From NCBI GenBank assembly GCA_016872795.1, contig VGYZ01000006.1:1-64000 (forward strand): a DNA stretch of 64,000 nt. Direction: 5' to 3'. The translations under genes were made by a program, and so were the position numbers. The notes under the pieces are model-generated. The model was not told where the DNA came from. It was given only the letters and a program-made list of their open reading frames with translations, and made no database searches. This DNA comes from Planctomycetota bacterium. Lineage in GTDB: Bacteria > Planctomycetota > UBA1135 > GCA-002686595. Position 1 is the first letter of the stretch. Every line of letters starts with the position of its first letter. Shown here in pieces: positions 1-64,000 of the stretch.

Positions 1-90
1 GCACGCAGCGCTCGGAACGGCCTTGGCCGCGCAGCATGCGCAAGCTGTCAGGAGCCCGCCGCCCCACGCTGCCTCCACGCTCGACCGACC

Positions 91-1506
91 ATGAGTCTTC
101 ACCGCCTGCTGTCGCTCGCACCCATCGCGCTCTCTCCGCTCGTTGCGGCTCAGTCGAGCGCCGCGCCCGCCAAGGCCGAGCCCTGGCGCCTCGAGTCCGC
201 ACTCGGCCTCCCGGAGTGGCTCTCGCTCTCGGGCACCCAGCGCACGCGCTTCGAGTACCTCGACGGGCAGTTCCGCGCCAACAGCAGCAATCCCCCGAAG
301 ACCTACGACGACAGCGACCACCTCTTCGCGCTGCGCACCACCCTGCGCGCCGACATGCGGCTCGAGAGCTTCATCGCCACCGCCGAGCTGATGGACTCGC
401 GCCAGTACGAAGCGGACACGGGCTCGGCGCTCGACACCACGACTGTGAACGCGGCTGAGTTCGTGCAGGTTTTCGCCGGCTACGCGGGCAAGGGCGTCGT
501 GCGCGAAGGCGACACGACGACGGCCATCGTCGGGCGCCACACGATGGACCTCGGCAACCGCCGTCTCGTGGCGCGCAACGACTTCCGCAACACGACCAAC
601 AACTTCGACGGCATCAACCTGCTGTGGGAGAGCGCCTCGAAGAGCTCGCTGCGCGCGTTCTACACGCTGCCGGTGCGCCGCCTGCCCACGGACGAGGCGA
701 GCCTGCTCGACAACGGCGTCGAGCTCGACGAGAGCACTCGCCAGGTTCAGTTCTGGGGTCTCTACGGCACGCTCGCGGAGCTCTTCCCGAAGGTGCAGGC
801 CGAGCTCTACTGGCTCGAGCTCGACGAGCAGGACTCGGCCGGTCTCGCGACCGCCGACCGCGACCTGACCACGCTCGGCCTGCGCTCCCTGCGCAAGCCG
901 GCCAAGGGCGAGTTCGACTTCGAGCTCGAGAGCGCGTGGCAGTTCGGCAGCTCCCACTCGAACACGACCTCAGGCGTCGAGCTCGACCACCGCGCGCGCT
1001 TCCACCACCTCGAGGCCGGCTACACCTTCGACGCGAGCTGGAAGCCGCGCCTGGCGTTCCAATACGACCTCGCCACCGGCGACGACAGCGCGAGCGACGG
1101 CGAAAACAACCGCTTCGACACGCTCTTCGGCGCGCGCCGCTGGGAGCTCGGCCCCACCGGCATCTTCGGTGCGCTCGCGCGAGCCAATCTTGTCTCACCC
1201 GGCTGGCGCGTGACCGCGAACCCGAGCGACGCGCTCGACCTGATGTTCGTGCACCGCCTCGCGCACCTCGAGTCCGACACGGATGCCTACACGCCGGGCA
1301 ATGTGCGCGATCCCTCGGGCAACTCCGGCGACGAGGTCGGCCAGCTCGTCGAATTCCGCGCGCGCTGGAGCGTGCTGCCGGGCAACATCACGCTCGACTT
1401 CGGCGTCGCGCACCTGTTCGCCGGCGAGTTTCTCGACAGCGCGCCGAACGCCACCGGCAACGGCGACACGAGCTATGTCTACCTGCAGACGCTGCTCTCG
1501 TTCTGA
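91..1506 (+). CDS. alginate-export-type outer-membrane porin
   Basis: This 471-residue protein starts with a Sec signal peptide of about 20 residues ending near AAQSSA. It is then rich in alternating amphipathic strands and ends in a terminal phenylalanine (LLSF), the usual C-terminal signal of an outer-membrane beta-barrel. The opening segment SGTQRTRFEYLDGQF and the overall length match the alginate export porin family (Alginate_exp), which passes anionic polysaccharides or small solutes through the outer membrane. The substrate cannot be read from the sequence; the family is widespread outside alginate producers. It stands alone, followed by an opposite-strand gene. The ATG at 91 directly precedes the signal peptide, so the start is fairly secure. 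Confidence 0.75.
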   Translation: MSLHRLLSLAPIALSPLVAAQSSAAPAKAEPWRLESALGLPEWLSLSGTQRTRFEYLDGQFRANSSNPPKTYDDSDHLFALRTTLRADMRLESFIATAELMDSRQYEADTGSALDTTTVNAAEFVQVFAGYAGKGVVREGDTTTAIVGRHTMDLGNRRLVARNDFRNTTNNFDGINLLWESASKSSLRAFYTLPVRRLPTDEASLLDNGVELDESTRQVQFWGLYGTLAELFPKVQAELYWLELDEQDSAGLATADRDLTTLGLRSLRKPAKGEFDFELESAWQFGSSHSNTTSGVELDHRARFHHLEAGYTFDASWKPRLAFQYDLATGDDSASDGENNRFDTLFGARRWELGPTGIFGALARANLVSPGWRVTANPSDALDLMFVHRLAHLESDTDAYTPGNVRDPSGNSGDEVGQLVEFRARWSVLPGNITLDFGVAHLFAGEFLDSAPNATGNGDTSYVYLQTLLSF

Positions 1507-1644
1507 GAGCGGCGTCGATCGGCTGCGCGCGCAAGTTGACGCGCAACAGGTCGCTCGGCCCTTGTTCGAAGGCCCGGCGCCCGGCGGTGTCCTGCAAGGT
1601 CGAGGCCGTGCTCGGCGCGACGCTGAGCGATCCTGCCGACAACC

Positions 1645-2028
1645 TCAGCCTTCGCGAATGCTCTCGAAGGGCAGGCGGGTGTCGGCGAACATGTGCCACA
1701 AACACACGAGGCCCCCGCAAACCTCGGCGCGAATCGCGATCGGAATGCGCCACGCGCGATCCCGGCGGCCGCGGATCGAACCGGACGCGTGCCCCAAGAG
1801 CAGCACTCCGCCCGCGCCGGGCTGCTCCTTCTCGATCTCGATCTGGTAGTCGGGGAAGGTGGCGAAGTAGCCGCGCCAGCCCTCCATGAGCGTCTCCCGG
1901 CCCTCGAAGTGGCGCCCGTGGGCGTCGACGACGGCAACCTCGGGAGCGAGCGTGACGGCCACGCCGAGCGGGTCGCGACGGTTGATGGCGGCGATCGTGC
2001 CGCGCACGGAGTCGAGGTCGGAGCTCAC
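1645..2028 (-). CDS. SnoaL/NTF2-fold protein
   Basis: A protein of about 127 residues starting at a GTG (2026-2028); an upstream ATG at 2109 is also possible but would add a low-complexity Arg-rich leader. The pattern of an N-terminal helix (LDSVRGTIAAINRRDP), then 'VDAHGRHFEGRETLMEGWRGYF' style residues and 'FPDYQIEI', is typical of the SnoaL-like branch of the NTF2 cone fold. Members include polyketide cyclases, ester cyclases and many small enzymes or binding proteins of unknown function. No catalytic assignment is possible. It is divergent from the DUF4920 lipoprotein gene, and their starts lie about 90 bp apart. Confidence 0.55.
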   Translation of the reverse strand: MSSDLDSVRGTIAAINRRDPLGVAVTLAPEVAVVDAHGRHFEGRETLMEGWRGYFATFPDYQIEIEKEQPGAGGVLLLGHASGSIRGRRDRAWRIPIAIRAEVCGGLVCLWHMFADTRLPFESIREG

Positions 2029-2117
2029 GGAGGCAGAGCCTGGTCGCTCGGCCGTTCGGCGTCGACCTGCGGTGCGGCCCGTTGCCACGGCGCGCGACAC
2101 GCAGCACACTCTGCGCC

Positions 2118-2480
2118 ATGAAATGCACGCTCACCATCGCCTTGGCGCTGCTCGCCGCCTGCACTTCGACACCCAAGGACAGCTACGGTGTCGGCGCCCA
2201 TGGCACGCCGCGCGTCGAGGCCACAGCGCTGATCTCGAATCCGGCCCTCTACGACGGCAAGCCCGTGCTCTTCACGGGCACGATCGACACGGTGTGCGAG
2301 CGGGCCGGTTGCTGGATGCGTTTCGGCTCGGGCGATGACGCGCTGCTCGTCACCTTCAAGGACCGCGCCTTCACGCTCCCGCTCGACTGCGCCGGCCGCA
2401 GGGCGAATGTCGAAGGCGTGTTCACGCTGCGCCCCGATGGCAAGCGCACCTTCGTCGCCACCGGCGTGCAGCTGTTGTGA
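2118..2480 (+). CDS. DUF4920-type lipoprotein
   Basis: A 120-residue protein with a clear lipoprotein signal (hydrophobic stretch ending LLAAC, with Cys about residue 15). The mature part holds the segment GKPVLFTGTIDTVCERAGCWM, matching the OB-like DUF4920 family in which a conserved C-x4-GCW motif follows a strand. The ATG at 2118 is chosen over an in-frame ATG at 2082 because it puts the signal peptide at the N-terminus. The function of the family is unknown; the paired Cys residues could bind metal or form a disulfide, which is inference. It runs into the convergent small membrane protein gene with a gap of only 2 bases. Confidence 0.7.
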   Translation: MKCTLTIALALLAACTSTPKDSYGVGAHGTPRVEATALISNPALYDGKPVLFTGTIDTVCERAGCWMRFGSGDDALLVTFKDRAFTLPLDCAGRRANVEGVFTLRPDGKRTFVATGVQLL

Positions 2481-2482
2481 GC

Positions 2483-2752
2483 TCAGGCACGGCTGACGCT
2501 GCCGCGCGAACCGCCGAGCACGCCGAGGTCCGCGAGCACGGCGAGCGTGACGCCGACCGTGTACAGCCCCGACACTTCGCCGTGGCTGTTGATGATCCAC
2601 GCGTACGCGATGGTCGTGAGCGGCAGGAACACAAAGCCGAGCAGCGGCCATGCCACGCTCTCGTAGGCCGTGTCGAGATAGTCGGCGAGCCACAGCACCG
2701 CGAGCACGAGCCGCGGGAACGCAAGTCCGAGACAGCCGAGAAGACAGCCCAT
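2483..2752 (-). CDS. small three-helix membrane protein
   Basis: An 89-residue protein with three predicted membrane segments: about residues 3-22, 34-54 and 64-82. The pattern of a first helix, then a conserved-looking 'WPLLGFVFLPLTTIAYAW' segment and 'GEVSGLYTVGV', resembles a small uncharacterised membrane family also seen in actinobacteria. No catalytic residues are apparent and no function is assigned. It converges on the DUF4920 lipoprotein gene and lies about 46 bases beyond the stop of the upstream sulfatase gene on the same strand, so it could be cotranscribed with the sulfatase. Confidence 0.6.
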   Translation of the reverse strand: MGCLLGCLGLAFPRLVLAVLWLADYLDTAYESVAWPLLGFVFLPLTTIAYAWIINSHGEVSGLYTVGVTLAVLADLGVLGGSRGSVSRA

Positions 2753-2798
2753 CGTGGGGCTAGTGTCCGCTCCGCGCTCGCGAGGTCAAGCACCCGCC

Positions 2799-4145
2799 TC
2801 AGGGCAGGGAGAGATCGAGCCAATCCTGCAGGCGTGCGAGCGCCTGCTGCTGCTCGCCGTCGAGGGGCCCCAAGTTGAGGTCGGCACCCTCGCGGTCGAG
2901 GCCCTCGAGGTCGAAGAACGCGTCCGGCTGGCCCGAGCGCCGGATCAGCTTCCAGCGCTCGTCGCGGATCATCGCGCCCTGCTGCGTGTACGGCCCGAAA
3001 CCGTTGGGCTCGAACCTGTCGACCAACACATAGGACCGCAGCGGTGGTGTCGCGACATCGGCGAGGTACGGCGCAAGGTCGATGCCGTCGATCACGCGGT
3101 TGTCGCCGACGCCCTGCGCGAGGTCCGCGTCGAACAGGCCCACGATGGTCGGGAACAGATCGACGGTCTGCACGAGCGACCCGCAACGCTGGCCGCGCGC
3201 CGCGACCCGATGGCCTGAGATCACGAGCGGCACGCGCACGCCGCCCTCGAACAGCGAGCCCTTCGACTGGCTCGGAATCGACGGCGGGACCACGACCTGC
3301 TGAGGCGAGCCGTTGTCGCCGAGCACAATCACCGTGGTGCGGGCGCGCATGGCGGGCGGGATTCCGTCGAGCAAGCGGCCGAGCTCCGTGTCGAGCGCCT
3401 GCATCATCGCGCAGTAGTGCTCGTACGGCGTGGCCGCAGGATCGCCCGCGAGGGAGTATGTGTGCAGGTGCGCCGGCGGAGCGTGCAGCGGCGTGTGCGC
3501 CGCGTTGAAACCCAACCACAGAAACCACGGCTCCGGCATGGCGGCGATGCGGCCGAGCGCGTCGTTCACCTGATCGGTCGTCGCGTACACATCGCTCGAG
3601 AAGCGCACGCCGTTGCGGACCTTCGCGTAGTTGAAGTAGGTCTGGTTGGTGAACAGGTTGCCGAGCGGTCCTTCGAACCACTCGAAGCCCTGCAAGTTCG
3701 GATGATCCTCGCCACCGACGCTCGCGGAACCGAGGTGCCACTTGCCGATCGCGGAACTCGCGATGGAACGCGGACTGCCGGCCGCGAGCACTTCTGGCAG
3801 CGTGCGCTCGCTGAGCTCGAGCGCGGGCTCCGGCAGGAGCTCCTCGATCGAATGGCCGATGCCGGTTCGTAACGACTTGCGACCCGTGAGCACCGCCGCG
3901 CGCGTCGGCGAGCAGCTCGGCGGCGTGTAGCAGCGCTCGAACAGCACGCCGTCCGCGATGAGCGCGTCGATGTTCGGCGTCGGCGGGAAGCTCGGGTGCA
4001 CGCCGTAGCTGCCGAGCATGTCGACTCCGACGTCGTCGAGCACCAACACCAGCACATTGGCGGGCTCGAGCGGCGGCGGATTGCTGCCGCCGCAGGAGGC
4101 GAGCAGCGCGAGTGCGACGGGGGTGCTGCGGGTCAACGAGGACAT
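2799..4145 (-). CDS. sulfatase, lipoprotein form (CSPTR motif)
   Basis: A 448-residue type I sulfatase, expected to hydrolyse sulfate esters after its active-site cysteine is converted to formylglycine. The activation motif is CSPTR at residues 78-82 followed by AAVLTGR; early metal ligands appear as LDDVG near residue 37, GKWHLG is present, and GDNGS with a downstream Lys region is intact. The ATG at 4145 is preferred because it gives a lipoprotein signal with Cys18 (ALLASC); an in-frame ATG at 4187 would add 14 residues. It is closely related to the sulfatases at 43236 and 44702 (shared AHTPLHAPPA and LDTE-GRLL blocks), so the three are paralogs. Substrate unknown. Confidence 0.88.
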   Translation of the reverse strand: MSSLTRSTPVALALLASCGGSNPPPLEPANVLVLVLDDVGVDMLGSYGVHPSFPPTPNIDALIADGVLFERCYTPPSCSPTRAAVLTGRKSLRTGIGHSIEELLPEPALELSERTLPEVLAAGSPRSIASSAIGKWHLGSASVGGEDHPNLQGFEWFEGPLGNLFTNQTYFNYAKVRNGVRFSSDVYATTDQVNDALGRIAAMPEPWFLWLGFNAAHTPLHAPPAHLHTYSLAGDPAATPYEHYCAMMQALDTELGRLLDGIPPAMRARTTVIVLGDNGSPQQVVVPPSIPSQSKGSLFEGGVRVPLVISGHRVAARGQRCGSLVQTVDLFPTIVGLFDADLAQGVGDNRVIDGIDLAPYLADVATPPLRSYVLVDRFEPNGFGPYTQQGAMIRDERWKLIRRSGQPDAFFDLEGLDREGADLNLGPLDGEQQQALARLQDWLDLSLP

Positions 4146-4205
4146 TGATACATGAGACAGCGAGCCGAGGATGCTAGGCCGATTCAATCGACCGGCAGGC
4201 GCATT

Positions 4206-5444
4206 TCACTCTCGGAACGCGAGCCCGCGCAATGCGCCGATTCCCGCGCATGCCACTACGACCCACGCGCTGGGAGCTTCCTTCCAAAGCAGGGCGCCGA
4301 AAGCGGCCAGCGCGAGCCCGAGCGCGAAGGGGTCCAGCTCGCCCCGCGCGTCGACGAGCACCTTGGCCCCAAACCACAGGGCCACCATCCCCACCACACC
4401 GACCACCGTCGCGGTGATGCCCGCGAGCGCCCCTGCGAGCCGCACCGAGCCGCGCAGGCGTTCGATGTAGGGCGCGCCGACGAAGATCCACAGGAAGCAG
4501 GGCAGGAAGGTCACCCATGTGACCAGCGCCGCCGAGAGGCTCGCGCTCGCGAGCGGGGAGAGCGCCCCGTCGGCTCGCCAGCCGCCGAGGAAGCCGACGA
4601 ACTGCACCACCATGATCAGCGGACCGGGCGTCGTCTCCGCCAGCCCGAGCCCCGCGAGCATCTCCGGCGCCGAGAGCCAGCGGAAACGCTCGACCGCGCT
4701 CTCGGCCACATGCGGCAGCACCGCGTAGGCGCCGCCGAAGGTCACGCAGGCCGTCTCGCTGAAGAACAGCCCCTGCTGCACGAGCACCCCGTCCCAACCC
4801 TGCAGGACTCCCGCGAGTCCCACCGGCAGCCACCACAGGAGCAGGCACGCGAGCGCCACGCGCAGGGTCGAGGCGAGCGGCACGGGCGCGCTCGGCGCGC
4901 TCTTCAGCGCAACGGCAGGCCGCAGCGCGAGCGCGCCCATCAGCGCGCCCGCCAGCACGAGCGAGGGAAAGGACAGCCAGTGCAGCGCGCTCGCCCCGAG
5001 CGCGAACAGGGCCAGCGCGACGCCGGGCCAGCTGCGGCAGGAACGCCGCGCGAGCCGCGGGATCGCGCCCGCGATCAGCGCCAGCACCGCCGCCTGCAGC
5101 CCCGCGAACGCCGCGGCCACCGTCGGCACCTCGCCGTGCGCGATGTACAGCCACGACAGCCCCCACAGCAAGAGCGCCGATGGCAGCACGAACAGCGCAC
5201 CGGCCACGACCCCGCCGAGGCGACCGTGCAGCAACCAGCCGATGTAGGTCGCGAGCTGCTGCGCCTCCGGCCCGGGCAGCAACATGCAGAAGTTGAGCGC
5301 GTGCGCGAAGCGCTCCTCATCGATCCAGCGGCGGCGCTCGACCACCTCGCGGTGCAGCGCCGCGATCTGGCCCGCGGGCCCGCCGAAGCTCGTGAAGCCG
5401 AGCTGCAGCCAGTACACGAGCGCTTCGCGGAAGGAGACCTGCAT
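4206..5444 (-). CDS. chrA: chromate transporter, two-domain
   Basis: A 412-residue membrane protein built from two homologous halves, as in the long form of the CHR family. The first half has TSFGGPAGQIA and LPGPEAQQLATYIGW; the second repeats the pattern as VTFGGAYAVLPH and AETTPGPLIMVVQFVGF. Such proteins export chromate by proton or sulfate coupled transport in the inner membrane, giving chromate resistance; some members may carry other oxyanions. The ATG at 5444 begins MQVSFREALVYW, the usual N-terminus; the frame is open further upstream but encodes no helix. No regulator is adjacent. It lies divergently from the MltA gene with a gap of about 80 bases. Confidence 0.85.
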   Translation of the reverse strand: MQVSFREALVYWLQLGFTSFGGPAGQIAALHREVVERRRWIDEERFAHALNFCMLLPGPEAQQLATYIGWLLHGRLGGVVAGALFVLPSALLLWGLSWLYIAHGEVPTVAAAFAGLQAAVLALIAGAIPRLARRSCRSWPGVALALFALGASALHWLSFPSLVLAGALMGALALRPAVALKSAPSAPVPLASTLRVALACLLLWWLPVGLAGVLQGWDGVLVQQGLFFSETACVTFGGAYAVLPHVAESAVERFRWLSAPEMLAGLGLAETTPGPLIMVVQFVGFLGGWRADGALSPLASASLSAALVTWVTFLPCFLWIFVGAPYIERLRGSVRLAGALAGITATVVGVVGMVALWFGAKVLVDARGELDPFALGLALAAFGALLWKEAPSAWVVVACAGIGALRGLAFRE

Positions 5445-5523
5445 CGGGGGCCGCGATCCTACGCGAGCGCGCGCAAAAGGCGCATGGAACGAGCGCGTCG
5501 CGCGGGCTACTCTCGCCAGTCCC

Positions 5524-6750
5524 ATGAAGCTGCACCTCGTCCCCGCTCTCGCCCTGCTCCTCGCCGCCGCCTGCCAGACCCCCGACTACGGCCGAGCGCT
5601 GCCCGAAGGCGCGCCGGCCCTGCTCAAGCTCGGCAAGGGCGAGCAGCGCCCCGACTTCAAGGCCAGCTGGGCCGACCGCGACGAGCTGCTTCCCGCGCTC
5701 GAGCGCTCGATCGAGTGGTACGGGCGTCCCTCGTCGAAGGAGCACTTCCCGATCGAAGGCATCACCCACGCGCGCGCGCTCGAGAGTCTCAAGCACTTCC
5801 GCAAGCTGCTCTCGAGCTGCACCGACGAGCGCGACTTCGACGCGAGCGTCGTACTCGACTTCGAGATCTACAAGAGCGCCGGCTGGAACGCGAAGGGCGG
5901 CGGCGTGCTCTTCACGGGCTACTGCACGCCGATCTTGCCGGGCTCGATGACCCGCGACGCGAACTACCGCTGGCCGCTCTACGGAATGCCCGACGACCTC
6001 GTGAAAGGCAAGGACGGCGAGATCCTCGGCCAGAAGCAAGCCGACGGCTCGCTCGCGCCCTACCCGACGCGCGCGGCGATCGAAGCGAGCGCGATGCTGG
6101 CGGGTCGCCATCTCGAGCTCGTGTACCTGAAGGACCCGCTCGACGCGTTCGTGGCGCATGTCAACGGCTCGGCCGTGATCGAGCTCGAGGACGGCAGCGA
6201 GCGACGCTTCGGCTACGCGGCCAAGAACGGTCGCGAGTATGTCTCGCTCGGCAAGATGCTCGTCAAGGACGGCCACATCCAGGCGAGCGATGTGTCGCTG
6301 GCGACGATTCGCGCCTGGGGCGCCGAGCATCCCGAACTGCTGCTCGAGTACATCGACAAGGACGACAGCTTCGTGTTCTTCACGGAGATCTACGGCGATC
6401 CCAAGGGCAGCCTCAATGTCGATGTGACGGGCGGCCGCACGCTGGCCACCGACAAGTCGCTCTTCCCGCGCGGCGGCATCGTGTTCGTCGATGTCGAAGT
6501 GCCCGACCGCAGCTCGCCGCTCAGCTGGTTCCAGCGCCTGTTCACCGCAGACGACGAGGCCTACGGCTCGGCCGTCTACGACCGCTTCATGTTCGATCAG
6601 GACACCGGCGGCGCCATCCGCACGGCCGGTCGCGCCGACATCTACATGGGCATCGGCCCCGAAGCCGAGTGGACCGCGGGCCGCACGAAGAGCCCGGGCC
6701 AGATGTACTACCTCTTCGTGAAGGACGAGGCGCTCCAGTCGCGCCGCTAG
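5524..6750 (+). CDS. mltA: MltA-type lytic murein transglycosylase
   Basis: A 408-residue lipoprotein (signal ending LLAAACQ, Cys about residue 16) with the MltA barrel domain followed by a 3D domain. Near the C-terminus FDQDTGGAIRTAGRADIYMG carries the Asp-rich 3D signature; the family's catalytic Asp lies in this stretch, most likely in the ADIYMG segment. It would cleave the MurNAc-GlcNAc bond of peptidoglycan, leaving a 1,6-anhydro end, while anchored to a membrane. This supports a real peptidoglycan sacculus in the host. It is followed after 32 bases by a small gene on the same strand. Confidence 0.85.
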   Translation: MKLHLVPALALLLAAACQTPDYGRALPEGAPALLKLGKGEQRPDFKASWADRDELLPALERSIEWYGRPSSKEHFPIEGITHARALESLKHFRKLLSSCTDERDFDASVVLDFEIYKSAGWNAKGGGVLFTGYCTPILPGSMTRDANYRWPLYGMPDDLVKGKDGEILGQKQADGSLAPYPTRAAIEASAMLAGRHLELVYLKDPLDAFVAHVNGSAVIELEDGSERRFGYAAKNGREYVSLGKMLVKDGHIQASDVSLATIRAWGAEHPELLLEYIDKDDSFVFFTEIYGDPKGSLNVDVTGGRTLATDKSLFPRGGIVFVDVEVPDRSSPLSWFQRLFTADDEAYGSAVYDRFMFDQDTGGAIRTAGRADIYMGIGPEAEWTAGRTKSPGQMYYLFVKDEALQSRR

Positions 6751-6782
6751 TTCGATCCACGAGCATCCACGGACGAGCTCCC

Positions 6783-7019
6783 ATGCCCAACTACGAGGTC
6801 GTGAAGTACACCGTCGAGCCGGTCGACGGCGACGACCAGATCGCCGTGACGATTCACGCTTCCGACGGCAACAAGTGGGAGTACGGGATTCCGTTCACCC
6901 GCGCGTCAGGTCGCTATCAGTTCCCGGAAATCGATGTGCTCGAGCTCGATTTCGGCGAGGAGTTCGCGCGCGAACTGGTCGAGCAGGTCGAGGCGCTCGT
7001 CGCGAGCCTCTGCAGGTAG
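6783..7019 (+). CDS. small acidic hypothetical protein
   Basis: A 78-residue soluble protein with no signal peptide or membrane segment. It is acidic, starting MPNYEVVKYTVEPVDGDDQI and ending in a helix EFARELVEQVEALVASL. I do not recognise a family. The alternation of beta-forming stretches in the first 50 residues with a C-terminal helix suggests a compact alpha/beta domain. It begins 32 bases after the MltA gene and is probably cotranscribed with it. The stop is 4 bases from the stop of the convergent TPR lipoprotein gene. Confidence 0.55.
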   Translation: MPNYEVVKYTVEPVDGDDQIAVTIHASDGNKWEYGIPFTRASGRYQFPEIDVLELDFGEEFARELVEQVEALVASLCR

Positions 7020-7023
7020 CGGT

Positions 7024-8004
7024 TCACTCGCGCGCGAGGTCCGCGAGCCAACGCTCGCCGGCCTCGACATCGTCGCCGCTGCGCCGGAGCGCTTCGACGT
7101 AGCGCGCGCCCGCCGCGAGGGCGAGCTCGCGGTCGCCGCGCCGGCGATAGAACTCGGCGATGCGCCGCAGCACCTTGATGGCGTTCAGATCGAGCTCGAG
7201 CGCGCGTCGGTACTCCGCGCCGGCCTCATCGAGACGCTGTTCGCTCTCGTGCAGCAATCCAAGGAGGAAGTGGCCGTCGACGGAGGTCGGATCGAGCTCG
7301 AGCGCGCGCGCGATCCAGCGCTCGGCCAGCGTGGCGTCGAGCGCGCCGCGCTCGGCCGCTGGAAACTCGAAGTACATCGTCGCCGCATACAGCAGGCGCT
7401 CCGCATCGCTCTCGCCGAGCGCGAGCGCGTGCTCGTAGGCCGTGACCGCGCCAGCGCAGTCACCCACACCGCGTCGCGCGCGCGCGAGCAGCACCCATGT
7501 CTCCGCGTCGCCGCCGCCGAGCGCGATGCGACGCTCGAGCAGCGGCGCAGCGCCGAGCTCGAGTCCGAGCTCGAAGCGCAAGCGCGCAAGGGCCAGCAAG
7601 GTGGCGACTCGCTCCGGATCGAGCTCGAGCACGCGCTCGAGGTGCGGTTCGGCCGCGCGGCGGAAGCCCGAGCGCAGCATCACCTCTGCCAGTCCCTCGA
7701 GCAGGTCGATCTGGTCTGGCGAAGTCTCGAGAGCGTGTTCGAGCAAGCGCTGCGCGGTCGCGCTCGAGCCCGCCTCGCACAGCGCCATGGCGCACTCCAC
7801 ATAGGCCGCAGCCGCGCCATCGCCGCCGCGCAGGCCGAGCTCGTACCACACGCTAGCGGACTGGCTCCAGTCGCCGCGCTCGCCCGCGGCCCGCGCGAGA
7901 GTCGGCGAGGCCTTCTGGGGCTCGGCCATGCGCCCCACGCGGAGATCGTCGGAAGCGCAAGCGACGAGCGCTAAAGCTGCGAGCGGAAGGAGGCGCTGGA
8001 GCAT
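7024..8004 (-). CDS. tetratricopeptide-repeat lipoprotein
   Basis: A 326-residue protein with a lipoprotein signal (LALVACAS, Cys about residue 15) and most of its length made of TPR helix pairs. Recurrent TPR cores include '[17 protein letters not shown]', '[15 protein letters not shown]' and '[16 protein letters not shown]'. TPR scaffolds mediate protein-protein contacts; a periplasmic one on a lipid anchor could organise envelope complexes, but no partner is visible. The ATG at 8004 is chosen because it starts the signal peptide; the frame is open for another 41 codons upstream. It is divergent from the MoxR gene by about 70 bases. Confidence 0.75.
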
Positions 8005-8074
8005 GGCGGCGCGCAGGATAGCGTCGCGGGCGCGCGGCCGTGCGACGGAGCGCGGGCCTTGGCATGATGAAGCC

Positions 8075-9088
<1,014 letters not shown>

Positions 9089-9117
9089 AGCCCGCGCGGC
9101 CTGCTACGATTCAGAGC

Positions 9118-9972
9118 ATGGACTGTCGGCTGACGGTGGCGCAGACGAACCCGGCACTGGGGAACATAGGCCGCAACCTCGAGGAGCACATCGCGCAGGT
9201 CGAAGCCGCGCGCCGCGGCGGCTCGCAGGTGATCGTGTTCCCCGAGCTCTCGCTCACCGGTTACTTTCTCAAGGATCAGACCGCCGAGGTCGCGCTCTCG
9301 ATCAAGTCGCGCGAGTTCGCGCGACTCGCGGAGCTCTCGCGCGACATCTCTATCGCGGTCGGCTTCGTCGAGCGCTCCGACGACGGTCGCATCTACAACT
9401 CCGTCGCGTTTCTGGAGGACGGCGCGGTGCTGCATGTGCATCGCAAGGTGCACCTCGTCACCTACGGCATGTTCGACGAGATGCGGGAGTTCGCGGCCGG
9501 CGATTCCTTCACGACATTCCGCTCGCGCCACGGGCGCTTCGGCCTGCTCGTGTGCGAAGACGCCTGGCATGTCTCCAGCGGCTACCAGCACTTCCTCGCC
9601 GGTGCCGACGCGCTGCTGGTCATGTGCTGCAGCCCCGGTCGCGGCGTCGACGGCGGAGCGCGCGAGCTCGCCAGCGAGCACACCTGGCGCACGCTGCTCG
9701 AGGCCTATGGGCTCCTGTTCCAGACATGGGTCGTCTACTCGAACCGCGTCGGCTGGGAAGACGGCGTGTTCTTCTGGGGCGGCTCGCGCGTGATCGATCC
9801 CTTCGGCGCCGAGAGCGCGCGTCTCCTTGGCCTCGAACCCGGACGCCTCGATGTGCGTCTCACATCCGACGCGCTGCGCCGCGCGCGCGTGGCGACTCCG
9901 CTGCGCCGCGACTCGCGCCCGGACCTGCTCGCGCGCGCGCTCGACCGCCAGAGCGACGGGAGGAGCGCGTGA
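9118..9972 (+). CDS. nitrilase-family glutamine amidase subunit of NAD synthetase
   Basis: A 284-residue carbon-nitrogen hydrolase with the Glu-Lys-Cys triad visible in order: the Glu in VFPELSLTGY, the Lys in HRKVHL and the Cys in CEDAWH. It corresponds to the N-terminal glutaminase domain of glutamine-dependent NAD synthetases and would release ammonia from glutamine for the NadE protein encoded immediately downstream. In most bacteria this domain is fused to NadE in one chain; here it is separate, and its stop overlaps the next start by four bases (GTGA at 9969-9972), implying translational coupling. A general omega-amidase role is the alternative but less likely given the coupling. Confidence 0.8.
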   Translation: MDCRLTVAQTNPALGNIGRNLEEHIAQVEAARRGGSQVIVFPELSLTGYFLKDQTAEVALSIKSREFARLAELSRDISIAVGFVERSDDGRIYNSVAFLEDGAVLHVHRKVHLVTYGMFDEMREFAAGDSFTTFRSRHGRFGLLVCEDAWHVSSGYQHFLAGADALLVMCCSPGRGVDGGARELASEHTWRTLLEAYGLLFQTWVVYSNRVGWEDGVFFWGGSRVIDPFGAESARLLGLEPGRLDVRLTSDALRRARVATPLRRDSRPDLLARALDRQSDGRSA

Positions 9973-10790
9973 ATCCGCTCGACATCCACCCGCCGCTCGT
10001 CGAGCAGTTGCTCGTGCAGTTCCTGCGCGAGGAGCTCGCCAGCGGCAGCTTCTCGCGCGCGGTGATCGGCATTTCCGGCGGCGTCGACTCCGCGCTCGTC
10101 GCCGCGCTATGCGCGCGCGCGCTCGGTCCGGACAATGTGCTCGGCGTGATGATGCCCTACCGCACATCGAATCCCGACAGCGAGGGCCACGCGCGCTTGC
10201 TCGCGAGCTCGCTCGGAATCGCGACGCGCAAGGTCGAGATCACCGGCATGGCCGATGGCTATCTCGGCGCCCACGGGGTCGACGATCGCATGCGACGCGG
10301 CAATGTGATGGCGCGCTGCCGCATGATCGTGCTCTACGACCTGTCGGTCGAGTGGAAGGGCCTCGTGATCGGCACGAGCAACAAGACCGAAATCCTGCTC
10401 GGCTACTCGACGCAGTGGGGCGACTCCGCGAGCGCGCTCAACCCGATCGGCGATCTCTACAAGCACCAGATCTACGAGCTCGCGCGCCACATGGGCGTGC
10501 CCTCCCCGATCCTCGACAAGGCGCCGAGCGCGGACCTGTTCGAAGGTCAGACCGACGAGGGCGAACTCGGCTTCAGCTACGCGGACGTCGATCGACTGCT
10601 CCATCAAATGGTCGATCTGCGCATGAGCGAGCGCGAGCTCGTCGACGCGGGCTTCCATGTCGATTTCGTGCGCCGCATCGCTGCTCGCATCGCGGCCACG
10701 CAGTTCAAGCGCGTGATGCCTCTGATCGCGAAGCTCTCGCAGCGCACGGTCAATCAAGACTTCCGCTACCTGCGCGACTGGGGGCGCTGA
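9969..10790 (+). CDS. nadE: NAD synthetase, ATP pyrophosphatase subunit
   Basis: A 273-residue N-type ATP pyrophosphatase that forms NAD from nicotinate adenine dinucleotide, ATP and ammonia. The P-loop-like motif is GISGGVDSALVAAL near residue 37; IGTSNKTEILLGYSTQWGD and the ADLFEGQTDEGELGF segment are conserved NadE features. The start is GTG at 9969, overlapping the stop of the amidase gene. The length fits the short, ammonia-using form, so glutamine use depends on the upstream partner. The 3' end overlaps the convergent acetyltransferase gene by 41 bases. Confidence 0.9.
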   Translation: MNPLDIHPPLVEQLLVQFLREELASGSFSRAVIGISGGVDSALVAALCARALGPDNVLGVMMPYRTSNPDSEGHARLLASSLGIATRKVEITGMADGYLGAHGVDDRMRRGNVMARCRMIVLYDLSVEWKGLVIGTSNKTEILLGYSTQWGDSASALNPIGDLYKHQIYELARHMGVPSPILDKAPSADLFEGQTDEGELGFSYADVDRLLHQMVDLRMSERELVDAGFHVDFVRRIAARIAATQFKRVMPLIAKLSQRTVNQDFRYLRDWGR

Positions 10791-11337
10791 GCTCCCAGCG
10801 CTCGTGGTCGCGCGCCACTCCGCGCACCACGCGGTAGCCGCGCGCTAGGCCGCCGGGCCGGAAACCCACGCGCGCGAGCAGCGCGCGCGATGGCTGGTTC
10901 TCCGGGAGCACATACGCATACAAGTCGCGGAGGCCGAGCTCGCGGAACGCCAGTTCGATCGCGAGCGTGAGCGCCTCGCTCATCAGGCCGCGCCGCGCAT
11001 AGCCTGCGCCGATCCAGTAGCCGAGGTTCGCACATCCCTTGCGCTCGTCGATCTCCCCCACCGTGATCGAGCCGCAGACCGCTCCATCCGACGCGAGCCT
11101 CACGAGCCAGCGCGCTCGCCGGTGCTCGGGCCCGATGCGGAGGTAGCGCGCAAACCACGAGGGCCCGAGCGGATCGACTCCGGGCAAGTGGAGCTCCCAC
11201 GGCGCCAGGAAGTCCCAGCTCGCGCAGCGCAGCGCGAGCACCTCGTCCTCGTCGTCGGCGTGCGGCCTCGCGAGCACGACCTGCGGGCCGCGCGCGACGA
11301 TGCGCGCCTCGAGCGACTCCCTGCGCGGGCGTTCCAT
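10750..11337 (-). CDS. GNAT acetyltransferase, RimJ/RimL type
   Basis: A protein of about 195 residues with the GNAT fold used to acetylate amines from acetyl-CoA. The segments CGSITVGEIDERKGCANLGYWI and YARRGLMSEALTLAIELAF correspond to motif A, and YVLPENQPSRALLARVGF to motif B of the ribosomal-protein N-acetyltransferase branch. Substrate could be a ribosomal protein or a small amine; it cannot be decided here. The ATG at 11337 is preferred to one at 11373, which adds a weak leader. The 3' end overlaps nadE on the other strand by 41 bases. Confidence 0.75.
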   Translation of the reverse strand: MERPRRESLEARIVARGPQVVLARPHADDEDEVLALRCASWDFLAPWELHLPGVDPLGPSWFARYLRIGPEHRRARWLVRLASDGAVCGSITVGEIDERKGCANLGYWIGAGYARRGLMSEALTLAIELAFRELGLRDLYAYVLPENQPSRALLARVGFRPGGLARGYRVVRGVARDHERWELSAPSRAGSGSLD

Positions 11338-11392
11338 CGCCCGCACTTGTACCGCAGCGCCCGCGCTGCTCAAGCCGGGGCCGTGGGAAGTC

Positions 11393-11857
11393 CTACTGTC
11401 CCGACTGCAGGCGACGCGCGAGGTCGTCGAAGTCGATACCGCCGATCATCGAGCGCTCGATGCGTCCCAGACGCGCAAAGCGCTCCCGCTCCAGGTCGGA
11501 AGCCTCGCCCACGGGCTTCGCCGTTGTGCCACTTGGCAGGGGCAGCGGCAGGCCTAGCGCGGAGGGGCTGACCACCAAAGCGAGGTCGCGCGCAAGCCCC
11601 TCGGGCAGCGGACCGCGGCGATCGAGCGCCGTCCGGGCGCGCGCACACACCTCGAGCGTCTCCTGCAGGTTGCGCTGGATGCGCATGAGCCGGTCGAGGT
11701 CCGGCGAGGGGCCGGCGAGCGACTGCTTCACCTTGGCCGTCGCGACCTCGAGCACGGCGATCAGGCAGTTGAGCTTGTTGCGCAGCCGCTCGCGGTACTC
11801 CGCGGACTCGAGGGGGGGCTCGGACGGGGAATCGCCGCTTTCGAAAGGCTCTTGCAT
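11393..11857 (-). CDS. hypothetical helical protein
   Basis: A protein of about 154 residues with an acidic leader followed by a long helical stretch: YRERLRNKLNCLIAVLEVA and then LDRLMRIQRNLQETLEVC. The first of these is reminiscent of a histidine-kinase dimerisation helix, but the phospho-accepting His is absent, so no kinase or phosphotransfer role is claimed. The C-terminal half has a Pro-rich linker and a helix ending DDLARRLQSGQ. I do not recognise a family. The ATG at 11857 is chosen; an ATG at 11896 would extend it by 13 residues. It lies downstream of the RseB-like gene by about 120 bases. Confidence 0.45.
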   Translation of the reverse strand: MQEPFESGDSPSEPPLESAEYRERLRNKLNCLIAVLEVATAKVKQSLAGPSPDLDRLMRIQRNLQETLEVCARARTALDRRGPLPEGLARDLALVVSPSALGLPLPLPSGTTAKPVGEASDLERERFARLGRIERSMIGGIDFDDLARRLQSGQ

Positions 11858-11977
11858 CGCGTGTGTCGCCGCACTCCAAGGGAATGTCGGCACCAAAGGC
11901 TACCCCACCCGCAAGCGGGAGGTCGGCACAAGCGCGAGGTCGCTTCCACGCACGGAGGTGGAAGAAATTTACGGCGG

Positions 11978-13009
11978 CTACTTGAGCGTCGACGCGATCA
12001 GGTCGAGCAGCTCGTCCGCCGAGGCGCGCCCGAGCGCCATGAAGCGCTCGCCGGCCAGCGTGCCCTCGACATGATTCCACGGGCCGACCGACGGGGCCAC
12101 GCGCATCACATCTTCGCTCAAGAGCGAGGAATCGTCGCCGCCGTGTAGCACGAAGACGACCTCGATGCCATCGGTGAGCGTCGACTTCGCCCAGGGGATC
12201 TCGCCCCCGCCGTCGGGCTCCGGCGAACGCACGATGGTCGACTCGACCAGCAGGAAGCGGCCGCCGTCGCCCTCGGGCAGGCGCGGCCGGAAGCCGAGCG
12301 CCGCGACACGCAAACTCCGCGACTCGGGAAGCGGCTGCTCCTGATTGGAGCTCTCGTCCCACGGGAAGTCCGGGGCGAACTGCGGGTTCAGCTCAAGGCT
12401 CTCGAACTCGACCTTCCCCATCACATGTCCGTCGGTCGCGACCTGCTCGCAGCGCATCACCAGACCGGACTCACGGTCGACCGCGAGGTTGTAGGTGAAC
12501 GCGGCGCCGTGGCGCAGCGCGAAGACCAGCTCCTCGCACTCGCGGCCCGCCACCCGAGTGCGCACGCCGGTCGCGATCGGGCTGTAGTTCACGCACATCT
12601 GGGCCACATCGTGAATGCGGAAGTCCCGGTAGCGGAACAGGAACCCGTCGCGCGATTCCTGCAGCATGTGCCACAGTTCCTCGCGCCGCGGCGGGAGGGT
12701 CGGAGCGATCAGCTCGAGCCCTTGGAGTGCGACACGGCCCTGCCCGTCGCTGGAGACCTCCTCGCGGTAGCTGGTCGAGTAGACCGTCACTCCGACCTGC
12801 CACGACTGCTCGACCCGCCGCACGCCGCTGTAGGCGACCGCAGTCGGCGCCACGCGCATCTTCTGCAGGAGCGCCTCGCTCGGCTGACCGGAGTACAGGA
12901 TCGGCGGCGGGGTCGTCGACGGCGCGCTCACGCTCGACATGTCGCCGCATCCGACCAGCCCGAAGGCGAGGCCGGTGACGGCGGTGAGGAGGAGCGAGGG
13001 GCGGCGCAC
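11978..13009 (-). CDS. RseB/MucB-like sigma-factor regulatory lipoprotein
   Basis: A 343-residue exported protein starting at GTG 13009, with a signal ending FGLVGCG (lipobox). It has the two-part look of RseB. An N-terminal lipoprotein-carrier-like region contains YSGVRRVEQSW, EEVSSDGQGR, NYSPIATG and a central VAGRECEELVF. A strand pair follows, YNLAVDRESGLVMRCEQVATDG then VEFESLELNP, which is very like the RseB segment linking its domains. A smaller C-terminal domain has VLHGGDDSSLL. In the RpoE system RseB shields the anti-sigma factor from proteolysis and senses envelope damage. Its place third in an ECF sigma/anti-sigma operon, 11 bases after the anti-sigma gene, supports that role. Confidence 0.65.
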   Translation of the reverse strand: MRRPSLLLTAVTGLAFGLVGCGDMSSVSAPSTTPPPILYSGQPSEALLQKMRVAPTAVAYSGVRRVEQSWQVGVTVYSTSYREEVSSDGQGRVALQGLELIAPTLPPRREELWHMLQESRDGFLFRYRDFRIHDVAQMCVNYSPIATGVRTRVAGRECEELVFALRHGAAFTYNLAVDRESGLVMRCEQVATDGHVMGKVEFESLELNPQFAPDFPWDESSNQEQPLPESRSLRVAALGFRPRLPEGDGGRFLLVESTIVRSPEPDGGGEIPWAKSTLTDGIEVVFVLHGGDDSSLLSEDVMRVAPSVGPWNHVEGTLAGERFMALGRASADELLDLIASTLK

Positions 13010-13020
13010 GGGAGTGGATC

Positions 13021-13725
13021 CTAGATGTTGTTCTGTTCGAGCAGGCCGCTGGAGACGGTCTCGAACCACGCGCGAGCCGAGGGCGAGAGGTCGCGCGTCG
13101 ACTCCAGACGCTCGACGCGGAATGGGCGCGCGCCGCGAGCGCTCTGGAGGTCGCTCGGCGCGCCGCGGCGCTCGAACGCCTGCGGTGCAAGTGACAGCAG
13201 CGCGATCGCCGCAGCCGCTACGGAGAGCCACGCGCGCGTGGCGAGCTTCCTCTCGGCGCGCGGCTTGGCGAGCTCGCGAGCGACTCGCTGCTCGAGCACC
13301 ATGGGCGCCACGAGACGCGGCAGGCCCTCGAACTGACGCGCGACGCGGGCCTTGACCGGGTTCGCGAGATCCTCGGCCACGAGGCGCTCGAGCACGCTCG
13401 GCGCGCGCGCCGAGAACTGCGGGCCGGTGCCCGACGCCAACGCTTCGACGGCACGGTCGAACTCGTCGCCAGCCTCGACTCGCGCCAGACTCTCGAGCGC
13501 GCGGACCGCGCGTGCGCGGCGGCCTTCGCTCTGGAACTCGCGCTCGCTCAAGCCCTCGAGCTCGCTCGGCGCGACCATCCGCGGCAATGTACGCAACAGC
13601 CCCTCGCGCAGCGCAAGGCGACCGACCCAGCGCTCGCACTCGGCGCACGCATGCTCGCTCAGCGCGGCGCGGTCGAGCGCAGCAACGCGGAACGCGTTGC
13701 AGTCGAAGTGCGCTTGCGGCTTCAT
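13021..13725 (-). CDS. membrane-spanning anti-sigma factor
   Basis: A 234-residue protein with a cytoplasmic N-terminal part, one membrane helix (about residues 166-186, AWLSVAAAAIALLSLAP) and a short outer part of about 45 residues. Near the start SEHACAECERWV gives a His-Cys-Cys cluster reminiscent of the zinc-binding anti-sigma domain, but the spacing is H-x-C-x2-C rather than the usual H-x3-C-x2-C. The middle region has two repeated segments (APSVLERLVAEDLANPVKARV and APMVLEQRVARELAKP). It overlaps the sigma gene by four bases (13722-13725), so the pair is translationally coupled. Confidence 0.7.
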   Translation of the reverse strand: MKPQAHFDCNAFRVAALDRAALSEHACAECERWVGRLALREGLLRTLPRMVAPSELEGLSEREFQSEGRRARAVRALESLARVEAGDEFDRAVEALASGTGPQFSARAPSVLERLVAEDLANPVKARVARQFEGLPRLVAPMVLEQRVARELAKPRAERKLATRAWLSVAAAAIALLSLAPQAFERRGAPSDLQSARGARPFRVERLESTRDLSPSARAWFETVSSGLLEQNNI

Positions 13726-14330
13726 CCGAGGTAGTACCGGTCGAGGATCGGGGTCAGGCGCTGGTCGAGTATGTCGTGCGCGCGAGAGAGGCGCGACTTC
13801 ACGGTGCCGAGGGAGATTTGCAGCGTGTCCGCGATCTCCTCATAGGACTGACTCTCGATGTAGCGCAGCACGGTGATCGTGCGCAACTTCGGGCTCAGGC
13901 TGGAGATCGCGCGCTGCACCTCGTGCTCGAGCTCGTGGCGCGACGCGGCGTGAATCGGCATCTCGGGCTTCTCGTCGCTCGGATGGAAGCGCGCCGACTG
14001 GTGCTCGTCGAATTCCTGAAGCTCGTCGAGCGACACAAGGCTCCGCGCCCGCGAGCGCCGCTTGAGGTCGATCGAGGCGTTGACGGAGATGCGGTAGACC
14101 CAGCTCGAGAACTTGCTCTGGAAGCGGAACCCACCGAGCTTGCGAAACAGGATTCCGAAGGTCTCCTGAGCGGCGTCGAGCGCGTCCGACGGGTTGCCCG
14201 TGATCCGGTAGCAGACATTGTAGACGCGGTCCTTGTAGAGCTCGTACAGCTCCCGGAACGGGCCGTCGAGCCCGGCCAGCGAAGAGCGTTGGCAGGTCCG
14301 AATCAGTTCCGTATCGGGGTCAGGACTCAT
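13722..14330 (-). CDS. ECF-type RNA polymerase sigma factor
   Basis: A 202-residue sigma-70 factor lacking regions 1 and 3. Region 2 includes LYELYKDRVYNVCYRITGN, DALDAAQETFGILFRKLGGF and KFSSWVYRISVNASID. Region 4 includes LSPKLRTITVLRYIESQSYEEIADTLQISLGTVKSRLSRA, a helix-turn-helix for the -35 element. It directs RNA polymerase to a dedicated regulon, probably an envelope-stress set, since the two cotranscribed genes are a membrane anti-sigma factor and an RseB-like lipoprotein. Start taken at ATG 14330, where the sigma domain begins; the frame is open for 33 more codons. A candidate promoter of ECF type lies just upstream, suggesting autoregulation. Confidence 0.88.
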   Translation of the reverse strand: MSPDPDTELIRTCQRSSLAGLDGPFRELYELYKDRVYNVCYRITGNPSDALDAAQETFGILFRKLGGFRFQSKFSSWVYRISVNASIDLKRRSRARSLVSLDELQEFDEHQSARFHPSDEKPEMPIHAASRHELEHEVQRAISSLSPKLRTITVLRYIESQSYEEIADTLQISLGTVKSRLSRAHDILDQRLTPILDRYYLG

Positions 14331-14354
14331 GGGGAGTACTTCAGGCGAGGGTTC

Positions 14355-14379
14355 GACGAGTACCGCGGGCGACCGGTTC
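14355..14379 (-). promoter_or_regulatory. candidate autoregulatory ECF promoter
   Basis: Reading the minus strand, GAACC (14375-14379) is followed after 16 bases by CGTC (14355-14358). This fits the common ECF layout of a GAAC-type -35 and a CGTC-type -10 element. It lies 25 bases before the sigma-factor start codon. Autoregulation is the usual arrangement for such operons; the assignment rests on the motif and position alone. Confidence 0.45.
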
Positions 14380-14432
14380 CCTGCTTCCGCGGCCCGTCCT
14401 TTTGGGGGTCCGCTGCGGCAGGAATTCAATTC

Positions 14433-15404
14433 TTAGCCGCCGATCAGGGCGGCCGGATCGATGGATCGAACCGTGCTGCCGACCGTGTTGACACAGCCGG
14501 GTGGGCAGAAGGTGTCCCACCCGGGCACGCAGTCGGCCGCAATGACCTCATGCGTCACGACCGCACCGACCACGCGCACCACCGTAGTGGTCTGCGCGCA
14601 GATCTCGCCCATGGCGTTCGAGGGAGACTGGTTCGACGGATCGATCGGCCGGTAGGCATGGCCCAGTCCGATGCCCGTGCCGCCCGGCGCGGGCATCGTC
14701 ATCCCAGCGCCGGAGATGCGGACGAACTGGTACAGCGAGCCCTGCAACGCCGCGAAGTCGCAGGTCTCCGCGTCGAGATAGGTGCCCTGCTGCGCGAGCG
14801 TCGCGAAGACCGACGCGCCCCGCCGAGCGAGGACAGCCTCCGCTCGGATGAGGGGATCGAGGACCACGATCTTCGAGCCCAGCGCGCTGCCGTTGCGGAC
14901 CCGAATCGGAGCGCCGCCACGCATGGCCGCAAGCGAGACAGGGAACATCTGTTCGCCCACGCGCGCACCAAACCGCAAGCACTTCGTGTGCAAGTTCCCA
15001 TCGGGGACGAAAACGAGCGTCGCGATGTGCACGCGACGACCCAGCTGAAAGCCGACCATGGCCACCGAAGGGTCGAGAGTCAGCGGGAAATTCGAACTGT
15101 CGAGCGGGTTCGATTCGCGCGCGACTTCCTCCAGATCGCTGAAGCTGTCACCGTCGGTGTCCGCTTGGCAGGGCCAAGTGCCCAGCACGGATTCGAGCTC
15201 ATCGACGAGCCCGTCGCCATCCGTGTCGGCCGAAGGTTGGAGCACCTCGGCCGCCACGGTAGCGGGAGCGCCTCCGGCTCCACCCGCCCACCAAACCGAA
15301 CCACTGGCCGCTGCCAGCGCCAACAGCGCCAGCGCGGCTACCCGTCGTGCGCGGCCACGCCGCGCTTGCCCACCACGACACTCGAGCGAGGTTCGAATCT
15401 TCAC
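14433..15404 (-). CDS. secreted thrombospondin-type-3-repeat protein
   Basis: A 323-residue exported protein starting at GTG 15404. It has an Arg-rich N-region and a hydrophobic helix (VAALALLALAAASGSVWW). About residues 58-90 hold two Asp-rich calcium-binding repeats, ADTDGDGLVDELESVLGT and ADTDGDSFSDLEEV, of the thrombospondin type 3 class common in planctomycete surface proteins. The remaining 220 residues are not recognised; they contain seven or so Cys residues, including CPPGCVN near the end, which may form disulfides. An upstream ATG in frame is excluded because it would fall inside the tRNA gene region. Confidence 0.65.
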   Translation of the reverse strand: MKIRTSLECRGGQARRGRARRVAALALLALAAASGSVWWAGGAGGAPATVAAEVLQPSADTDGDGLVDELESVLGTWPCQADTDGDSFSDLEEVARESNPLDSSNFPLTLDPSVAMVGFQLGRRVHIATLVFVPDGNLHTKCLRFGARVGEQMFPVSLAAMRGGAPIRVRNGSALGSKIVVLDPLIRAEAVLARRGASVFATLAQQGTYLDAETCDFAALQGSLYQFVRISGAGMTMPAPGGTGIGLGHAYRPIDPSNQSPSNAMGEICAQTTTVVRVVGAVVTHEVIAADCVPGWDTFCPPGCVNTVGSTVRSIDPAALIGG

Positions 15405-15551
15405 GCTGTATCCTTGATGTTCGAGGGAAGGGCGTTGGCTAGGAGTCCCCTTTCCTCTTTGCGGCACCTTAGCTCCATTCCCCAATAATGCCAGCCCCCC
15501 CTCCGCGCCCCGCCTCCCCTCCGCGCTCGCTATACTCCCCCGCCCAAAGGG

Positions 15552-15628
15552 GCGCCCGTAGCTCAGCTGGATAGAGCGTCTGCCTCCGGAGCAGAAGGTC
15601 ATGGGTTCGAATCCCGTCGGGCGTACCA
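15552..15628 (+). tRNA. tRNA-Arg (anticodon CCG)
   Basis: A complete cloverleaf can be folded. The acceptor arm GCGCCCG (15552-15558) pairs with CGGGCGT (15618-15624) with one G-U. The D-arm is GCTCAGCTGGATAGAGC. The anticodon stem TCTGC/GCAGA encloses the loop CTCCGGA, giving anticodon CCG for the Arg codon CGG. The T-arm contains GGGTTCGAATCCC. Discriminator A is followed by an encoded CCA (15626-15628). Confidence 0.95.
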
Positions 15629-15821
15629 CGCTTCCTCAGTCCTCGGGGAAACCGCTGGGTCCCGGCCTACGACTCCCCTTTCGGGGCCCGCTCCCCCTGC
15701 GCCCACTGCGCGCCACCCCGCGGTCCCGCCCCTGACCGAGCCCGACCGACCTGCCTCCCTCAGCCCGGTCCGAGTCGCAGGTCAGGAGTCGGGCCCCAAC
15801 GACGAAGAGACGGGCACGAGA

Positions 15822-16560
15822 ATGCAAGCGCAAACACAGCGACGATCAGATCCTCCGCAAGCGGCGTGAGGCTGAGGTCGCCCTCGCGCAGGGCGCACGG
15901 TGAAGGGCGTTTGCCGACAGCTCGAAGTGACGGGGCAGGCTACCGCTGGCGCAAGGAGTTCGGCGGCTTGAAGGTCGACCAGGCCAAGCGACTGCACGAC
16001 CTCGAGCGTGAAAATGTCCGGCTGAAGCGGATCGTGTCGGAGCAGGCGCTCGACATGGCGATCTGGCGCGAGGCTGGCTGGCCTGTGAGCCACAAACGAG
16101 TGGAGAGGATCTGGAGACGAGAGGATCTGAAAGTGCCTGTGCGACAGCCCACACGCGCACGCCTTCGGCTGGACGGCGGACCGTGCATCCGCCCGCGGCC
16201 GCAGCGGCCCAGCCATGTGTGGAGCTACGACTTCGTACACGCCTGTACGCACGGCGGATGTCCACGGAAGCTCATGGCTTTGATGGATGAGTCCACACGC
16301 GAGTGCCTGTCGATCGATGTGTCGCGGCGGCGTGAAGACCCTCTACATCGAGCCGGGCTCCCATGGGAGCACGGCTACATCGAGAGCTTCCACGGCAAGC
16401 TGCGCGACGAGCTTCTGAACGGAGAGATCTTCTTCACGCTGGCCGAGGCACGCGCAGTCATCAAGGCATGGCGGCACGAGTACAACCATGTGCGGCCGCA
16501 CAGCGCGCTGAACTACAGGCCCCCAGCGCCGCTGACCCCGCAGCCAAGAGAGGCCGCCTC
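15822..16560 (+). pseudogene. decayed IS3-family transposase remnant
   Basis: Fragments of both IS3-type frames of the IS407-like branch are recognisable but scrambled. OrfA begins near ATG 15822 (an extra base precedes KRKHSDDQILRKRREAEVALAQG), switches frame for VKGVCRQLEVTGQ, then again for YRWRKEFGGLKVDQAKRLHDLERE. After LDMAI the frame runs straight into OrfB at REAGWPVSHKRVERIWRRE, so the junction and start of OrfB are gone. WSYDFV with the first catalytic Asp is present and YIESFHGKLRDELLNGEIF carries the catalytic Glu. The block with the second catalytic Asp is deleted, and one base is missing before PWEHGYIESF. It cannot encode an active enzyme. It lies about 190 bases after the tRNA-Arg gene. 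Confidence 0.85.
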
Positions 16561-16621
16561 CAGCAAGAATCATCCGCTTGGAGTTCCTTCCCCGCCTTGG
16601 GAGCCACGCGACTCGCATGGC

Positions 16622-18769
16622 TCAGTGGTTGGTCGGGGCGGGGGGCGTCGACGGCGGGACGGGGGGGGCGAGGAAGCGGGAGTGGAAGGTCCAGAAGTGG
16701 CGGTCGAGGGCGGCGAGCAGGGCGTCGGGGTCGTGGCCCATGCCGGGGACCTCGAGGTATTCGTGAGGGATGGCGAGCTGTTCGAGGCGCCCGTGGAAGC
16801 TGCGGTTGAACTCGAGCGTCGAGTCGCGCGCGCCGACCACGATGCGCAGCGGCAGGTGTTGCACGGCGGCGCGGTGGCGCTCGGCGAGCTGCCAGGGACT
16901 CGCGGCGCGGTAGCGCTCGAGATCGCCCCACACGCTCGCGAGCAGATGGTCGCGCGGGGCGGGTTCGCGGTCCCCAGAGACCTCGAAATCGGGGTGCAAC
17001 GGTCCGGCGCCGAGCATCGACACGGCGCCGAAGAGCTCGCTGTGCACGAACCCGAGCCGGCCCGCGCCGTAGCCGCCCATGCTGAAGCCCTCGAGGATGC
17101 GGCCCGCGCGCTCGGCCCGGGTGCGGTAGACGCGATCGACCTCGGGGAGCAGCTCCTCGATGAACACGGTCTCGACCGGCGTACGACCGTCGTGGGAGTC
17201 GCACCACATGCCGTTGGGGAGGCCGTTGGGAAACACGACGATCACGGGCGGCAGGTCGCCGGAGCGAATGGCCGCGTCGAAGCGCGCGGCGACCGGGGCG
17301 ATGCCTGCACCGCTGCCACCGGAGCCGTGCAGCCAATAGACGACGGGGAAGCGCCGCTCGCGCTCGGCGTCGTACTGCGGAGGCGTGTAGATGTGGAAGC
17401 TCACGACCGCCTTGGCGGCGGCGCTGTCGAAGGTGCGGAAGTCGACGCGCGGCGCGCGCACGGCCGGCGTGACCCACGGGAGGGTCGAGTCGGCGGCCGC
17501 TGCGCGCGACTCGCGTGGGGCGACGGGGCGCGACGGGCGTGCGGAGGCGCGCTCGGGACCGAGCTCGAGCAGCGGGCGCAGGAACGGCTCGTCCTCGAAG
17601 CCGCGACCGCCTTGGTCCATCTCGGCGAAGCGCACGATCACGAGCGCGCGTTGCGGCACGAGATACAGGCGCTGCTTGCCCGCACCCGCGGCCTGCGCGA
17701 TGCGCAGCGGCGTCCCGTCGGACGCCCGCAGCCCGCGAAACTCGCGCGCATCGGCCGGAACGATCGCGCCATCGGCCGCCGACACGCCCGTGCCCGGCGC
17801 GTCGTTCGCCAGCCACCATGTGAGGCCGTACTGGCCGTTGGCGGCGCTCGGCACGAAGCAGGCCTCGAGCGCGTCGCGCTCGATCACGGCCATGCGCTCG
17901 ACGCTGCCGTCGTCCTGCGTGCGCTCGACCGTGCAGCCCAGCCGCACGAATTCGCCAAAGCGCGCCCATTCGCGAGCGGTGAGGTGCGCGCCGCCGGGCA
18001 AGTTGGGCTGGCCCTTGGCGTCGAGAGCGAAGCGCTCGCGCGGCAGTGCGAGCCCCGCGGGCTCGAACACGCGCGCGCGCATGTAGTCCCAGTAGCTCTT
18101 CTCCGCGCGCTCGGACGCCGCGAGCTTGCGCGTGAGCAGCGCGCCCCATGCGTAGAAGTGCGACGGACCGTAGCGGAACAAGCGGCCGGGATCGCGCGTG
18201 ATCGGCACGCCGAGCACCGCGCCATACCAGTCCTCGGGTGCGCGCTCGCGCGAACCGCCGCGCAGGCGCCCGGCGAGATCGTTCAAGGGGCCGAGGTCGC
18301 GGATGCCGTAGCCCGCGCGGCCGAGAAGCTCGCTCTCCGGCTCGAGGCCCGAGGAGAGGTCGAGCAGCGAGCGCACGGTCATGCGCGCGGCGCGCGGCTC
18401 GTCTTTCCATTCGACGAGCGTGTCGACGACCGGCTCGTCGAGCTTCACGAGCCCATCTGTCAGCGCCGCGGCAGCGACGATCCCGCAGAAGCTCTTCGTG
18501 CCGCTCGCGAGCGCGTGCGGCCGCTCGGCGCTCCAGCCATTGGCATAGCGCTCGAACACGACCTGCCCCGCATGCAGCACGAGCACCGCGCGCCCCGAGA
18601 AGCGCTCGCTGTAGCTCGCCGCCGCTTCCATGGCCTCCTTCGAAGGCGCACTGGTCTCCGGCGGCCGCAGCTCGAGAAAGCGCTGCGGCGCAGCTTGCGG
18701 CGGAACGGAGGACGGAACAGGCGCGGGCTCCTGCGCGAGGATGCCGAGGACGGCGACGAGGGCGAGCAT
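16622..18769 (-). CDS. beta-lactamase-fold hydrolase fused to an alpha/beta esterase
   Basis: A 715-residue exported protein with two enzyme domains. After a signal peptide, residues about 45-390 form a serine beta-lactamase/penicillin-binding-like domain with SGTK at 89-92 (S-x-x-K nucleophile motif), a candidate second-motif tyrosine in RYGPSHFYAW, and TPLRIAQAAGAGKQ near the third motif. Residues about 440-700 form a putative esterase of the EsteraseD/feruloyl-esterase type with YWLHGSGGSG as oxyanion segment, GFSMGGYGAG as nucleophile elbow and GMGHDPDAL as the His region. Both could hydrolyse esters of carbohydrate or peptide substrates outside the cytoplasm; the real substrate is unknown. 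It is downstream of a broken glycosyltransferase gene on the same strand. Confidence 0.75.
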   Translation of the reverse strand: MLALVAVLGILAQEPAPVPSSVPPQAAPQRFLELRPPETSAPSKEAMEAAASYSERFSGRAVLVLHAGQVVFERYANGWSAERPHALASGTKSFCGIVAAAALTDGLVKLDEPVVDTLVEWKDEPRAARMTVRSLLDLSSGLEPESELLGRAGYGIRDLGPLNDLAGRLRGGSRERAPEDWYGAVLGVPITRDPGRLFRYGPSHFYAWGALLTRKLAASERAEKSYWDYMRARVFEPAGLALPRERFALDAKGQPNLPGGAHLTAREWARFGEFVRLGCTVERTQDDGSVERMAVIERDALEACFVPSAANGQYGLTWWLANDAPGTGVSAADGAIVPADAREFRGLRASDGTPLRIAQAAGAGKQRLYLVPQRALVIVRFAEMDQGGRGFEDEPFLRPLLELGPERASARPSRPVAPRESRAAAADSTLPWVTPAVRAPRVDFRTFDSAAAKAVVSFHIYTPPQYDAERERRFPVVYWLHGSGGSGAGIAPVAARFDAAIRSGDLPPVIVVFPNGLPNGMWCDSHDGRTPVETVFIEELLPEVDRVYRTRAERAGRILEGFSMGGYGAGRLGFVHSELFGAVSMLGAGPLHPDFEVSGDREPAPRDHLLASVWGDLERYRAASPWQLAERHRAAVQHLPLRIVVGARDSTLEFNRSFHGRLEQLAIPHEYLEVPGMGHDPDALLAALDRHFWTFHSRFLAPPVPPSTPPAPTNH

Positions 18770-18787
18770 GGGAGTGGTTTAGGGAAC

Positions 18788-19128
18788 TCAGCCTGCGCGC
18801 GCGAGTTCCGCTACTCGGGCGCGGAAAGTCGCGCCGCGCGGAGTCACGGCGATCCCGGCGTAGGAGCGGTTGACGAAAAAGCGCCAGAACGCGCCATGAC
18901 GACGCACAGTCGGACGGGTGTAGACACGAGCTTCCAGCGCTGGCGCAGCGCCTGTGCGAAGGAGAGCGTGCCCGCGAGGCCCATGCGCGCGCGATCGAGG
19001 AACGCCACGGCGCGCTCGCGCTGCTGCAGCGGCACGAGCGCGCGCATCGTCGCCGCCACGCCCGCGTAGCCGCGGCTCAGGTTGGCGACGAGCACCTCGG
19101 CCTCGCGCAGGGAGCTGGGCGTCGGCAT
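18788..19128 (-). pseudogene. truncated, frameshifted GT4 glycosyltransferase remnant
   Basis: From ATG 19128 the frame encodes LREAEVLVANLSRGYAGVAA and ALVPLQQRERAVAFLDRARM, which resembles the N-terminus of lipopolysaccharide-core type GT4 glycosyltransferases. It continues with RQRWKLVST and then loses sense. In the neighbouring frame the homology resumes with VRRHGAFWRFFVNRSYAGIAVTPRGA, corresponding to the 'RRH..FTRWLIRRMDAVIATS' region of these enzymes, and stops at 18788. The normal protein is about 330-370 residues, so the donor domain and some central residues are missing. The frameshift lies near 18900. This is homology by eye, not by alignment; an intact unknown small gene of 94 residues (18844-19128) is the alternative. 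Confidence 0.5.
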
Positions 19129-19177
19129 CGGGACGAGAGCTTCGCGTCCGGCGGCGCGCGCGGCAACCGCGAGCGCG

Positions 19178-19213
19178 ACGGGCCCCGCGGCGCGCGTGCG
19201 TCGCGGGGCCCGT
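19178..19213 (-). terminator. perfect 12-bp inverted repeat after lpoB
   Basis: A perfect 12-bp stem, ACGGGCCCCGCG at 19178-19189 and its complement at 19202-19213, encloses a 12-base loop. It lies 24 bases beyond the lpoB stop codon in the transcribed direction. There is no T-run after it, so it may be a stem-loop that protects the mRNA end or a terminator of the type seen in GC-rich genomes. Confidence 0.5.
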
Positions 19214-19236
19214 GTTCGCAGGCAGCAGCGGAAAAA

Positions 19237-19866
19237 TCAGCCGCCGAAGAGGCCGGTCTTCTTCGACTTGCGGATCTCCTTCTCGTCGATCCAGATGACC
19301 TCGCCCGACTCGATGTTCACGACTTCGAGCGTGAGCTTGTAGTAGATGTCGTCCGTCTTGCGGCCGGCGTCCTCGATGTTGCGATCCTTCGACTTTTCGA
19401 TCGAGCGCAGGTTGCCGTACATCACCGCGTCGGCGCCGATTTGCTTGCCGAACTGGCGGATCAAGTTCGGGTCGACGCGGCCCGACTCCATCTGGAAGCG
19501 GACCTGCGAGCCGAGCTCGTCTTGCCCTTGGTTCGACGCGGCGAGGCGGAAGCGGCCCGACTTCTGCAGCGCGGTGCGGATCGAGTCGGTGATGCTCGAG
19601 GTGTCGATGTGCTCGCTGGTGCGGTTCTGCACGCTGCCCGTGAGCAGCACGACGCGCTTGTCGTCGCCCTTGCCGGAGTGATCGATGTACGCCAGGTTCG
19701 GGCTGGTGAGCAGCGACTGCACCATGCCGTCGGCCATCGACTGCAGGTCGGTCGAGCCGAACTTCATGTTGACGGTCTCGACCTTGTTCGGATCGTCGTA
19801 TTGGATCGACGAGCAAGACGCGAGGGCGAGAGCGAGGAGCGCGAAGGGAGCGAGGAGCTTGTTCAT
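19237..19866 (-). CDS. lpoB: penicillin-binding-protein activator LpoB
   Basis: A 209-residue lipoprotein (signal ending LALASCSS, Cys about residue 18) with the LpoB domain. Recognisable blocks are VVLLTGSVQNRTSEHIDTSSITDSIRTAL, RFRLAAS, IRQFGKQIGADAVMYGNLRSI and YYKLTLEVVNIESGEVIWIDEKEIRKSK. In Escherichia coli LpoB sits in the outer membrane and reaches through the peptidoglycan to activate PBP1b. The gene ends a three-gene lipoprotein operon with COG3014 and YcfL homologs, the same company it keeps in gammaproteobacteria. A PBP1 partner is not in the window. Confidence 0.88.
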   Translation of the reverse strand: MNKLLAPFALLALALASCSSIQYDDPNKVETVNMKFGSTDLQSMADGMVQSLLTSPNLAYIDHSGKGDDKRVVLLTGSVQNRTSEHIDTSSITDSIRTALQKSGRFRLAASNQGQDELGSQVRFQMESGRVDPNLIRQFGKQIGADAVMYGNLRSIEKSKDRNIEDAGRKTDDIYYKLTLEVVNIESGEVIWIDEKEIRKSKKTGLFGG

Positions 19867-19907
19867 GGGTTGGTTGGGAGCTTGGAGGGAGGCGTGTTCG
19901 TCTGGAT

Positions 19908-20306
19908 TCACTGGACTTCGTCGCGCGAGCCGACCTGCAATTGCCAGCTGACGGCTTCGGGGCTCGGCGCGACCATTTGAATGGTCTTGGAGGCGGAGCC
20001 GGCGAGACGCTCGGGCTCCCAGTGCTGCGGGATGTAGTTGATCTTGAGGCCGGCGCGATCGTACCACTCGACGCTCCACTGGAACGCGAGCGGGGTCGTG
20101 CGGCGGTTCTTGAGGTCGACCTGCACGACCATCAGGCCGTTTTTCTCGGCGCGCACGATGTTGCGCATTTCGAGTGCGGCGTTCAGAAGCGCATTGCCGA
20201 CTTCGGTGCCCTTGCCGTCGTAGCGGTTGACCGAGCCGGAGGGCGCGGCGGTGCAGGCGACGAGCGGCAGGAGCGCGAGCGAGAGCGGAAGGAGATGGTT
20301 CTTCAT
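19908..20306 (-). CDS. YcfL-family (DUF1425) lipoprotein
   Basis: A 132-residue lipoprotein (signal ending LPLVACTA). The mature part has the DUF1425 immunoglobulin-like layout, with VQVDLKNRRTTPLAFQWSVEWYDRAGLKI as the central conserved block and a C-terminal strand WQLQVGSR. The family function is unknown, but ycfL is a persistent neighbour of lpoB, and here it lies 41 bases upstream of it. It probably belongs to the same envelope-building function. It begins 8 bases after the COG3014-type gene, so the three genes form one transcript. Confidence 0.8.
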   Translation of the reverse strand: MKNHLLPLSLALLPLVACTAAPSGSVNRYDGKGTEVGNALLNAALEMRNIVRAEKNGLMVVQVDLKNRRTTPLAFQWSVEWYDRAGLKINYIPQHWEPERLAGSASKTIQMVAPSPEAVSWQLQVGSRDEVQ

Positions 20307-20314
20307 GGCGTGAC

Positions 20315-21673
20315 TCAGGGTTGAAGTGGAGCCGGGGCGGCGGCGACGGTCTCGCCGCCGACGGAGTGGACATGGAGGCGCGGGCCGAGGCTGCGCGCGA
20401 GGATCACGAGTGTCTCGCCGGGAGCGAGGCGAAGGGTGCCGAGCGAGACGCTGTCGCCGCCGACGGCGCGCAGGCGGAGCGAGTGCTCGCCGGGCGCGAC
20501 CCACATGCGCGCGGCGTGCCACTCGGCGGGCAGCGTAAACCAGCAGCGCGTGTCGGCGCGCTCGGTGGCGGCGGTGAGCAGCGAACCGACGAGCCACGCG
20601 GCGACGCCGGCCGCGTCGCCGTGCTTGCGCCGCACGCTCTCGGCGACAGCGTTGGTGGCGATCAGCTTCATCGCGCCGCGCAGCGCCGAGCGCGCTGCGA
20701 GCCAGCCCATGCGGTCCTCGAGGTTGCGCGCGGCGACATCGTTGACGCTCTCGACCTGCGAGGTACGCAGCGGAGCGCCGTCGTCGACCACGAGCTCGAG
20801 CGTGCTGACGAGTTGCGGGCGGGGCACGAAGCGCGGGACACTGAATTGCGCGAGCCCCGACGGCGTCATCAGCGCGAGCGTGTTCTCGACCTTGTAGGGC
20901 CCGAGGCCGAGGCCGCCGAGTACCACGATCGACGCGGCATCCTGCGGGAGCTTCGAAGGCTCGCCGAAGCGCTCGACGAGCCGCGGCAGCTCGTCGTCGT
21001 AGCGCAGGCGCGTCGCGATGCGCACCAGCGCGCGGCCGGCGAGCTCGAGGCCGAGCTCCTTTTCCGCCATGCGCCGGTAGTCGATGTAGGCCTCGTCGTA
21101 GCGGCCCTGCAGCTCGTAGCTGACCGCGGAGAGCAAGTGCCCGAAGCCGCCGGCGGCGTACTTCTTCTGGTAGAGCCCTTCTTCGGTCTCGAGCAGCTTG
21201 TTGGCGCGCCGCGTCTCGACATACACGCCGTCGAGGCTGCCGCGCGCAAGGTAGGTGAGCGCGAGCGCATTGTGCACCTGCACGCGCTCGTAGCCCTCGC
21301 CTTGGTAGTCCTTGACGCCCTCGTTGATCACGAGCGACCCGACGGCCTCGCCGAGGTTCGCAGGTCCGATCAACGCGCGTTCCTCCAGCTCGCGCACGGC
21401 GTCCACGGCGCCGTCGAGCGCGCGCTGGGCCTCGTCCCAGTTGCCGCGCGCGAGCTCGACCATGCCGACCTCGGCCCCGCGCAGGAACGGCGAGCCGATC
21501 GCGCGCTCGTCCTCAAACCCCGCGCGCGCGTCGTCGAAGCACCCGGACTCGAACTGCCCCACGGCGGCCAAGTGGCGCGCGGTGGTCGAGATGCAGCTCG
21601 CGGCCAAAGCGGCGAGGCCGAGCGCGAGGGCCGATAGGCGGCGGAGCCGCGGGGCGGGGATCGGACGGGTCAT
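20315..21673 (-). CDS. COG3014-type lipoprotein of the LpoB operon
   Basis: A 452-residue lipoprotein (signal ending ALAASCIST). The N-terminal 200 residues are helical and TPR-like (FDDARAGFEDE, WDEAQRALDGAVDAVRELEE). Further on come VQVHNALALTYLARGSLDGVYVETRRANKLLE and SAVSYELQGRYDEAYIDYRRM, features of the COG3014 family. A C-terminal beta-rich region includes TRCWFTLPAEWHAARMWVAPGEHSLRL. The family is uncharacterised but travels with YcfL and LpoB. The ATG at 21673 starts the signal peptide; the frame is open 25 codons further. It is the first gene of the operon and divergent from mutS. Confidence 0.75.
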   Translation of the reverse strand: MTRPIPAPRLRRLSALALGLAALAASCISTTARHLAAVGQFESGCFDDARAGFEDERAIGSPFLRGAEVGMVELARGNWDEAQRALDGAVDAVRELEERALIGPANLGEAVGSLVINEGVKDYQGEGYERVQVHNALALTYLARGSLDGVYVETRRANKLLETEEGLYQKKYAAGGFGHLLSAVSYELQGRYDEAYIDYRRMAEKELGLELAGRALVRIATRLRYDDELPRLVERFGEPSKLPQDAASIVVLGGLGLGPYKVENTLALMTPSGLAQFSVPRFVPRPQLVSTLELVVDDGAPLRTSQVESVNDVAARNLEDRMGWLAARSALRGAMKLIATNAVAESVRRKHGDAAGVAAWLVGSLLTAATERADTRCWFTLPAEWHAARMWVAPGEHSLRLRAVGGDSVSLGTLRLAPGETLVILARSLGPRLHVHSVGGETVAAAPAPLQP

Positions 21674-21916
21674 GGGGCGTGGAGCGGGAGCGCGGGAGAC
21701 GCATCGCCGCTCGTGGGGGCTGGGGCGAGCGGACCTCGGGTGGCGCAACTTGAGTGCCAGCCCCCGAAGCGGCCTCCGGACGCGCGCCGGAGGCCCCGCG
21801 CGCCCCTCGGCGGGGACGCATGTCCTCTATAGACTGCACAGTCCGCGCGCCGTTCTCCACGGTCCGCTGGACGCAGGCCGAGCGCACCGCGTGCGGCCCG
21901 CCCGCCCCGCCCCGCC

Positions 21917-24556
21917 ATGCACCAGCCGAGCCTGATCGACGAGGGCCCCAAGAGCGCTGCGACCACGCCGATGATGGCGCAGTACCTGCGGGCCAAGAAG
22001 GAGCAGCCCCACGCGCTGCTGTTCTTCCGCATGGGCGACTTCTACGAGCTCTTCGGCGAGGACGCGGTCACCGCCAGCCGCGAGCTCGGCATCACGCTCA
22101 CCTCGCGCGACAAGGCCACCCAGGCGCTCCCCATGGCCGGGGTGCCGGTCAAGGCCCACGAGGCCTACCTGATGCGGCTCGTCCGCAAGGGCTTCAAGGT
22201 CGCGATCTGCGAGCAGATGGAGGACCCGCGCACGGCCAAGGGCCTCGTCGACCGCGCCATCGTGCGCGTGGTCACGGCCGGGACGATCACCGAGGAAGAA
22301 GCGCTCGACGCACGCGCCAACAACTTCCTCGCTGCCCTGCATGTGCAGGGAGCCAAGGCCGGGCTCGCGTGGGTCGATGTCTCGACGGGGCGCTTCCTCG
22401 TGAGCGAGGTGCCCGCGCGCGAGGTCGAAGGCGAGCTCGCGCGCATCGGGCCGGCGGAGGTGCTGTGCGCGACGACGCTCGGCGAGCGCGCGCCGGAGAT
22501 CGCCGAGGCGCTCGCGCGCATGCAGGGCCTGTGCCGCAGCGAGCGCGAGGAGTGGCGCTTCGAGCGCGCGACGGCGCTGCGCGCGCTCTCGCGGCACTTC
22601 AAGGTGCAGACCGTCGAGGGCTTCGGCCTCGAGGAGGACTCGCACGCCGTGCCGGCGGCGGGCGCGCTGATCGAGTACCTCGAAGAGACGCAGCGCTCGG
22701 CCTGCGAGCATGTGCGGCGCATCGAGAAGGTCGAGACAGCGGAGTTTCTCGTGCTCGATCGCGCGACGCGCTCGTGCCTCGAGCTCGTCGTCACCCAGCG
22801 CGAAGGCCGCACGGAGGGCACGCTGCTCGAGGCGCTCGACGCGACGCTCACGCCGATGGGCGGACGGCTCCTGCGCGCGTGGCTGCTCGCGCCGCTGCGC
22901 CAGCCCGAGGCGATCCTGCACCGCCAGCGCGGCGTCGCGGAGTTCGTCGAGGGACCGTTCCTGCGCGAAGATGTGCGCGAGCTCCTGCGCGGCGTGCTCG
23001 ACATCGAGCGCCTCGTCGCCAAGGTCTCGACCGGTCGCGCCAACGCGCGCGACTTGGTCGGGCTCGCCAACTCGCTCGCGCTCGTGCCGCAGCTGCGCGC
23101 GAAGCTCGAGAGCGTCTACTCGAAAGTGCTCGGACAGTTGCTCGCGCGGCTCGATCCGCTCGAGGACGTCACCGCGCGCGTCCAGCGCACGCTGGTCGAC
23201 GCGCCGCCGCTCTCGCTCAAAGACGGCGGCATGGTGCGGCAGGGATTCTCGGCGGAGCTCGACGAGCTCGTGCAGATCGCCGGCGACGGCAAGACCTGGA
23301 TGGCGCGCTTCCAAGCCGACGAGATCGCGCGCACGGGGATGGTGGGCCTCAAGGTCGGCTTCAACTCGGTCTTCGGCTACTACCTCGAGGTGCCGCGCGG
23401 GCAGGTCGAGCGCGTGCCCGAGAGCTACATCCGCAAGCAGACCGTCAAGAACGCCGAGCGCTACATCACGGCCGAGCTCAAGCAGTTCGAGGACAAGGTG
23501 CTGAAGGCCGAGGAGCGCTCGCGCGACCTCGAGTACCAGATCTTCAGCGAGCTGCGCGACGAGCTCGCGCGCCATGTCGGTCGCATCCTCGATACCGCCG
23601 ACGCGCTCGCGAGCATCGATGTGCTCGCCGGCCTCGCCCAGCGTGCGGTCGAGAACCGCTATGTTGCGCCGCAGCTCGACAACGGCGACCTGCTCTCGAT
23701 CGAAGACGGGCGCCACCCCGTGATCGAGCGCATGAGCGGCGGCTCGAGCTTCGTGCCCAACGACAGCGTGCTCGACCGCGACGCGCGGCGCGTGACGATC
23801 CTCACCGGCCCCAACATGGCCGGCAAGTCGACCTACATCCGCCAGACGGCGCTGATCGTGCTCCTCGCGCAGGTCGGCTCGTTCGTCCCCTCGCGCAAGG
23901 CCAAGATCGGCGTGGTCGACCGCATCTTCACGCGCGTGGGCGCGGCCGACGACATCAGCCGCAACGCCTCGACCTTCATGGTCGAGATGGTCGAGGTCGC
24001 GAACATCCTGAACAACTCGAGCGCGCGCTCGCTGGTCGTGCTCGACGAGGTCGGGCGCGGCACGAGCACCTTCGACGGGCTCGCGCTGGCGTGGTCGATC
24101 GTCGAGCACATCCACGACCGCATCGGCTGCCGCACGCTGTTCGCGACGCACTACCACCAGCTGGTCGAGCTCGCGACGCGCCTCCCGGGCGTGTGCAACA
24201 AGTCGGTCGCCGTGCGCGAGTACCAAGACGAGATCGTGTTCCTGCACAAGATCGTCGACGGCGGCACCGATCGCTCCTACGGCATCCATGTCGCGCGCCT
24301 CGCCGGCGTGCCCGCGGACCTGCTCGAGCGCGCGCGCTCGATCCTGCGCGACCTCGAGGCCGACAACGAGGACCTCGTGCCGCGCATCTCGTCGCACGCG
24401 AGCGGCGCCAGGGCGCCCTCGGGGCAGCTGTCGCTCTTCGGCACACCGCCCTCGAAGGTCGAGGCCGCGCTCGCGCGTCTCGATCCCGAGCAGCTGACGC
24501 CGCTGCAGGCGCTCAACGAGCTGCAGCGGCTGCGCGCCATGCTCGGCGACGAGTGA
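21917..24556 (+). CDS. mutS: DNA mismatch repair ATPase MutS
   Basis: An 879-residue protein of normal MutS length and order. The mismatch-reading motif is FFRMGDFYELF near residue 36. The core and clamp domains follow, then the ABC-like ATPase with LTGPNMAGKSTYIRQ at about 630-644, the Walker B region LVVLDEVGRGTSTFDG and the switch ATHYHQLVELA. It binds mispaired or looped DNA and recruits MutL. The N-terminal clamp-binding peptide (QPSL) precedes the mismatch domain. The next gene starts 5 bases after the stop. The gene contains only one ACGT (23166) while using GATGT and CATGT about eight times. Confidence 0.97.
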   Translation: MHQPSLIDEGPKSAATTPMMAQYLRAKKEQPHALLFFRMGDFYELFGEDAVTASRELGITLTSRDKATQALPMAGVPVKAHEAYLMRLVRKGFKVAICEQMEDPRTAKGLVDRAIVRVVTAGTITEEEALDARANNFLAALHVQGAKAGLAWVDVSTGRFLVSEVPAREVEGELARIGPAEVLCATTLGERAPEIAEALARMQGLCRSEREEWRFERATALRALSRHFKVQTVEGFGLEEDSHAVPAAGALIEYLEETQRSACEHVRRIEKVETAEFLVLDRATRSCLELVVTQREGRTEGTLLEALDATLTPMGGRLLRAWLLAPLRQPEAILHRQRGVAEFVEGPFLREDVRELLRGVLDIERLVAKVSTGRANARDLVGLANSLALVPQLRAKLESVYSKVLGQLLARLDPLEDVTARVQRTLVDAPPLSLKDGGMVRQGFSAELDELVQIAGDGKTWMARFQADEIARTGMVGLKVGFNSVFGYYLEVPRGQVERVPESYIRKQTVKNAERYITAELKQFEDKVLKAEERSRDLEYQIFSELRDELARHVGRILDTADALASIDVLAGLAQRAVENRYVAPQLDNGDLLSIEDGRHPVIERMSGGSSFVPNDSVLDRDARRVTILTGPNMAGKSTYIRQTALIVLLAQVGSFVPSRKAKIGVVDRIFTRVGAADDISRNASTFMVEMVEVANILNNSSARSLVVLDEVGRGTSTFDGLALAWSIVEHIHDRIGCRTLFATHYHQLVELATRLPGVCNKSVAVREYQDEIVFLHKIVDGGTDRSYGIHVARLAGVPADLLERARSILRDLEADNEDLVPRISSHASGARAPSGQLSLFGTPPSKVEAALARLDPEQLTPLQALNELQRLRAMLGDE

Positions 24557-24561
24557 CGCGC

Positions 24562-25878
24562 ATGGCGCGGCTCGTCTTCAGCTACCGCAACCCGGGTCGC
24601 TACGCGTTCAATGTGCTCGCGGGCGCGCTCGCGGCCGAGCTCGCGCACGGCGACTTCGAGCTCGTCCTCGCGCGCACTCCCGCCGAGCTCGAGCGCGCCG
24701 TCAGCGCTCCGGTCGCGAGCGGCGAGCCGACGCTCGTCGCGTGGAGCTTCTATTCGCCGAGCTTGCCTGAGTGCGCCGCGGAGCTCGCATGGCTGCGCTC
24801 GCGAGTGCCCCACGGCTGGCTCTCGCTCGCGGGCGGCGTGCACGCCACGGCCGAGCCCGCGGAGACCCTCGCCGCCGGCTTCGAGTTCGTGGCCGTCGGC
24901 GAGGGCGAGCACGCGATCGTGGCCCTCGCGCGCGCGCTGCGAGCTGCCAGCGATCTCGACGCTCTGGCGGAGTCGCTGCGCACCCTGCGCGGCCTGTCGC
25001 ACGCGGCCCACGGCGGCATCGCGAGCGCCGGACGCGCCGAGAGCGTCGCCGAGCTCGACACCTTCGCGCCCTTCGTCCCCGCACGCCGCCTGTTCGGTCC
25101 GATCGAAATCACGCGCGGCTGCATCTACGCCTGCAAGTTCTGCCAGACGCCGTTTCTCGCCAAGGCGCGCTTCCGCCATCGCTCGCCCGCGAACATCGCG
25201 CACTGGGCGGGCGAGATCGCACGCGCCGGGCTACGGGATGTGCGCTTCGTCTCCCCCACTTCGCTCTCCTACGGCTCGCCGGACGAGAGCGTGAACCTCG
25301 CGGCGATCGAAGAGCTGCTCGCGCGCGTGCGCGAGGCCATCGGCGGCGACGGACGCATGTACTTCGGCACCTTCCCGAGCGAAGTGCGGCCGGAGCATGT
25401 GACGAGCGAGGCGCTCGCCCTGCTGCGGCGCTTCGTCGACAACGACAACCTCGTGATCGGCGGACAATCGGGCAGCGAGCGCGTGCTGCGCACGAGCCAT
25501 CGCGGCCACGATGTCGAGGCCATCGTGCGCGCGGTGCGCACCTGCGCGGAGCACGGCTGGAAGGCGAATGTCGACTTCCTGCTCGGCTTGCCGGGCGAGG
25601 AGCCCGACGATGTCGCCGCCACGCTCGCGCTCGTCGAGCGCCTCGTGGCGCTCGGCGCCAAGGCCCACGCGCACACATTCATGCCGCTGCCGGGCACGCC
25701 GTTCCGGCGCGAGGCCGCTGGCTCGGTCGCGGAACCGACGCGCAAGCGCATCGAGTCCTTCGAAGGCTCCGGAGCCCTGTTTGGCCAATGGCGTCGGCAG
25801 GAGACGATCGCCCGCGAGCTCGCGGAGCGCCGCAGCCGGCGCGCGCACCCGGGGTCGCGCGTGACATTACGGCCCTGA
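24562..25878 (+). CDS. B12-binding-like radical SAM protein
   Basis: A 438-residue protein with an N-terminal cobalamin-binding-like Rossmann domain and a radical SAM barrel. The first part has VAWSFYSPSLPECAAELAWL and LAGGVHATAEPAETLAAGFEFVAVGEGE, the usual B12-domain pattern. The iron-sulfur motif is CIYACKFC (C-x3-C-x2-C), followed by RFRHRSPANI and later VIGGQSGSERVL and FLLGLPGEEPDDV. It resembles the TIGR04013 B12/SAM group, whose reaction is unknown. It begins 5 bases after mutS and may be cotranscribed, though a functional link to mismatch repair is not implied. The likely cofactor is a [4Fe-4S] cluster with S-adenosylmethionine. Confidence 0.75.
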   Translation: MARLVFSYRNPGRYAFNVLAGALAAELAHGDFELVLARTPAELERAVSAPVASGEPTLVAWSFYSPSLPECAAELAWLRSRVPHGWLSLAGGVHATAEPAETLAAGFEFVAVGEGEHAIVALARALRAASDLDALAESLRTLRGLSHAAHGGIASAGRAESVAELDTFAPFVPARRLFGPIEITRGCIYACKFCQTPFLAKARFRHRSPANIAHWAGEIARAGLRDVRFVSPTSLSYGSPDESVNLAAIEELLARVREAIGGDGRMYFGTFPSEVRPEHVTSEALALLRRFVDNDNLVIGGQSGSERVLRTSHRGHDVEAIVRAVRTCAEHGWKANVDFLLGLPGEEPDDVAATLALVERLVALGAKAHAHTFMPLPGTPFRREAAGSVAEPTRKRIESFEGSGALFGQWRRQETIARELAERRSRRAHPGSRVTLRP

Positions 25879-25938
25879 GCCGCGCCCCGCACCCCCGAGA
25901 GCATCGAGGTGCGGGACGCCATCTCGTTCGCACTCGGG

Positions 25939-26904
25939 CTACGGACAAACCGTGTTGGCGCGTCGCGGCGTCGCGCAGTCCGCGTTCGACGCGCTGATGC
26001 TGATGATGCCGACACACCAGTTGTCCCCGTCGTCGTTGGACACCACATCGACGAGCGCGCGGTCGAGGGACAGCGACTTACCCGGCGTGTCGGGCCAGAA
26101 GATGCCGTCGTCGTACAGCACCGCGTCGACGAACAGTCCCTGCGAATCGAGGATCTGAATCGAGTCGGCACCGTTGGCGAGCTGGAACGACGAGTACTTG
26201 TAGTCGACGGTCACTCCGCCGTTGGTGGCGATGTTGGCGTTGTTCCCGAGCACGAAGTACGAGCGGGAAGGCACGATCACCGGCCCGCTCGCCGACTGGA
26301 TCAGATGGTTGTTGCCCGTGCCGTCCGTCAGCAGCCAGCCCGTGAGATCGATGGCTTGCGACGAGACATTGCGCACCTCGAACCACTCGCCCATGGCATC
26401 CGAGACCGTCGTCGGGTCCTTCATGATCTCGGTGATCACGAGCGCTCCCGGCGTGAGCACGAACCCGGGTGCCTGCGGGAACGAGCCGACGGACGGAATC
26501 GTGAGCGAGAGGAGCGCGCGAGCACCCGACGAGCGCCGCACGCGGCATGTGGCGCGCACGGGCGACGGAGCGCGCCAATTGCGCTCGATGACGCGCGCGT
26601 TGCCGCGACCATCGAGGCGCACGAGCGCTCGCGTCGGCGGCGCGTGCTCGCTCGCGAACGACAGGAGCGCCCAACCGAAAGCCTCGCCGCCGCGCACTTC
26701 GAGCGCGAAGCCACATTGCACGGGGCTGGCGCCGAAGGTCAGCTCGAACTGCGGTTCGCGCGTGAGCGCAAGCTCGTGCGCCAGCGGCTCGAGCCGGTCC
26801 TCGAAGGCCGCATCCTCGAGCTCGGCGAGCTGCGGTCCACGGACCTCGCCCGCACCGAACGAAACACCGACAGCCGCCAACGCGGCCAACCAGACTGCCT
26901 GCAT
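25939..26904 (-). CDS. secreted lamin-tail-domain protein
   Basis: A 321-residue protein with a short signal peptide (WLAALAAVGVSFGAG). The N-terminal half is unrecognised. From about residue 155 a lamin tail domain is plain: GALVITEIMKDP, then EWFEVRNVSSQAIDLTGWLLTDGTGNNHLI and SYFVLGNNANI, and finally SFQLANGADSIQILDSQGLFVDAVLYDDG. Bacterial lamin tail domains occur on exported nucleases, phosphoesterases and surface proteins and probably bind surfaces or ligands. There is no accompanying catalytic domain and no PEP-CTERM or membrane anchor at the C-terminus, so secretion into the periplasm or medium is likely. Confidence 0.75.
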   Translation of the reverse strand: MQAVWLAALAAVGVSFGAGEVRGPQLAELEDAAFEDRLEPLAHELALTREPQFELTFGASPVQCGFALEVRGGEAFGWALLSFASEHAPPTRALVRLDGRGNARVIERNWRAPSPVRATCRVRRSSGARALLSLTIPSVGSFPQAPGFVLTPGALVITEIMKDPTTVSDAMGEWFEVRNVSSQAIDLTGWLLTDGTGNNHLIQSASGPVIVPSRSYFVLGNNANIATNGGVTVDYKYSSFQLANGADSIQILDSQGLFVDAVLYDDGIFWPDTPGKSLSLDRALVDVVSNDDGDNWCVGIISISASNADCATPRRANTVCP

Positions 26905-27011
26905 GGATCTCCTCGCTTCTTCTCCGGCGAAGCGGAGCCGCCGCGCGCCTCCGTGGCCCGCCGCGCCCGCTCGCTCGGCCCTTCGTCGCTCGGGCGGCGG
27001 GCTGGTCGCGG

Positions 27012-27047
27012 AAAAAACGCGCCAGCGGTCAGAGAAGACCAGCGCGG
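27012..27047 (-). terminator. intrinsic terminator after the map operon
   Basis: On the minus strand a GC-rich imperfect stem (CGCGCTGGT against GCTGGCGCG with wobble pairs) is followed by six T residues, which appear as A at 27012-27017 on the plus strand. It begins just past the stop of the gene ending at 27055. This is the best classical terminator in the window. Confidence 0.55.
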
Positions 27048-27054
27048 CGGGCGT

Positions 27055-27741
27055 TCAGCGCGGCGGGCGCTCGGTGCGCTCGCGCAGGCGTTCGCGGATT
27101 TGGAAGCTGACGAGGCCCTTGCGGGCGGCGCGGGGAGCGGGGAAGCGCTCGAAGGCGCGGAACAGGGCTTGGGCGACGGCGGACCAGTCACCGTCCGCGT
27201 GCGTGGGCCACGGGATCACGGCGATCGGAGTCGGGGCGTTGCGGTCGGTGAGGATCGCGTCGCGCAGCGCCTCGTCGCGCACGAGGAAAGCGTCGCCGAA
27301 GCGCACGATCGAGCGGTTGAGGGGCGAGCTGCCGTCCCGCGCACCGGCCCAGCCCTCGCGCGCGCCCGCGAACCCGCCTTCCTCGAAGCCCGCGCGCAGG
27401 CCGCGCCAGCCACCGTGCGCGATCGCGGGCGCGACCGCGTGCGCGAACTTGCGCAGGCTCCAGTCGTGCAGGGCGACGCAGCCGCCGAGGCTGCGCACGA
27501 GCGGCGCCATGAAAGCGTGCTCGGGCGCGTCGTCGACGCAGTAGAGCACGGTGTCGAACTGCTTCGGCACCAGCGCGCTCGCCGGCCGCGTCGGCACTCC
27601 GAACCAGTCGCCGCCGGCGCGAGAGCCTTCGACGAACACCGAGACTTCCGCGTGGTCCCACAGCTCGCGGCCGAGCGCGCGCACAGCCTGCGCGTGCTCA
27701 CCCGGCGCGTCCCAGGGCACCGTGACCAGCGCGAGCTTCAC
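27055..27741 (-). CDS. glycosyltransferase-like protein, single Rossmann domain
   Basis: A 228-residue protein starting at GTG 27741, which overlaps the stop of the methionine aminopeptidase gene by four bases. It reads like the N-terminal half of a GT-B glycosyltransferase: LALVTVPWDAPGEHAQAVRAL, then DTVLYCVDDAPEHAFMAPLVRSLGGCVALHDWSL, which matches the 'YQLGNNPEHAFMYPLL...VVLHD' segment of GT4 enzymes. The C-terminal half, which would carry the nucleotide-sugar site, is absent. It may be a partial domain protein or a truncated gene; the codon pattern is intact to the stop. Function is not assigned. Confidence 0.5.
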   Translation of the reverse strand: MKLALVTVPWDAPGEHAQAVRALGRELWDHAEVSVFVEGSRAGGDWFGVPTRPASALVPKQFDTVLYCVDDAPEHAFMAPLVRSLGGCVALHDWSLRKFAHAVAPAIAHGGWRGLRAGFEEGGFAGAREGWAGARDGSSPLNRSIVRFGDAFLVRDEALRDAILTDRNAPTPIAVIPWPTHADGDWSAVAQALFRAFERFPAPRAARKGLVSFQIRERLRERTERPPR

Positions 27742-28649
27742 GCGCCCGCGGTCAGGATCTCGACGCCATCCGGCCCGAGGTAGAGCGAGTGCTCGGTCTG
27801 CGCGACCATCACGCCGTCGGCCTCGACCAGCGGCGGGTAGCGCATGAGCGAGCCCTGCCGGGCGAGCTTGGAGAGCGTGTCCTCGACGACCTCGGGATCG
27901 CGATGGCGGAAGTAGCGCCGCGCGATCGGCAGCCCGCGCCACGCCTCGATGTCGCGCAAGACATCCTTGTCGAGGCCCTTCGCCTTCATCGGCGGTCGGA
28001 CCATCATGAACACTTCGGCCTTGCCGCGCTCGACGATGTAGCCCTTGCCCGTGCAGGCAAAGGGCTCGATCGCAAACACCATGCCCTGCTTCAGGCGCCC
28101 GCCGCCGGCCTCGCCTTGGTTGGGAATCTGCGGCGGAGTGTGGACCTTCCAGCGGCCGAGCCCGTGTCCGGTGAGGTTGCGCACGGGCTGGTAGCCGGCT
28201 GCGAGGATCGTGCGCTCGATGGCGGCACCGATCTCGCCCACGGACACGCCCTCCGCGACCGTGGAGATCGCAGCAGCGAGCGCGTCCGAGCTCGCCTTGA
28301 TCAGCTTCTGCCACCGACCGTCATCGCTCAGGTCGACGCTGATCGCGGTGTCCGCGACATAGCCGTCGATGTGCACGCCGATGTCGACCTTGACGCAGTC
28401 GCCGTTCTCGTAGCGCGTCGGGTCGTCCCAGCCGGTGCAGTAGTGCGCCGCGATCGAATTGCGCGAGGACTGCGCCGGGAAGCCCGGCTGCGCGCCGCGC
28501 TGGCGGATGATGTCCTCGACCGACTCGAGGATGTGGCGGATCTCGACCCCGGGCTTGATGTTCCGGGAGGCCCACTGACGGCACTCGGCGGCGATGCGGC
28601 CGGCCTTGCGGAAGCTGTCGAGCGCCACCTTGTCCTTCGGGTCGATCAT
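27738..28649 (-). CDS. map: methionine aminopeptidase, type II (archaeal-like)
   Basis: A 303-residue metallopeptidase that removes initiator Met. All five metal ligands are visible: Asp in VDIGVHIDG and DGYVADTA, His in NLTGHGLGRWKVH, Glu in FAIEPFACTG and Glu in AQTEHSLYL. The FPAQSSRNSIAAHYC block, the insertion after the His motif and RPPMKAKGLDKDV match type II enzymes of archaea and eukaryotes rather than the usual bacterial type I. The ATG at 28649 starts MIDPKDKVALDSFRKAG. A type I gene elsewhere in the genome cannot be excluded. It shares a four-base overlap with the downstream glycosyltransferase-like gene. Confidence 0.9.
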   Translation of the reverse strand: MIDPKDKVALDSFRKAGRIAAECRQWASRNIKPGVEIRHILESVEDIIRQRGAQPGFPAQSSRNSIAAHYCTGWDDPTRYENGDCVKVDIGVHIDGYVADTAISVDLSDDGRWQKLIKASSDALAAAISTVAEGVSVGEIGAAIERTILAAGYQPVRNLTGHGLGRWKVHTPPQIPNQGEAGGGRLKQGMVFAIEPFACTGKGYIVERGKAEVFMMVRPPMKAKGLDKDVLRDIEAWRGLPIARRYFRHRDPEVVEDTLSKLARQGSLMRYPPLVEADGVMVAQTEHSLYLGPDGVEILTAGA

Positions 28650-28754
28650 GCGGGAAGCGAGGATACGGGAGCCCCGAGAAGGCGGCAATGCGGGCGGGCG
28701 CGCGGGTGGGAAGGACTTTCCATCCGGCGCTCAGGTGCGCGCGGGCAACGGCCG

Positions 28755-29177
28755 ATGGTAGCGGATGTGCGTTACATCGGAATCGTCTCGTCCGTCGCGC
28801 TGGTGCTGCTCGGCACAATCGCAGGCGGCTGTCGCGTGGTGAGCGAAGAGGCGCCCGCGGGCCTGCTCGCGGCGCGGCCCGTGAAGCTCGATGTGCGTCG
28901 CACATGGGAGATCGTGCGCGCGGGCGAGCCCCTCGGTCAGGTGGTCGAGCTCGCGGCCGACGCGCGCGATGGCCAGCCTGCTGCACGCTGTTTTTCCGTG
29001 CGCAACACGCTCGGTCAGGAGCTCGGCCGCATCGACGGCCTCGGCCGTGCGTGGCGCCACGAGCCGTTCACGAGCGAGCCCGCGTGGGTCGGCAGCGGCA
29101 CCCTCGCCGAAGGCGCGGCCGCGATCCTCGCGAGCGATGTGCCGATCGAGCTGGTCGAGCTCGGGGCCGCGCGCTGA
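28755..29177 (+). CDS. hypothetical lipoprotein
   Basis: A 140-residue protein with a membrane-spanning signal ending in the lipobox LGTIAGGC (Cys about residue 26). The mature part has a repeated two-strand pattern (VKLDVRRTWEIVRAGEPLGQVVEL and FSVRNTLGQELGRIDGLGRAWR) ending in AAAILASDVPIELVELG. I do not recognise the family. The ATG at 28755 lies 106 bases from the divergent map start. A hairpin follows the stop at 29199-29215. The gene sits upstream of a protein kinase but is separated from it by 170 bases. Confidence 0.55.
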   Translation: MVADVRYIGIVSSVALVLLGTIAGGCRVVSEEAPAGLLAARPVKLDVRRTWEIVRAGEPLGQVVELAADARDGQPAARCFSVRNTLGQELGRIDGLGRAWRHEPFTSEPAWVGSGTLAEGAAAILASDVPIELVELGAAR

Positions 29178-29198
29178 GCGCGCGCGCGAGACTTTCCG

Positions 29199-29215
29199 GC
29201 GGCCCTGCGGGCCGC
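29199..29215 (+). terminator. hairpin after the hypothetical lipoprotein gene
   Basis: GCGGCCC and GGGCCGC pair as a perfect 7-bp stem around a TGC loop, 21 bases past the stop at 29177. A short T-containing stretch follows. It would separate the lipoprotein gene from the protein kinase gene downstream. Confidence 0.45.
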
Positions 29216-29350
29216 GCGTCTTTCCCGCATCCGGCGCTCGCTCCAAAGGCCAGCACAGGGCGCTAAGGGAAGTCTGGGGTCAGCGGCGAAAACAAGGCGT
29301 CAGGAAAACTGTCCCATACACCTCACATCCTCCGCTGTGCTCTTCCAACC

Positions 29351-30277
29351 ATGATCAAGCTGGCTGCTGGTGAACAGATTGGCAACTATCAGGTGCGCGA
29401 GTTCCTCGCGCGCGGAGGTTTCGGGCTCGTGTACCTCGCGACCGACCCCAAGGGCGAGCTCGTGGCGCTCAAGCTCGGCGACATCGCTGGCGGTGGCCGC
29501 TATGTGACGCGCTTCATGGATGTGACGAGCGAGCGTCGTCCCGATGGCATCTCGCCCGACGAGACTCCGGCCGAGGCGATCTTCTTCCGCAAGGACGGAG
29601 CGCGCATCGACTTCCTCGACGCGCAGGAAATCGACGCCATGGTGAAGACAGAGGGCGACTTGCTGCGCCGCTCGCGCCACCAGAACCTGATCGGCGTACG
29701 CGAAGTGTTCCAGCACGAGGGCCGCAATGTGCTCGCGCTCGACTATGTGCGCGGCAAGACGCTGCGCGAGAAGATCCGCGCACTCGAGGGCATCCGCCTC
29801 AACTGGTTCCTGACGATCGTGCGCGCGCTCCAGAAGACGGCCAAGGCCGGCGAGCTCGCGTACCACGGCGACCTCAAGCCCGAGAACATCCTCGTCAAGC
29901 CCTCCGGCGCGGTCGTGATGATCGACCCGGCCATGCGCGGCGACGAGCGCAATGTGATCACCACCACGCCCCACTACAACCCGCTGCTCCTGCGCGACCA
30001 GAAGGCGGATGTGATGGGCATCGGCGTGATGCTCTACGAAATCCTCACGGGCGTGCTGCCCTTCGACGAGGTCCCGTGGCAGTACGCCGGGCGCGAGCAG
30101 GGCGGCGAGATCGAGCGCCTGTCGCTCTCCTACTTCCTCTCCTATCCCCCGCCGCGCGACCTGAACCCCAATACGCCCGAGCCGCTGGCCAAGATCATCT
30201 ACCGCTCCCTGACGGTGATGGACTACGGCCTGGCCGAGCTCGAGGCGGATTTGGTCGACTTCTTGCGGCGCGACTGA
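29351..30277 (+). CDS. Ser/Thr protein kinase with atypical metal-binding motif
   Basis: A 308-residue soluble kinase-fold protein, made of the kinase domain alone. The glycine loop is A-R-G-G-F-G at residues 20-25, the ATP-binding Lys is K41 in VALK, and the catalytic loop is HGDLKPENILV with D174, K176 and N179 (HGD in place of HRD). The metal-binding DFG is replaced by DPA at residues 192-194, keeping the Asp. A long insertion of about 50 residues (about 44-95) separates the VALK strand from the C-helix. No membrane segment or sensor domain follows, unlike most planctomycete kinases. Activity is plausible since the key residues remain. Substrate unknown. Confidence 0.75.
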   Translation: MIKLAAGEQIGNYQVREFLARGGFGLVYLATDPKGELVALKLGDIAGGGRYVTRFMDVTSERRPDGISPDETPAEAIFFRKDGARIDFLDAQEIDAMVKTEGDLLRRSRHQNLIGVREVFQHEGRNVLALDYVRGKTLREKIRALEGIRLNWFLTIVRALQKTAKAGELAYHGDLKPENILVKPSGAVVMIDPAMRGDERNVITTTPHYNPLLLRDQKADVMGIGVMLYEILTGVLPFDEVPWQYAGREQGGEIERLSLSYFLSYPPPRDLNPNTPEPLAKIIYRSLTVMDYGLAELEADLVDFLRRD

Positions 30278-30314
30278 TCCGCGGCGCGGCGAACCCCGGC
30301 CCCACCAAGCCAAA

Positions 30315-30347
30315 GAGCGCGTCGAGCCCCCTGGGCCCGGCGCGCTC
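30315..30347. terminator. hairpin between convergent genes
   Basis: GAGCGCG (30315-30321) pairs with CGCGCTC (30341-30347), enclosing a 19-base loop that itself contains GC-rich self-complementary bases. It lies between the kinase stop and the dehydrogenase stop and could serve both directions. There is no T-run. Confidence 0.4.
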
Positions 30348-30371
30348 CGACGCTTTCTGGAGAGTTCGTCT

Positions 30372-31433
30372 TCAGGCCTTGATCGGCGCCTTGCGGCCAG
30401 CGGCAATGCACTGCTCGGCGAGACGGTCGGCGGCCACATGGGTCGAGAGCCTCTGCTCGCGCGCGATCGCGAACACCCGACGCAGGTTGTCGTAGATGCG
30501 ATCGATCTTCGCCACGGCCTTGTCCTCGTCGTAGCCGCCGGGGAGCAGCTCGAACGACACATTGATGATGCCGCCGGCGTTGATCACATAGTCGGGCGCG
30601 TACAGGATGCCCTTCTGGCGCAGCGCGTCGCCGTGGCGCGGCTCGAGCAGCTGATTGTTGGCCACGCCCGCGATCGCCTTGCACTTGAGCTGCGGGATCG
30701 TCGCGTCGTTGATCGTCGCGCCGCGCGCGCAGGGCGAGTAGACATCGCAGGGAACCTCGAGGTGCTTGGCGTCGGACACGCCTTCGAAGCCGAAGCGCTC
30801 GCACAGCTCCTGCACGCGCGCCTCGTTGATGTCGCAGATGATCACATGTGCGCCGGCCTCGGTGAGCAGCTCGGCGAGGCGGCCACCGACGGCGCCGACG
30901 CCTTGGATCAGCATGCGGCGGCCCTTGAAGCTCGGGCTGCCGAAGGCCTCTTCGAGCACGGCGCGCACGCCGTGGAAGGCGCCGCGGGCGGTGTAGGGGC
31001 TAGGGTTGCCCGAGCCGCCCATGTCGCGCGCGAGGCCCGTGACCCACTTGGTGGTGCGGCGCACGGTGACCAGATCCCCCACGCCGATGTTCATGTCCTC
31101 GGCGGTGATGTACTTGCCGCCAAGGGACTCGACAAAACGCCCCATGGCCTCGAACAGGGCCGGGCTCTTGAGCTTGGGGTCGCCGATCACGACCGACTTG
31201 CCGCCACCGAGGCCGGTGTCCGCCACCGCCGACTTGTAGGTCATGCCCTTGGACAGGCGCAGCACATCGAACAGGGCCTCCTCCTCGTTCCTGTAGGACA
31301 GCATGCGCATGCCGCCGAGGGAGGGGCCGAGGGTGGTGTCGTGAACCGAAATGAGGGCGTGGAGGCGGGAGGTCGGGTCCGTGCAGCGGACGACCCTTTC
31401 GTAGCCATCGACACGGATCTCGGAGATCTGCAT
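30372..31433 (-). CDS. Glu/Leu/Phe/Val-type amino-acid dehydrogenase
   Basis: A 353-residue NAD-dependent dehydrogenase that deaminates a branched-chain amino acid to its keto acid. LGPSLGGMRMLSY and the LRLSKGMTYKSAVADTGLGGGKSVV region carry the catalytic Lys residues of the family; the dinucleotide fold is MLIQGVGAVGGRLAELLTEAG with HVIICDIN. Length (about 350) and the 'PCDVYSPCARGATIND' and 'KAIAGVANNQL' segments fit leucine or valine dehydrogenases better than the longer glutamate dehydrogenases. Leu/Val specificity is inference. It is divergent from topA by about 260 bases and convergent with the kinase gene. Confidence 0.8.
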   Translation of the reverse strand: MQISEIRVDGYERVVRCTDPTSRLHALISVHDTTLGPSLGGMRMLSYRNEEEALFDVLRLSKGMTYKSAVADTGLGGGKSVVIGDPKLKSPALFEAMGRFVESLGGKYITAEDMNIGVGDLVTVRRTTKWVTGLARDMGGSGNPSPYTARGAFHGVRAVLEEAFGSPSFKGRRMLIQGVGAVGGRLAELLTEAGAHVIICDINEARVQELCERFGFEGVSDAKHLEVPCDVYSPCARGATINDATIPQLKCKAIAGVANNQLLEPRHGDALRQKGILYAPDYVINAGGIINVSFELLPGGYDEDKAVAKIDRIYDNLRRVFAIAREQRLSTHVAADRLAEQCIAAGRKAPIKA

Positions 31434-31691
31434 GGGTGGGCGGGAGGCGTAGCGGGCTCTGCTTTGGGGCGAGGCGACTCAGGAAGTCCCTGCGGGGGCG
31501 AAGAGGATACGGCGCACGCTCGCGGCAGACCACCCACCCCCCACGGACGGCCCCCTGCGAGCGGTTTTGGAGCACCGCGGGGCGAGCGCGGCCTGCAGCG
31601 ACACAAGCTCCCCCGCGATCGGTCCGAAGAGGCTTTCCCTCGGACCACCCTTGCGGCGCGACCGCATGGGCTGGTACTCCCCTGCCCACGC

Positions 31692-34385
31692 ATGAAGCAT
31701 CTCGTCATCGTCGAGTCGCCGACCAAGGCGAAGAAGCTCAAGGACTACCTCGGCCGCGACTACATCGTCGAGGCGAGCATCGGTCACATCCGCGACCTGC
31801 CCAACCGCGCCAGCGAAATGCCCGAGAAGGTCCGCAAGCAGCCTTGGGCGCGGCTGGCGATCGACATCGAGAACGACTTCGCCGCCTACTACGTGGTGCC
31901 GCTCGAAAAGAAGGCCCACGTCGCCAAGCTGCGCAAGCTGTGCGAGGACGTCGACCACGTCTATCTGGCGACCGACGAAGACCGCGAGGGCGAGGCCATC
32001 GCGTGGCACCTGCTCGAGGTGCTGAAGCCGAAGGTGCCCGTGTCGCGCATGGTGTTCAACGAGATCACCAAGGACGCGATCCTGAAGGCGGTCAGCAACG
32101 CGCGCGAGGTCGACCTGAAGCTCGTGCGAGCGCAGGAAGCGCGGCGCATTCTCGACCGGCTCTACGGCTTCGAAGTCACGCCGCTCTTGTGGCGCAAGAT
32201 CGCGCAGGGCATGACGACCGGCCGCGTGCAGTCGGTCTCGGTCAAGCTGCTCGTCGAGCGCGAAAAGGACCGCATGGCGTTCGTCTCCGCGACGTGGTGG
32301 GACGTCGACCTCAAGCTCGCCAAGCAAGGCGAGGCGTTCGACGCGACGCTCGTCTCGATCGGCGGGCGCAAGCTCGCGCGCGGCGGCGAGTTCACGGAGA
32401 AGGGCGAGCTCAGGGCGAAGGATGCGCTGGTGCTCGACGAGGCGGCGGCGACGAAGCTCTCGAGCGCGCTCGCTCCGGCCAACTTCACGGTCGAGGATGT
32501 GCGGCGCGAGGCCAAGACGAGTTCGCCGCGCGGGCCGTTCACGACCTCCACATTCCAGCAGGATGCGGGCCGCAAGCTCGGCCTGCGCGCGCAGGAAGCC
32601 ATGCGCGTTGCGCAGCGGCTGTACGAAGGCGGCTACATCACCTACATGCGTACGGATTCGACGGCGCTCTCGGGCGAGGCGATCCACGCTGCCCGCACGC
32701 TCGTCGCCGAGCGCTATGGCGAGGACAACCTGCCGCCGAAGCCGCGCTTTTACGGCAACCAGAAGTCGAAGGGCGCGCAGGAGGCCCACGAGGCGATCCG
32801 CCCGGCGGGTTCGCGTTTCCGGCTGCCCGAGGAAGTGGCGCGCGAAGTGTCGGACATCGAGGCGCGCGTGTACGACCTGATCTGGAAGCGCACGGTCGCC
32901 TGCCAGATGGTCGACGAGCGCTTCACGGTCGTCACCGCGACCCTCGCGAGCGATGTCGCCGGACACGGCAAGGTGCTCGCGCAGGCGAAGGGTCGCACGA
33001 CGGAGTTCGCCGGCTATCGCCGCGCCTATGTCGAGGGCTCCGATGATGTGGAGAAGGCCCTCGATGAGCGCGAGAGCGTGCTGCCGCCGCTCGATCGCGG
33101 CGAGCGCGCGTCGGTGCACGAGGCCAAGCCCTCGGGACACCGCACGACCGCGCCCGCGCGCTTCACGGAAGCATCGCTCGTCAAGCGGCTCGAGGAGCTC
33201 GGCATCGGTCGTCCGTCGACCTACACGAGCATCATCGACACGATCACGGATCGCGAATACGTGGTGGTGCGCGACAAGACGCTGGTTCCCACCTGGCGCG
33301 GCTTCGCGATGGTGCACTTCCTCGAGCTGCTCGAGCCGGTGATCGTCGACTACGCCTTCACCGCCGGCATGGAGGAGGAACTCGACCGCATCGCGGAGGG
33401 CGAGCTCGACTATGTAGCGTTCCTCAGGGACTTCTGGACCGGCACGAAGCCCGGCCTCGGCCGCGCGCTCCGCGACCGCGCTACGGACATCAACCCGCGC
33501 GAAGTCGGTGCCCTGGTGCTCGGCGAGCTCGAGGGCGAGCCGCTCGTGCTGCGCGTCGGCCGCTACGGCCCCTATGTGCAGCACAAGGATCGTCGCGCCA
33601 CGGTGCCGACGGGCCTCGCGCCCGACGAGTTGACGCTCGCGCGCGCGATCGAGCTGGTCGAAACCTCGCAGAAAGCCGCGGCGCCGCTCGGCTTCTCCGC
33701 CGACGGCAAGCCCGTGTACGTGCGCAACGGACGCTTCGGCTTCTTCGTGCAGCTCGGCGACGATCCGCCGGCCGACGAGGAGAAGCCCAAGCCGAAGAAG
33801 CGCGTCTCGAAGAAGCAGGGCGCCGAAGCCGCGGCGGCACCGGAGGAACCGAAGGCCGAAAAGCCCAAGCGCGCCTCGCTCTTCAAGGGCATGAAGCCGG
33901 AGACGCTCTCGCTCGACGAGGCGCTCGCTCTGCTCTCGCTGCCGCGCGAGCTCGGTGCCGACCCGCGCGACGGTCGCAAGATCACCGCGCGCAACGGCCG
34001 CTTCGGTCCGTACCTCGAGAAGGAAAGAGCGCCCGAGGCCGAGAAGCCCGAGTACCGCCGTCTCTCGACGGAGGGCGAGCTGCTAACGGTCACGCTGCAG
34101 CAGGCGAGCGAGCTGTTCGCCGCTGAGCGCCCCGCGCGCACCTTCGGTCGCCGCAGCGCCGCGGCCGTCGAGCCCATCGCGACGCTCGGGCCCGATCCGA
34201 CGACGCAGCGCCCCGTGATCGTGAAGCCGGGCAAGTACGGGCCCTATGTAACCGACGGCGAGACCAACGCGACAATCCCCAAGGGCGAGGACCCCAAGGC
34301 CCTGACGCTCGAGCGCGCGGCGATCCTGCTCGCCCAGCGTCGCGCCGCAGACCCGACGAAGAAGAAGCGCGGTCGCCGCAAGTAG
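31692..34385 (+). CDS. topA: DNA topoisomerase I
   Basis: An 897-residue type IA topoisomerase that relaxes negative supercoils. The TOPRIM domain opens KHLVIVESPTKAKKLKDYL with DEDREGEAIAWHLL; the active-site Tyr is Tyr318 in YITYMRTDST. After residue 590 the C-terminus is not zinc fingers but repeated small domains marked by RYGPYVQ, RFGFFVQ, RFGPYLE and KYGPYVTDG, with a Lys-rich linker between the second and third and a basic KKKRGRRK tail. The region 31891-32302 holds six ACGT sites, far above the rest of the window, while later parts return to GATGT usage, so the gene may be mosaic. Start chosen at the ATG opening the conserved MKHLVIVES. Confidence 0.95.
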   Translation: MKHLVIVESPTKAKKLKDYLGRDYIVEASIGHIRDLPNRASEMPEKVRKQPWARLAIDIENDFAAYYVVPLEKKAHVAKLRKLCEDVDHVYLATDEDREGEAIAWHLLEVLKPKVPVSRMVFNEITKDAILKAVSNAREVDLKLVRAQEARRILDRLYGFEVTPLLWRKIAQGMTTGRVQSVSVKLLVEREKDRMAFVSATWWDVDLKLAKQGEAFDATLVSIGGRKLARGGEFTEKGELRAKDALVLDEAAATKLSSALAPANFTVEDVRREAKTSSPRGPFTTSTFQQDAGRKLGLRAQEAMRVAQRLYEGGYITYMRTDSTALSGEAIHAARTLVAERYGEDNLPPKPRFYGNQKSKGAQEAHEAIRPAGSRFRLPEEVAREVSDIEARVYDLIWKRTVACQMVDERFTVVTATLASDVAGHGKVLAQAKGRTTEFAGYRRAYVEGSDDVEKALDERESVLPPLDRGERASVHEAKPSGHRTTAPARFTEASLVKRLEELGIGRPSTYTSIIDTITDREYVVVRDKTLVPTWRGFAMVHFLELLEPVIVDYAFTAGMEEELDRIAEGELDYVAFLRDFWTGTKPGLGRALRDRATDINPREVGALVLGELEGEPLVLRVGRYGPYVQHKDRRATVPTGLAPDELTLARAIELVETSQKAAAPLGFSADGKPVYVRNGRFGFFVQLGDDPPADEEKPKPKKRVSKKQGAEAAAAPEEPKAEKPKRASLFKGMKPETLSLDEALALLSLPRELGADPRDGRKITARNGRFGPYLEKERAPEAEKPEYRRLSTEGELLTVTLQQASELFAAERPARTFGRRSAAAVEPIATLGPDPTTQRPVIVKPGKYGPYVTDGETNATIPKGEDPKALTLERAAILLAQRRAADPTKKKRGRRK

Positions 34386-34412
34386 CGCGGAACGAAGCGC
34401 TGGTTTCGAGCA

Positions 34413-34444
34413 CGCGGCGACGGCGCAGCAGCGCGGTCGCCGCG
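34413..34444. terminator. hairpin between topA and the S41 peptidase
   Basis: CGCGGCGAC (34413-34421) pairs perfectly with GTCGCCGCG (34436-34444) around a 14-base loop. It lies in the 64-base gap between two convergent stop codons and is well placed to act in both directions. Confidence 0.45.
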
Positions 34445-34449
34445 CTGCA

Positions 34450-35778
34450 TCAGCGGACGCCGAGCTTCGTGCGCAGCACCTCGAGCGCCTTCGACAGGAT
34501 CGGATCGCTGCTCTTCAAGTCCTCCGGCGTACACGGTACGAGCACGTCGGGCGCGACACCCCGACCCTCGAGCAGCTGTCCCTCCGCATCGAGAAACTGC
34601 CACGACGGAATGCGCGCGACTACTCCGTTCCCGAGCTCGAAAGGCTGGGGATTTCCGCTGCTTCCTGCGGTCGGCCGCCCCACGAGCGTGCAGTCGCGCG
34701 CTCGGCGCAGCATCAACACGAACGACTCGTTGCTGCTCGCCGCGAACGGACCGGTGAGCACGGCGAGCGGCACGTCGATGCGTCGCGGAGCGTCGTTTCC
34801 CCGCAGGCGCCGCTCGACCGTGGGCGCGAAGCCATCGGCGCCCGGCCCTACGCGCACACGGTGGCGCGCGTAGGCAACCTCGCCCTCGACGAACCACGCG
34901 GCGACTTCGCGCGCGAGCTCCTCGTTGCCGCCGGAATTCGTGCGGGCATCGATCACCAGCGACTTCACATCGCGCAGTTGCTCGAGCGCGGCATGGATCG
35001 GCGCGAGATCGAGGCCGTTCACCCATGTGTCGACGAGCAGGTAGCCAATGCCATCCGCGCTGCGTCCCGCGATCGCGCGCGGGCCGGCTTGCTCGATGCG
35101 AAACGCCGCGTCGACGAAGCCACGGCGGAAGAGCGGATCGACATTGCGCTGAAAGGTCAGAAGAACTCGCTGGTTGCGCACGAGCGAGAGGTGTGGATCC
35201 GCGGCGGGCGCCAGAAACCGCGCCAGCTCCAAGGCACAGGCACGGTCGGTACGGGCCGCGAGGATCGCGGGCTCGCTCTCGCGGCGCAGCGCGCTCCAGT
35301 CCTTCACGCGCAGGTCGCGGTAGGAGTAGTGGCCATCGAGCGCTTCGGCGAGCTTCGCGAGGGCTTCGCCGTTGCGCGCGCGCTGCTCGGACTCGGGCCG
35401 CAGCTCCGCGGGCCGGGTCGCGAAGCCCCACTGCAGAGGCGCCAGCGAAACGCCCTCGACACTGCGCAAGTTGCGCGCGCTCGCACAGTTCAGCCCGAGC
35501 GAGTACTCGGCATCAGGCGCGAGCTGTACATCGGCGACGAGTCGCGTCGGGTTCTCCCAGCGCGGCTGTCCCACGAGCTTCGGAAAGCTCGGTCCCCCGC
35601 CGCACAGCGAGTAGCTGGCCGTGTTCATCGGCCGGTCGAATTCGACGACCAGCCGCGTCTGGGTGCGTGCATCGATCTCGCTGTCGTCTGCCGGCTCGAG
35701 CGAGAGCACGCGCGGCGGCGACTGGACCGCGAGCGCGAAGGGCGACGCGAGCAGGAGGGCAACGAGCGTACGGAGCAT
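34450..35778 (-). CDS. S41-family peptidase with an Ig-like domain
   Basis: A 442-residue exported protein (signal LLLASPFALAVQ). Residues about 22-105 look like a bacterial Ig-like domain (VLSLEPADDSEIDARTQTRL and FDRPMNTAS, as in Big_5). The rest is a C-terminal-processing or tricorn-type peptidase core: YLLVDTWVNG, LVIDARTNSGGNEELA, and the Ser in FAASSNESFVLMLR, followed by GRPTAGSSGNPQPFEL. The nucleophile is most likely the second Ser in AASSNES. No PDZ domain is apparent, unlike CtpA. It likely degrades or processes proteins in the periplasm. It contains two of the rare ACGT sites. Confidence 0.75.
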   Translation of the reverse strand: MLRTLVALLLASPFALAVQSPPRVLSLEPADDSEIDARTQTRLVVEFDRPMNTASYSLCGGGPSFPKLVGQPRWENPTRLVADVQLAPDAEYSLGLNCASARNLRSVEGVSLAPLQWGFATRPAELRPESEQRARNGEALAKLAEALDGHYSYRDLRVKDWSALRRESEPAILAARTDRACALELARFLAPAADPHLSLVRNQRVLLTFQRNVDPLFRRGFVDAAFRIEQAGPRAIAGRSADGIGYLLVDTWVNGLDLAPIHAALEQLRDVKSLVIDARTNSGGNEELAREVAAWFVEGEVAYARHRVRVGPGADGFAPTVERRLRGNDAPRRIDVPLAVLTGPFAASSNESFVLMLRRARDCTLVGRPTAGSSGNPQPFELGNGVVARIPSWQFLDAEGQLLEGRGVAPDVLVPCTPEDLKSSDPILSKALEVLRTKLGVR

Positions 35779-35908
35779 GTCCTCCAGCCTAGCGCGACGC
35801 TTTCGTCGCTCGCGACATGAGCAGCCCCGTGCGCTGGGCGGGCGCGGGGAACGCGCGCACGATCGGTGATTGCGCCAGCGTCGCGGTGCGGGTCGAATGT
35901 GGGCCGCG

Positions 35909-38900
35909 ATGGGGTTTTCAGGCTTCGAATCGGGCGGGACGAGGCCCCTGCCGTGGAGCGTCGACGGCGCGCCCGATGTCGCCTTCGCCGCGCTCTGGTC
36001 GACGGGCCCCGACACGGCGCTCGACTCCGTGCTGCGCCTGGAAGCGCTGCGCCAGCGGGAAGGCCGCTGGGAACGCTTCGTGCGGCTGTGCAAGCCGACG
36101 ACGCACAGTTCGGACCCGCTTGCTTCCGCGCGCATCGCCCGCGAGCACGGGCTGTCGAGCGCCGAGCTGGAGGCTGCCACGCGTCCCGAGGCCGCGTGGC
36201 GCGAGCTGGCGACCTTCCTCGCGGGAGCGGATGTCGCGGTGGCATCGGCCGACGGTTTCCTCCCGTGGGCGAGCCACCTCTCCGCGGGCGAGCTGGCGTT
36301 CACCGTGATCGGGCTCGACGAGGTCGCGCGGCTCGTCGTACCGTCGCGAACGCGCGTGGGACGCGCTCCGCAGCCGCGCGAGAGCGCCGATGTCGCGCGC
36401 GCGCTGGTCGAGATCGTGGCGCGCTTCGTCGAGCTGCCGCGCGACATGCGCGCGCTCGCGGCCGCCGCGTGGAGCGTCGCGCACGAGCGGCTGCGCAGCA
36501 CCGATGTGGCCGCAGCCTCGCGCCTGGAGCGCGCGCTGCGGCTGGTCGATGCGCCGCGGCGCTGGAGCGGCGCCTCGGGCGAGCTGTTCGCCACGCTCGG
36601 CGATGGAGCGCTCACCGAAGATGCGCGCCGCGACCCGCAGGATGCCGAGGATTTCGTGCGCGCGGAAATCGATCGGGGTCGCCCGCGCTGCGCGCAGGTC
36701 GCGGCCGAGTGGAAGCTCGAGGGCACCGTGCCCGTGTCGCTCGACGAACCCACGCCGCTCTCCGAGTCGGATCTCGGACTCGTCGACGACATCTTCTGCG
36801 TGCACCTCCCGCAGGCCTTTCACGGTCTCTCCGAGACGCCGACATACCGCAAGGGTCAGCACGATGTCGCCGCGCAGGTGGCCCGCACGCTCGGCCAGCG
36901 CAAGCTGCTGCTCGTGCATGCCCCGACGGGCACGGGCAAGACGCTCGCGTATCTGGTGCCGGCGATGCTCTGGTCGGTGCGCAACAACCTGCGCGTCGCG
37001 GTCTCGACCTACACGCGCGCGCTGCAGGAGCAGGCGATCGACAACGAGGTCCCGCGCGCCCGCGCGGCGCTCGCTCGCGCCGGTCTGCTCGAAATCCCGC
37101 GCGTGGCGGTGCTCAAGGGTCGCGCGAATTATCTGTGCTGGCGCGCGTACAAGCTGCATGTCCCCAGCGAAGGCGACGGTGGAGAAGCGTGGCTGGCATG
37201 GACGAGCCTGCTGCTCTTCGCTTGGACCGACGACGACGCGGACCTCGATCGCTTCCCGATGCGGCCGGCGCTCGCCACCGACGCGCAAGCTCCGTTCCAG
37301 CGCGAGCTCGATGCGCTCGTGCGCTCGGTGCGCGCCCAGCCCGCATGCTGCCGCGCGAAAGAAGATCGCGAGACCTGCGGAGCCGAGTGTGCGCGCGCAC
37401 GCGCCGAGCGCTGCCATGTCCTGATCACCAACCACGCCTTCGCGCTGATCCGGCCCACTTACTTCAAGCACGCGATCTTCGACGAGTGTGAGCACCTGCA
37501 CGATCAGGCCGGCAACGCGTGGAGCTGGAGCGTGACGCTGCGCGAGGTGCGCGAGTTCTTGGGCCTCTTGCGCCAGCCTGCGCGGCCGAACTCGCGCGCG
37601 CCGCTCGACCGCCTCGAGAAGCTCGTGCTCGAGGGCGATCCGGCGTGGCCGGCGATCGAGTCGTGCCGGACGCAGTGGAGCGCCGCGCACGGCGCGCTCG
37701 ACGCTCTCGAGACGGCGATCGAGACATTCAAGGTCTGGCGCGAGGAACAGCGTCGCAAGCGCGACAGCAAGGACGAGCACTCGCTCCTGCGCGAGTACAT
37801 CGAGGGCATCGACACGGCGTCGACGCCGGAGCTCGATCCGCGCGCCCTCGCGGGCGCGCGCGCGCTGGTTCGAGCACACGCTGAGATCTCGAACGCCGCA
37901 ACGGAGCTGGGCGCTTCGCTGGCACAAGTGGCCGGGATGCTCGACACGATTCGAGCGCGCGGCATGGCTCGCGTCCGTCGCCAGCTCGAGCTCGCGCGCA
38001 CGGAGATGCTCGAGTGGCTCTCGGCACTGCAGAACTGGATTCCGCTCGCCGATGGCAAGCCTGCCTTCGTGCGCGAACGCTTCTACGACATCGAGACCGA
38101 TGCGCGCGGCGAGGACATGCTGGCTGCGCGCGTGTTGCTGCCGCAGGAGCTCCTCGGCAAGGTTTTCTATCCCTCGCTCGAGAGCGGCGTGCTGATCTCG
38201 GCCACGACTTGGCTGCGCGAAGGCTTCGAGGTTGCGCGTGCCTACTTGGGGCTCGATCGCGCGGCCCAACCGCTCGAAGGCGAGGAGCGCGAGCCGAGTG
38301 TCGTCGAGACATTCCGCGCGGAAGCGCCCTTCGACTATTCGCGCGTGGTGGTATGCGTTCCCGACGATGCGCCGGATCCTTCGCGTGCGCGCGACCAGTT
38401 CCAGGCCTATGTACGGCGCTTCGTCGCCTATCTCGGGGAGCGCACACGCGGCCGCATGCTGGTGCTCTTCACCAACGCCGACGAAGCGCGCCGCACGGGC
38501 GAGGAGCTGGCGAGCTTCTTTCGTCAGCGCGGAATTCCGCTGTGGTTCCAAGGCATGCCGGGCGTGCGCAAGGAAGAGCTCGGCGAGCTGTTTCGCAGCC
38601 GCGTCGACTCGATCCTCTTCGGCGTCGACACCTTCTGGCACGGCGCGGACTTCCCAGGCGAGACGCTCGAATACCTCGTCCTCGCCAAGCTCCCCTACGG
38701 CGTCCCCGATCGCTACCACCACGCGCAGTGCGCGGCGATCGGCGCCTCCGAGCAAAGACGCCGCATTTATCTACCGCGCGCGCTCGCCAAGTTCCGTCAG
38801 GGCTTCGGACGACTGATGCGCCGCGAGAGCGATCGCGGCGCAGTGTTCGTGCTCGACTCGCGCGTGCTGCATGGCGCCAATCGCTTGTTTCTGCGCGAAC

Positions 38901-39139
38901 TGCCGATCGAGGCCGACCTGAGGCATGCGCAAGACGATGTCTGGACGAGCGGCGGAGCGCGCTTCGTGCCCGCGTCGACCGATCGCTGCATCCACGAGGC
39001 GCTCGCGCACATGGACATGCTCGCGGATGTGCGACGGCGTGGGCTCGACTTGCCCTTCGCGGGCGGCACCGCTGGTCCAAAGCGCGTGCGCGAACCCGAA
39101 CCGCACATCGAGCTCGACTGCGGCGATGTGGCCTTCTGA
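35909..39139 (+). CDS. DinG-type helicase with degenerate exonuclease domain
   Basis: A protein of about 1076 residues. The N-terminal 170 residues look like a decayed DnaQ-type exonuclease: FAALWSTGPDTALDSVLRLEALR, then IAREHGLSSAELEAA and FLAGADVAVASADGFLPW follow its layout, but the acidic catalytic residues are lost. The helicase half has Walker A APTGTGKT at about 338-345, an XPD-like iron-sulfur region with clustered Cys (NYLCW, ACCRAKEDRETCGAEC), the box FDECEHLHD as a DEAH variant and QGFGRLMRRESDRG as the last motif. It would unwind 5'-to-3' DNA with ATP and a [4Fe-4S] cluster. The start at 35909 is a choice; ATGs at 35870 and 35897 are in frame. Confidence 0.8.
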   Translation: MGFSGFESGGTRPLPWSVDGAPDVAFAALWSTGPDTALDSVLRLEALRQREGRWERFVRLCKPTTHSSDPLASARIAREHGLSSAELEAATRPEAAWRELATFLAGADVAVASADGFLPWASHLSAGELAFTVIGLDEVARLVVPSRTRVGRAPQPRESADVARALVEIVARFVELPRDMRALAAAAWSVAHERLRSTDVAAASRLERALRLVDAPRRWSGASGELFATLGDGALTEDARRDPQDAEDFVRAEIDRGRPRCAQVAAEWKLEGTVPVSLDEPTPLSESDLGLVDDIFCVHLPQAFHGLSETPTYRKGQHDVAAQVARTLGQRKLLLVHAPTGTGKTLAYLVPAMLWSVRNNLRVAVSTYTRALQEQAIDNEVPRARAALARAGLLEIPRVAVLKGRANYLCWRAYKLHVPSEGDGGEAWLAWTSLLLFAWTDDDADLDRFPMRPALATDAQAPFQRELDALVRSVRAQPACCRAKEDRETCGAECARARAERCHVLITNHAFALIRPTYFKHAIFDECEHLHDQAGNAWSWSVTLREVREFLGLLRQPARPNSRAPLDRLEKLVLEGDPAWPAIESCRTQWSAAHGALDALETAIETFKVWREEQRRKRDSKDEHSLLREYIEGIDTASTPELDPRALAGARALVRAHAEISNAATELGASLAQVAGMLDTIRARGMARVRRQLELARTEMLEWLSALQNWIPLADGKPAFVRERFYDIETDARGEDMLAARVLLPQELLGKVFYPSLESGVLISATTWLREGFEVARAYLGLDRAAQPLEGEEREPSVVETFRAEAPFDYSRVVVCVPDDAPDPSRARDQFQAYVRRFVAYLGERTRGRMLVLFTNADEARRTGEELASFFRQRGIPLWFQGMPGVRKEELGELFRSRVDSILFGVDTFWHGADFPGETLEYLVLAKLPYGVPDRYHHAQCAAIGASEQRRRIYLPRALAKFRQGFGRLMRRESDRGAVFVLDSRVLHGANRLFLRELPIEADLRHAQDDVWTSGGARFVPASTDRCIHEALAHMDMLADVRRRGLDLPFAGGTAGPKRVREPEPHIELDCGDVAF

Positions 39140-39184
39140 ACGGCCGTCGCGGCGGCGCCGGTCGATCGCTACCTTCTGCGGGCC

Positions 39185-40357
39185 GTGCGCGTCCTGTTCC
39201 TCTCCCAGCGCGTCCCCTATCCGCCCAACCGCGGGGACAAGATCACCACATGGAGGCTGATCGAGCGCATGCGCCGCACGCACGAGGTCCGGGTCGTGGC
39301 CTTCGCGCACGACGACGAGGATCGGGGGGCGGCGCGACACTTGAGCGGGCTGGGCATCCCGACGACGGCGATTGCAATCGACCTGCGACGCCAGAAGCTG
39401 CGCGCGCTGCCGCTGCTCGTCGGCTCGCGTCCGTTGACGCTGGGGGTGTATGGCTCGAAGGAGCTGCAACGCGTCGTCGATGAGCTCGCGCCCTCTTGCG
39501 ACATCGGCTATGCGTATTCGTCCTCGATGGGCGCATTCCTCGAGCCCCACGCGCACCTGCGCCGCGTGATGCACTTCGCCGAGCTCGACTCGGACAAGTG
39601 GCGCCAATACGGGGAGCGCTCGCGCTGGCCGATGAGCGCGATCTACGCGCGCGAGCAGCGCACCCTGCTGGCCTTCGAGCGCCGCATCGCGCATTCCTTC
39701 GACGAGAATGTGCTGTGCACGCCGCTCGAGCAGCGCGTGTTCGAGCGCGAGATCCCCGGCGCGCGCTCGCTCGTGATGCGCAACGGCGTCGATCTCGCCT
39801 TCTACCGACCGCAGCCCGAGCGCGCGGAGCCCGGCCACCTCGTCTTCGTCGGCGTGATGGACTACCTGCCGAACATCGACGGCTGCACTTGGTTCGTGCG
39901 CGAAATCCTGCCGCGCCTGCGCGCGCGTTGTCCGACTGCGAGGCTCTCGATCGTCGGTTCGCGCCCCACGCCCGAAGTGCTCGCTCTCGGTTGCGAGCCC
40001 GGTGTCACCGTGACGGGCTTCGTCGACGATCCGCGCGAGTGGCTCGCGCGCGCGAGCGTCTCGGTTGCTCCGCTGCGCATCGCGCGCGGCATCCAGAACA
40101 AGGTGCTCGAGGCGCTCGCCATGGGGCTCCCTGTCGTCGGCACGACTTCGGCCACGCAGGGTGTCGAGGGCGAGCCGGGTCGCGACTTCCTGCTCGCCAA
40201 TTCCGTCGAGGAGCAGGTGGCCGCCATCGCGCGCCTGATCGAGGATCCGCAGCTCGCGCGCAAGCTCGGCGCGCAAGGCCGCGCGTTCGTCGAGAGCCGT
40301 TACGACTGGGGCGTCGCGCTCAAGCCGCTCGACGAGCTCCTCGCGCGCTTGCGCTAG
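39185..40357 (+). CDS. GT4 glycosyltransferase of the XrtA/PEP-CTERM type
   Basis: A 390-residue GT-B glycosyltransferase starting at GTG 39185. It opens VLFLSQRVPYPPNRGDKITTW, the characteristic start of the TIGR03087 family found with exosortase XrtA polysaccharide clusters. The donor domain has FVGVMDYLPNIDGC, VTVTGFVDDPREWLARASVSVAPLRIARGIQNKVLEAL and MGLPVVGTT. It would add a sugar to an exopolysaccharide or surface glycan at the inner face of the membrane. No other exosortase-cluster gene is seen; its neighbours are methyltransferases, which may modify the glycan. It overlaps the 3' end of the opposite-strand methyltransferase by four bases. Confidence 0.8.
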   Translation: MRVLFLSQRVPYPPNRGDKITTWRLIERMRRTHEVRVVAFAHDDEDRGAARHLSGLGIPTTAIAIDLRRQKLRALPLLVGSRPLTLGVYGSKELQRVVDELAPSCDIGYAYSSSMGAFLEPHAHLRRVMHFAELDSDKWRQYGERSRWPMSAIYAREQRTLLAFERRIAHSFDENVLCTPLEQRVFEREIPGARSLVMRNGVDLAFYRPQPERAEPGHLVFVGVMDYLPNIDGCTWFVREILPRLRARCPTARLSIVGSRPTPEVLALGCEPGVTVTGFVDDPREWLARASVSVAPLRIARGIQNKVLEALAMGLPVVGTTSATQGVEGEPGRDFLLANSVEEQVAAIARLIEDPQLARKLGAQGRAFVESRYDWGVALKPLDELLARLR

Positions 40358-41172
40358 AGCTTGCGCCGCGCAACGACGGAGTAGCCCAGGCTCGCGCCCG
40401 TGTCGCTGGCGAGCTGCTCGCACATCCAGAAGAAGATCTGCACGAGCGCGACGAGCGGCAGCACGAACGGGCCGCGCCAGCGCGAGAACGCGACCGAGCC
40501 GTCGTGGTGCAGCTTGGAAGCCGCCATCGAGCGCACCAGCCAGTGCGAGATCGTCGCACCGGTCGCCGAAGCGAAGTTGCCGCGCGGCGTGACGCGCTCG
40601 ACCTCGAAGCCGTTGCGCTCGACGATCGCCTCGATGCCCTTGGGCGTGAAGCGATAGAAGTCGAACGGCCACTGGTGCAGGGGCGCGACGAGCGGAACCG
40701 TCAGCAGCAAGCGTCCGCCCGGCTTGATCACGCGCCGGACCTCGGCGACGGCGGCGTTGGGGTCGGGGAGGTGTTCGAGCATCTCCGCCGCGAGCACCGT
40801 GTCGAACGTCGCGTCCGCAAACGGCAGGCGCTGAGCGTCGCCCCACACATCGACCACGGTGCGCAGCATCTCGGGCCGCTTCCACACGTCCGGGTTGAGG
40901 TTGTCGGCGACCGGTGGGTATTCGAGTCCCCAGTAGCGCGCGATGCGCGGCACGAAGAACTCGGCATAGGGCCGCTCGCCGCACCCGAGGTCGAGCATGT
41001 GGCCGCTGGCGTGCTCGGCGAGCTCCTGCATCGCGCGGCGCAGCCAGCGACGCTCGAGCCAGTACGGGCTCAGCGGCGAGCGCTTGCGCAGCGCGTTCAG
41101 GCGCTGGAGGAAATGCGGGCGCTCGGTGACGACGGCCTGCTCGGCGCGGCGGGGTTGCTGACGAAGATCCAT
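40354..41172 (-). CDS. class I SAM-dependent methyltransferase
   Basis: A 272-residue protein with a Rossmann methyltransferase core. HMLDLGCGERPYAEFF is motif I, WGDAQRLPFADATFD is motif II, AEMLEHLPDPNAAVAEV is the motif following the acidic residue, and VIKPGGRLLLTVPLV is motif III. The last 60 residues include a likely membrane-active helix (FVLPLVALVQIFFWMCEQLA). The sequence resembles small-molecule or glycan methyltransferases beside glycosyltransferases rather than DNA methylases; no NPPY-type motif is present. Start at ATG 41172 is chosen over a longer upstream frame. Two ACGT sites lie in it. Confidence 0.8.
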   Translation of the reverse strand: MDLRQQPRRAEQAVVTERPHFLQRLNALRKRSPLSPYWLERRWLRRAMQELAEHASGHMLDLGCGERPYAEFFVPRIARYWGLEYPPVADNLNPDVWKRPEMLRTVVDVWGDAQRLPFADATFDTVLAAEMLEHLPDPNAAVAEVRRVIKPGGRLLLTVPLVAPLHQWPFDFYRFTPKGIEAIVERNGFEVERVTPRGNFASATGATISHWLVRSMAASKLHHDGSVAFSRWRGPFVLPLVALVQIFFWMCEQLASDTGASLGYSVVARRKL

Positions 41173-41233
41173 CGCGGTGGGGCGCAGTTCTACAGTATCC
41201 TCCCCGCGGCCTCTGGGCCTGCTCGCCTTTCGC

Positions 41234-41926
41234 ATGTCCCACACGATCCTCGCCGCGACCTTCGACCGTTGGGCCGCCAACGGCCGTGGTGCGGAAATGG
41301 AAACCGAGCACGGCGACGTCGCGCGGCAGGTGATCGCGGGGATGAAGATTCGCGCCGGGGATCAGATCCTCGACCTCGGCTGCGGCAACGGCTGGGCCAC
41401 ACGGCTGCTGGCGAAGGCGGCCGCCGGAGCGCAGGCGCTGGGAATCGACATCTCACCGGCCATGATTGCCGAGGCCGAGCGCCTGCACAGCAACACGATT
41501 CGCGCGCGCTACGCGGTCGGTGCGTTCGAGAAGCTCGAGCTGCCCGATGCTCGCTTCCAGCATGTCGTCTCGCTCGAAGCCCTGTACTACACCCTCGACA
41601 TCCACGCCGCGCTGGCGGAGATCCGGCGCGTGATGAAACCCGGCGGCACGCTCGACTTGGTGCTCGAGTACTACGCGGAGAACGACGCCACGGCCCTGTG
41701 GCCCGAGCGGACCGGCGTGCCCATGCTTCGCCTGACCGAGAGCGCGTGGCGAGAGGAGCTCGAACGGGCCTGCTTCGTCGAGGTCGCGTCGAAGCGCGTG
41801 ATCGACTCGCGCGGGCTCGGGGATCCGGCGCGCTTCCGCCCCAGCGCGTGCTATCCGGACTGGCGGACATGGAATGACATCCACAGCGCCGGTTTCCTCT
41901 GGCTGCATGCGGTGAAGCCGCGCTAG
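41234..41926 (+). CDS. class I SAM-dependent methyltransferase
   Basis: A 230-residue methyltransferase with ILDLGCGNGWATRLLAKAA as motif I, LGIDISPAMIAEAERL as motif II, FEKLELPDARFQHVVSLEALYY and VMKPGGTLDLVLEYY as motif III. It looks like the UbiE/COQ5-like small-molecule branch. It is divergent from the other methyltransferase gene by about 60 bases and followed after 10 bases by a sulfatase-like gene. A link to sulfated or methylated surface glycans is possible, but no substrate is seen. Confidence 0.75.
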   Translation: MSHTILAATFDRWAANGRGAEMETEHGDVARQVIAGMKIRAGDQILDLGCGNGWATRLLAKAAAGAQALGIDISPAMIAEAERLHSNTIRARYAVGAFEKLELPDARFQHVVSLEALYYTLDIHAALAEIRRVMKPGGTLDLVLEYYAENDATALWPERTGVPMLRLTESAWREELERACFVEVASKRVIDSRGLGDPARFRPSACYPDWRTWNDIHSAGFLWLHAVKPR

Positions 41927-41936
41927 GAGCTGCGCG

Positions 41937-43229
41937 ATGTCGCTGGATCGTCGACAAGTTCTCGCGGCAGGTGCGGTGGCAGTCGCGAGCGCGAGCCTCG
42001 CGAGCTGCGCGAGCGAGGTCGCGTTCCGCGCGCGCAAGGTGCTGCTCATCGACATCGACGACGTCGGCTGGTCTTTTCTCGAGGAGTGCTTCGTACAGGG
42101 AGATGCGCCCGAGCTGGCGGCGCTGCGCCCGCGCGCGCGCGAGTACCGCAACTTCTGGGCGGCGCCGGTGTGCAGCGTGTTCCGCGCCAAGGTGCTCACG
42201 GGCCTCGAGTCGTTTCGCCCGGGCAATTCGGTCGGTGCGAATGTGCCGTCGAACAACATGGGGCCCTTCCCGGGCCCGAGCGGGACATGGATCACGGATG
42301 GCATGCCCGGACGGCGCACGAAGCGCGGGAAGTGGCACCTCTCCGCGGGTTCTGGCTGGCCCGAGCTCGTGGTCGCGCGCACGGCGGAGCGCGATGCGTA
42401 CGACGAGTATTCCGGCCCGAAAGGCAACCTCCAGAGCTATTACGAGTGGACCTGCGCGCGCGTGCGGCGCGGCGAGCCCGCGCAACTCGTGGAGATGCGC
42501 GAGTTTGCGACCAATGTCACGGCAGCCGACGCGCTGGCCGATGTCGCGGGCGGTGTCGAGTTCATCCATGTGAGCTTCAACGCGCCGCATGCGCCGCACA
42601 ACCTGCCTCCTCCGACCAATGAGCCTCCGGGCGTCACCTATCCCGGCCGCACGCGCTACAGCGATCTGTTGCGCCACCTCGACTGGCGCCTCGGTCAGCT
42701 CGTGCGCGCGGCGGTCGACGCGGACTATGTCGTGCTGCTCGCGTGCGACAACGGCACCTCGGGCGAAGGCAAGGGCTCGCTCGCGGAGAGCGGGGTCCAC
42801 ACGCCGCTCTTCGCCTGGGGCCGCGATGTCGCGAGCGGAACGAGCGAGCGGCTCGTCAGCGCAGTCGACCTGTGGAGCACGGTGCGGCAGTTGCGCGGCG
42901 TCGCGGACTTCACTTCGCCCGACTCGCTCTCCTTCGCGAGCGAGCTGCTCGTCACCCGCGAGATTCTCGCCACGCGCTCGCGCTCCCTGCTGCGCGTCGA
43001 TGCCTTCCCGAGCTACGGCATCGCTCCCGTCGCAGCGATGTGGCGCCGCGCCGTGCGCACGGAACGCTGGAAGCTCGTCGAGCTTCCCGACGCAGAGGCC
43101 GGCGAGGAACCGCGCGCGTTCTTCGACCTGAGCGAGGACCCCCTCGAGCGTCGCAACCTGCTCGGCACGAAGCTGTCCGAAGAGGCGCAGGCTGCGCTCG
43201 ACGCGCTCGACGCGGCACTGCGCGCCTGA
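41937..43229 (+). CDS. sulfatase-family protein with defective activation motif
   Basis: A 430-residue alkaline-phosphatase-superfamily protein with a Tat-like signal (SLDRRQVLAAGAVAVASASLASC). The formylglycine motif reads CSVFR at residues 79-83 instead of C-x-P-x-R, so the proline the formylglycine-generating enzyme needs is missing. Other sulfatase landmarks remain: IDIDDVGW near residue 40, SFNAPHAPH, and a CDNGTSGEGKG stretch with a Lys. It may be a non-catalytic member, use the Cys itself, or be activated differently. It is shorter than its neighbours and lacks their AHTPLHAPPA block. It follows the methyltransferase gene by 10 bases. Confidence 0.7.
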   Translation: MSLDRRQVLAAGAVAVASASLASCASEVAFRARKVLLIDIDDVGWSFLEECFVQGDAPELAALRPRAREYRNFWAAPVCSVFRAKVLTGLESFRPGNSVGANVPSNNMGPFPGPSGTWITDGMPGRRTKRGKWHLSAGSGWPELVVARTAERDAYDEYSGPKGNLQSYYEWTCARVRRGEPAQLVEMREFATNVTAADALADVAGGVEFIHVSFNAPHAPHNLPPPTNEPPGVTYPGRTRYSDLLRHLDWRLGQLVRAAVDADYVVLLACDNGTSGEGKGSLAESGVHTPLFAWGRDVASGTSERLVSAVDLWSTVRQLRGVADFTSPDSLSFASELLVTREILATRSRSLLRVDAFPSYGIAPVAAMWRRAVRTERWKLVELPDAEAGEEPRAFFDLSEDPLERRNLLGTKLSEEAQAALDALDAALRA

Positions 43230-43235
43230 GTCACT

Positions 43236-44630
43236 CTACTGCCCCGGAATCGCGGCCGACAGCGCGGTCTGCAGGCGTGCGAACGCCGCGCTCTCTTCCG
43301 CGGTCATGTCCCCGTCGTTGAGATTGCCCGTACTCGGGTTCTCGAACGCGATCGGATTCCCCCGCGCATCGAGCATGTCGAACAGCGCATCCGGCTGGCC
43401 GTCGCGGCGCACGATCTTCCAGCGCGCGTCGCGCGCCATCGCGCCGTAGCTCGCGTACTCGCCGAAGCCATTGGGAGAGAACCGTTCCGCCACCGCGAAC
43501 TCGCGCAGCGGCGCGCGGGCAGGATTGGCGAGATAGGGCGCGATCGAAATGCCGTCGATCGGGCGCGCGTCACCGACACCTTGCGCGAGGTTCGCGCCCA
43601 TGAGCTCCACGACCGTCGGAAAGAGATCGACGGCCTGCACCAGCGCGGCGCAGCGCGTGCCGGGCGCGTCGACATGCTTGCCCGCCACGATCAGCGGAAC
43701 GCGCACGCCGCCTTCATACACCGAGCCCTTCGAATTGCCGGGCATCGACGGCGCGAGCATCACATTGCCGGGCGTGCCGTTGTCGCCGAGGAAGACGATG
43801 GTCGTGTTGGCTCGGACTGCCTCGGGCATGCCGGCGAGCAGCCGCCCGATCTCGGTGTCCATGGCCTCGACCATCGCGCGGTAGTGCGCGTTCGGCGTAT
43901 CGGCCGGGAGCCCGCTGAGTTGCTGCGTATGCAAGCTCGCCGGCGGCGCATGCAGCGGCGTGTGCGGCGCAGTGAAGCCGAGGTACAGGAACCACGGCTC
44001 GGGCATGGCCTCGATGCGCGCGAGCGCGTCGTCGACCTGCTCCGTGGTCACATAGGTGCGGCTTGCGGAGGTGACGCCGTTGGTGACCTTCTGATGGCCG
44101 AAGTAGGTCGAGCCGAACATCAGGTTCCCGAGCGTGCCAGCGAACCAGTCGAAGCCCTGCAGGTTGGGATGACTCGCTCCGCCTTCCGCCTCGGACCCGA
44201 GGTGCCACTTGCCGACGGCCGACGTGGCGATGCTCGTCGCAGAACCGTCCTTCAAGACCTCCGGCAGCGTGCGCTCGTCGAGCTGCAGAGCGTGCTCGGG
44301 CAGCCAGTGGTCGATCGGCTTGCCGATGCCATGGCGGAAGGGCATGCGGCCGGTGAGCACGGAGGCGCGCGTCGGGGAGCAGGACGGCAGACTGTAGAAG
44401 TACTCGAACAGCATGCCCTCGGCCGCGAGCGCGGTCAGGTTCGGCGTCGGAGCCGAGCTCGGATGCGCCCCGTAGGGACTGAACATGTCCACGCCGAAGT
44501 CGTCCGCGACGATCAGGAGCACGTTGGTCGGCTGGGTGCCGACCGGCGGACCGACGGTGCCGCCTCCGCCGCCACACGTGAGAGTGAGGGCGACCGCGCT
44601 CGAAACCAGCAGCGATTGGCGCAGGGACAT
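43236..44630 (-). CDS. sulfatase, lipoprotein form (CSPTR motif)
   Basis: A 464-residue type I sulfatase with a lipoprotein signal (VALTLTC, Cys19) followed by a Gly-rich linker. The activation motif is CSPTR at residues 84-88, with VADDFGVDMF near 41-50, SAVGKWHLGS, AHTPLHAPP, LGDNGTPGNV and KGSVYEGGVRVPL all present. It is a close paralog of the sulfatases at 2799 and 44702 and, like them, contains a long insertion with FDWFAGTLGNLMFGSTYFGHQKV. Sulfatases of this type remove sulfate from algal or host glycans. Its stop is only six bases from the stop of the convergent sulfatase-like gene. Confidence 0.9.
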   Translation of the reverse strand: MSLRQSLLVSSAVALTLTCGGGGGTVGPPVGTQPTNVLLIVADDFGVDMFSPYGAHPSSAPTPNLTALAAEGMLFEYFYSLPSCSPTRASVLTGRMPFRHGIGKPIDHWLPEHALQLDERTLPEVLKDGSATSIATSAVGKWHLGSEAEGGASHPNLQGFDWFAGTLGNLMFGSTYFGHQKVTNGVTSASRTYVTTEQVDDALARIEAMPEPWFLYLGFTAPHTPLHAPPASLHTQQLSGLPADTPNAHYRAMVEAMDTEIGRLLAGMPEAVRANTTIVFLGDNGTPGNVMLAPSMPGNSKGSVYEGGVRVPLIVAGKHVDAPGTRCAALVQAVDLFPTVVELMGANLAQGVGDARPIDGISIAPYLANPARAPLREFAVAERFSPNGFGEYASYGAMARDARWKIVRRDGQPDALFDMLDARGNPIAFENPSTGNLNDGDMTAEESAAFARLQTALSAAIPGQ

Positions 44631-44701
44631 CGAAAGTTCTTCCGAGCGCGGCCCCGATGGAACTCGCGCAGCCTAAGTCTATTCGGCTCTTGCGCCTTGG
44701 G

Positions 44702-46024
44702 TCATGGCACGAGCGACTGCAGCTGGTTCGCCAGCCGTCCGTAGGCCGCCCGCTGCGCCTGGGTCAACGGCCCGCTCGCGAGGTTCTGGTTCTCGCCCTG
44801 CGCGCTCGCCATGTCGAAGAACAGATCGCTCTGGCCTTGGCGCTCGATCAGCTTCCACCGTGCGTTGCGGATCATGCGGCCGAGCGACGTGTAGGGACCA
44901 AAGCCGTTGGGCAGGAACTTGGTCGCGAACACCCACTCGCGCAGCGGCGTTCGCCACGGCTCCGCGAGATACGGCGTCAGGCTGACCCCGTCGCTGCGCC
45001 GCAACGTCGCCTGCGCGGCCGCGCTCGCCCCACACAGGTCGAGTACGGTCGGAAACACGTCGACGGAGTTCACCAGCGCGTGGCACTGGCTGCCGGGGTG
45101 CGCGACGGTCGGCCCGGAGATGACGAGCGGCACGCGCACGCCGCCCTCGTACAGCGTCCCCTTCGCGCGGCCGGAGATCGCAGGCGGTGTCACGACCTCG
45201 TTCGGCGAGCCGTTGTCGCCGAGGAAGAGGAAGGTCGTGCGCGCGCGCACGCCAGGGTCCATCGACGCGAGCAGGCGGCCGATCTCGGTGTCGAGCGCCT
45301 GCACGCTGGCGCGGTAGTGCATGTCGGGCGTCGCGTCGGGCGAGCCCGAGAGCGAGTACGTGTGCAGCCCCGCCGGCGGGATGTGCCACGGCAGGTGAGC
45401 GGCATTGAAGGCCACATACATCAGCCACGGCTCGCGCATCGTCGACGAGCGCGCGACGGCCGCGTTGACCTGCTCGGTGGTGCTGTAGGTCGTGCTCGCG
45501 AAGGCCACGCCATTGCGGATCGTCGTGTGCGCCGTGTAGGTCTGCCCGAGGTACAAGTTGCCCGGCACGCCCTCGAACCAGTCGAAACCCTGCAGATTGG
45601 GCGCGAGCGGGACCTGTAGCGGAGGCGCGGTCAGGTGCCACTTGCCGATGGCCGAGCTCTCGAACGGCCACGGCGCGATCGCTTCGACGGCTTCGGGCAG
45701 GGTGATCTCGGAGGGCTGGAGCGAATGCTCGACGACACCCAGCGGCGACAGGAAGTTGCCGACACCCGTCCGGAACGAGTAGCGGCCAGTCAGGATGCAG
45801 GCGCGGCTCGGCGAGCAGATCGGATCCGTGTACGCAGCCTGAAACGCGACCCCCGTCGATGCGAGCGCATGCAAGTTGGGCGTCGGCGGGGCGTCCGGAT
45901 GGCCGCTGAAGAGACCCAGCATGTCGCAGCCGACATCGTCCGCGAGCAGCACCATGACATTCCCGGGCGTCGACGAGGCCTGCGGAAGACCGAGCGCGGC
46001 GGCGAGGAACAGGGTGGTGAGCAT
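44702..46024 (-). CDS. sulfatase, secreted form (CSPSR motif)
   Basis: A 440-residue sulfatase with a Sec signal peptide and no lipobox (MLTTLFLAAALGLPQASS). The activation motif is CSPSR at residues 70-74, followed by ACILTGR; LADDVG near residue 27, SAIGKWHL, LGDNGSPNEVV and KGTLYEGGVRVPL complete the site. It shares with the paralogs at 2799 and 43236 the blocks LDTEIGRLL and NAAHLPWHIPPAGLHTYSL. The ATG at 46024 is preferred over a longer frame from 46108. It contains four rare ACGT sites. It is in tandem with the gene at 43236 with 71 bases between them. Confidence 0.9.
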   Translation of the reverse strand: MLTTLFLAAALGLPQASSTPGNVMVLLADDVGCDMLGLFSGHPDAPPTPNLHALASTGVAFQAAYTDPICSPSRACILTGRYSFRTGVGNFLSPLGVVEHSLQPSEITLPEAVEAIAPWPFESSAIGKWHLTAPPLQVPLAPNLQGFDWFEGVPGNLYLGQTYTAHTTIRNGVAFASTTYSTTEQVNAAVARSSTMREPWLMYVAFNAAHLPWHIPPAGLHTYSLSGSPDATPDMHYRASVQALDTEIGRLLASMDPGVRARTTFLFLGDNGSPNEVVTPPAISGRAKGTLYEGGVRVPLVISGPTVAHPGSQCHALVNSVDVFPTVLDLCGASAAAQATLRRSDGVSLTPYLAEPWRTPLREWVFATKFLPNGFGPYTSLGRMIRNARWKLIERQGQSDLFFDMASAQGENQNLASGPLTQAQRAAYGRLANQLQSLVP

Positions 46025-46099
46025 GACCTTCCCGGGCGCTGGGCCCCGTAAGAGAAAGTCTACGCGCTCCCTGAAATCGGTGGGGTGCCTGAACCCAAG

Positions 46100-46118
46100 G
46101 GGGCCCACACGGGGCCCC
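46100..46118 (-). terminator. candidate terminator of the nuo operon
   Basis: GGGGCCC (46100-46106) pairs perfectly with GGGCCCC (46112-46118) around a five-base loop. It lies beyond the last nuo gene and its possible small follower, upstream of the sulfatase gene in the same direction. There is no T-run. Confidence 0.4.
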
Positions 46119-46130
46119 GCTGGCTCAGCG

Positions 46131-46241
46131 TCAGCAGTTTCCGCGGCGCCGACGCAGCAGGAACACCGCCGTGGCGACGGCGGCCGCGAGCGCGATCACG
46201 AGCAGCTCGCGCGGGCTGAACATCACCAGCGCGGCCAGCAT
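46131..46241 (-). CDS. possible 36-residue membrane miniprotein
   Basis: A 36-codon frame from ATG 46241 begins 16 bases after nuoN. It encodes a short N-terminus (MLAALVMFSPREL), one membrane helix (LVIALAAAVATAVFLL) and a very basic tail RRRRGNC. That layout, a helix then a positive tail, fits a single-pass miniprotein. A hairpin at 46100-46118 follows. There is no strong ribosome binding site, so it may be chance. Confidence 0.3.
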   Translation of the reverse strand: MLAALVMFSPRELLVIALAAAVATAVFLLRRRRGNC

Positions 46242-46257
46242 GCCCGAGTGCCCCGAC

Positions 46258-47745
46258 TCAGGAACCCGCGACGCCGCGAATCAGGTCGAGGCTGCGAGTG
46301 GCCCAGCTCTCGAGCGGGGCGACATACAGGCCGAAGCCGACCGTCGCGAGCCCGAGCACCGTGACGAAGCCCGTGAGCACGGGCGCGGGGGCCGCGTCCT
46401 GCTCGGCGGGCTTCTCGAGGAACAGCGCCTTCGCGACGCGCAGGTAATAGAACAGGCTCACCACGCTGTTCAGCGCGGCGATCATCACCAGCCACAGCAG
46501 GCCCTCGTCGACGCCCTCTACAAACAGCAGGTACTTGCCGTAGAAGCCGACCGTCGGCGGCAGGCCCGTGAGGCTCACGAGGAACGCCACCATGATTATC
46601 GAGATCAGCGGCGCCTTGAAGCCCATGCCCTTCAGGCTGTCGATCGTGTCGGAGCCCGTGACGCCCTCGAAGTACACGAGGAAGCCGAACGCGCCGAGGT
46701 TCATGAAGTAGTACGCGGCGAGGTAGTACATCGCCGCCGAAAAACCCTCGCGCGTCATGCACGCGATGCCGACCACCACATAGCCGGCGTGCGCGATCGA
46801 GGAGTACGCCAGCATGCGCTTGAGGCTCGACTGGCGCAGCGCGGCGAAGTTGCCGAGCGTCATCGTGATCGCGGCGAGCAGACCGAGCATCAAGGCCACG
46901 CGCTCGCCGTAGCCGCCGAGCGCCGTCGCGCCCTGTCCGAGGAACAGCGCCGCGAGGAAGCGCAGCAGCGCGCCGAAGCCCGCCGCCTTCGAGGCCACCG
47001 CCAGGAAGGTCGTCACCGGCGTCGGCGCACCTTCGTACACATCCGGCGTCCAGAAGTGGAACGGCGCGAGCGAGATCTTGTAGGCGAAGCCCGCGAGGAT
47101 CAGCACGGTCGCGATGCCGAACGGGATCGGGTTCGAGCCGACCTGCGCGACGAGGTTGGGGCTCGTCGCCATCAGCGACAGGTCGATCGTGCCCGTCAGG
47201 CCGTACAGCAGGCTGATGCCGTACACCATGATGCCCGTCGAGAGGCCGCCGAAGATGACATACTTCATCGACGCCTCGGCGGACTTGCGGTTGCCCTTGT
47301 GGAAGCCCGCGAGCGAGTACGACGAGAGCGAGAGCAGCTCGAAGCCCAGCACCATGAGCAGCAGGTTGTTGGTGCTGACCATGAAGAAGATGCCGATCGC
47401 GGCGCCGAGCAGCAGGAAGTAGTACTCCCCCACTCCGCTCGTGCGCTCGCGGCGGTCGTGCATCACATACAGCACGACGACGGCCAGCGCGGCGACCGTG
47501 AACAGCTTGAAGAAGTTGCCGAACTGGTCGACCGACACCATGCCGTAGGCCATGTGCGACTCGACGCCCCACTGGCCGAACAAAAACCACGCCGTGGCGG
47601 CGAGGCCCGCGAGCGAGAGGTAGCCGACGCGCACCGACTCGCGCCCCTTGACGACGAGGTCGAACACGAGCGCGGCGAGCGCCGTGACCGTCAGCACGAT
47701 CTCCGGCGCGATCGACGCGAGGCCTTCGAGGTACGGATTGCTCAA
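46258..47745 (-). CDS. nuoN: NADH-quinone oxidoreductase subunit N
   Basis: A 495-residue polytopic membrane subunit of respiratory complex I, one of the three antiporter-like proton-pumping subunits. Typical blocks are SLSSYSLAGFHKGNRKSAEASMKYVIFGG, GFAYKISLAPFHFWTPDVYEGAPTPVT and LKRMLAYSSIAHAGYV. The start is a TTG at 47743-47745. It is the last large gene of the nuo operon and lies 19 bases after nuoM. Lys residues in the helix segments (KYVIFGG, FAYKISLAPFH) are the expected proton-path residues. Confidence 0.93.
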   Translation of the reverse strand: MSNPYLEGLASIAPEIVLTVTALAALVFDLVVKGRESVRVGYLSLAGLAATAWFLFGQWGVESHMAYGMVSVDQFGNFFKLFTVAALAVVVLYVMHDRRERTSGVGEYYFLLLGAAIGIFFMVSTNNLLLMVLGFELLSLSSYSLAGFHKGNRKSAEASMKYVIFGGLSTGIMVYGISLLYGLTGTIDLSLMATSPNLVAQVGSNPIPFGIATVLILAGFAYKISLAPFHFWTPDVYEGAPTPVTTFLAVASKAAGFGALLRFLAALFLGQGATALGGYGERVALMLGLLAAITMTLGNFAALRQSSLKRMLAYSSIAHAGYVVVGIACMTREGFSAAMYYLAAYYFMNLGAFGFLVYFEGVTGSDTIDSLKGMGFKAPLISIIMVAFLVSLTGLPPTVGFYGKYLLFVEGVDEGLLWLVMIAALNSVVSLFYYLRVAKALFLEKPAEQDAAPAPVLTGFVTVLGLATVGFGLYVAPLESWATRSLDLIRGVAGS

Positions 47746-47764
47746 GGGTGCGCTCCGGCCGGGC

Positions 47765-49330
47765 TCAGCCCTGGACCTTCAGGATGTTGATCAGGTTCTG
47801 AACGCTGGGGTGCATCCAGTCGAGCAGCAGGTACGGCAGGATGCCGAAGAGCACGCACAGGAACAGGAACGGCGCCTGACAGAAGACCTCGCGCGCGTTG
47901 ATCTCCTCGATGCCCTCGTACTTCGCGTTCTTCTTGCCGAGGAACACGCGCTGCATGGCGTACAGCAGGAAGGCCGCCGTGAAGACGATGCCGAGCGTCG
48001 AGAGCAGCACGAGCACCTGGAAGCGCGTGTCGGCGGCCTGGAAGGCGCCGACCAGCGTCATCGCCTCGCTGACGAAGCCCGCGAGGCCCGGCAGGCCGAG
48101 CGCCGCGAAGAAGCCCAGCGTGGTGAGCGCCCAGTAGCGCGGCATCAACTGCGAGAGGCCGCCGAAGCCGTTCAGGTCGCGGTGGTGGGCGCGGTCGTAG
48201 ACCACGCCCACGATGAGGAACAGCGCGGCGCTCGAGGTGCCGTGGTTGAACATCTGGAGCACGGCGCCCTCCATGCCCCACTCGGTGAAGGCGGCCATGC
48301 CGAGCAGCACATAGCCCATGTGGCTGACCGAGCTGTAGGCGACCATCTTCTTGAAGTCCGACTGGCCGAGCGCGACGAACGCGCCGTAGACGATGCTGAT
48401 CACGCCCAGCACGCCGAGCGCGAAGGCCGACTCGTGGAAGGCGTCCGGCGCCAGCGGGAAGCAGGCGCGCAGCATGCCGTAGCCGCCGAGCTTGAGCAGG
48501 ATGCCAGCGAGGATGACCGAGATCGGGGTCGGCGCCTCGACATGGGCGTCGGGCAGCCATGTGTGGAACGGCCACACGGGCACCTTGATCGCGAAGCCCA
48601 CGAACAGGAACCAGAACACCCAGGTGGTGAAGTCCATGCCGAGCAGCGCGCCGTGCGCCGGCAGGCTCGCGCCCATGAGCTTCCCGCTGATCGCGAGCTC
48701 CGTGAGCCGCGGGATCGAGAAGGTGCCCGAGTCGAGACGCAGGGCCACGATCGCGACGAGCATCAGCACCGAGCCCGCCAGCGTGTACAGGAAGAACTTG
48801 ATCGCCGCGTACTCACGGCGCGGCCCGCCCCAGATGCCGATCAGGAAGTACATCGGCAGGAGCATCACCTCCCAGAACACATAGAACAGAAACAGGTCGA
48901 GGCTGACGAACACCCCGAGGATGCCGACTTCGAGCATCAGGAGCAGCGCGTAGTAGGCCTTGCCGGCCTTCTCGATGCCAAGACTCGCGACGACGCCGAC
49001 GAACAGCAGCACGGTCGTGAGCCACACGAGCGCCACCGACAGGCCGTCGATGCCGATGTAGTACTGCACGCCGATCGAGTCGATCCAGTCGAAGCGCTGC
49101 ACGAACTGCGCGCCGAGGATGTCGCCGCCCGCCCGCGCGGCCTGAATCTCGGCCAGCGAGCGCTGCTCGAAGCCCGAGAAGTACAGCCAAGTGCCGAGCA
49201 CCATCGTCACGAACGTGGCCGCGAGGCTCACGCCCTTGATGGCGTTCATGGATGTCTTGGGCATGAGCAGGATCACCGCCATGCCGATCAGCGGGAGGAA
49301 GGTGATCCAGGTCAGGATCTGGGACTGCAT
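47765..49330 (-). CDS. nuoM: NADH-quinone oxidoreductase subunit M
   Basis: A 521-residue antiporter-like complex I subunit with about fourteen membrane helices. Landmarks are FYVFWEVMLLPMYFLIGIWGG with the conserved Glu, GFAIKVPVWPFHTWLPDAHVEAPTPISVILAG and KMVAYSSVSHMGYV. It translocates protons in concert with NuoL and NuoN. The ATG at 49330 is followed by a typical N-terminus. It lies 27 bases after nuoL. The start region holds one of the few ACGT sites (49343). Confidence 0.95.
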   Translation of the reverse strand: MQSQILTWITFLPLIGMAVILLMPKTSMNAIKGVSLAATFVTMVLGTWLYFSGFEQRSLAEIQAARAGGDILGAQFVQRFDWIDSIGVQYYIGIDGLSVALVWLTTVLLFVGVVASLGIEKAGKAYYALLLMLEVGILGVFVSLDLFLFYVFWEVMLLPMYFLIGIWGGPRREYAAIKFFLYTLAGSVLMLVAIVALRLDSGTFSIPRLTELAISGKLMGASLPAHGALLGMDFTTWVFWFLFVGFAIKVPVWPFHTWLPDAHVEAPTPISVILAGILLKLGGYGMLRACFPLAPDAFHESAFALGVLGVISIVYGAFVALGQSDFKKMVAYSSVSHMGYVLLGMAAFTEWGMEGAVLQMFNHGTSSAALFLIVGVVYDRAHHRDLNGFGGLSQLMPRYWALTTLGFFAALGLPGLAGFVSEAMTLVGAFQAADTRFQVLVLLSTLGIVFTAAFLLYAMQRVFLGKKNAKYEGIEEINAREVFCQAPFLFLCVLFGILPYLLLDWMHPSVQNLINILKVQG

Positions 49331-49357
49331 GGGGAGTGTGGGACGTCTGAGATCCGA

Positions 49358-51823
49358 CTAGAGGAGGATGAGCCAGACGGCGAGCGCGAGCCCGCCGAAG
49401 ACCGCGAAGGTCGCGTACTGCTGCACGCGGCCGGACTGGAACAGGCGCACGAGAGACCCGAAGGTCTGGGTGAACAGGCCGACGCCGTTGACCGCGCCGT
49501 CGATCACGACGCGGTCGAAGGTGGCCGAGCCCGTGCCGAAGGACATGCCGATGCGACCGACGAGGTTGACGGTGGCGTCCACAACATTGCGGTCGATCCA
49601 GCCGAGGAAGTTGGCGAGCTGCACCGACGCGCCGATCACGCTCGCGTCGGGCTCGTAGCGCGGCTCGTCCTTGCGCTTCATGTCGACCACGATCGCGGTG
49701 CCGAGCGCCTCGTCGACGAAGTACTTGCCCTTGACCACTTCGTAGATCGCGTGGATCGCGTGGGTGATTCGGCCCGCGATGCGCTGCGAGCGCTCCCAGC
49801 CGCGGCCGTAGATCAGCCACGCGACGAGGATGCCGAGCGAAGCCACCGCCAGCGACACGCACAGCGCCACGGTGTGGGCCTGATGCGCCGCGTGCTCGTC
49901 GACGGCCACGGCAGCGGCGAGCCGGTCGCCGATCTGCGCGCCGTAGAGCGACTGGAACGAGACGCTGGTCTCGAACCATGTGTGGGCGTGCTCCCAGAAC
50001 TTGAGGGCGTGCAGCGGGTCCGCCAGCCAGAAGTGGCCGCCGAACACGCCGAGGAAGGCGAGGATGCACAGGGCCACCAAGATCGGGAGCGGCGACTCGT
50101 GCGGCGTCGCGTGCCCAGCGTGGCTGTCGTGACCGTGCGCATCATGGCCGTGGGCGTCGTGCCCGTGAGCGGTCGCCGCATGAGCGTGCGCCGGAGCCGC
50201 GTGACCGTGGTCAGCGTGACCGTGGTCAGCGTGACCGTGATCGGCGTGGCCCTGCTCCTCACGACCATGCGCGTCATGCCCATGGGCGTCGTGGCCGTGA
50301 TCGTCATGCCCGCCGCCGTGGTGCGCGAAGGGGCTCTCGACCGTGCCCGGACGGTAGCTGTCCGAGAAGGTCATGAAGATCATGCGGAACATGTAGAAGG
50401 CCGTGCAGGCCGCCGCGAGCGGCAGGCCGACCGCGGCGAAGAAGCTCGCGCCCGTGAACTTGCCGCCGAGGATGTTCTCCCAAGCGCGCAGGATGATCAT
50501 GTCCTTCGAGTAGAAGCCCGAGAAGAACGGGATGCCCGCGATGGCGATCGTCGACGCGAGCATGCACGCGAAGGTGATCGGCATGTGCTTGCGCACGCCG
50601 CCCATGTTGCGCATGTCCTGCTCGTGGTGGCAGCCGTGGATCACGGAGCCCGCGGAGAGGAACAGGCAGGCCTTGAAGAAGGCGTGCGTGACCATGTGGA
50701 ACAGGCCCGCGACCACGCCGCCGAGGCCGATCGCCGCGACCATGAAGCCCAGCTGCGAGATCGTCGACCACGCCAGCACGGCCTTCAGGTCATAGGCCGT
50801 GGTGCCGATCGTGGCCGCGAAGATCGCGGTGATGGTGCCGACCGCGGCGATCACATCGAGCACATCGGGCGTGAACATCGGGTAGCAGCGCCCGAGCAGG
50901 AACACGCCGGCCGCGACCATCGTCGCCGCGTGGATCATCGCGCTCACCGGCGTCGGGCCCGCCATGGCGTCGGGCAGCCAGATGTGCAGCGGGAACTGCG
51001 CCGACTTGCCGATCGTGCCGCCGAAGATGAACAGGCCGCCCACCGTCATCCACAGCGGGTACTCGCCGGGGTGCAGCGACTGGTGCCGCGCGATCTCCTC
51101 GATCGACAGGCGCCACAGCTCGGTGAAGCGGAAGGTCTCGAACTTCCAGAAGAAGATCACCATGCCGACGAGCAGGCAGGTGTCGCCGACGCGCGTCGTG
51201 AGGAAGGCCTTCTTGCAGGCCTTGGTGGCCCACTTGTGGAAGTAGCCGCTCGAGGGGTCGTGGCTGAAGTGTCCGATGAGCAGGTAGCTCATCAGGCCCA
51301 TGAGCTCCCAGAAGATGAACAGGAACAGCAGGTTGTCCGACAGGACCAGCCCGAGCATCGCGAATGTGAACAGCGAGATGTTCGCGAAGAAGATGTGGTA
51401 GCGCGGCGTGCCGTGCATGTACCCGATCGAGAACAGATGCACGCAGAAGCTCACGACACCGACGACCATCAACATCGCGGCGCCGAGCGGGTCGTAGAAG
51501 ATCGCCGCCGAAACATTGGCGACGCCGTTGGCGAGCTCGTCGCTCGAGTAGAACCAGTGGAACCACAGGCCGGCCTCGTCGCCCGAGTGGTGGCGGAACT
51601 CGAGCCCGTGGTACGCGGCCCACAGAGACTTGGCGAACATCAGCACGGTGATGCTCGCGGTGGCGAACAGGCCGCCCGTGAGCAGCCAGTCGCCCTGCCG
51701 CGGCAGACGCTTGCCCGCCGACAGCTGGATCACATAGCCGACGAGCGGCAGCGCGAGCGCCAGGAACAGGAGCTTGAAGTCCTGTGCCGGGTCGAACGCG
51801 AGGAAGTGGGATTCCGCGGTCAT
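49358..51823 (-). CDS. nuoL: NADH-quinone oxidoreductase subunit L with His-rich insertion
   Basis: An 821-residue complex I antiporter subunit, about 200 residues longer than the Escherichia coli protein. The core is normal: SFCVHLFSIGYMHGT, FWELMGLMSYLLIG, FPLHIWLPDAMAGPTPVSAMIHAATMVAAG and KAVLAWSTISQLGFM. Between residues about 500 and 577, after DSYRPGTVESPFAHHGGG, lies an insertion made almost wholly of repeated GHD and GHADH units. It is flanked by membrane segments, so it is exposed on one side of the membrane and could bind metal ions. The rest of the C-terminal extension includes the long lateral helix region ending FGGLALAVWLILL. Confidence 0.93.
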   Translation of the reverse strand: MTAESHFLAFDPAQDFKLLFLALALPLVGYVIQLSAGKRLPRQGDWLLTGGLFATASITVLMFAKSLWAAYHGLEFRHHSGDEAGLWFHWFYSSDELANGVANVSAAIFYDPLGAAMLMVVGVVSFCVHLFSIGYMHGTPRYHIFFANISLFTFAMLGLVLSDNLLFLFIFWELMGLMSYLLIGHFSHDPSSGYFHKWATKACKKAFLTTRVGDTCLLVGMVIFFWKFETFRFTELWRLSIEEIARHQSLHPGEYPLWMTVGGLFIFGGTIGKSAQFPLHIWLPDAMAGPTPVSAMIHAATMVAAGVFLLGRCYPMFTPDVLDVIAAVGTITAIFAATIGTTAYDLKAVLAWSTISQLGFMVAAIGLGGVVAGLFHMVTHAFFKACLFLSAGSVIHGCHHEQDMRNMGGVRKHMPITFACMLASTIAIAGIPFFSGFYSKDMIILRAWENILGGKFTGASFFAAVGLPLAAACTAFYMFRMIFMTFSDSYRPGTVESPFAHHGGGHDDHGHDAHGHDAHGREEQGHADHGHADHGHADHGHAAPAHAHAATAHGHDAHGHDAHGHDSHAGHATPHESPLPILVALCILAFLGVFGGHFWLADPLHALKFWEHAHTWFETSVSFQSLYGAQIGDRLAAAVAVDEHAAHQAHTVALCVSLAVASLGILVAWLIYGRGWERSQRIAGRITHAIHAIYEVVKGKYFVDEALGTAIVVDMKRKDEPRYEPDASVIGASVQLANFLGWIDRNVVDATVNLVGRIGMSFGTGSATFDRVVIDGAVNGVGLFTQTFGSLVRLFQSGRVQQYATFAVFGGLALAVWLILL
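50120..50330 (-). repeat. His/Asp-rich coding repeat inside nuoL
   Basis: Short direct repeats of about 9-15 bases (for example GCGTGACCGTGGTCA at 50209-50240, repeated) encode the GHD/GHADH units of the NuoL insertion. Such coding repeats expand and contract easily, so the copy number may differ between strains. Confidence 0.7.
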
Positions 51824-51845
51824 GCGTGGGACTCTGCGTTCGCGC

Positions 51846-52163
51846 TCACTCGCGCAGGAGGTCGGCCTCGGCGGGCTTGACCGAGTTGAACAGGTGGAAC
51901 ACGTTGAGCACGATCGCCAGCGCGACCGCGGCCTCGGCCGCGGCGAGGATGATCACGAAGATCGCGAACATGCGCCCGTCGAGGTTGCTCTGGGACCCCT
52001 CCGCGTGGTTGAAGCGGTTGAAGGCCACGAAGTTGATGTTGGCGGCGTTGAGGATCATCTCGATCCCCATCAGCACATAGAGCACATTGCGCCGCACGAG
52101 GATGGCGACGATCCCCAGCGCGAACAGCGCCGCGGAGACCGCGATGTAGGCTCCCAGTCCCAT
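51846..52163 (-). CDS. nuoK: NADH-quinone oxidoreductase subunit K
   Basis: A 105-residue complex I membrane subunit with three helices. The conserved block VRRNVLYVLMGIEMILNAANINFVAFNRF holds the Glu used in proton transfer; a second acidic residue lies in AAAEAAVALAIVLN. Its start codon overlaps the stop of nuoJ by one base (TGATG), and nuoL follows after 22 bases. Confidence 0.95.
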   Translation of the reverse strand: MGLGAYIAVSAALFALGIVAILVRRNVLYVLMGIEMILNAANINFVAFNRFNHAEGSQSNLDGRMFAIFVIILAAAEAAVALAIVLNVFHLFNSVKPAEADLLRE

Positions 52164-52768
52164 CAGCCCCGCGCTCCTTCGTCCTGCAGGTCGATCTTGC
52201 GGCGGCGCGCGACATACACGGCCGCGACCAGCGCGACGGTGAGCACGATGGCCGCGAGCTCGAAGGCGATCGCGTACTGGTCGTAGGCGAGCAACGCCAC
52301 GCCGATGCGCTCGGTGGCGTGCTCGGGCTCGGCGAGCTCAGCGGCCTGCGCCCAGTTGACGGTCGAGGCGACCTTGGCCGCGACGAACGCGACGCCCGCG
52401 CCAACCGCGACGAGACCGGAGAGCACGCGCGGCAGCTTGCGCTCGCCGAGGTCCGGCGGGCTCAGCATCACGCCGAACAGGATCAGCGCGAGGATGCCGC
52501 CGACATAGATCAGGATCTGGCTCATCGCCAGAAAGTCCGAGCCGAGCAGCAAGAACAGGCCAGCCGTGCCGCCGAAGGTGCCGATCAGGCAGAAGGCGCT
52601 GCGCACGACCGAGCGCTCCCAGATGCACAGGAGCGAGCCCGCGAGCACGAGGATCGCGAACAGCGCGAAGGCCGCGCCGCCACCGCCGCCCAAGAGCGTG
52701 CAGACCGCGAGCGCGCCGAGCGATCCCGCCGCGAGCAGGCCGTAGAAGAGCTTGTCCGAGAGTTCCAT
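52163..52768 (-). CDS. nuoJ: NADH-quinone oxidoreductase subunit J
   Basis: A 201-residue complex I membrane subunit with five helices. The block FLLLGSDFLAMSQILIYVGGILALILFGVML is the conserved TM3 with its pi-bulge region. A variable loop (VASTVNWAQAAELAEPEHATERIG) precedes the last helix. The start lies immediately after the nuoI stop with no gap. Confidence 0.93.
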   Translation of the reverse strand: MELSDKLFYGLLAAGSLGALAVCTLLGGGGGAAFALFAILVLAGSLLCIWERSVVRSAFCLIGTFGGTAGLFLLLGSDFLAMSQILIYVGGILALILFGVMLSPPDLGERKLPRVLSGLVAVGAGVAFVAAKVASTVNWAQAAELAEPEHATERIGVALLAYDQYAIAFELAAIVLTVALVAAVYVARRRKIDLQDEGARG

Positions 52769-53326
52769 CTACTCGCCGTCCTTGGCCTCGTCGGCCGCGG
52801 CCGCGCCGCCCTTCGCGCCAGCGGCCTTGGCAGCCTTCGCGGCTTCCTTGGCGGCCTTGGCCACCTCGGCTTCCTTCATGCGGATGCGGGCCTCGCGCGC
52901 CATGCCCTTGAACGAGAGCAGGTCGTGCTTGAATTCCGAGCGGTCGAAGGTGACGAACGCGTACTCCGTGCCCATGTGGATGCAGTCCTTGGGGCAGGGG
53001 TACACGCACAGCTCGCAGAACATGCACTTCTGGTAGTCGAGCGTGAAGCTGATCCACTCGAGCTCCTTGCCGTGGCGCACGGCCTCCATCTCGATGCAAT
53101 CGATGGGACAGGCGCGCGCGCAGGCGAGGCAGTTGATGCACTTCTCCTGCTCGAGGTAGTGGATGCCGCGGTACCGATCGGGAATCGGCAGGCGCTCATC
53201 GGGGTACTGGACGGTGATCGGCTTCTGGAGCATGTAGCGCCAGGTGATCTTCATCCCGACCAGCGTCGTCTTGACGCTGTCCCAGATGTTCTTGACATAG
53301 GCTTGAGCGGTTTCGGTCTGCTGCAT
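52769..53326 (-). CDS. nuoI: NADH-quinone oxidoreductase subunit I
   Basis: A 185-residue ferredoxin-like subunit with two [4Fe-4S] motifs, CINCLACARACP and CMFCELCVYPCP, carrying clusters N6a and N6b of the electron wire to quinone. An N-terminal amphipathic helix precedes them. The C-terminal 35 residues are an Ala/Lys-rich tail (AKAAKEAAKAAKAAGAKGG) not found in most homologs. The ATG at 53326 is chosen; it follows nuoH by 5 bases. Confidence 0.95.
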   Translation of the reverse strand: MQQTETAQAYVKNIWDSVKTTLVGMKITWRYMLQKPITVQYPDERLPIPDRYRGIHYLEQEKCINCLACARACPIDCIEMEAVRHGKELEWISFTLDYQKCMFCELCVYPCPKDCIHMGTEYAFVTFDRSEFKHDLLSFKGMAREARIRMKEAEVAKAAKEAAKAAKAAGAKGGAAAADEAKDGE

Positions 53327-53331
53327 GGTGC

Positions 53332-54525
53332 TTAGCCGAGGAGCGCCTGCTTGCCTGCTTCCCAGAGAGCGGCGCCGAGCGCGCACACGAGCGCGAGCGG
53401 CGTCAGGTACTTGTATCCCATCGTCATCACCTGATCGACGCGCACGCGCGGGAGCGTCCAGCGCAGCCACATCATCAGGAAGATGCCGGCGAAGGTCTTG
53501 AGCAGCAGCGTGAGTCCCGCGACCGCGTGGTAGGGGATCGCCTGCAGGTTGAGCTCGGTGGCGCCGTTCACTCCGGCGACGAACAGCTCGCGCCCGAAGA
53601 ACTCGCCGGCGGCCCATGTCAGCGGGCTCTCGAAGCCGCCGAGGAAGAACACGGCGGCGAGCGCGCTCATCAGGAACATCGCGGCGTACTCCTCCATGAA
53701 GAAGAACGACCAGCGTATGCCCGAGTACTCGGTCATGAAGCCGGCGACGAGCTCGCTCTCGGCCTCGGGCAAGTCGAACGGCGCGCGCTTGGTCTCCGCG
53801 AGCGCAGCGATGAAGTACAGCACGAAGGCCGGGAGCATGAACGGGTTCTTGAACATGAACCAGCCCATGCCGTACCAGTCGGACTGCAGCTCGCTCGCCT
53901 CGCGCAGATTGAGCGTGCCGGCGACCATCACGGGCACGAGCAGCGCGACGCCGAGCGGGATTTCGTAGGCCACGACCTGCGCGGCCTCGCGCATGGCGCC
54001 GAACACGGTCCACTTCGAGTTGGATGCCCAGCCCGCCATGACGACGCCGATGGTCGTCATCGAGCTCATGGCGATCACGAAGAACACGCCGAGATCGAGG
54101 TCCGCGAAGAACACGCCGGGCGCGAGCGGATAGGCCGCCATCGCCGCCACGATCGCCGAGAGCACGAGCGCCGGCGCGAGCATGAACAGCAGGCGATCCG
54201 CGTCGCGCGGGATCATGTCTTCCTTGAGCAGCAGCTTCACGCCGTCGGCGATCGACTGCAGCCAGCCGTGCCAGCCGACATACATCGGGCCGTAGCGGCA
54301 CTGGATGTGGCCGGCGACCTTGCGCTCGAGCCACACCGAGAACATGGCGATCAGCGAGATCAGGCCGATGACGATCGCGACGCCGGTGACGGCGGCGCCC
54401 AGCCACAGGGCCCACAGCGGGAGGGATTCGCCCAGCGCGGCGACGAGCCCCTCGAGGAACGCGTTGCTGCCGCTGCCGACTGCGACCGGCGCGGCTTCCT
54501 GCACGAGCATGAGCGCGGGCGCCAT
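53332..54525 (-). CDS. nuoH: NADH-quinone oxidoreductase subunit H
   Basis: A 397-residue complex I membrane subunit that lines the quinone chamber. Conserved blocks are MFSVWLERKVAGHIQCRYGPMYVGWHGWLQ and GVKLLLKEDMIP. Further on are SSMTTIGVVMAGWASNSKW, PFDLPEAESELVAGFMTEYSG and RWTLPRVRVDQVM. The ATG at 54523-54525 overlaps the nuoD stop by one base (TGATG); a GTG codon directly before it is in frame. Confidence 0.95.
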   Translation of the reverse strand: MAPALMLVQEAAPVAVGSGSNAFLEGLVAALGESLPLWALWLGAAVTGVAIVIGLISLIAMFSVWLERKVAGHIQCRYGPMYVGWHGWLQSIADGVKLLLKEDMIPRDADRLLFMLAPALVLSAIVAAMAAYPLAPGVFFADLDLGVFFVIAMSSMTTIGVVMAGWASNSKWTVFGAMREAAQVVAYEIPLGVALLVPVMVAGTLNLREASELQSDWYGMGWFMFKNPFMLPAFVLYFIAALAETKRAPFDLPEAESELVAGFMTEYSGIRWSFFFMEEYAAMFLMSALAAVFFLGGFESPLTWAAGEFFGRELFVAGVNGATELNLQAIPYHAVAGLTLLLKTFAGIFLMMWLRWTLPRVRVDQVMTMGYKYLTPLALVCALGAALWEAGKQALLG

Positions 54526-55724
54526 CACCGGTCCGTCTCTCCGACGACGATGTCGGTCGAGCCGATGATCGCCACCGCGTCACCGACGAGCGAGCCGGGC
54601 AGGATGTCCTCGAGCACGGCGAGGTTGGAGAAGCTCGGACCGCGCACGCGCGTTCGCACCGCGACCTTGCCGCCGTCGGAGACGATGTAGTGCCCGAGCT
54701 CGCCGCGCGGGTTCTCGATGCCGACATAGGCCTCGCCAGCGGGCACCTTGAGCGACTTGGGCAGCTCGCCGATCACGGGGCCATCGACCATGTGGTCGAG
54801 GCACCAACGCACGATCCTGATGGACTCCATCATCTCCATCACGCGCACCCACGAGCGGTCCCAGCAGTCGCCGAGCGCGCCCATCTCGCCCTTCGCCAGC
54901 GGGATCTTGTACGCGCCGTCGCGCCAGATCTCGCCGTAGCACATGTAAGGCATGTCGCGGCGCAGGTCCCAGTCGATCCCTGAGCCGCGCAGCATCGTGC
55001 CCGACAGGCCGAAATCGAGCGCCATCTCGCGCGAGATCACGCCGACATTGGCGGTGCGCTTGACATAGATCTGGTTGACGAGGAGCAGGTCGACATACTC
55101 GGGCCACTTCCGCTCGAACACATCGCAGAAGCGCGCCACTTCCTCGAACCAGCCCGGAGGCGCGTCGTTGAACACGCCGCCGATGCGGATGTAGCTGTAG
55201 GTGAGCCGCGCGCCGCAGATCTTCTCGAACAGCGACATCATCCACTCGCGCTCGCGGAAGCAGTACAAAAACGGCGTGAAGGCGCCGATGTCGAGCCCGT
55301 AGGTGCCGAAGGCGACGAGGTGCGAGCCGATGCGGTTGAGCTCGGCGCAGATGATGCGGATCAAGGTCGCGCGCCGCGGGATCTCCACCCCGAGCAGCGC
55401 CTCCACGGCCAGCGAGTAGCCGAGGTTGTTGTTCATCGAGGCGAGGTAGTCGTAGCGGTCCGTGTACGGCAGGTACTGGAGCCACTCGACATTTTCGCCG
55501 ATCTTCTCGGCGCAGCGGTGCAGGTAGCCGAGGTGCGGCTGGGCGCCGGTGACGAGCTCGCCGTCGGTGCGCATCAGCACGCGCATGACGCCGTGGGTCG
55601 CCGGGTGCTGGGGCCCGAAGTTGATCTCGAGATCGGGCGTGCGGATGTCGACCGTCACCTCGCTCGCGTCGGTGCGAAGCAAGCGCGTGTTCGGGGGCAT
55701 CGTCTTCGTGACTTCGTTCGCCAT
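54525..55724 (-). CDS. nuoD: NADH-quinone oxidoreductase subunit D
   Basis: A 399-residue subunit of the 49-kDa type that forms the quinone site with NuoB. It shows NFGPQHPATHGVMRV, HLGYLHRCAEKIGENVEW, YLASMNNNLGYSLAVE and the C-terminal DIVVGETDR. The His and Tyr of the quinone pocket (PQHPATHG and the TDRYDYL region) are present. It is a separate gene, not fused to NuoC as in enterobacteria. Confidence 0.96.
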   Translation of the reverse strand: MANEVTKTMPPNTRLLRTDASEVTVDIRTPDLEINFGPQHPATHGVMRVLMRTDGELVTGAQPHLGYLHRCAEKIGENVEWLQYLPYTDRYDYLASMNNNLGYSLAVEALLGVEIPRRATLIRIICAELNRIGSHLVAFGTYGLDIGAFTPFLYCFREREWMMSLFEKICGARLTYSYIRIGGVFNDAPPGWFEEVARFCDVFERKWPEYVDLLLVNQIYVKRTANVGVISREMALDFGLSGTMLRGSGIDWDLRRDMPYMCYGEIWRDGAYKIPLAKGEMGALGDCWDRSWVRVMEMMESIRIVRWCLDHMVDGPVIGELPKSLKVPAGEAYVGIENPRGELGHYIVSDGGKVAVRTRVRGPSFSNLAVLEDILPGSLVGDAVAIIGSTDIVVGETDR

Positions 55725-55738
55725 GGCGTGCGCGGCCC

Positions 55739-56257
55739 TCACTCGCAGGAGATGCCGTGGTACTCCTTCGGGAACTCGTAGTCCTTGCGCAGCGGATGGC
55801 CGGCCCAGTCGTCGGGCAGCAGGATGTTGCGCGGATCGGGGTGGCCCACGAAGCGAATGCCGAACATCTCGGCGCACTCGCGCTCGTGCCACTGCGACGC
55901 GCGGTGCACCGGCACGAGGCTCGGCAGGCTCGCGGCCGTCTTGGGCAGCAGGGCCTTGATCGCGAGGCGATGGCGGAACTTGAGGCTCAAGAGCTGCACA
56001 TTGATCCACAGCTCGGCCGCGTCCTTCGACGGGTCGGTGGCGGTGAGGTCGACGAGCTGCTCGAAGTGCAGGCGATCGTCGTCGCGGCAGGCGCGCACGA
56101 ATTCGGCCAGCTGCTGCGCGTCGACGATCACGAACGGATCGCCGGCGCGGCCCTTGTCCTTCTTGTCCTTGGGATCGGCTTGGCGCGGCTCGTCGCTCGC
56201 GACGAGGCCCGGAGCGCGGATCGCCGTGAGGCGGTCGAGGATGCCCTGAAAGTCCAT
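55739..56257 (-). CDS. nuoC: NADH-quinone oxidoreductase subunit C
   Basis: A 172-residue subunit of the 30-kDa type in the complex I connecting arm. The signature ASQWHERECAEMFGIRFVGHPDPRNILLPDDWAGHPLRKDYEFP is complete. It starts 11 bases after nuoB and is followed by nuoD after 14 bases. Confidence 0.95.
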   Translation of the reverse strand: MDFQGILDRLTAIRAPGLVASDEPRQADPKDKKDKGRAGDPFVIVDAQQLAEFVRACRDDDRLHFEQLVDLTATDPSKDAAELWINVQLLSLKFRHRLAIKALLPKTAASLPSLVPVHRASQWHERECAEMFGIRFVGHPDPRNILLPDDWAGHPLRKDYEFPKEYHGISCE

Positions 56258-56268
56258 GGGTCGGGCCC

Positions 56269-56769
56269 CTAGGCGAGACGCGCGGGTTTGCGGACCACGG
56301 ACGAGGTGCGGATCTTCTCCTGCAGCTTCATCAGACCCTCGAGCAGGGCCTCGGGGCGCGGCGGGCAGCCGGCGATGTAGACATCGACGGGGATGACGCG
56401 GTCGACGCCCTTCACCACGGTGTAGCCGTACTTGTAGTAGGGACCGCCGCCGGTGGCGCAGGCGCCCATGGCGATCACATACTTGGGGCTCGGCATCTGG
56501 TCGTAGAGCTTCTTGACGCGCTCGGCCATCTTGAAGTTGACCGTGCCCGCCACGATCATCAGGTCGGCTTGGCGCGGGCTGGCGCGGAAGGCGCCGGCAC
56601 CGAAGCGGTCGATGTCGTGGTGCGCCGCGCCGACCGCCATCATCTCGATGGCGCAGCAGGCGAGGCCGAAGGTCATCGGCCAGATGCTGGACAGGCGCGC
56701 CCAGTTGATCAGCCAGTCGACCCGGGTCGTCAGGACATTCTCTTCGAACTGGTTCTGGAGGCTCAGCAT
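56269..56769 (-). CDS. nuoB: NADH-quinone oxidoreductase subunit B
   Basis: A 166-residue subunit carrying the terminal cluster N2. All four ligand Cys are seen in [22 protein letters not shown] and [13 protein letters not shown]. The N-terminal [18 protein letters not shown] is typical. The ATG at 56769 is chosen; it lies 31 bases after nuoA. Confidence 0.96.
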
Positions 56770-56800
56770 GGTGGTGCGGCGGGTGCTCGGCGCGTGCGAT

Positions 56801-57337
56801 TCAAGAAGCGCTCGGTTCGGGCTGGGGCGCGGCCTTGGCGGCCTTTTCACGCGCTTCGAGCTCGGTTTCGATGTCGCGCACCTTCGCCACGCGGCCCAGG
56901 CGCGAGTCTGCGAACTTCGGCTGGTAGCGCTGGCCCTCGTAGGCGAGCACCCAGTCGAGGTCGCCCTTGGCCCAGACATACACCAGACCGAGGAACAGGA
57001 TCGCGATGAAGATGACGCCTTCGACGAGCGCGAAGTAGCCCACGCCCGAGCCCGCGGCGGCGCCGGCGTCGGCCATGGCGTCCTTGAGGACGAGCGCCCA
57101 CGGGAACAGGAAGGCGATCTCGACCGCGAACACGACATAGACCAGCGCCACGGTGTAGTAGCGGATGTCGAACTGGACCCACGCGCCGCCGATGGGCTCC
57201 TCGCCGCACTCGTAGGTGTCCAGACCCTCGTCCGTGAGCCGCTTGGGCCGCAGGACCGAGGCGATCAGCAGGTTCGCGAACACGAACACGAGCCCGACCG
57301 AGGCGAAGACGAGGACATTCAGGTAGTCGAAATACAT
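56801..57337 (-). CDS. nuoA: NADH-quinone oxidoreductase subunit A
   Basis: A 178-residue first gene of the nuo operon, with three membrane helices. [40 protein letters not shown] is the conserved loop and second helix. A C-terminal charged extension of about 50 residues (from about 130 on) ends [17 protein letters not shown] and exceeds the usual length of 120-150. The ATG at 57337 is followed upstream by intergenic DNA that should hold the operon promoter. Confidence 0.93.
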
Positions 57338-58033
57338 GGCGGCGGAACCCTGACCTGCCCCCCGGGGTCGGGGGGCGGCAGAGATGGACCACGCGGGGCC
57401 AGAAAGGGCGCGAAGGGTACCAGAGCGGGCGCACTTCGTTCGACCCCCTCCCCGTCGCCGCGCCACGATTTCATGAGCGTGGGCCGGAGCGGCGTTGCGA
57501 ACGAAATGGCGGCCGACCCCGCGACCAACGGCGCGCTCGAACGATGTACATGGCGTGCAGCACGAGGCTCCGCCCACCAAGCCAGACTCCCCGATGTCCG
57601 CTGGTGGCCCTCCCATCGGCTCCGACCGACCGCCGCGCACGCCCCTCGCCGCTTGGGAGACACGCTCGCAAGACGCGGACTCGCCGCCCACCGCGCCCGC
57701 GGACGACCCATCCCACGGACGGTGGCTCCCCGGCCCTCCAATGGGCCTTATTGTGATTCCCGTTTCTATTTGTCTGGCTTCTGAAGTGGCGCTCCAGCTC
57801 GGCTGGGACGGGCCGCGGCGCTGGCTCGAGGTGTGCTCCGAGCACCCGTGGCGCTGCGCGCTGGCCACGCTGCTCTTCGCGCACGCGCTGCGCAGGCCTT
57901 ACGCAGCCATGCCAGAGCGCGCCTAGCCACCGTGGAGGTTTGCGCGTAACATGGTGCCTCGCACGCGCCAGCCCCCTGCAAGTCCCTTCAGAATGTCGCG
58001 GCGCGATTTCGGCCGTCCAGCTCGAGGGTTCCC
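57338..58033. other. 696-base intergenic region upstream of nuoA and a radical SAM gene
   Basis: No gene is supported here. An open frame on the plus strand (57495-57926) would give 143 residues of mixed low-complexity sequence with no recognisable domain, so it is left out. The only distinctive part is a stretch of lower GC at about 57747-57785 preceded by a 5-bp hairpin (GGCCC and GGGCC near 57731-57746). The promoters of the nuo operon and of the divergent radical SAM gene must lie here. Confidence 0.5.
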
Positions 58034-58816
58034 ATGACCATCGCCCCCTACCACTCGATCCTGTACGGCCCGATCCGCTCTCGGCGGTTCGGCATCAGCT
58101 TGGGGATCAACCTGACCCCGACCCCGCGCGAGGGCTGCCCCGCCGACTGCCTGTACTGCAAGACGGCCTACGCGTCCTCGGTTCCGATCGTCAGCCGGGC
58201 CCACATCCTGCCCAGCGCCGGCCTGATCGTGACCAATGCCGCGCGCCGCATCATCGAGATCCAGAAGGCCGGCGAAAAGCTCGAGGGCGTGACCCTCTCG
58301 GGGACCGGTGACCCCACTTTGCACCCCAACTTGCTGGAAATCAGCGAGAACTTGCGGGATCTCAAGAACAAGTGGTTCCCCAAGTCCAAGCTCAACCTGC
58401 TGTCGCCGTCCGAAGCGCTGGTGTGCCCCGAGCTGCGCGCGGTCTGCGCGGTCTTCGACCGGGCGGTCTTCAGCTTCGATTGGGGGACCGCCAAGACCTA
58501 CGACGCGTTCCGTCCCAAGGCGACCCTCGACTACAAGACCTTGGTCGAATGTTTCCAGCCCTTGGACCGCTGGTGCGCCGAGGCCACCTTCGTGCAGGGC
58601 GCGTTGGACAACTCCAACGACCGCGAAGTGCTGGCTTGGATCAAGAAGATGGAAGAGCTGCGTCCCAAGAACGCCTACATCCTGACCATGCCCGGCAAGG
58701 GCAAGGGTGGGGTCAAGCCGGTCAGCACCGCCAAGCTCGAGGAGATCGCGGCCAAGCTGGTCGAGAAGACCGGCATTTCTGGCCATGTCGTCGCCCGCGA
58801 GGCTCAGCCGGTCTAG
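58034..58816 (+). CDS. radical SAM protein
   Basis: A 260-residue radical SAM enzyme. It opens with YGPIRSRRFGISLGINLTP, followed by CPADCLYC (C-x3-C-x2-C) for the [4Fe-4S] cluster, then LSGTGDPTLHPNL. It resembles the COG0731 group, which includes tRNA-wybutosine-related enzymes and unknowns. The C-terminal domain is short, lacking extra iron-sulfur motifs. No neighbour gives the substrate. The codon use is noticeably different, with CCC, TTG and GTC used often, and the gene has no ACGT. Confidence 0.75.
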   Translation: MTIAPYHSILYGPIRSRRFGISLGINLTPTPREGCPADCLYCKTAYASSVPIVSRAHILPSAGLIVTNAARRIIEIQKAGEKLEGVTLSGTGDPTLHPNLLEISENLRDLKNKWFPKSKLNLLSPSEALVCPELRAVCAVFDRAVFSFDWGTAKTYDAFRPKATLDYKTLVECFQPLDRWCAEATFVQGALDNSNDREVLAWIKKMEELRPKNAYILTMPGKGKGGVKPVSTAKLEEIAAKLVEKTGISGHVVAREAQPV

Positions 58817-58839
58817 CCGGACCGCCCCGCACTCCAGCC

Positions 58840-59610
58840 TTGGGTCCGCTCGCCGAGCTGCGCGGAGTCAGCAAGACCTACGAGGGCGGTCGCGTGGCCC
58901 TCGCGGGCCTCAGCATGGATGTGCGGCCGGGCGAGGTGCTCGGCCTGCTCGGCCCCAATGGCGCCGGCAAGACCACGGCGGTCAAGATCCTCTGCGGACT
59001 GATTCCGCCCTGCGCCGGCGAGGTGCGCATCGGCGGCGTCGATGTGCAGCGCGACCCGCTCGCGGCCCGGCGCCAGCTGACCTTCGTCCCCGACGGCGCG
59101 CCGCTGTACTCGAACCTCTCCCCGCGCGCGCACCTCGCGCTCGTCGGTCGCCTGCACGGCCTCGACGAGGCGCGCATCGAGTCCGAGACGCAGCGGCTGC
59201 TCGCGTCGCTCGAGCTCGCCGAGCGCATCGACGATCCCGTCGGCCAGTTCTCACGCGGCATGCGCCAGAAAACGGCACTCGCCTGCGCCATCCTGCCGCG
59301 CACGCCGCTGTGGGTGCTCGACGAGCCGCTCGAGGGCCTCGACGCGCCCACCACGGCCGTGATCAAGGAAGTGCTGCGCGAGTGGGCCGCCCAAGGCGGA
59401 GCCGTGCTCTACACCTCGCACCTGCTCGATGTCGTCGAGCGCGTCTGCGACCGCATGGCGATCGTGGCGCAGGGCGAGCTGCTCGCGCTCGGCACGCTCG
59501 ACGAGCTGCGCGCGCGCTCCGGCCGCGAAGGCTCCCTCGAGGATGTGTTCCGCGCCGTGACCCGCGCCGAAGACCCGACCGAGAAAGCCCGCGAGGTCCT
59601 CGGCCCCTAG
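58840..59610 (+). CDS. ABC transporter ATP-binding protein
   Basis: A 256-residue ATPase of the ABC-2 transporter type, starting at TTG 58840. Walker A is GPNGAGKTT near residue 39, the signature is FSRGMRQK (in place of LSGGQ), Walker B is LWVLDEPLEGLDAP, and the switch is YTSHLLDVVERV. A helix pair at the end is usual for exporters of drugs, lipids or glycans. The likely permease partner is at 60679 on the same strand, separated by two opposite-strand genes. The start codon is uncertain; there is no ATG before the domain. Confidence 0.85.
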   Translation: MGPLAELRGVSKTYEGGRVALAGLSMDVRPGEVLGLLGPNGAGKTTAVKILCGLIPPCAGEVRIGGVDVQRDPLAARRQLTFVPDGAPLYSNLSPRAHLALVGRLHGLDEARIESETQRLLASLELAERIDDPVGQFSRGMRQKTALACAILPRTPLWVLDEPLEGLDAPTTAVIKEVLREWAAQGGAVLYTSHLLDVVERVCDRMAIVAQGELLALGTLDELRARSGREGSLEDVFRAVTRAEDPTEKAREVLGP

Positions 59611-59628
59611 CTCGGACCCGTGCGTGCG

Positions 59629-60027
59629 TCAGCGCACGATCGGCGTGGGCTTCAGGTGCTCGTCGACGGCGACGAGGGTGACGCGGCCTTCGGTGACATG
59701 GACGAGCTCGCCGCGCTTGCGCGAGCGCTGGGCCCAGACCGAGACGCCGACGGTGATCGAGGTGCGGCCGACGCGCAAGGTCTCGGTGAAGAAGCTGACG
59801 AGGTCACCGACGAACACCGGCTGCTTGAACTCGACCTGATCGAAGCTGACGGTCACGAGCCTGCCCGGATGCAGCAGGTGCGCCTCGGTCGCGGCCGCAA
59901 GGTCGATGTGCGAGAGGATCACGCCACCGAAGATCGTGCCAACCGCGTTGGTATCGCGCGGCATCATCACCGTGCGGATCGAGGGCTGCTTGTCCTTGGG
60001 ATATTCGCGGGCCTTGGTGTCGTTCAT
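59629..60027 (-). CDS. acyl-CoA thioesterase, YciA-like hotdog fold
   Basis: A 132-residue hotdog-fold thioesterase that hydrolyses acyl-CoA. The diagnostic TVMMPRDTNAVGTIFGGVILSHIDLAAA segment contains the catalytic Asp region, and FDQVEFKQPVFVGDLVSFFTETLRVGRTSI follows. It overlaps the stop of the upstream hydrolase gene by four bases (60024-60027). Physiological substrates are probably medium- to long-chain acyl-CoAs. Confidence 0.82.
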   Translation of the reverse strand: MNDTKAREYPKDKQPSIRTVMMPRDTNAVGTIFGGVILSHIDLAAATEAHLLHPGRLVTVSFDQVEFKQPVFVGDLVSFFTETLRVGRTSITVGVSVWAQRSRKRGELVHVTEGRVTLVAVDEHLKPTPIVR

Positions 60028-60656
60028 GTCGGTTGCAGCGAGCGCTTGGCCCACTCCTTGATGATCGCCTCGAGTTTTGGGGTCGCGCCGCGGAAGAAGT
60101 GCTCGACGCCGGGGATCACGATGCGGTCGAAGTGTGCGGGCAGCGGGCCGATGGAGGCGTCGAAGTCGCCCGGCGTGCCGAACTCGTCGTGCTCGGCGTG
60201 GACGATCAGCGTCGGCTGCGGAATCTCGCGCACGAAACGGCAGTCATTGACCTTGGCCGGCGGCGCGATCAGCGCGACGCGCCGGATGCGCGGCTCGCTG
60301 CGCGCGAGCGAGCCCACGATTCGCGACCCGAACGAGAAGCCGCCGGCCCACAGGTCGAGTCCCGGGAACTCGCGCTCGAGATGATCGAGCGCGGCACGCA
60401 CATCGCCTTCCTCGGCGCCCTTGCCGTCGTGCACGCCCTCGCTCTCTCCAGCACTACGGAAGTTGAAGCGCAGCACCGCGAGGCCCGCGTGCTGCAGGCC
60501 GCGCGCGACGCGGAACACGACATTGTTGTCCAGCGTGCCGCCCGCGGTCGGCAGCGGATGGCACACCACGGCGGCGGCACGCGGGGCAGCGCCGTCCTTC
60601 GGCGTCCACAGGAGCGCCTCGAGGCGACCGGCCGGCCCCTGAATGAAAAAGCGCAT
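60024..60656 (-). CDS. alpha/beta hydrolase, COG2945 type
   Basis: A 210-residue serine hydrolase. VVCHPLPTAGGTLDNNVVF carries the HP oxyanion segment, FNFRSAGESEG the following loop, and GFSFGSRI the nucleophile elbow. Asp in HAEHDEFG and His in VEHFF complete the triad. It is of the short dienelactone-hydrolase-like class acting on small esters. It is cotranscribed with the thioesterase gene, with a four-base overlap. Confidence 0.8.
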   Translation of the reverse strand: MRFFIQGPAGRLEALLWTPKDGAAPRAAAVVCHPLPTAGGTLDNNVVFRVARGLQHAGLAVLRFNFRSAGESEGVHDGKGAEEGDVRAALDHLEREFPGLDLWAGGFSFGSRIVGSLARSEPRIRRVALIAPPAKVNDCRFVREIPQPTLIVHAEHDEFGTPGDFDASIGPLPAHFDRIVIPGVEHFFRGATPKLEAIIKEWAKRSLQPT

Positions 60657-60678
60657 GGTGCCGCGTACTGTAGCGGCG

Positions 60679-62142
60679 ATGCTCCGGCGAGTCCTGATCC
60701 TGCTGCGCGCGCGCCTCGCGGCGCAGGGCTCCGAGGCGGCCTTTCCCGCCGCGGCGATCCTGATGCAGGGCTTCGTGTCCGCCGTCGTGTGCGGACTGGT
60801 GCGCGGCGAGGTCCCGCCGTTCGCGTACGCGCTCGTCGCGCTCTCGACCAGCGCCGCGCTCGTCGCGATCCCGCTGCTCGGCGAGCTGTCGCGGCTGCTG
60901 TTCGCGGACGAGACCGGCGACTGGGTGCAAGCGCAGCCCGTGCGCGCGGTCGAAGTGCACCTCGCGCGCACGGCGCACTTGCTGGTGGCGCTCGGCGTGC
61001 TGAGCCTCGGCGCACTCGTGCCCGCGGCGCTGCTCGCGAAGGGCTTCGACATATCCGCGCGCATCGAGCTCGTGCTGCTCGGCCTCGGCCAGTCGCTCGT
61101 GTTCGCCGCCGCGCTGCTCGCCGTCCAGGCGCTGCTGCGAGGGCGTGCGCAGGCGCTGCTGGTCGTCGTGCAGACCGCGCTCTTTCTCGGCGTCCTCGTC
61201 GGCGCCTCGATCGGCCTGCGGCTCGTGCCGCAGATGCGCGCGTGGGACTCGGCCACGAGCATGGAAAACGCGCTCGCGTTTCCGCCGGCCTGGTTCGCCG
61301 CGGCGTTCTCGACCAGCGAGCATCCGCGCCTGCTCGCGCTCGCCGCGCCGCTCGCCATCGCGCTCGCGATCCTGCTCCTGCTCGCCGTGCCGGCACCCGA
61401 AATGCGCCGCTTCGAGCGCGGCATGTCGCTCCTCGAACGCCTGCTCGGACCGCTGCGACGCCTCGCCGCGCGCAGGTGGGTGCACGGACGCGAGCGCGCG
61501 AGCTTCGAGTGGCTGTTCGAGGCCCTGCCGCGCGAGCGCGAGTTCGTGCTGCGCACCTACCCGCTGCTCGCCGTGCCCGCGGCGTTCCTGTGGATCAGCG
61601 CGAGCGGCGAGTCGCCGGCCGCGAAGCAAGGCTGGCTCGCGCTGCTGCTCTTCATCCCGGGCGCCTATGTGCCGCTGCTCGCGGCGCATGTGCCCGGCTC
61701 GGATTCGCACCGTGCGCGCTGGATCCTCGAGACGGCGCCGGTCGAGGAGGCGGAGGTCCGCAACGGCGCGATCAAGGCGCTCACGCTGCGCTTCCTCGTG
61801 CCCTTCTATGCGCTGCTCGTCTTGATCGGTTGCCTGCTCGGCGGCGCGGGGCTGATGGCGCGACTTGCAGTGCCGGCGCTCGTCGCCGCCGTGCTGGTGC
61901 TGCGACTCACCTGGCGTCGCTGCGTGACGCAGCCGCCGCTCTCGGTCGCACCCGACTCGATCCTCGTCAGCCAAGACTGGATCGGACTGCTCGCCACGGC
62001 GGCCGGCGCGCTGTCACTCGTCGCGGTGTTCGCGTCGCGCTTCGTCACGGGCCCGCTGCAGGCGCTCGCCCTCGCCGCGCTGGCGCTCGCCATCGAGCGA
62101 GCCTTCGACCGGCGCGCGCGCGTCGCGCTCAGCCCGCGCTGA
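60679..62142 (+). CDS. ABC-2 type permease, probable partner
   Basis: A 487-residue polytopic protein with about twelve hydrophobic segments and a central soluble stretch (EMRRFERGMSLLERLLGPLRRLAARRWV). It is not a recognised enzyme. Its many helices and the nearby ABC-type ATPase gene make it the likely transmembrane partner, although two opposite-strand genes intervene. The ATG at 60679 begins MLRRVLILLRARLAAQG; an in-frame ATG at 60643 is less likely because it overlaps the divergent gene. Substrate unknown. Confidence 0.55.
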   Translation: MLRRVLILLRARLAAQGSEAAFPAAAILMQGFVSAVVCGLVRGEVPPFAYALVALSTSAALVAIPLLGELSRLLFADETGDWVQAQPVRAVEVHLARTAHLLVALGVLSLGALVPAALLAKGFDISARIELVLLGLGQSLVFAAALLAVQALLRGRAQALLVVVQTALFLGVLVGASIGLRLVPQMRAWDSATSMENALAFPPAWFAAAFSTSEHPRLLALAAPLAIALAILLLLAVPAPEMRRFERGMSLLERLLGPLRRLAARRWVHGRERASFEWLFEALPREREFVLRTYPLLAVPAAFLWISASGESPAAKQGWLALLLFIPGAYVPLLAAHVPGSDSHRARWILETAPVEEAEVRNGAIKALTLRFLVPFYALLVLIGCLLGGAGLMARLAVPALVAAVLVLRLTWRRCVTQPPLSVAPDSILVSQDWIGLLATAAGALSLVAVFASRFVTGPLQALALAALALAIERAFDRRARVALSPR

Positions 62143-63541
62143 GCGGATCGCCGCTCGCGCGCATCCAACGGTCGAGCTCCGCGCGCAGGCGCGCGAGGGC
62201 AGACGCGTGCGCCGGATCCTCGGCGAGGTCGCGCAGCTCCCACGGATCTGCCTCGAGGTCGTAGAGTTCTTCCGGCGGGCGCTGCATGAGTTTTTGCATG
62301 CGTTGGCGCAGAGCGACATCGGTGTGCGCAGCCTTGATCCACGACTTCCAAGTCATGCTGAACTCCAGCACATTGTTGGCGAAGTCCTCGGCCGCCGGGT
62401 AGTTGCGGATGTACTTGTAGCGCGCGTCGCGAATCGAGCGCGACGGGTTGGGCTTGCCCGAGAGGTGCTCGGTGTGCTCGCCGACGAAGAACTCGCGCAC
62501 GCGCGCCGTCTCGCCGCGCAGGAGCGGCAGGAGCGAGCGACCGTCGAGCGGCTGCGGCGCCGAGAGCGCGAACGCGTCGAGCGCCGTGGGGAGGAGATCG
62601 ATCAGGCTCACCAGCGCGCGGCTCGTCGTGCCGGGCGCGACCACGCCGGGCCAGCGCGCGAGGAACGGCACATTGATGCCCTGCTCGTAGAGCGTCGTCT
62701 TCGCGAACGGAAACGACTGACCGTTGTCGCTCGTCATCACAAGCAGCGTGTCCTGTGCGATACCCGTCTCGTCGAGCACGGCGAGCACGCGCCCGACGGT
62801 CTGATCGAGGCGCCACACGAAGTCGTGGTACTGCGCGAGCTCGGCGCGCGTCTCGGGCGTGTCCGCGAACTTGGGTGGGATCGACTGCGCCGCGGGATCG
62901 TGCGGAATCGGAGTGTTGGGATCTTCGTCGCGCAGCGGCTCGCGGAACGGCCGGTGCGGGTCCTTCAAGTTGACCACGAGCGCCATGCGGCGGCCCGCGA
63001 AGCCGTCGATCATCTCGCGCAACGCAGCCGCGAGCTCGTCACCCGCGCGCGCGTCGCCGACCTTCTTCGGCGCGACCCACTTCTCGAAGCGGAACTTCGA
63101 GAGCGGCTTCACATTGAGCTTGCCGATCATGCCCGTGGCGCAGGCCTCGGGCTTCAGCAGCTCGCACCATGTCGCCACATCGTCGCGCACCGGCACGAAG
63201 CCGATCGCGCCGTTGCGATGCGGGTAGAGGCCCGTGTACAGCGCGGAACGCGACGGCTTGCACACGCCGACGACCGCGTAGCCGCAGTCGAAGCGCGCGC
63301 CCGACGCCGCGAGCGCGTCGAGGTTCGGCGTGGGGCAGTCAGCGTTGCCGTAGCAGCCCATGTCGGTTCGCGACTGGTCGTCCGAGACGAGAATCACGAT
63401 GTGCTTGGGCACGCGCGGCGCCGCGGGCATCGCGGGGGTGGGCGAGACGACCGTCTCCGCTTGCTGGCACGCGACGCCGACGACGATCGGCGTGACGGCG
63501 GCGGCGGCGAGCAGGTCGCGGCGGGAAATCGGCGGCGTCAT
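62129..63541 (-). CDS. sulfatase, Tat-exported (CKPSR motif)
   Basis: A 470-residue sulfatase with a twin-arginine signal (ISRRDLLAAAAV) and a Cys at the cleavage region (VACQQ), so it may be a Tat lipoprotein. The activation motif is CKPSR at residues 94-98. LVSDDQSRTDMGCYG, GKLNVKPLSKF, TSDNGQSFPFAK and KTTLYEQGINVPFLARWPG are present. It belongs to a different branch from the three paralogs at 2799, 43236 and 44702, resembling heparan-N-sulfatase-like enzymes with a short C-terminal domain. Its start overlaps the stop of the upstream sulfatase by four bases. Confidence 0.88.
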   Translation of the reverse strand: MTPPISRRDLLAAAAVTPIVVGVACQQAETVVSPTPAMPAAPRVPKHIVILVSDDQSRTDMGCYGNADCPTPNLDALAASGARFDCGYAVVGVCKPSRSALYTGLYPHRNGAIGFVPVRDDVATWCELLKPEACATGMIGKLNVKPLSKFRFEKWVAPKKVGDARAGDELAAALREMIDGFAGRRMALVVNLKDPHRPFREPLRDEDPNTPIPHDPAAQSIPPKFADTPETRAELAQYHDFVWRLDQTVGRVLAVLDETGIAQDTLLVMTSDNGQSFPFAKTTLYEQGINVPFLARWPGVVAPGTTSRALVSLIDLLPTALDAFALSAPQPLDGRSLLPLLRGETARVREFFVGEHTEHLSGKPNPSRSIRDARYKYIRNYPAAEDFANNVLEFSMTWKSWIKAAHTDVALRQRMQKLMQRPPEELYDLEADPWELRDLAEDPAHASALARLRAELDRWMRASGDPLSAG

Positions 63542-64000
63542 GCGTCGAAGTCCTCGAGCCTGGGATCGACATTGCGCTCCATCCACTCGCGCAGCCGGCC
63601 CTTGAGCGCCGCGAGTGTCGCCGCGTGCGTGGGATCCGTCGCGAGGTTGTGGAGCTCGTCGGGATCGCTCGCGAGGTCGTAGAGCTCGTCCGCGGCGCGG
63701 TAGAGATACGCCTTCATGCGCGCGGCGATGCGCGCGTCCGTGCGTGCGGCCTGCTTGCCGGACTCCCAGGTCTCGGAGTGGCCGACGACATTGCTCACCG
63801 TCGCGGTGTCAGGCCCGAGGTTGCGGATGTACTTGAAGCGCCCGGTGTGCAGCGCGCGCGCGGGCCGCGCCTGCTCGCGGTTGTTCTCGGTCTGCATCGT
63901 CACGAACGAATCGCGACCGAGGGTGCGGCCTTCGAAGAGCAGCGGCGCGAGCGAGAGGCCGTCGAGCGCTGGCTGCGGCGCGTTCGCGAGCTCGAGTGCG
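63538..64000 (-). CDS. sulfatase, C-terminal part (cut by the window end)
   Basis: A frame open from the right end to the stop at 63538 encodes about 153 residues of a sulfatase C-terminal domain. LDGLSLAPLLFEGRTLGRDSF, then GRFKYIRNLGPDTA and ADELYDLASDPDELHNLATDP are typical of the sulfatase tail. The N-terminal part with the activation motif lies outside. It overlaps the next sulfatase start by four bases, so the two form an operon. It is close in sequence to the downstream gene (both have YKYIRN-like and ELYDLxxDPxEL motifs), suggesting tandem duplication. Confidence 0.85.
   Translation of the reverse strand, partial: ALELANAPQPALDGLSLAPLLFEGRTLGRDSFVTMQTENNREQARPARALHTGRFKYIRNLGPDTATVSNVVGHSETWESGKQAARTDARIAARMKAYLYRAADELYDLASDPDELHNLATDPTHAATLAALKGRLREWMERNVDPRLEDFDA

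Follow-up and report, generated by a model that had tools for sequence, protein, structure and literature searches.

Control of ECF sigma factors by RseB is known from Proteobacteria, with the rpoE-rseA-rseB-rseC operon of E. coli and algU-mucA-mucB of P. aeruginosa as the closest described systems, and a point still open for E. coli and Pseudomonas is whether cleavage of the anti-sigma factor requires that RseB first dissociate from it. Planctomycetota contain many ECF sigma factors, few of which have been characterised. Outside Proteobacteria an RseB-like fold occurs in B. subtilis SsdC (YdcC), a MucB/RseB-like protein that acts in spore shape, the term anti-sigma being absent from the paper concerned (PMC7769602).

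The window, i.e. the whole 64,000-nucleotide stretch of planctomycete DNA analysed here, contains three minus-strand genes in series, for an ECF sigma factor, a single-pass anti-sigma factor and an RseB-like lipoprotein. The sigma and anti-sigma genes share 4 bases (ATGA) and 11 bases lie between the anti-sigma end at 13021 and the RseB-like start at 13009, in agreement with the gene order, overlap and gap given in an earlier note on this DNA. The features of the locus are:

13722..14330, minus strand: ECF sigma factor gene (ATG at 14330, stop at 13722, 202 amino acids; Pfam Sigma70_r2 1.4e-15, r4_2 1.2e-14)
13021..13725, minus strand: anti-sigma factor gene (ATG at 13725, 234 amino acids), between the sigma and RseB-like genes in complete loci
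11978..13009, minus strand: RseB/MucB-like lipoprotein gene (GTG at 13009, 343 amino acids; signal peptide, lipobox LVGC, Cys21; PF03888 above cut-off)
14355..14380, minus strand: predicted own promoter GGAACC-N16-CGTC, with ECF-type -35 and -10 boxes conserved in the family and in other families
13639..13656, minus strand: H24-A-C26-A-E-C29 cluster of the anti-sigma factor, a shortened zinc motif (alignment, ligand counts)
13189..13245, minus strand: predicted membrane helix of the anti-sigma factor, residues 161-179 (hydropathy scan)
14433..15629, minus strand: syntenic TSP3-repeat protein gene, upstream (PF18884 3.4e-07)
11393..11857, minus strand: syntenic helical-protein gene, downstream, about 154 amino acids, with orthologues in the same place

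The RseB/MucB-like lipoprotein

The third protein matches PF03888 (MucB_RseB) at 4.4e-10 (39.9 bits, cut-off 22.3), and with E 0.1 or better so do 33 of its 52 relatives; matches to PF17188, the C-terminal domain, are weak (five of the 52, best 0.0059). Because PF03888 also matches in archaeal and other genomes, and is therefore not specific alone, specificity was tested with a profile built from the 52 relatives, for which the sole significant matches among PDB sequences were MucB (1.5e-14) and RseB (about 2e-8), the alignment covering both domains of these chains (positions 134-314/326 of 340). Invariant in all 52 sequences are the lipobox Cys21 and a C-terminal-domain D-G pair, Asp280 and Gly281, the former aligning in the profile alignment with MucB Asp247 (residue number counted by hand), a conserved inter-domain residue (PMC7400510). 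Structure prediction, to which the earlier note had looked for a check of the RseB fold, gave RseB/MucB at each of Foldseek ranks 1-15, but at TM 0.16-0.24 and with a low-confidence AlphaFold model (mean pLDDT 43, with 66-80 in the C-terminal domain) made from six sequences only. As this alignment was too shallow and the model poor, the fold match leans on sequence.

A different reading of these data is that the third protein is a generic lipid carrier of LolA type (LolA/LppX superfamily), i.e. a chance neighbour with no regulatory role. The N-terminal fold is indeed common to LolA, and the archaeal matches to PF03888 are compatible with such a carrier; however, the restriction of the profile matches to MucB and RseB over both domains, the invariance of the C-terminal D-G motif, the retention of gene order in essentially all genomes and the independent fusion, at least twice, of anti-sigma and RseB-like proteins (see below) make this reading very improbable. 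The profile evidence identifies the third protein as a genuine homologue of RseB/MucB with both domains, which bears out the RseB-like assignment originally made.

The anti-sigma factor, its natural fusions and conserved neighbours

A hydropathy scan of the anti-sigma factor gives one hydrophobic helix (residues 161-179) and, beyond it, about 50 residues of outer tail, the corresponding tail of RseA being longer, at about 100 residues. Its N-terminal zinc-type domain contains C9, H24, C26 and C29. No Pfam family matches the window protein; among 42 relatives searched with Pfam none has the RseA family and eight have zf-HC2, weakly. Moreover, the anti-sigma profile of the family misses E. coli rseA, whereas the corresponding profiles for the sigma factor and the RseB-like protein find rpoE and rseB. 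The protein is thus, on present alignments, of zinc type and not recognisably RseA, a qualification to the RseA-like label that the earlier note had given it. Of 68 relatives, 41 have the motif H-x3-C-x2-C and 45 an N-terminal Cys; H-x-C-x2-C occurs in six, mainly from the window genus, and a further 18 are without the zinc motif although their operon is intact. The variant cluster described earlier (H24, C26, C29) is present in the window protein, and represents a shortening of H-x3-C-x2-C at the level of the genus only. The stretch from the N-terminal domain to the membrane helix also carries, in the anti-sigma factor and its aligned relatives, two to five AP..L motifs (LxRxxAPxxLDxRV).

The frequency of H-x3-C-x2-C and of the N-terminal Cys in these relatives might suggest that the zinc-type domain is itself the sensor, of cytoplasmic redox as in RsrA and ChrR, with the RseB-like protein a modulator only. 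Against this stand the relatives that lack the motif beside an intact operon and the shortened form in the window genus; in membrane-bound anti-sigma factors, furthermore, the zinc motif is often thought to be structural (PMC7406223). We accordingly regard a zinc-domain sensor as improbable, and favour sensing through the RseB-like protein.

Of 81 genomes of the planctomycete family to which the window belongs, 77 carry the RseB-like gene, almost always in single copy, among them all 29 of the most complete ones; in the loci retrieved, sigma and anti-sigma genes lie ahead of it wherever the contig is long enough, and the same three-gene order recurs in several other Planctomycetota families. 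With this distribution the operon is a core feature of the family and not the oddity of one genome. The arrangement had been called unexpected in such a genome; within its own group it is common.

Nine genomes encode the anti-sigma and RseB-like parts as a fusion, both profiles matching the same open frame, and a low-complexity linker with many G, S, T and A residues replaces the signal peptide and lipobox. On a tree of sigma and RseB-domain sequences the fusion needs three changes, of which at least two are forced by well supported branches, so that the fusions have at least two independent origins. They support the view that the anti-sigma factor and the RseB-like protein are directly linked, from which binding of the two may be inferred.

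Two neighbouring genes are also conserved. The upstream gene encodes an exported protein with TSP3 (Ca-binding) repeats, in which four cysteines are invariant and a C-terminal LIGG is conserved; its true start lies inside the open reading frame 14433..15629 at an uncertain position, and orthologues are found at the equivalent position in about 65 genomes of the family and at four loci from other families. On the 3' side of the RseB-like gene, the helical-protein gene at 11393-11857, whose product (sequence stretch AEYRERL..KLN.LIAVLEVATAKV) matches no Pfam family, has orthologues in about 54 of 66 genomes, with a median identity of 48%. Both the TSP3 protein and the small helical protein may be further components of the switch. 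Elsewhere near the operon, inspection by eye suggested an IS3-type transposase piece at about 15866-16600 on the plus strand (...HVRPHSALNYRPPAP...) and, at 16622-18769 on the minus strand, a long gene whose product resembles a serine beta-lactamase-type hydrolase linked to an esterase domain. The genome also has three M50 proteases, one of them RseP-like (612 amino acids), and HtrA-like proteases that score below the DegP-family cut-off, such that a two-step route of cleavage, HtrA-type and then RseP-type, is possible for the anti-sigma factor.

The sigma promoter and a candidate regulon

The sigma factor belongs to the ECF superfamily (TIGR02937, 102 bits against a cut-off of 42.9), with regions 2 and 4 both present (Pfam), and its identity across the family is 56-92%. 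It falls under the curated cut-off of the RpoE equivalog TIGR02939 (103 bits against 236) and under those of SigW, SigE and the other equivalogs shown. By the features tested, the third protein of the locus classes as an RseB/MucB member, beside a sigma factor that is not an RpoE equivalog and an anti-sigma factor that is not recognisably RseA. No relatives of the sigma factor were found in viral contigs.

The earlier note had placed GAACC-N16-CGTC 25 bases before the start codon; the distance from GGAACC-N16-CGTC to the sigma ATG is in fact 24 bases, and the motif itself proved to be conserved. GGAAC-N17-CGTC precedes the orthologous sigma gene at one fixed spacing in 62 of 66 family genomes (63 if spacings of 14-19 are admitted), whereas shuffled controls gave 1.2 on average and never more than 5, and related promoter boxes precede the sigma gene in six loci from other Planctomycetota families. 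The fixed spacing in so many genomes, set against the shuffle mean, marks the promoter as real and leads us to infer strongly that the operon is autoregulated.

The earlier note had also pointed to a genome scan for GAACC-N16-CGTC before envelope genes. In that form alone the pattern is not enriched genome-wide (72 sites, the reversed pattern giving 84); a signal emerges only with GGAACC and the position of sites relative to genes, and with these the motif does recur, conserved, before genes for exported proteins. Thus, 8 of the 13 GGAACC sites in the window genome lie outside genes and just before a correctly oriented start. When five genomes of the genus are taken together, 39 of the 102 exact sites are intergenic and so placed, but only 2 of the 43 sites of two control patterns (Fisher p 1.4e-5), these target-site counts being approximate in that genes were called by a simple reading-frame rule.

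Ten target groups keep their boxes in two to five of the genus genomes, the boxes being identical whilst spacer and flanks are near background in most. They include a reprolysin-type metalloprotease, a subtilase, a matrixin, an endonuclease/exonuclease/phosphatase-family protein and a beta-propeller, together with a cytochrome-like protein, a sulfotransferase and proteins without a family. An export signal is present in nine of the ten (by eye or by a lenient, home-made signal-peptide rule), an enrichment that, at a base rate of 44%, is moderate evidence only. The sigma factor probably drives genes for exported enzymes in the window genus. Outside the genus, the nuclease target promoter, kept within it, is absent but for one differently placed match, and in two distant family members 5 of 30 motif sites are promoter-like, few of them before exported proteins. 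Two of the predicted targets (L187:1550-2611 and L192:1-1491) share a Cys-containing C-terminal stretch, YCTA...GC.PAL..., which may serve exported proteins of the family as a sorting domain.

These sites might instead be read by another ECF sigma factor, the window sigma regulating itself only. The -35 element GGAAC is common to many ECF groups, and beyond the genus the targets are no longer the same, as such a reading would allow; nevertheless, both boxes and their spacing are identical to those of the sigma factor's own promoter and the sites are enriched over controls. We consider exclusive use by another sigma factor unlikely, if deserving of some weight, and retain the window sigma as the probable reader. 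Since other ECF sigma factors in the cell may read the same boxes, however, the targets may not belong to it alone.

A proposed switch and its relation to known systems

Taking together the gene order, the sigma and RseB-like homologies, the own promoter, the fusions and the conserved target promoters, all read from sequence, we consider it likely that the locus is an autoregulated switch of ECF sigma factor, membrane anti-sigma factor and RseB-type protein. Points that speak against it are the missing RseA homology and the shorter outer tail of the anti-sigma factor, the HtrA scores under the DegP-family cut-off and the weak motif signal in the two distant family members. In the mechanism that we propose, the zinc-type N-terminal domain of the anti-sigma factor would sequester the sigma factor at the inner membrane, whilst the RseB-like lipoprotein on the outer face would bind the outer tail of the anti-sigma factor and protect it against proteolytic attack. 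Once the RseB-like domain had bound a lipophilic or mis-exported ligand, this contact would change, upon which an HtrA-type and then an RseP-type protease would cut the anti-sigma factor. The freed sigma factor would transcribe its own operon from GGAACC-N16-CGTC and, in the window genus, also a gene set whose products are mostly exported enzymes and surface proteins. In the nine fused relatives the shield would be built into the anti-sigma factor, and the signal would pass by intramolecular rearrangement rather than dissociation. The natural fusions consequently bear on the question of RseB departure: because a fused shield cannot leave, dissociation would not be the sole route by which RseB protection is relieved.

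More tentatively, Planctomycetota might possess their own branch of RpoE-RseB control, one that governs the export of hydrolases and surface proteins and not classical outer-membrane repair, that includes a TSP3 component, and in which the RseA/RseB sensor has repeatedly been made into one membrane-spanning receptor; we hold this wider picture to be possible, at somewhat less than even chances. A conserved planctomycete switch, with a promoter readable in dozens of genomes, would in any case offer a ready regulon model for the phylum. The fusions, the target promoters of exported proteins at genus level and the syntenic TSP3 and helical-protein genes are new here. A search of the open literature, outside which many subscription papers lie, found no report of planctomycete RseB or of RseB-like anti-sigma fusions, and the text of PMC7406223 describes neither an RseB partner nor a fused RseB domain, RseB appearing there in a reference title only.

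With class I zinc-type anti-sigma factors (RsiW, ChrR and RsrA groups) the planctomycete protein shares a single membrane helix and, in most relatives, the N-terminal H-x3-C-x2-C, from which the window genus departs in having H-x-C-x2-C. The likeness to SsdC lies in an RseB-like fold outside Proteobacteria, but here the RseB-like protein is encoded beside a sigma/anti-sigma pair. The E. coli and P. aeruginosa systems are similar in their order of sigma factor, membrane anti-sigma factor and RseB, in an autoregulated ECF promoter and in a two-domain RseB homologue. In contrast to both, the planctomycete RseB-like protein is a predicted lipoprotein, the anti-sigma factor is of zinc type and not recognisably RseA or MucA, fused anti-sigma/RseB forms exist, and the predicted targets are exported enzymes and not the classical outer-membrane chaperone regulon; unlike in E. 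coli, moreover, no rseC lies beside the operon and the flanking genes differ.
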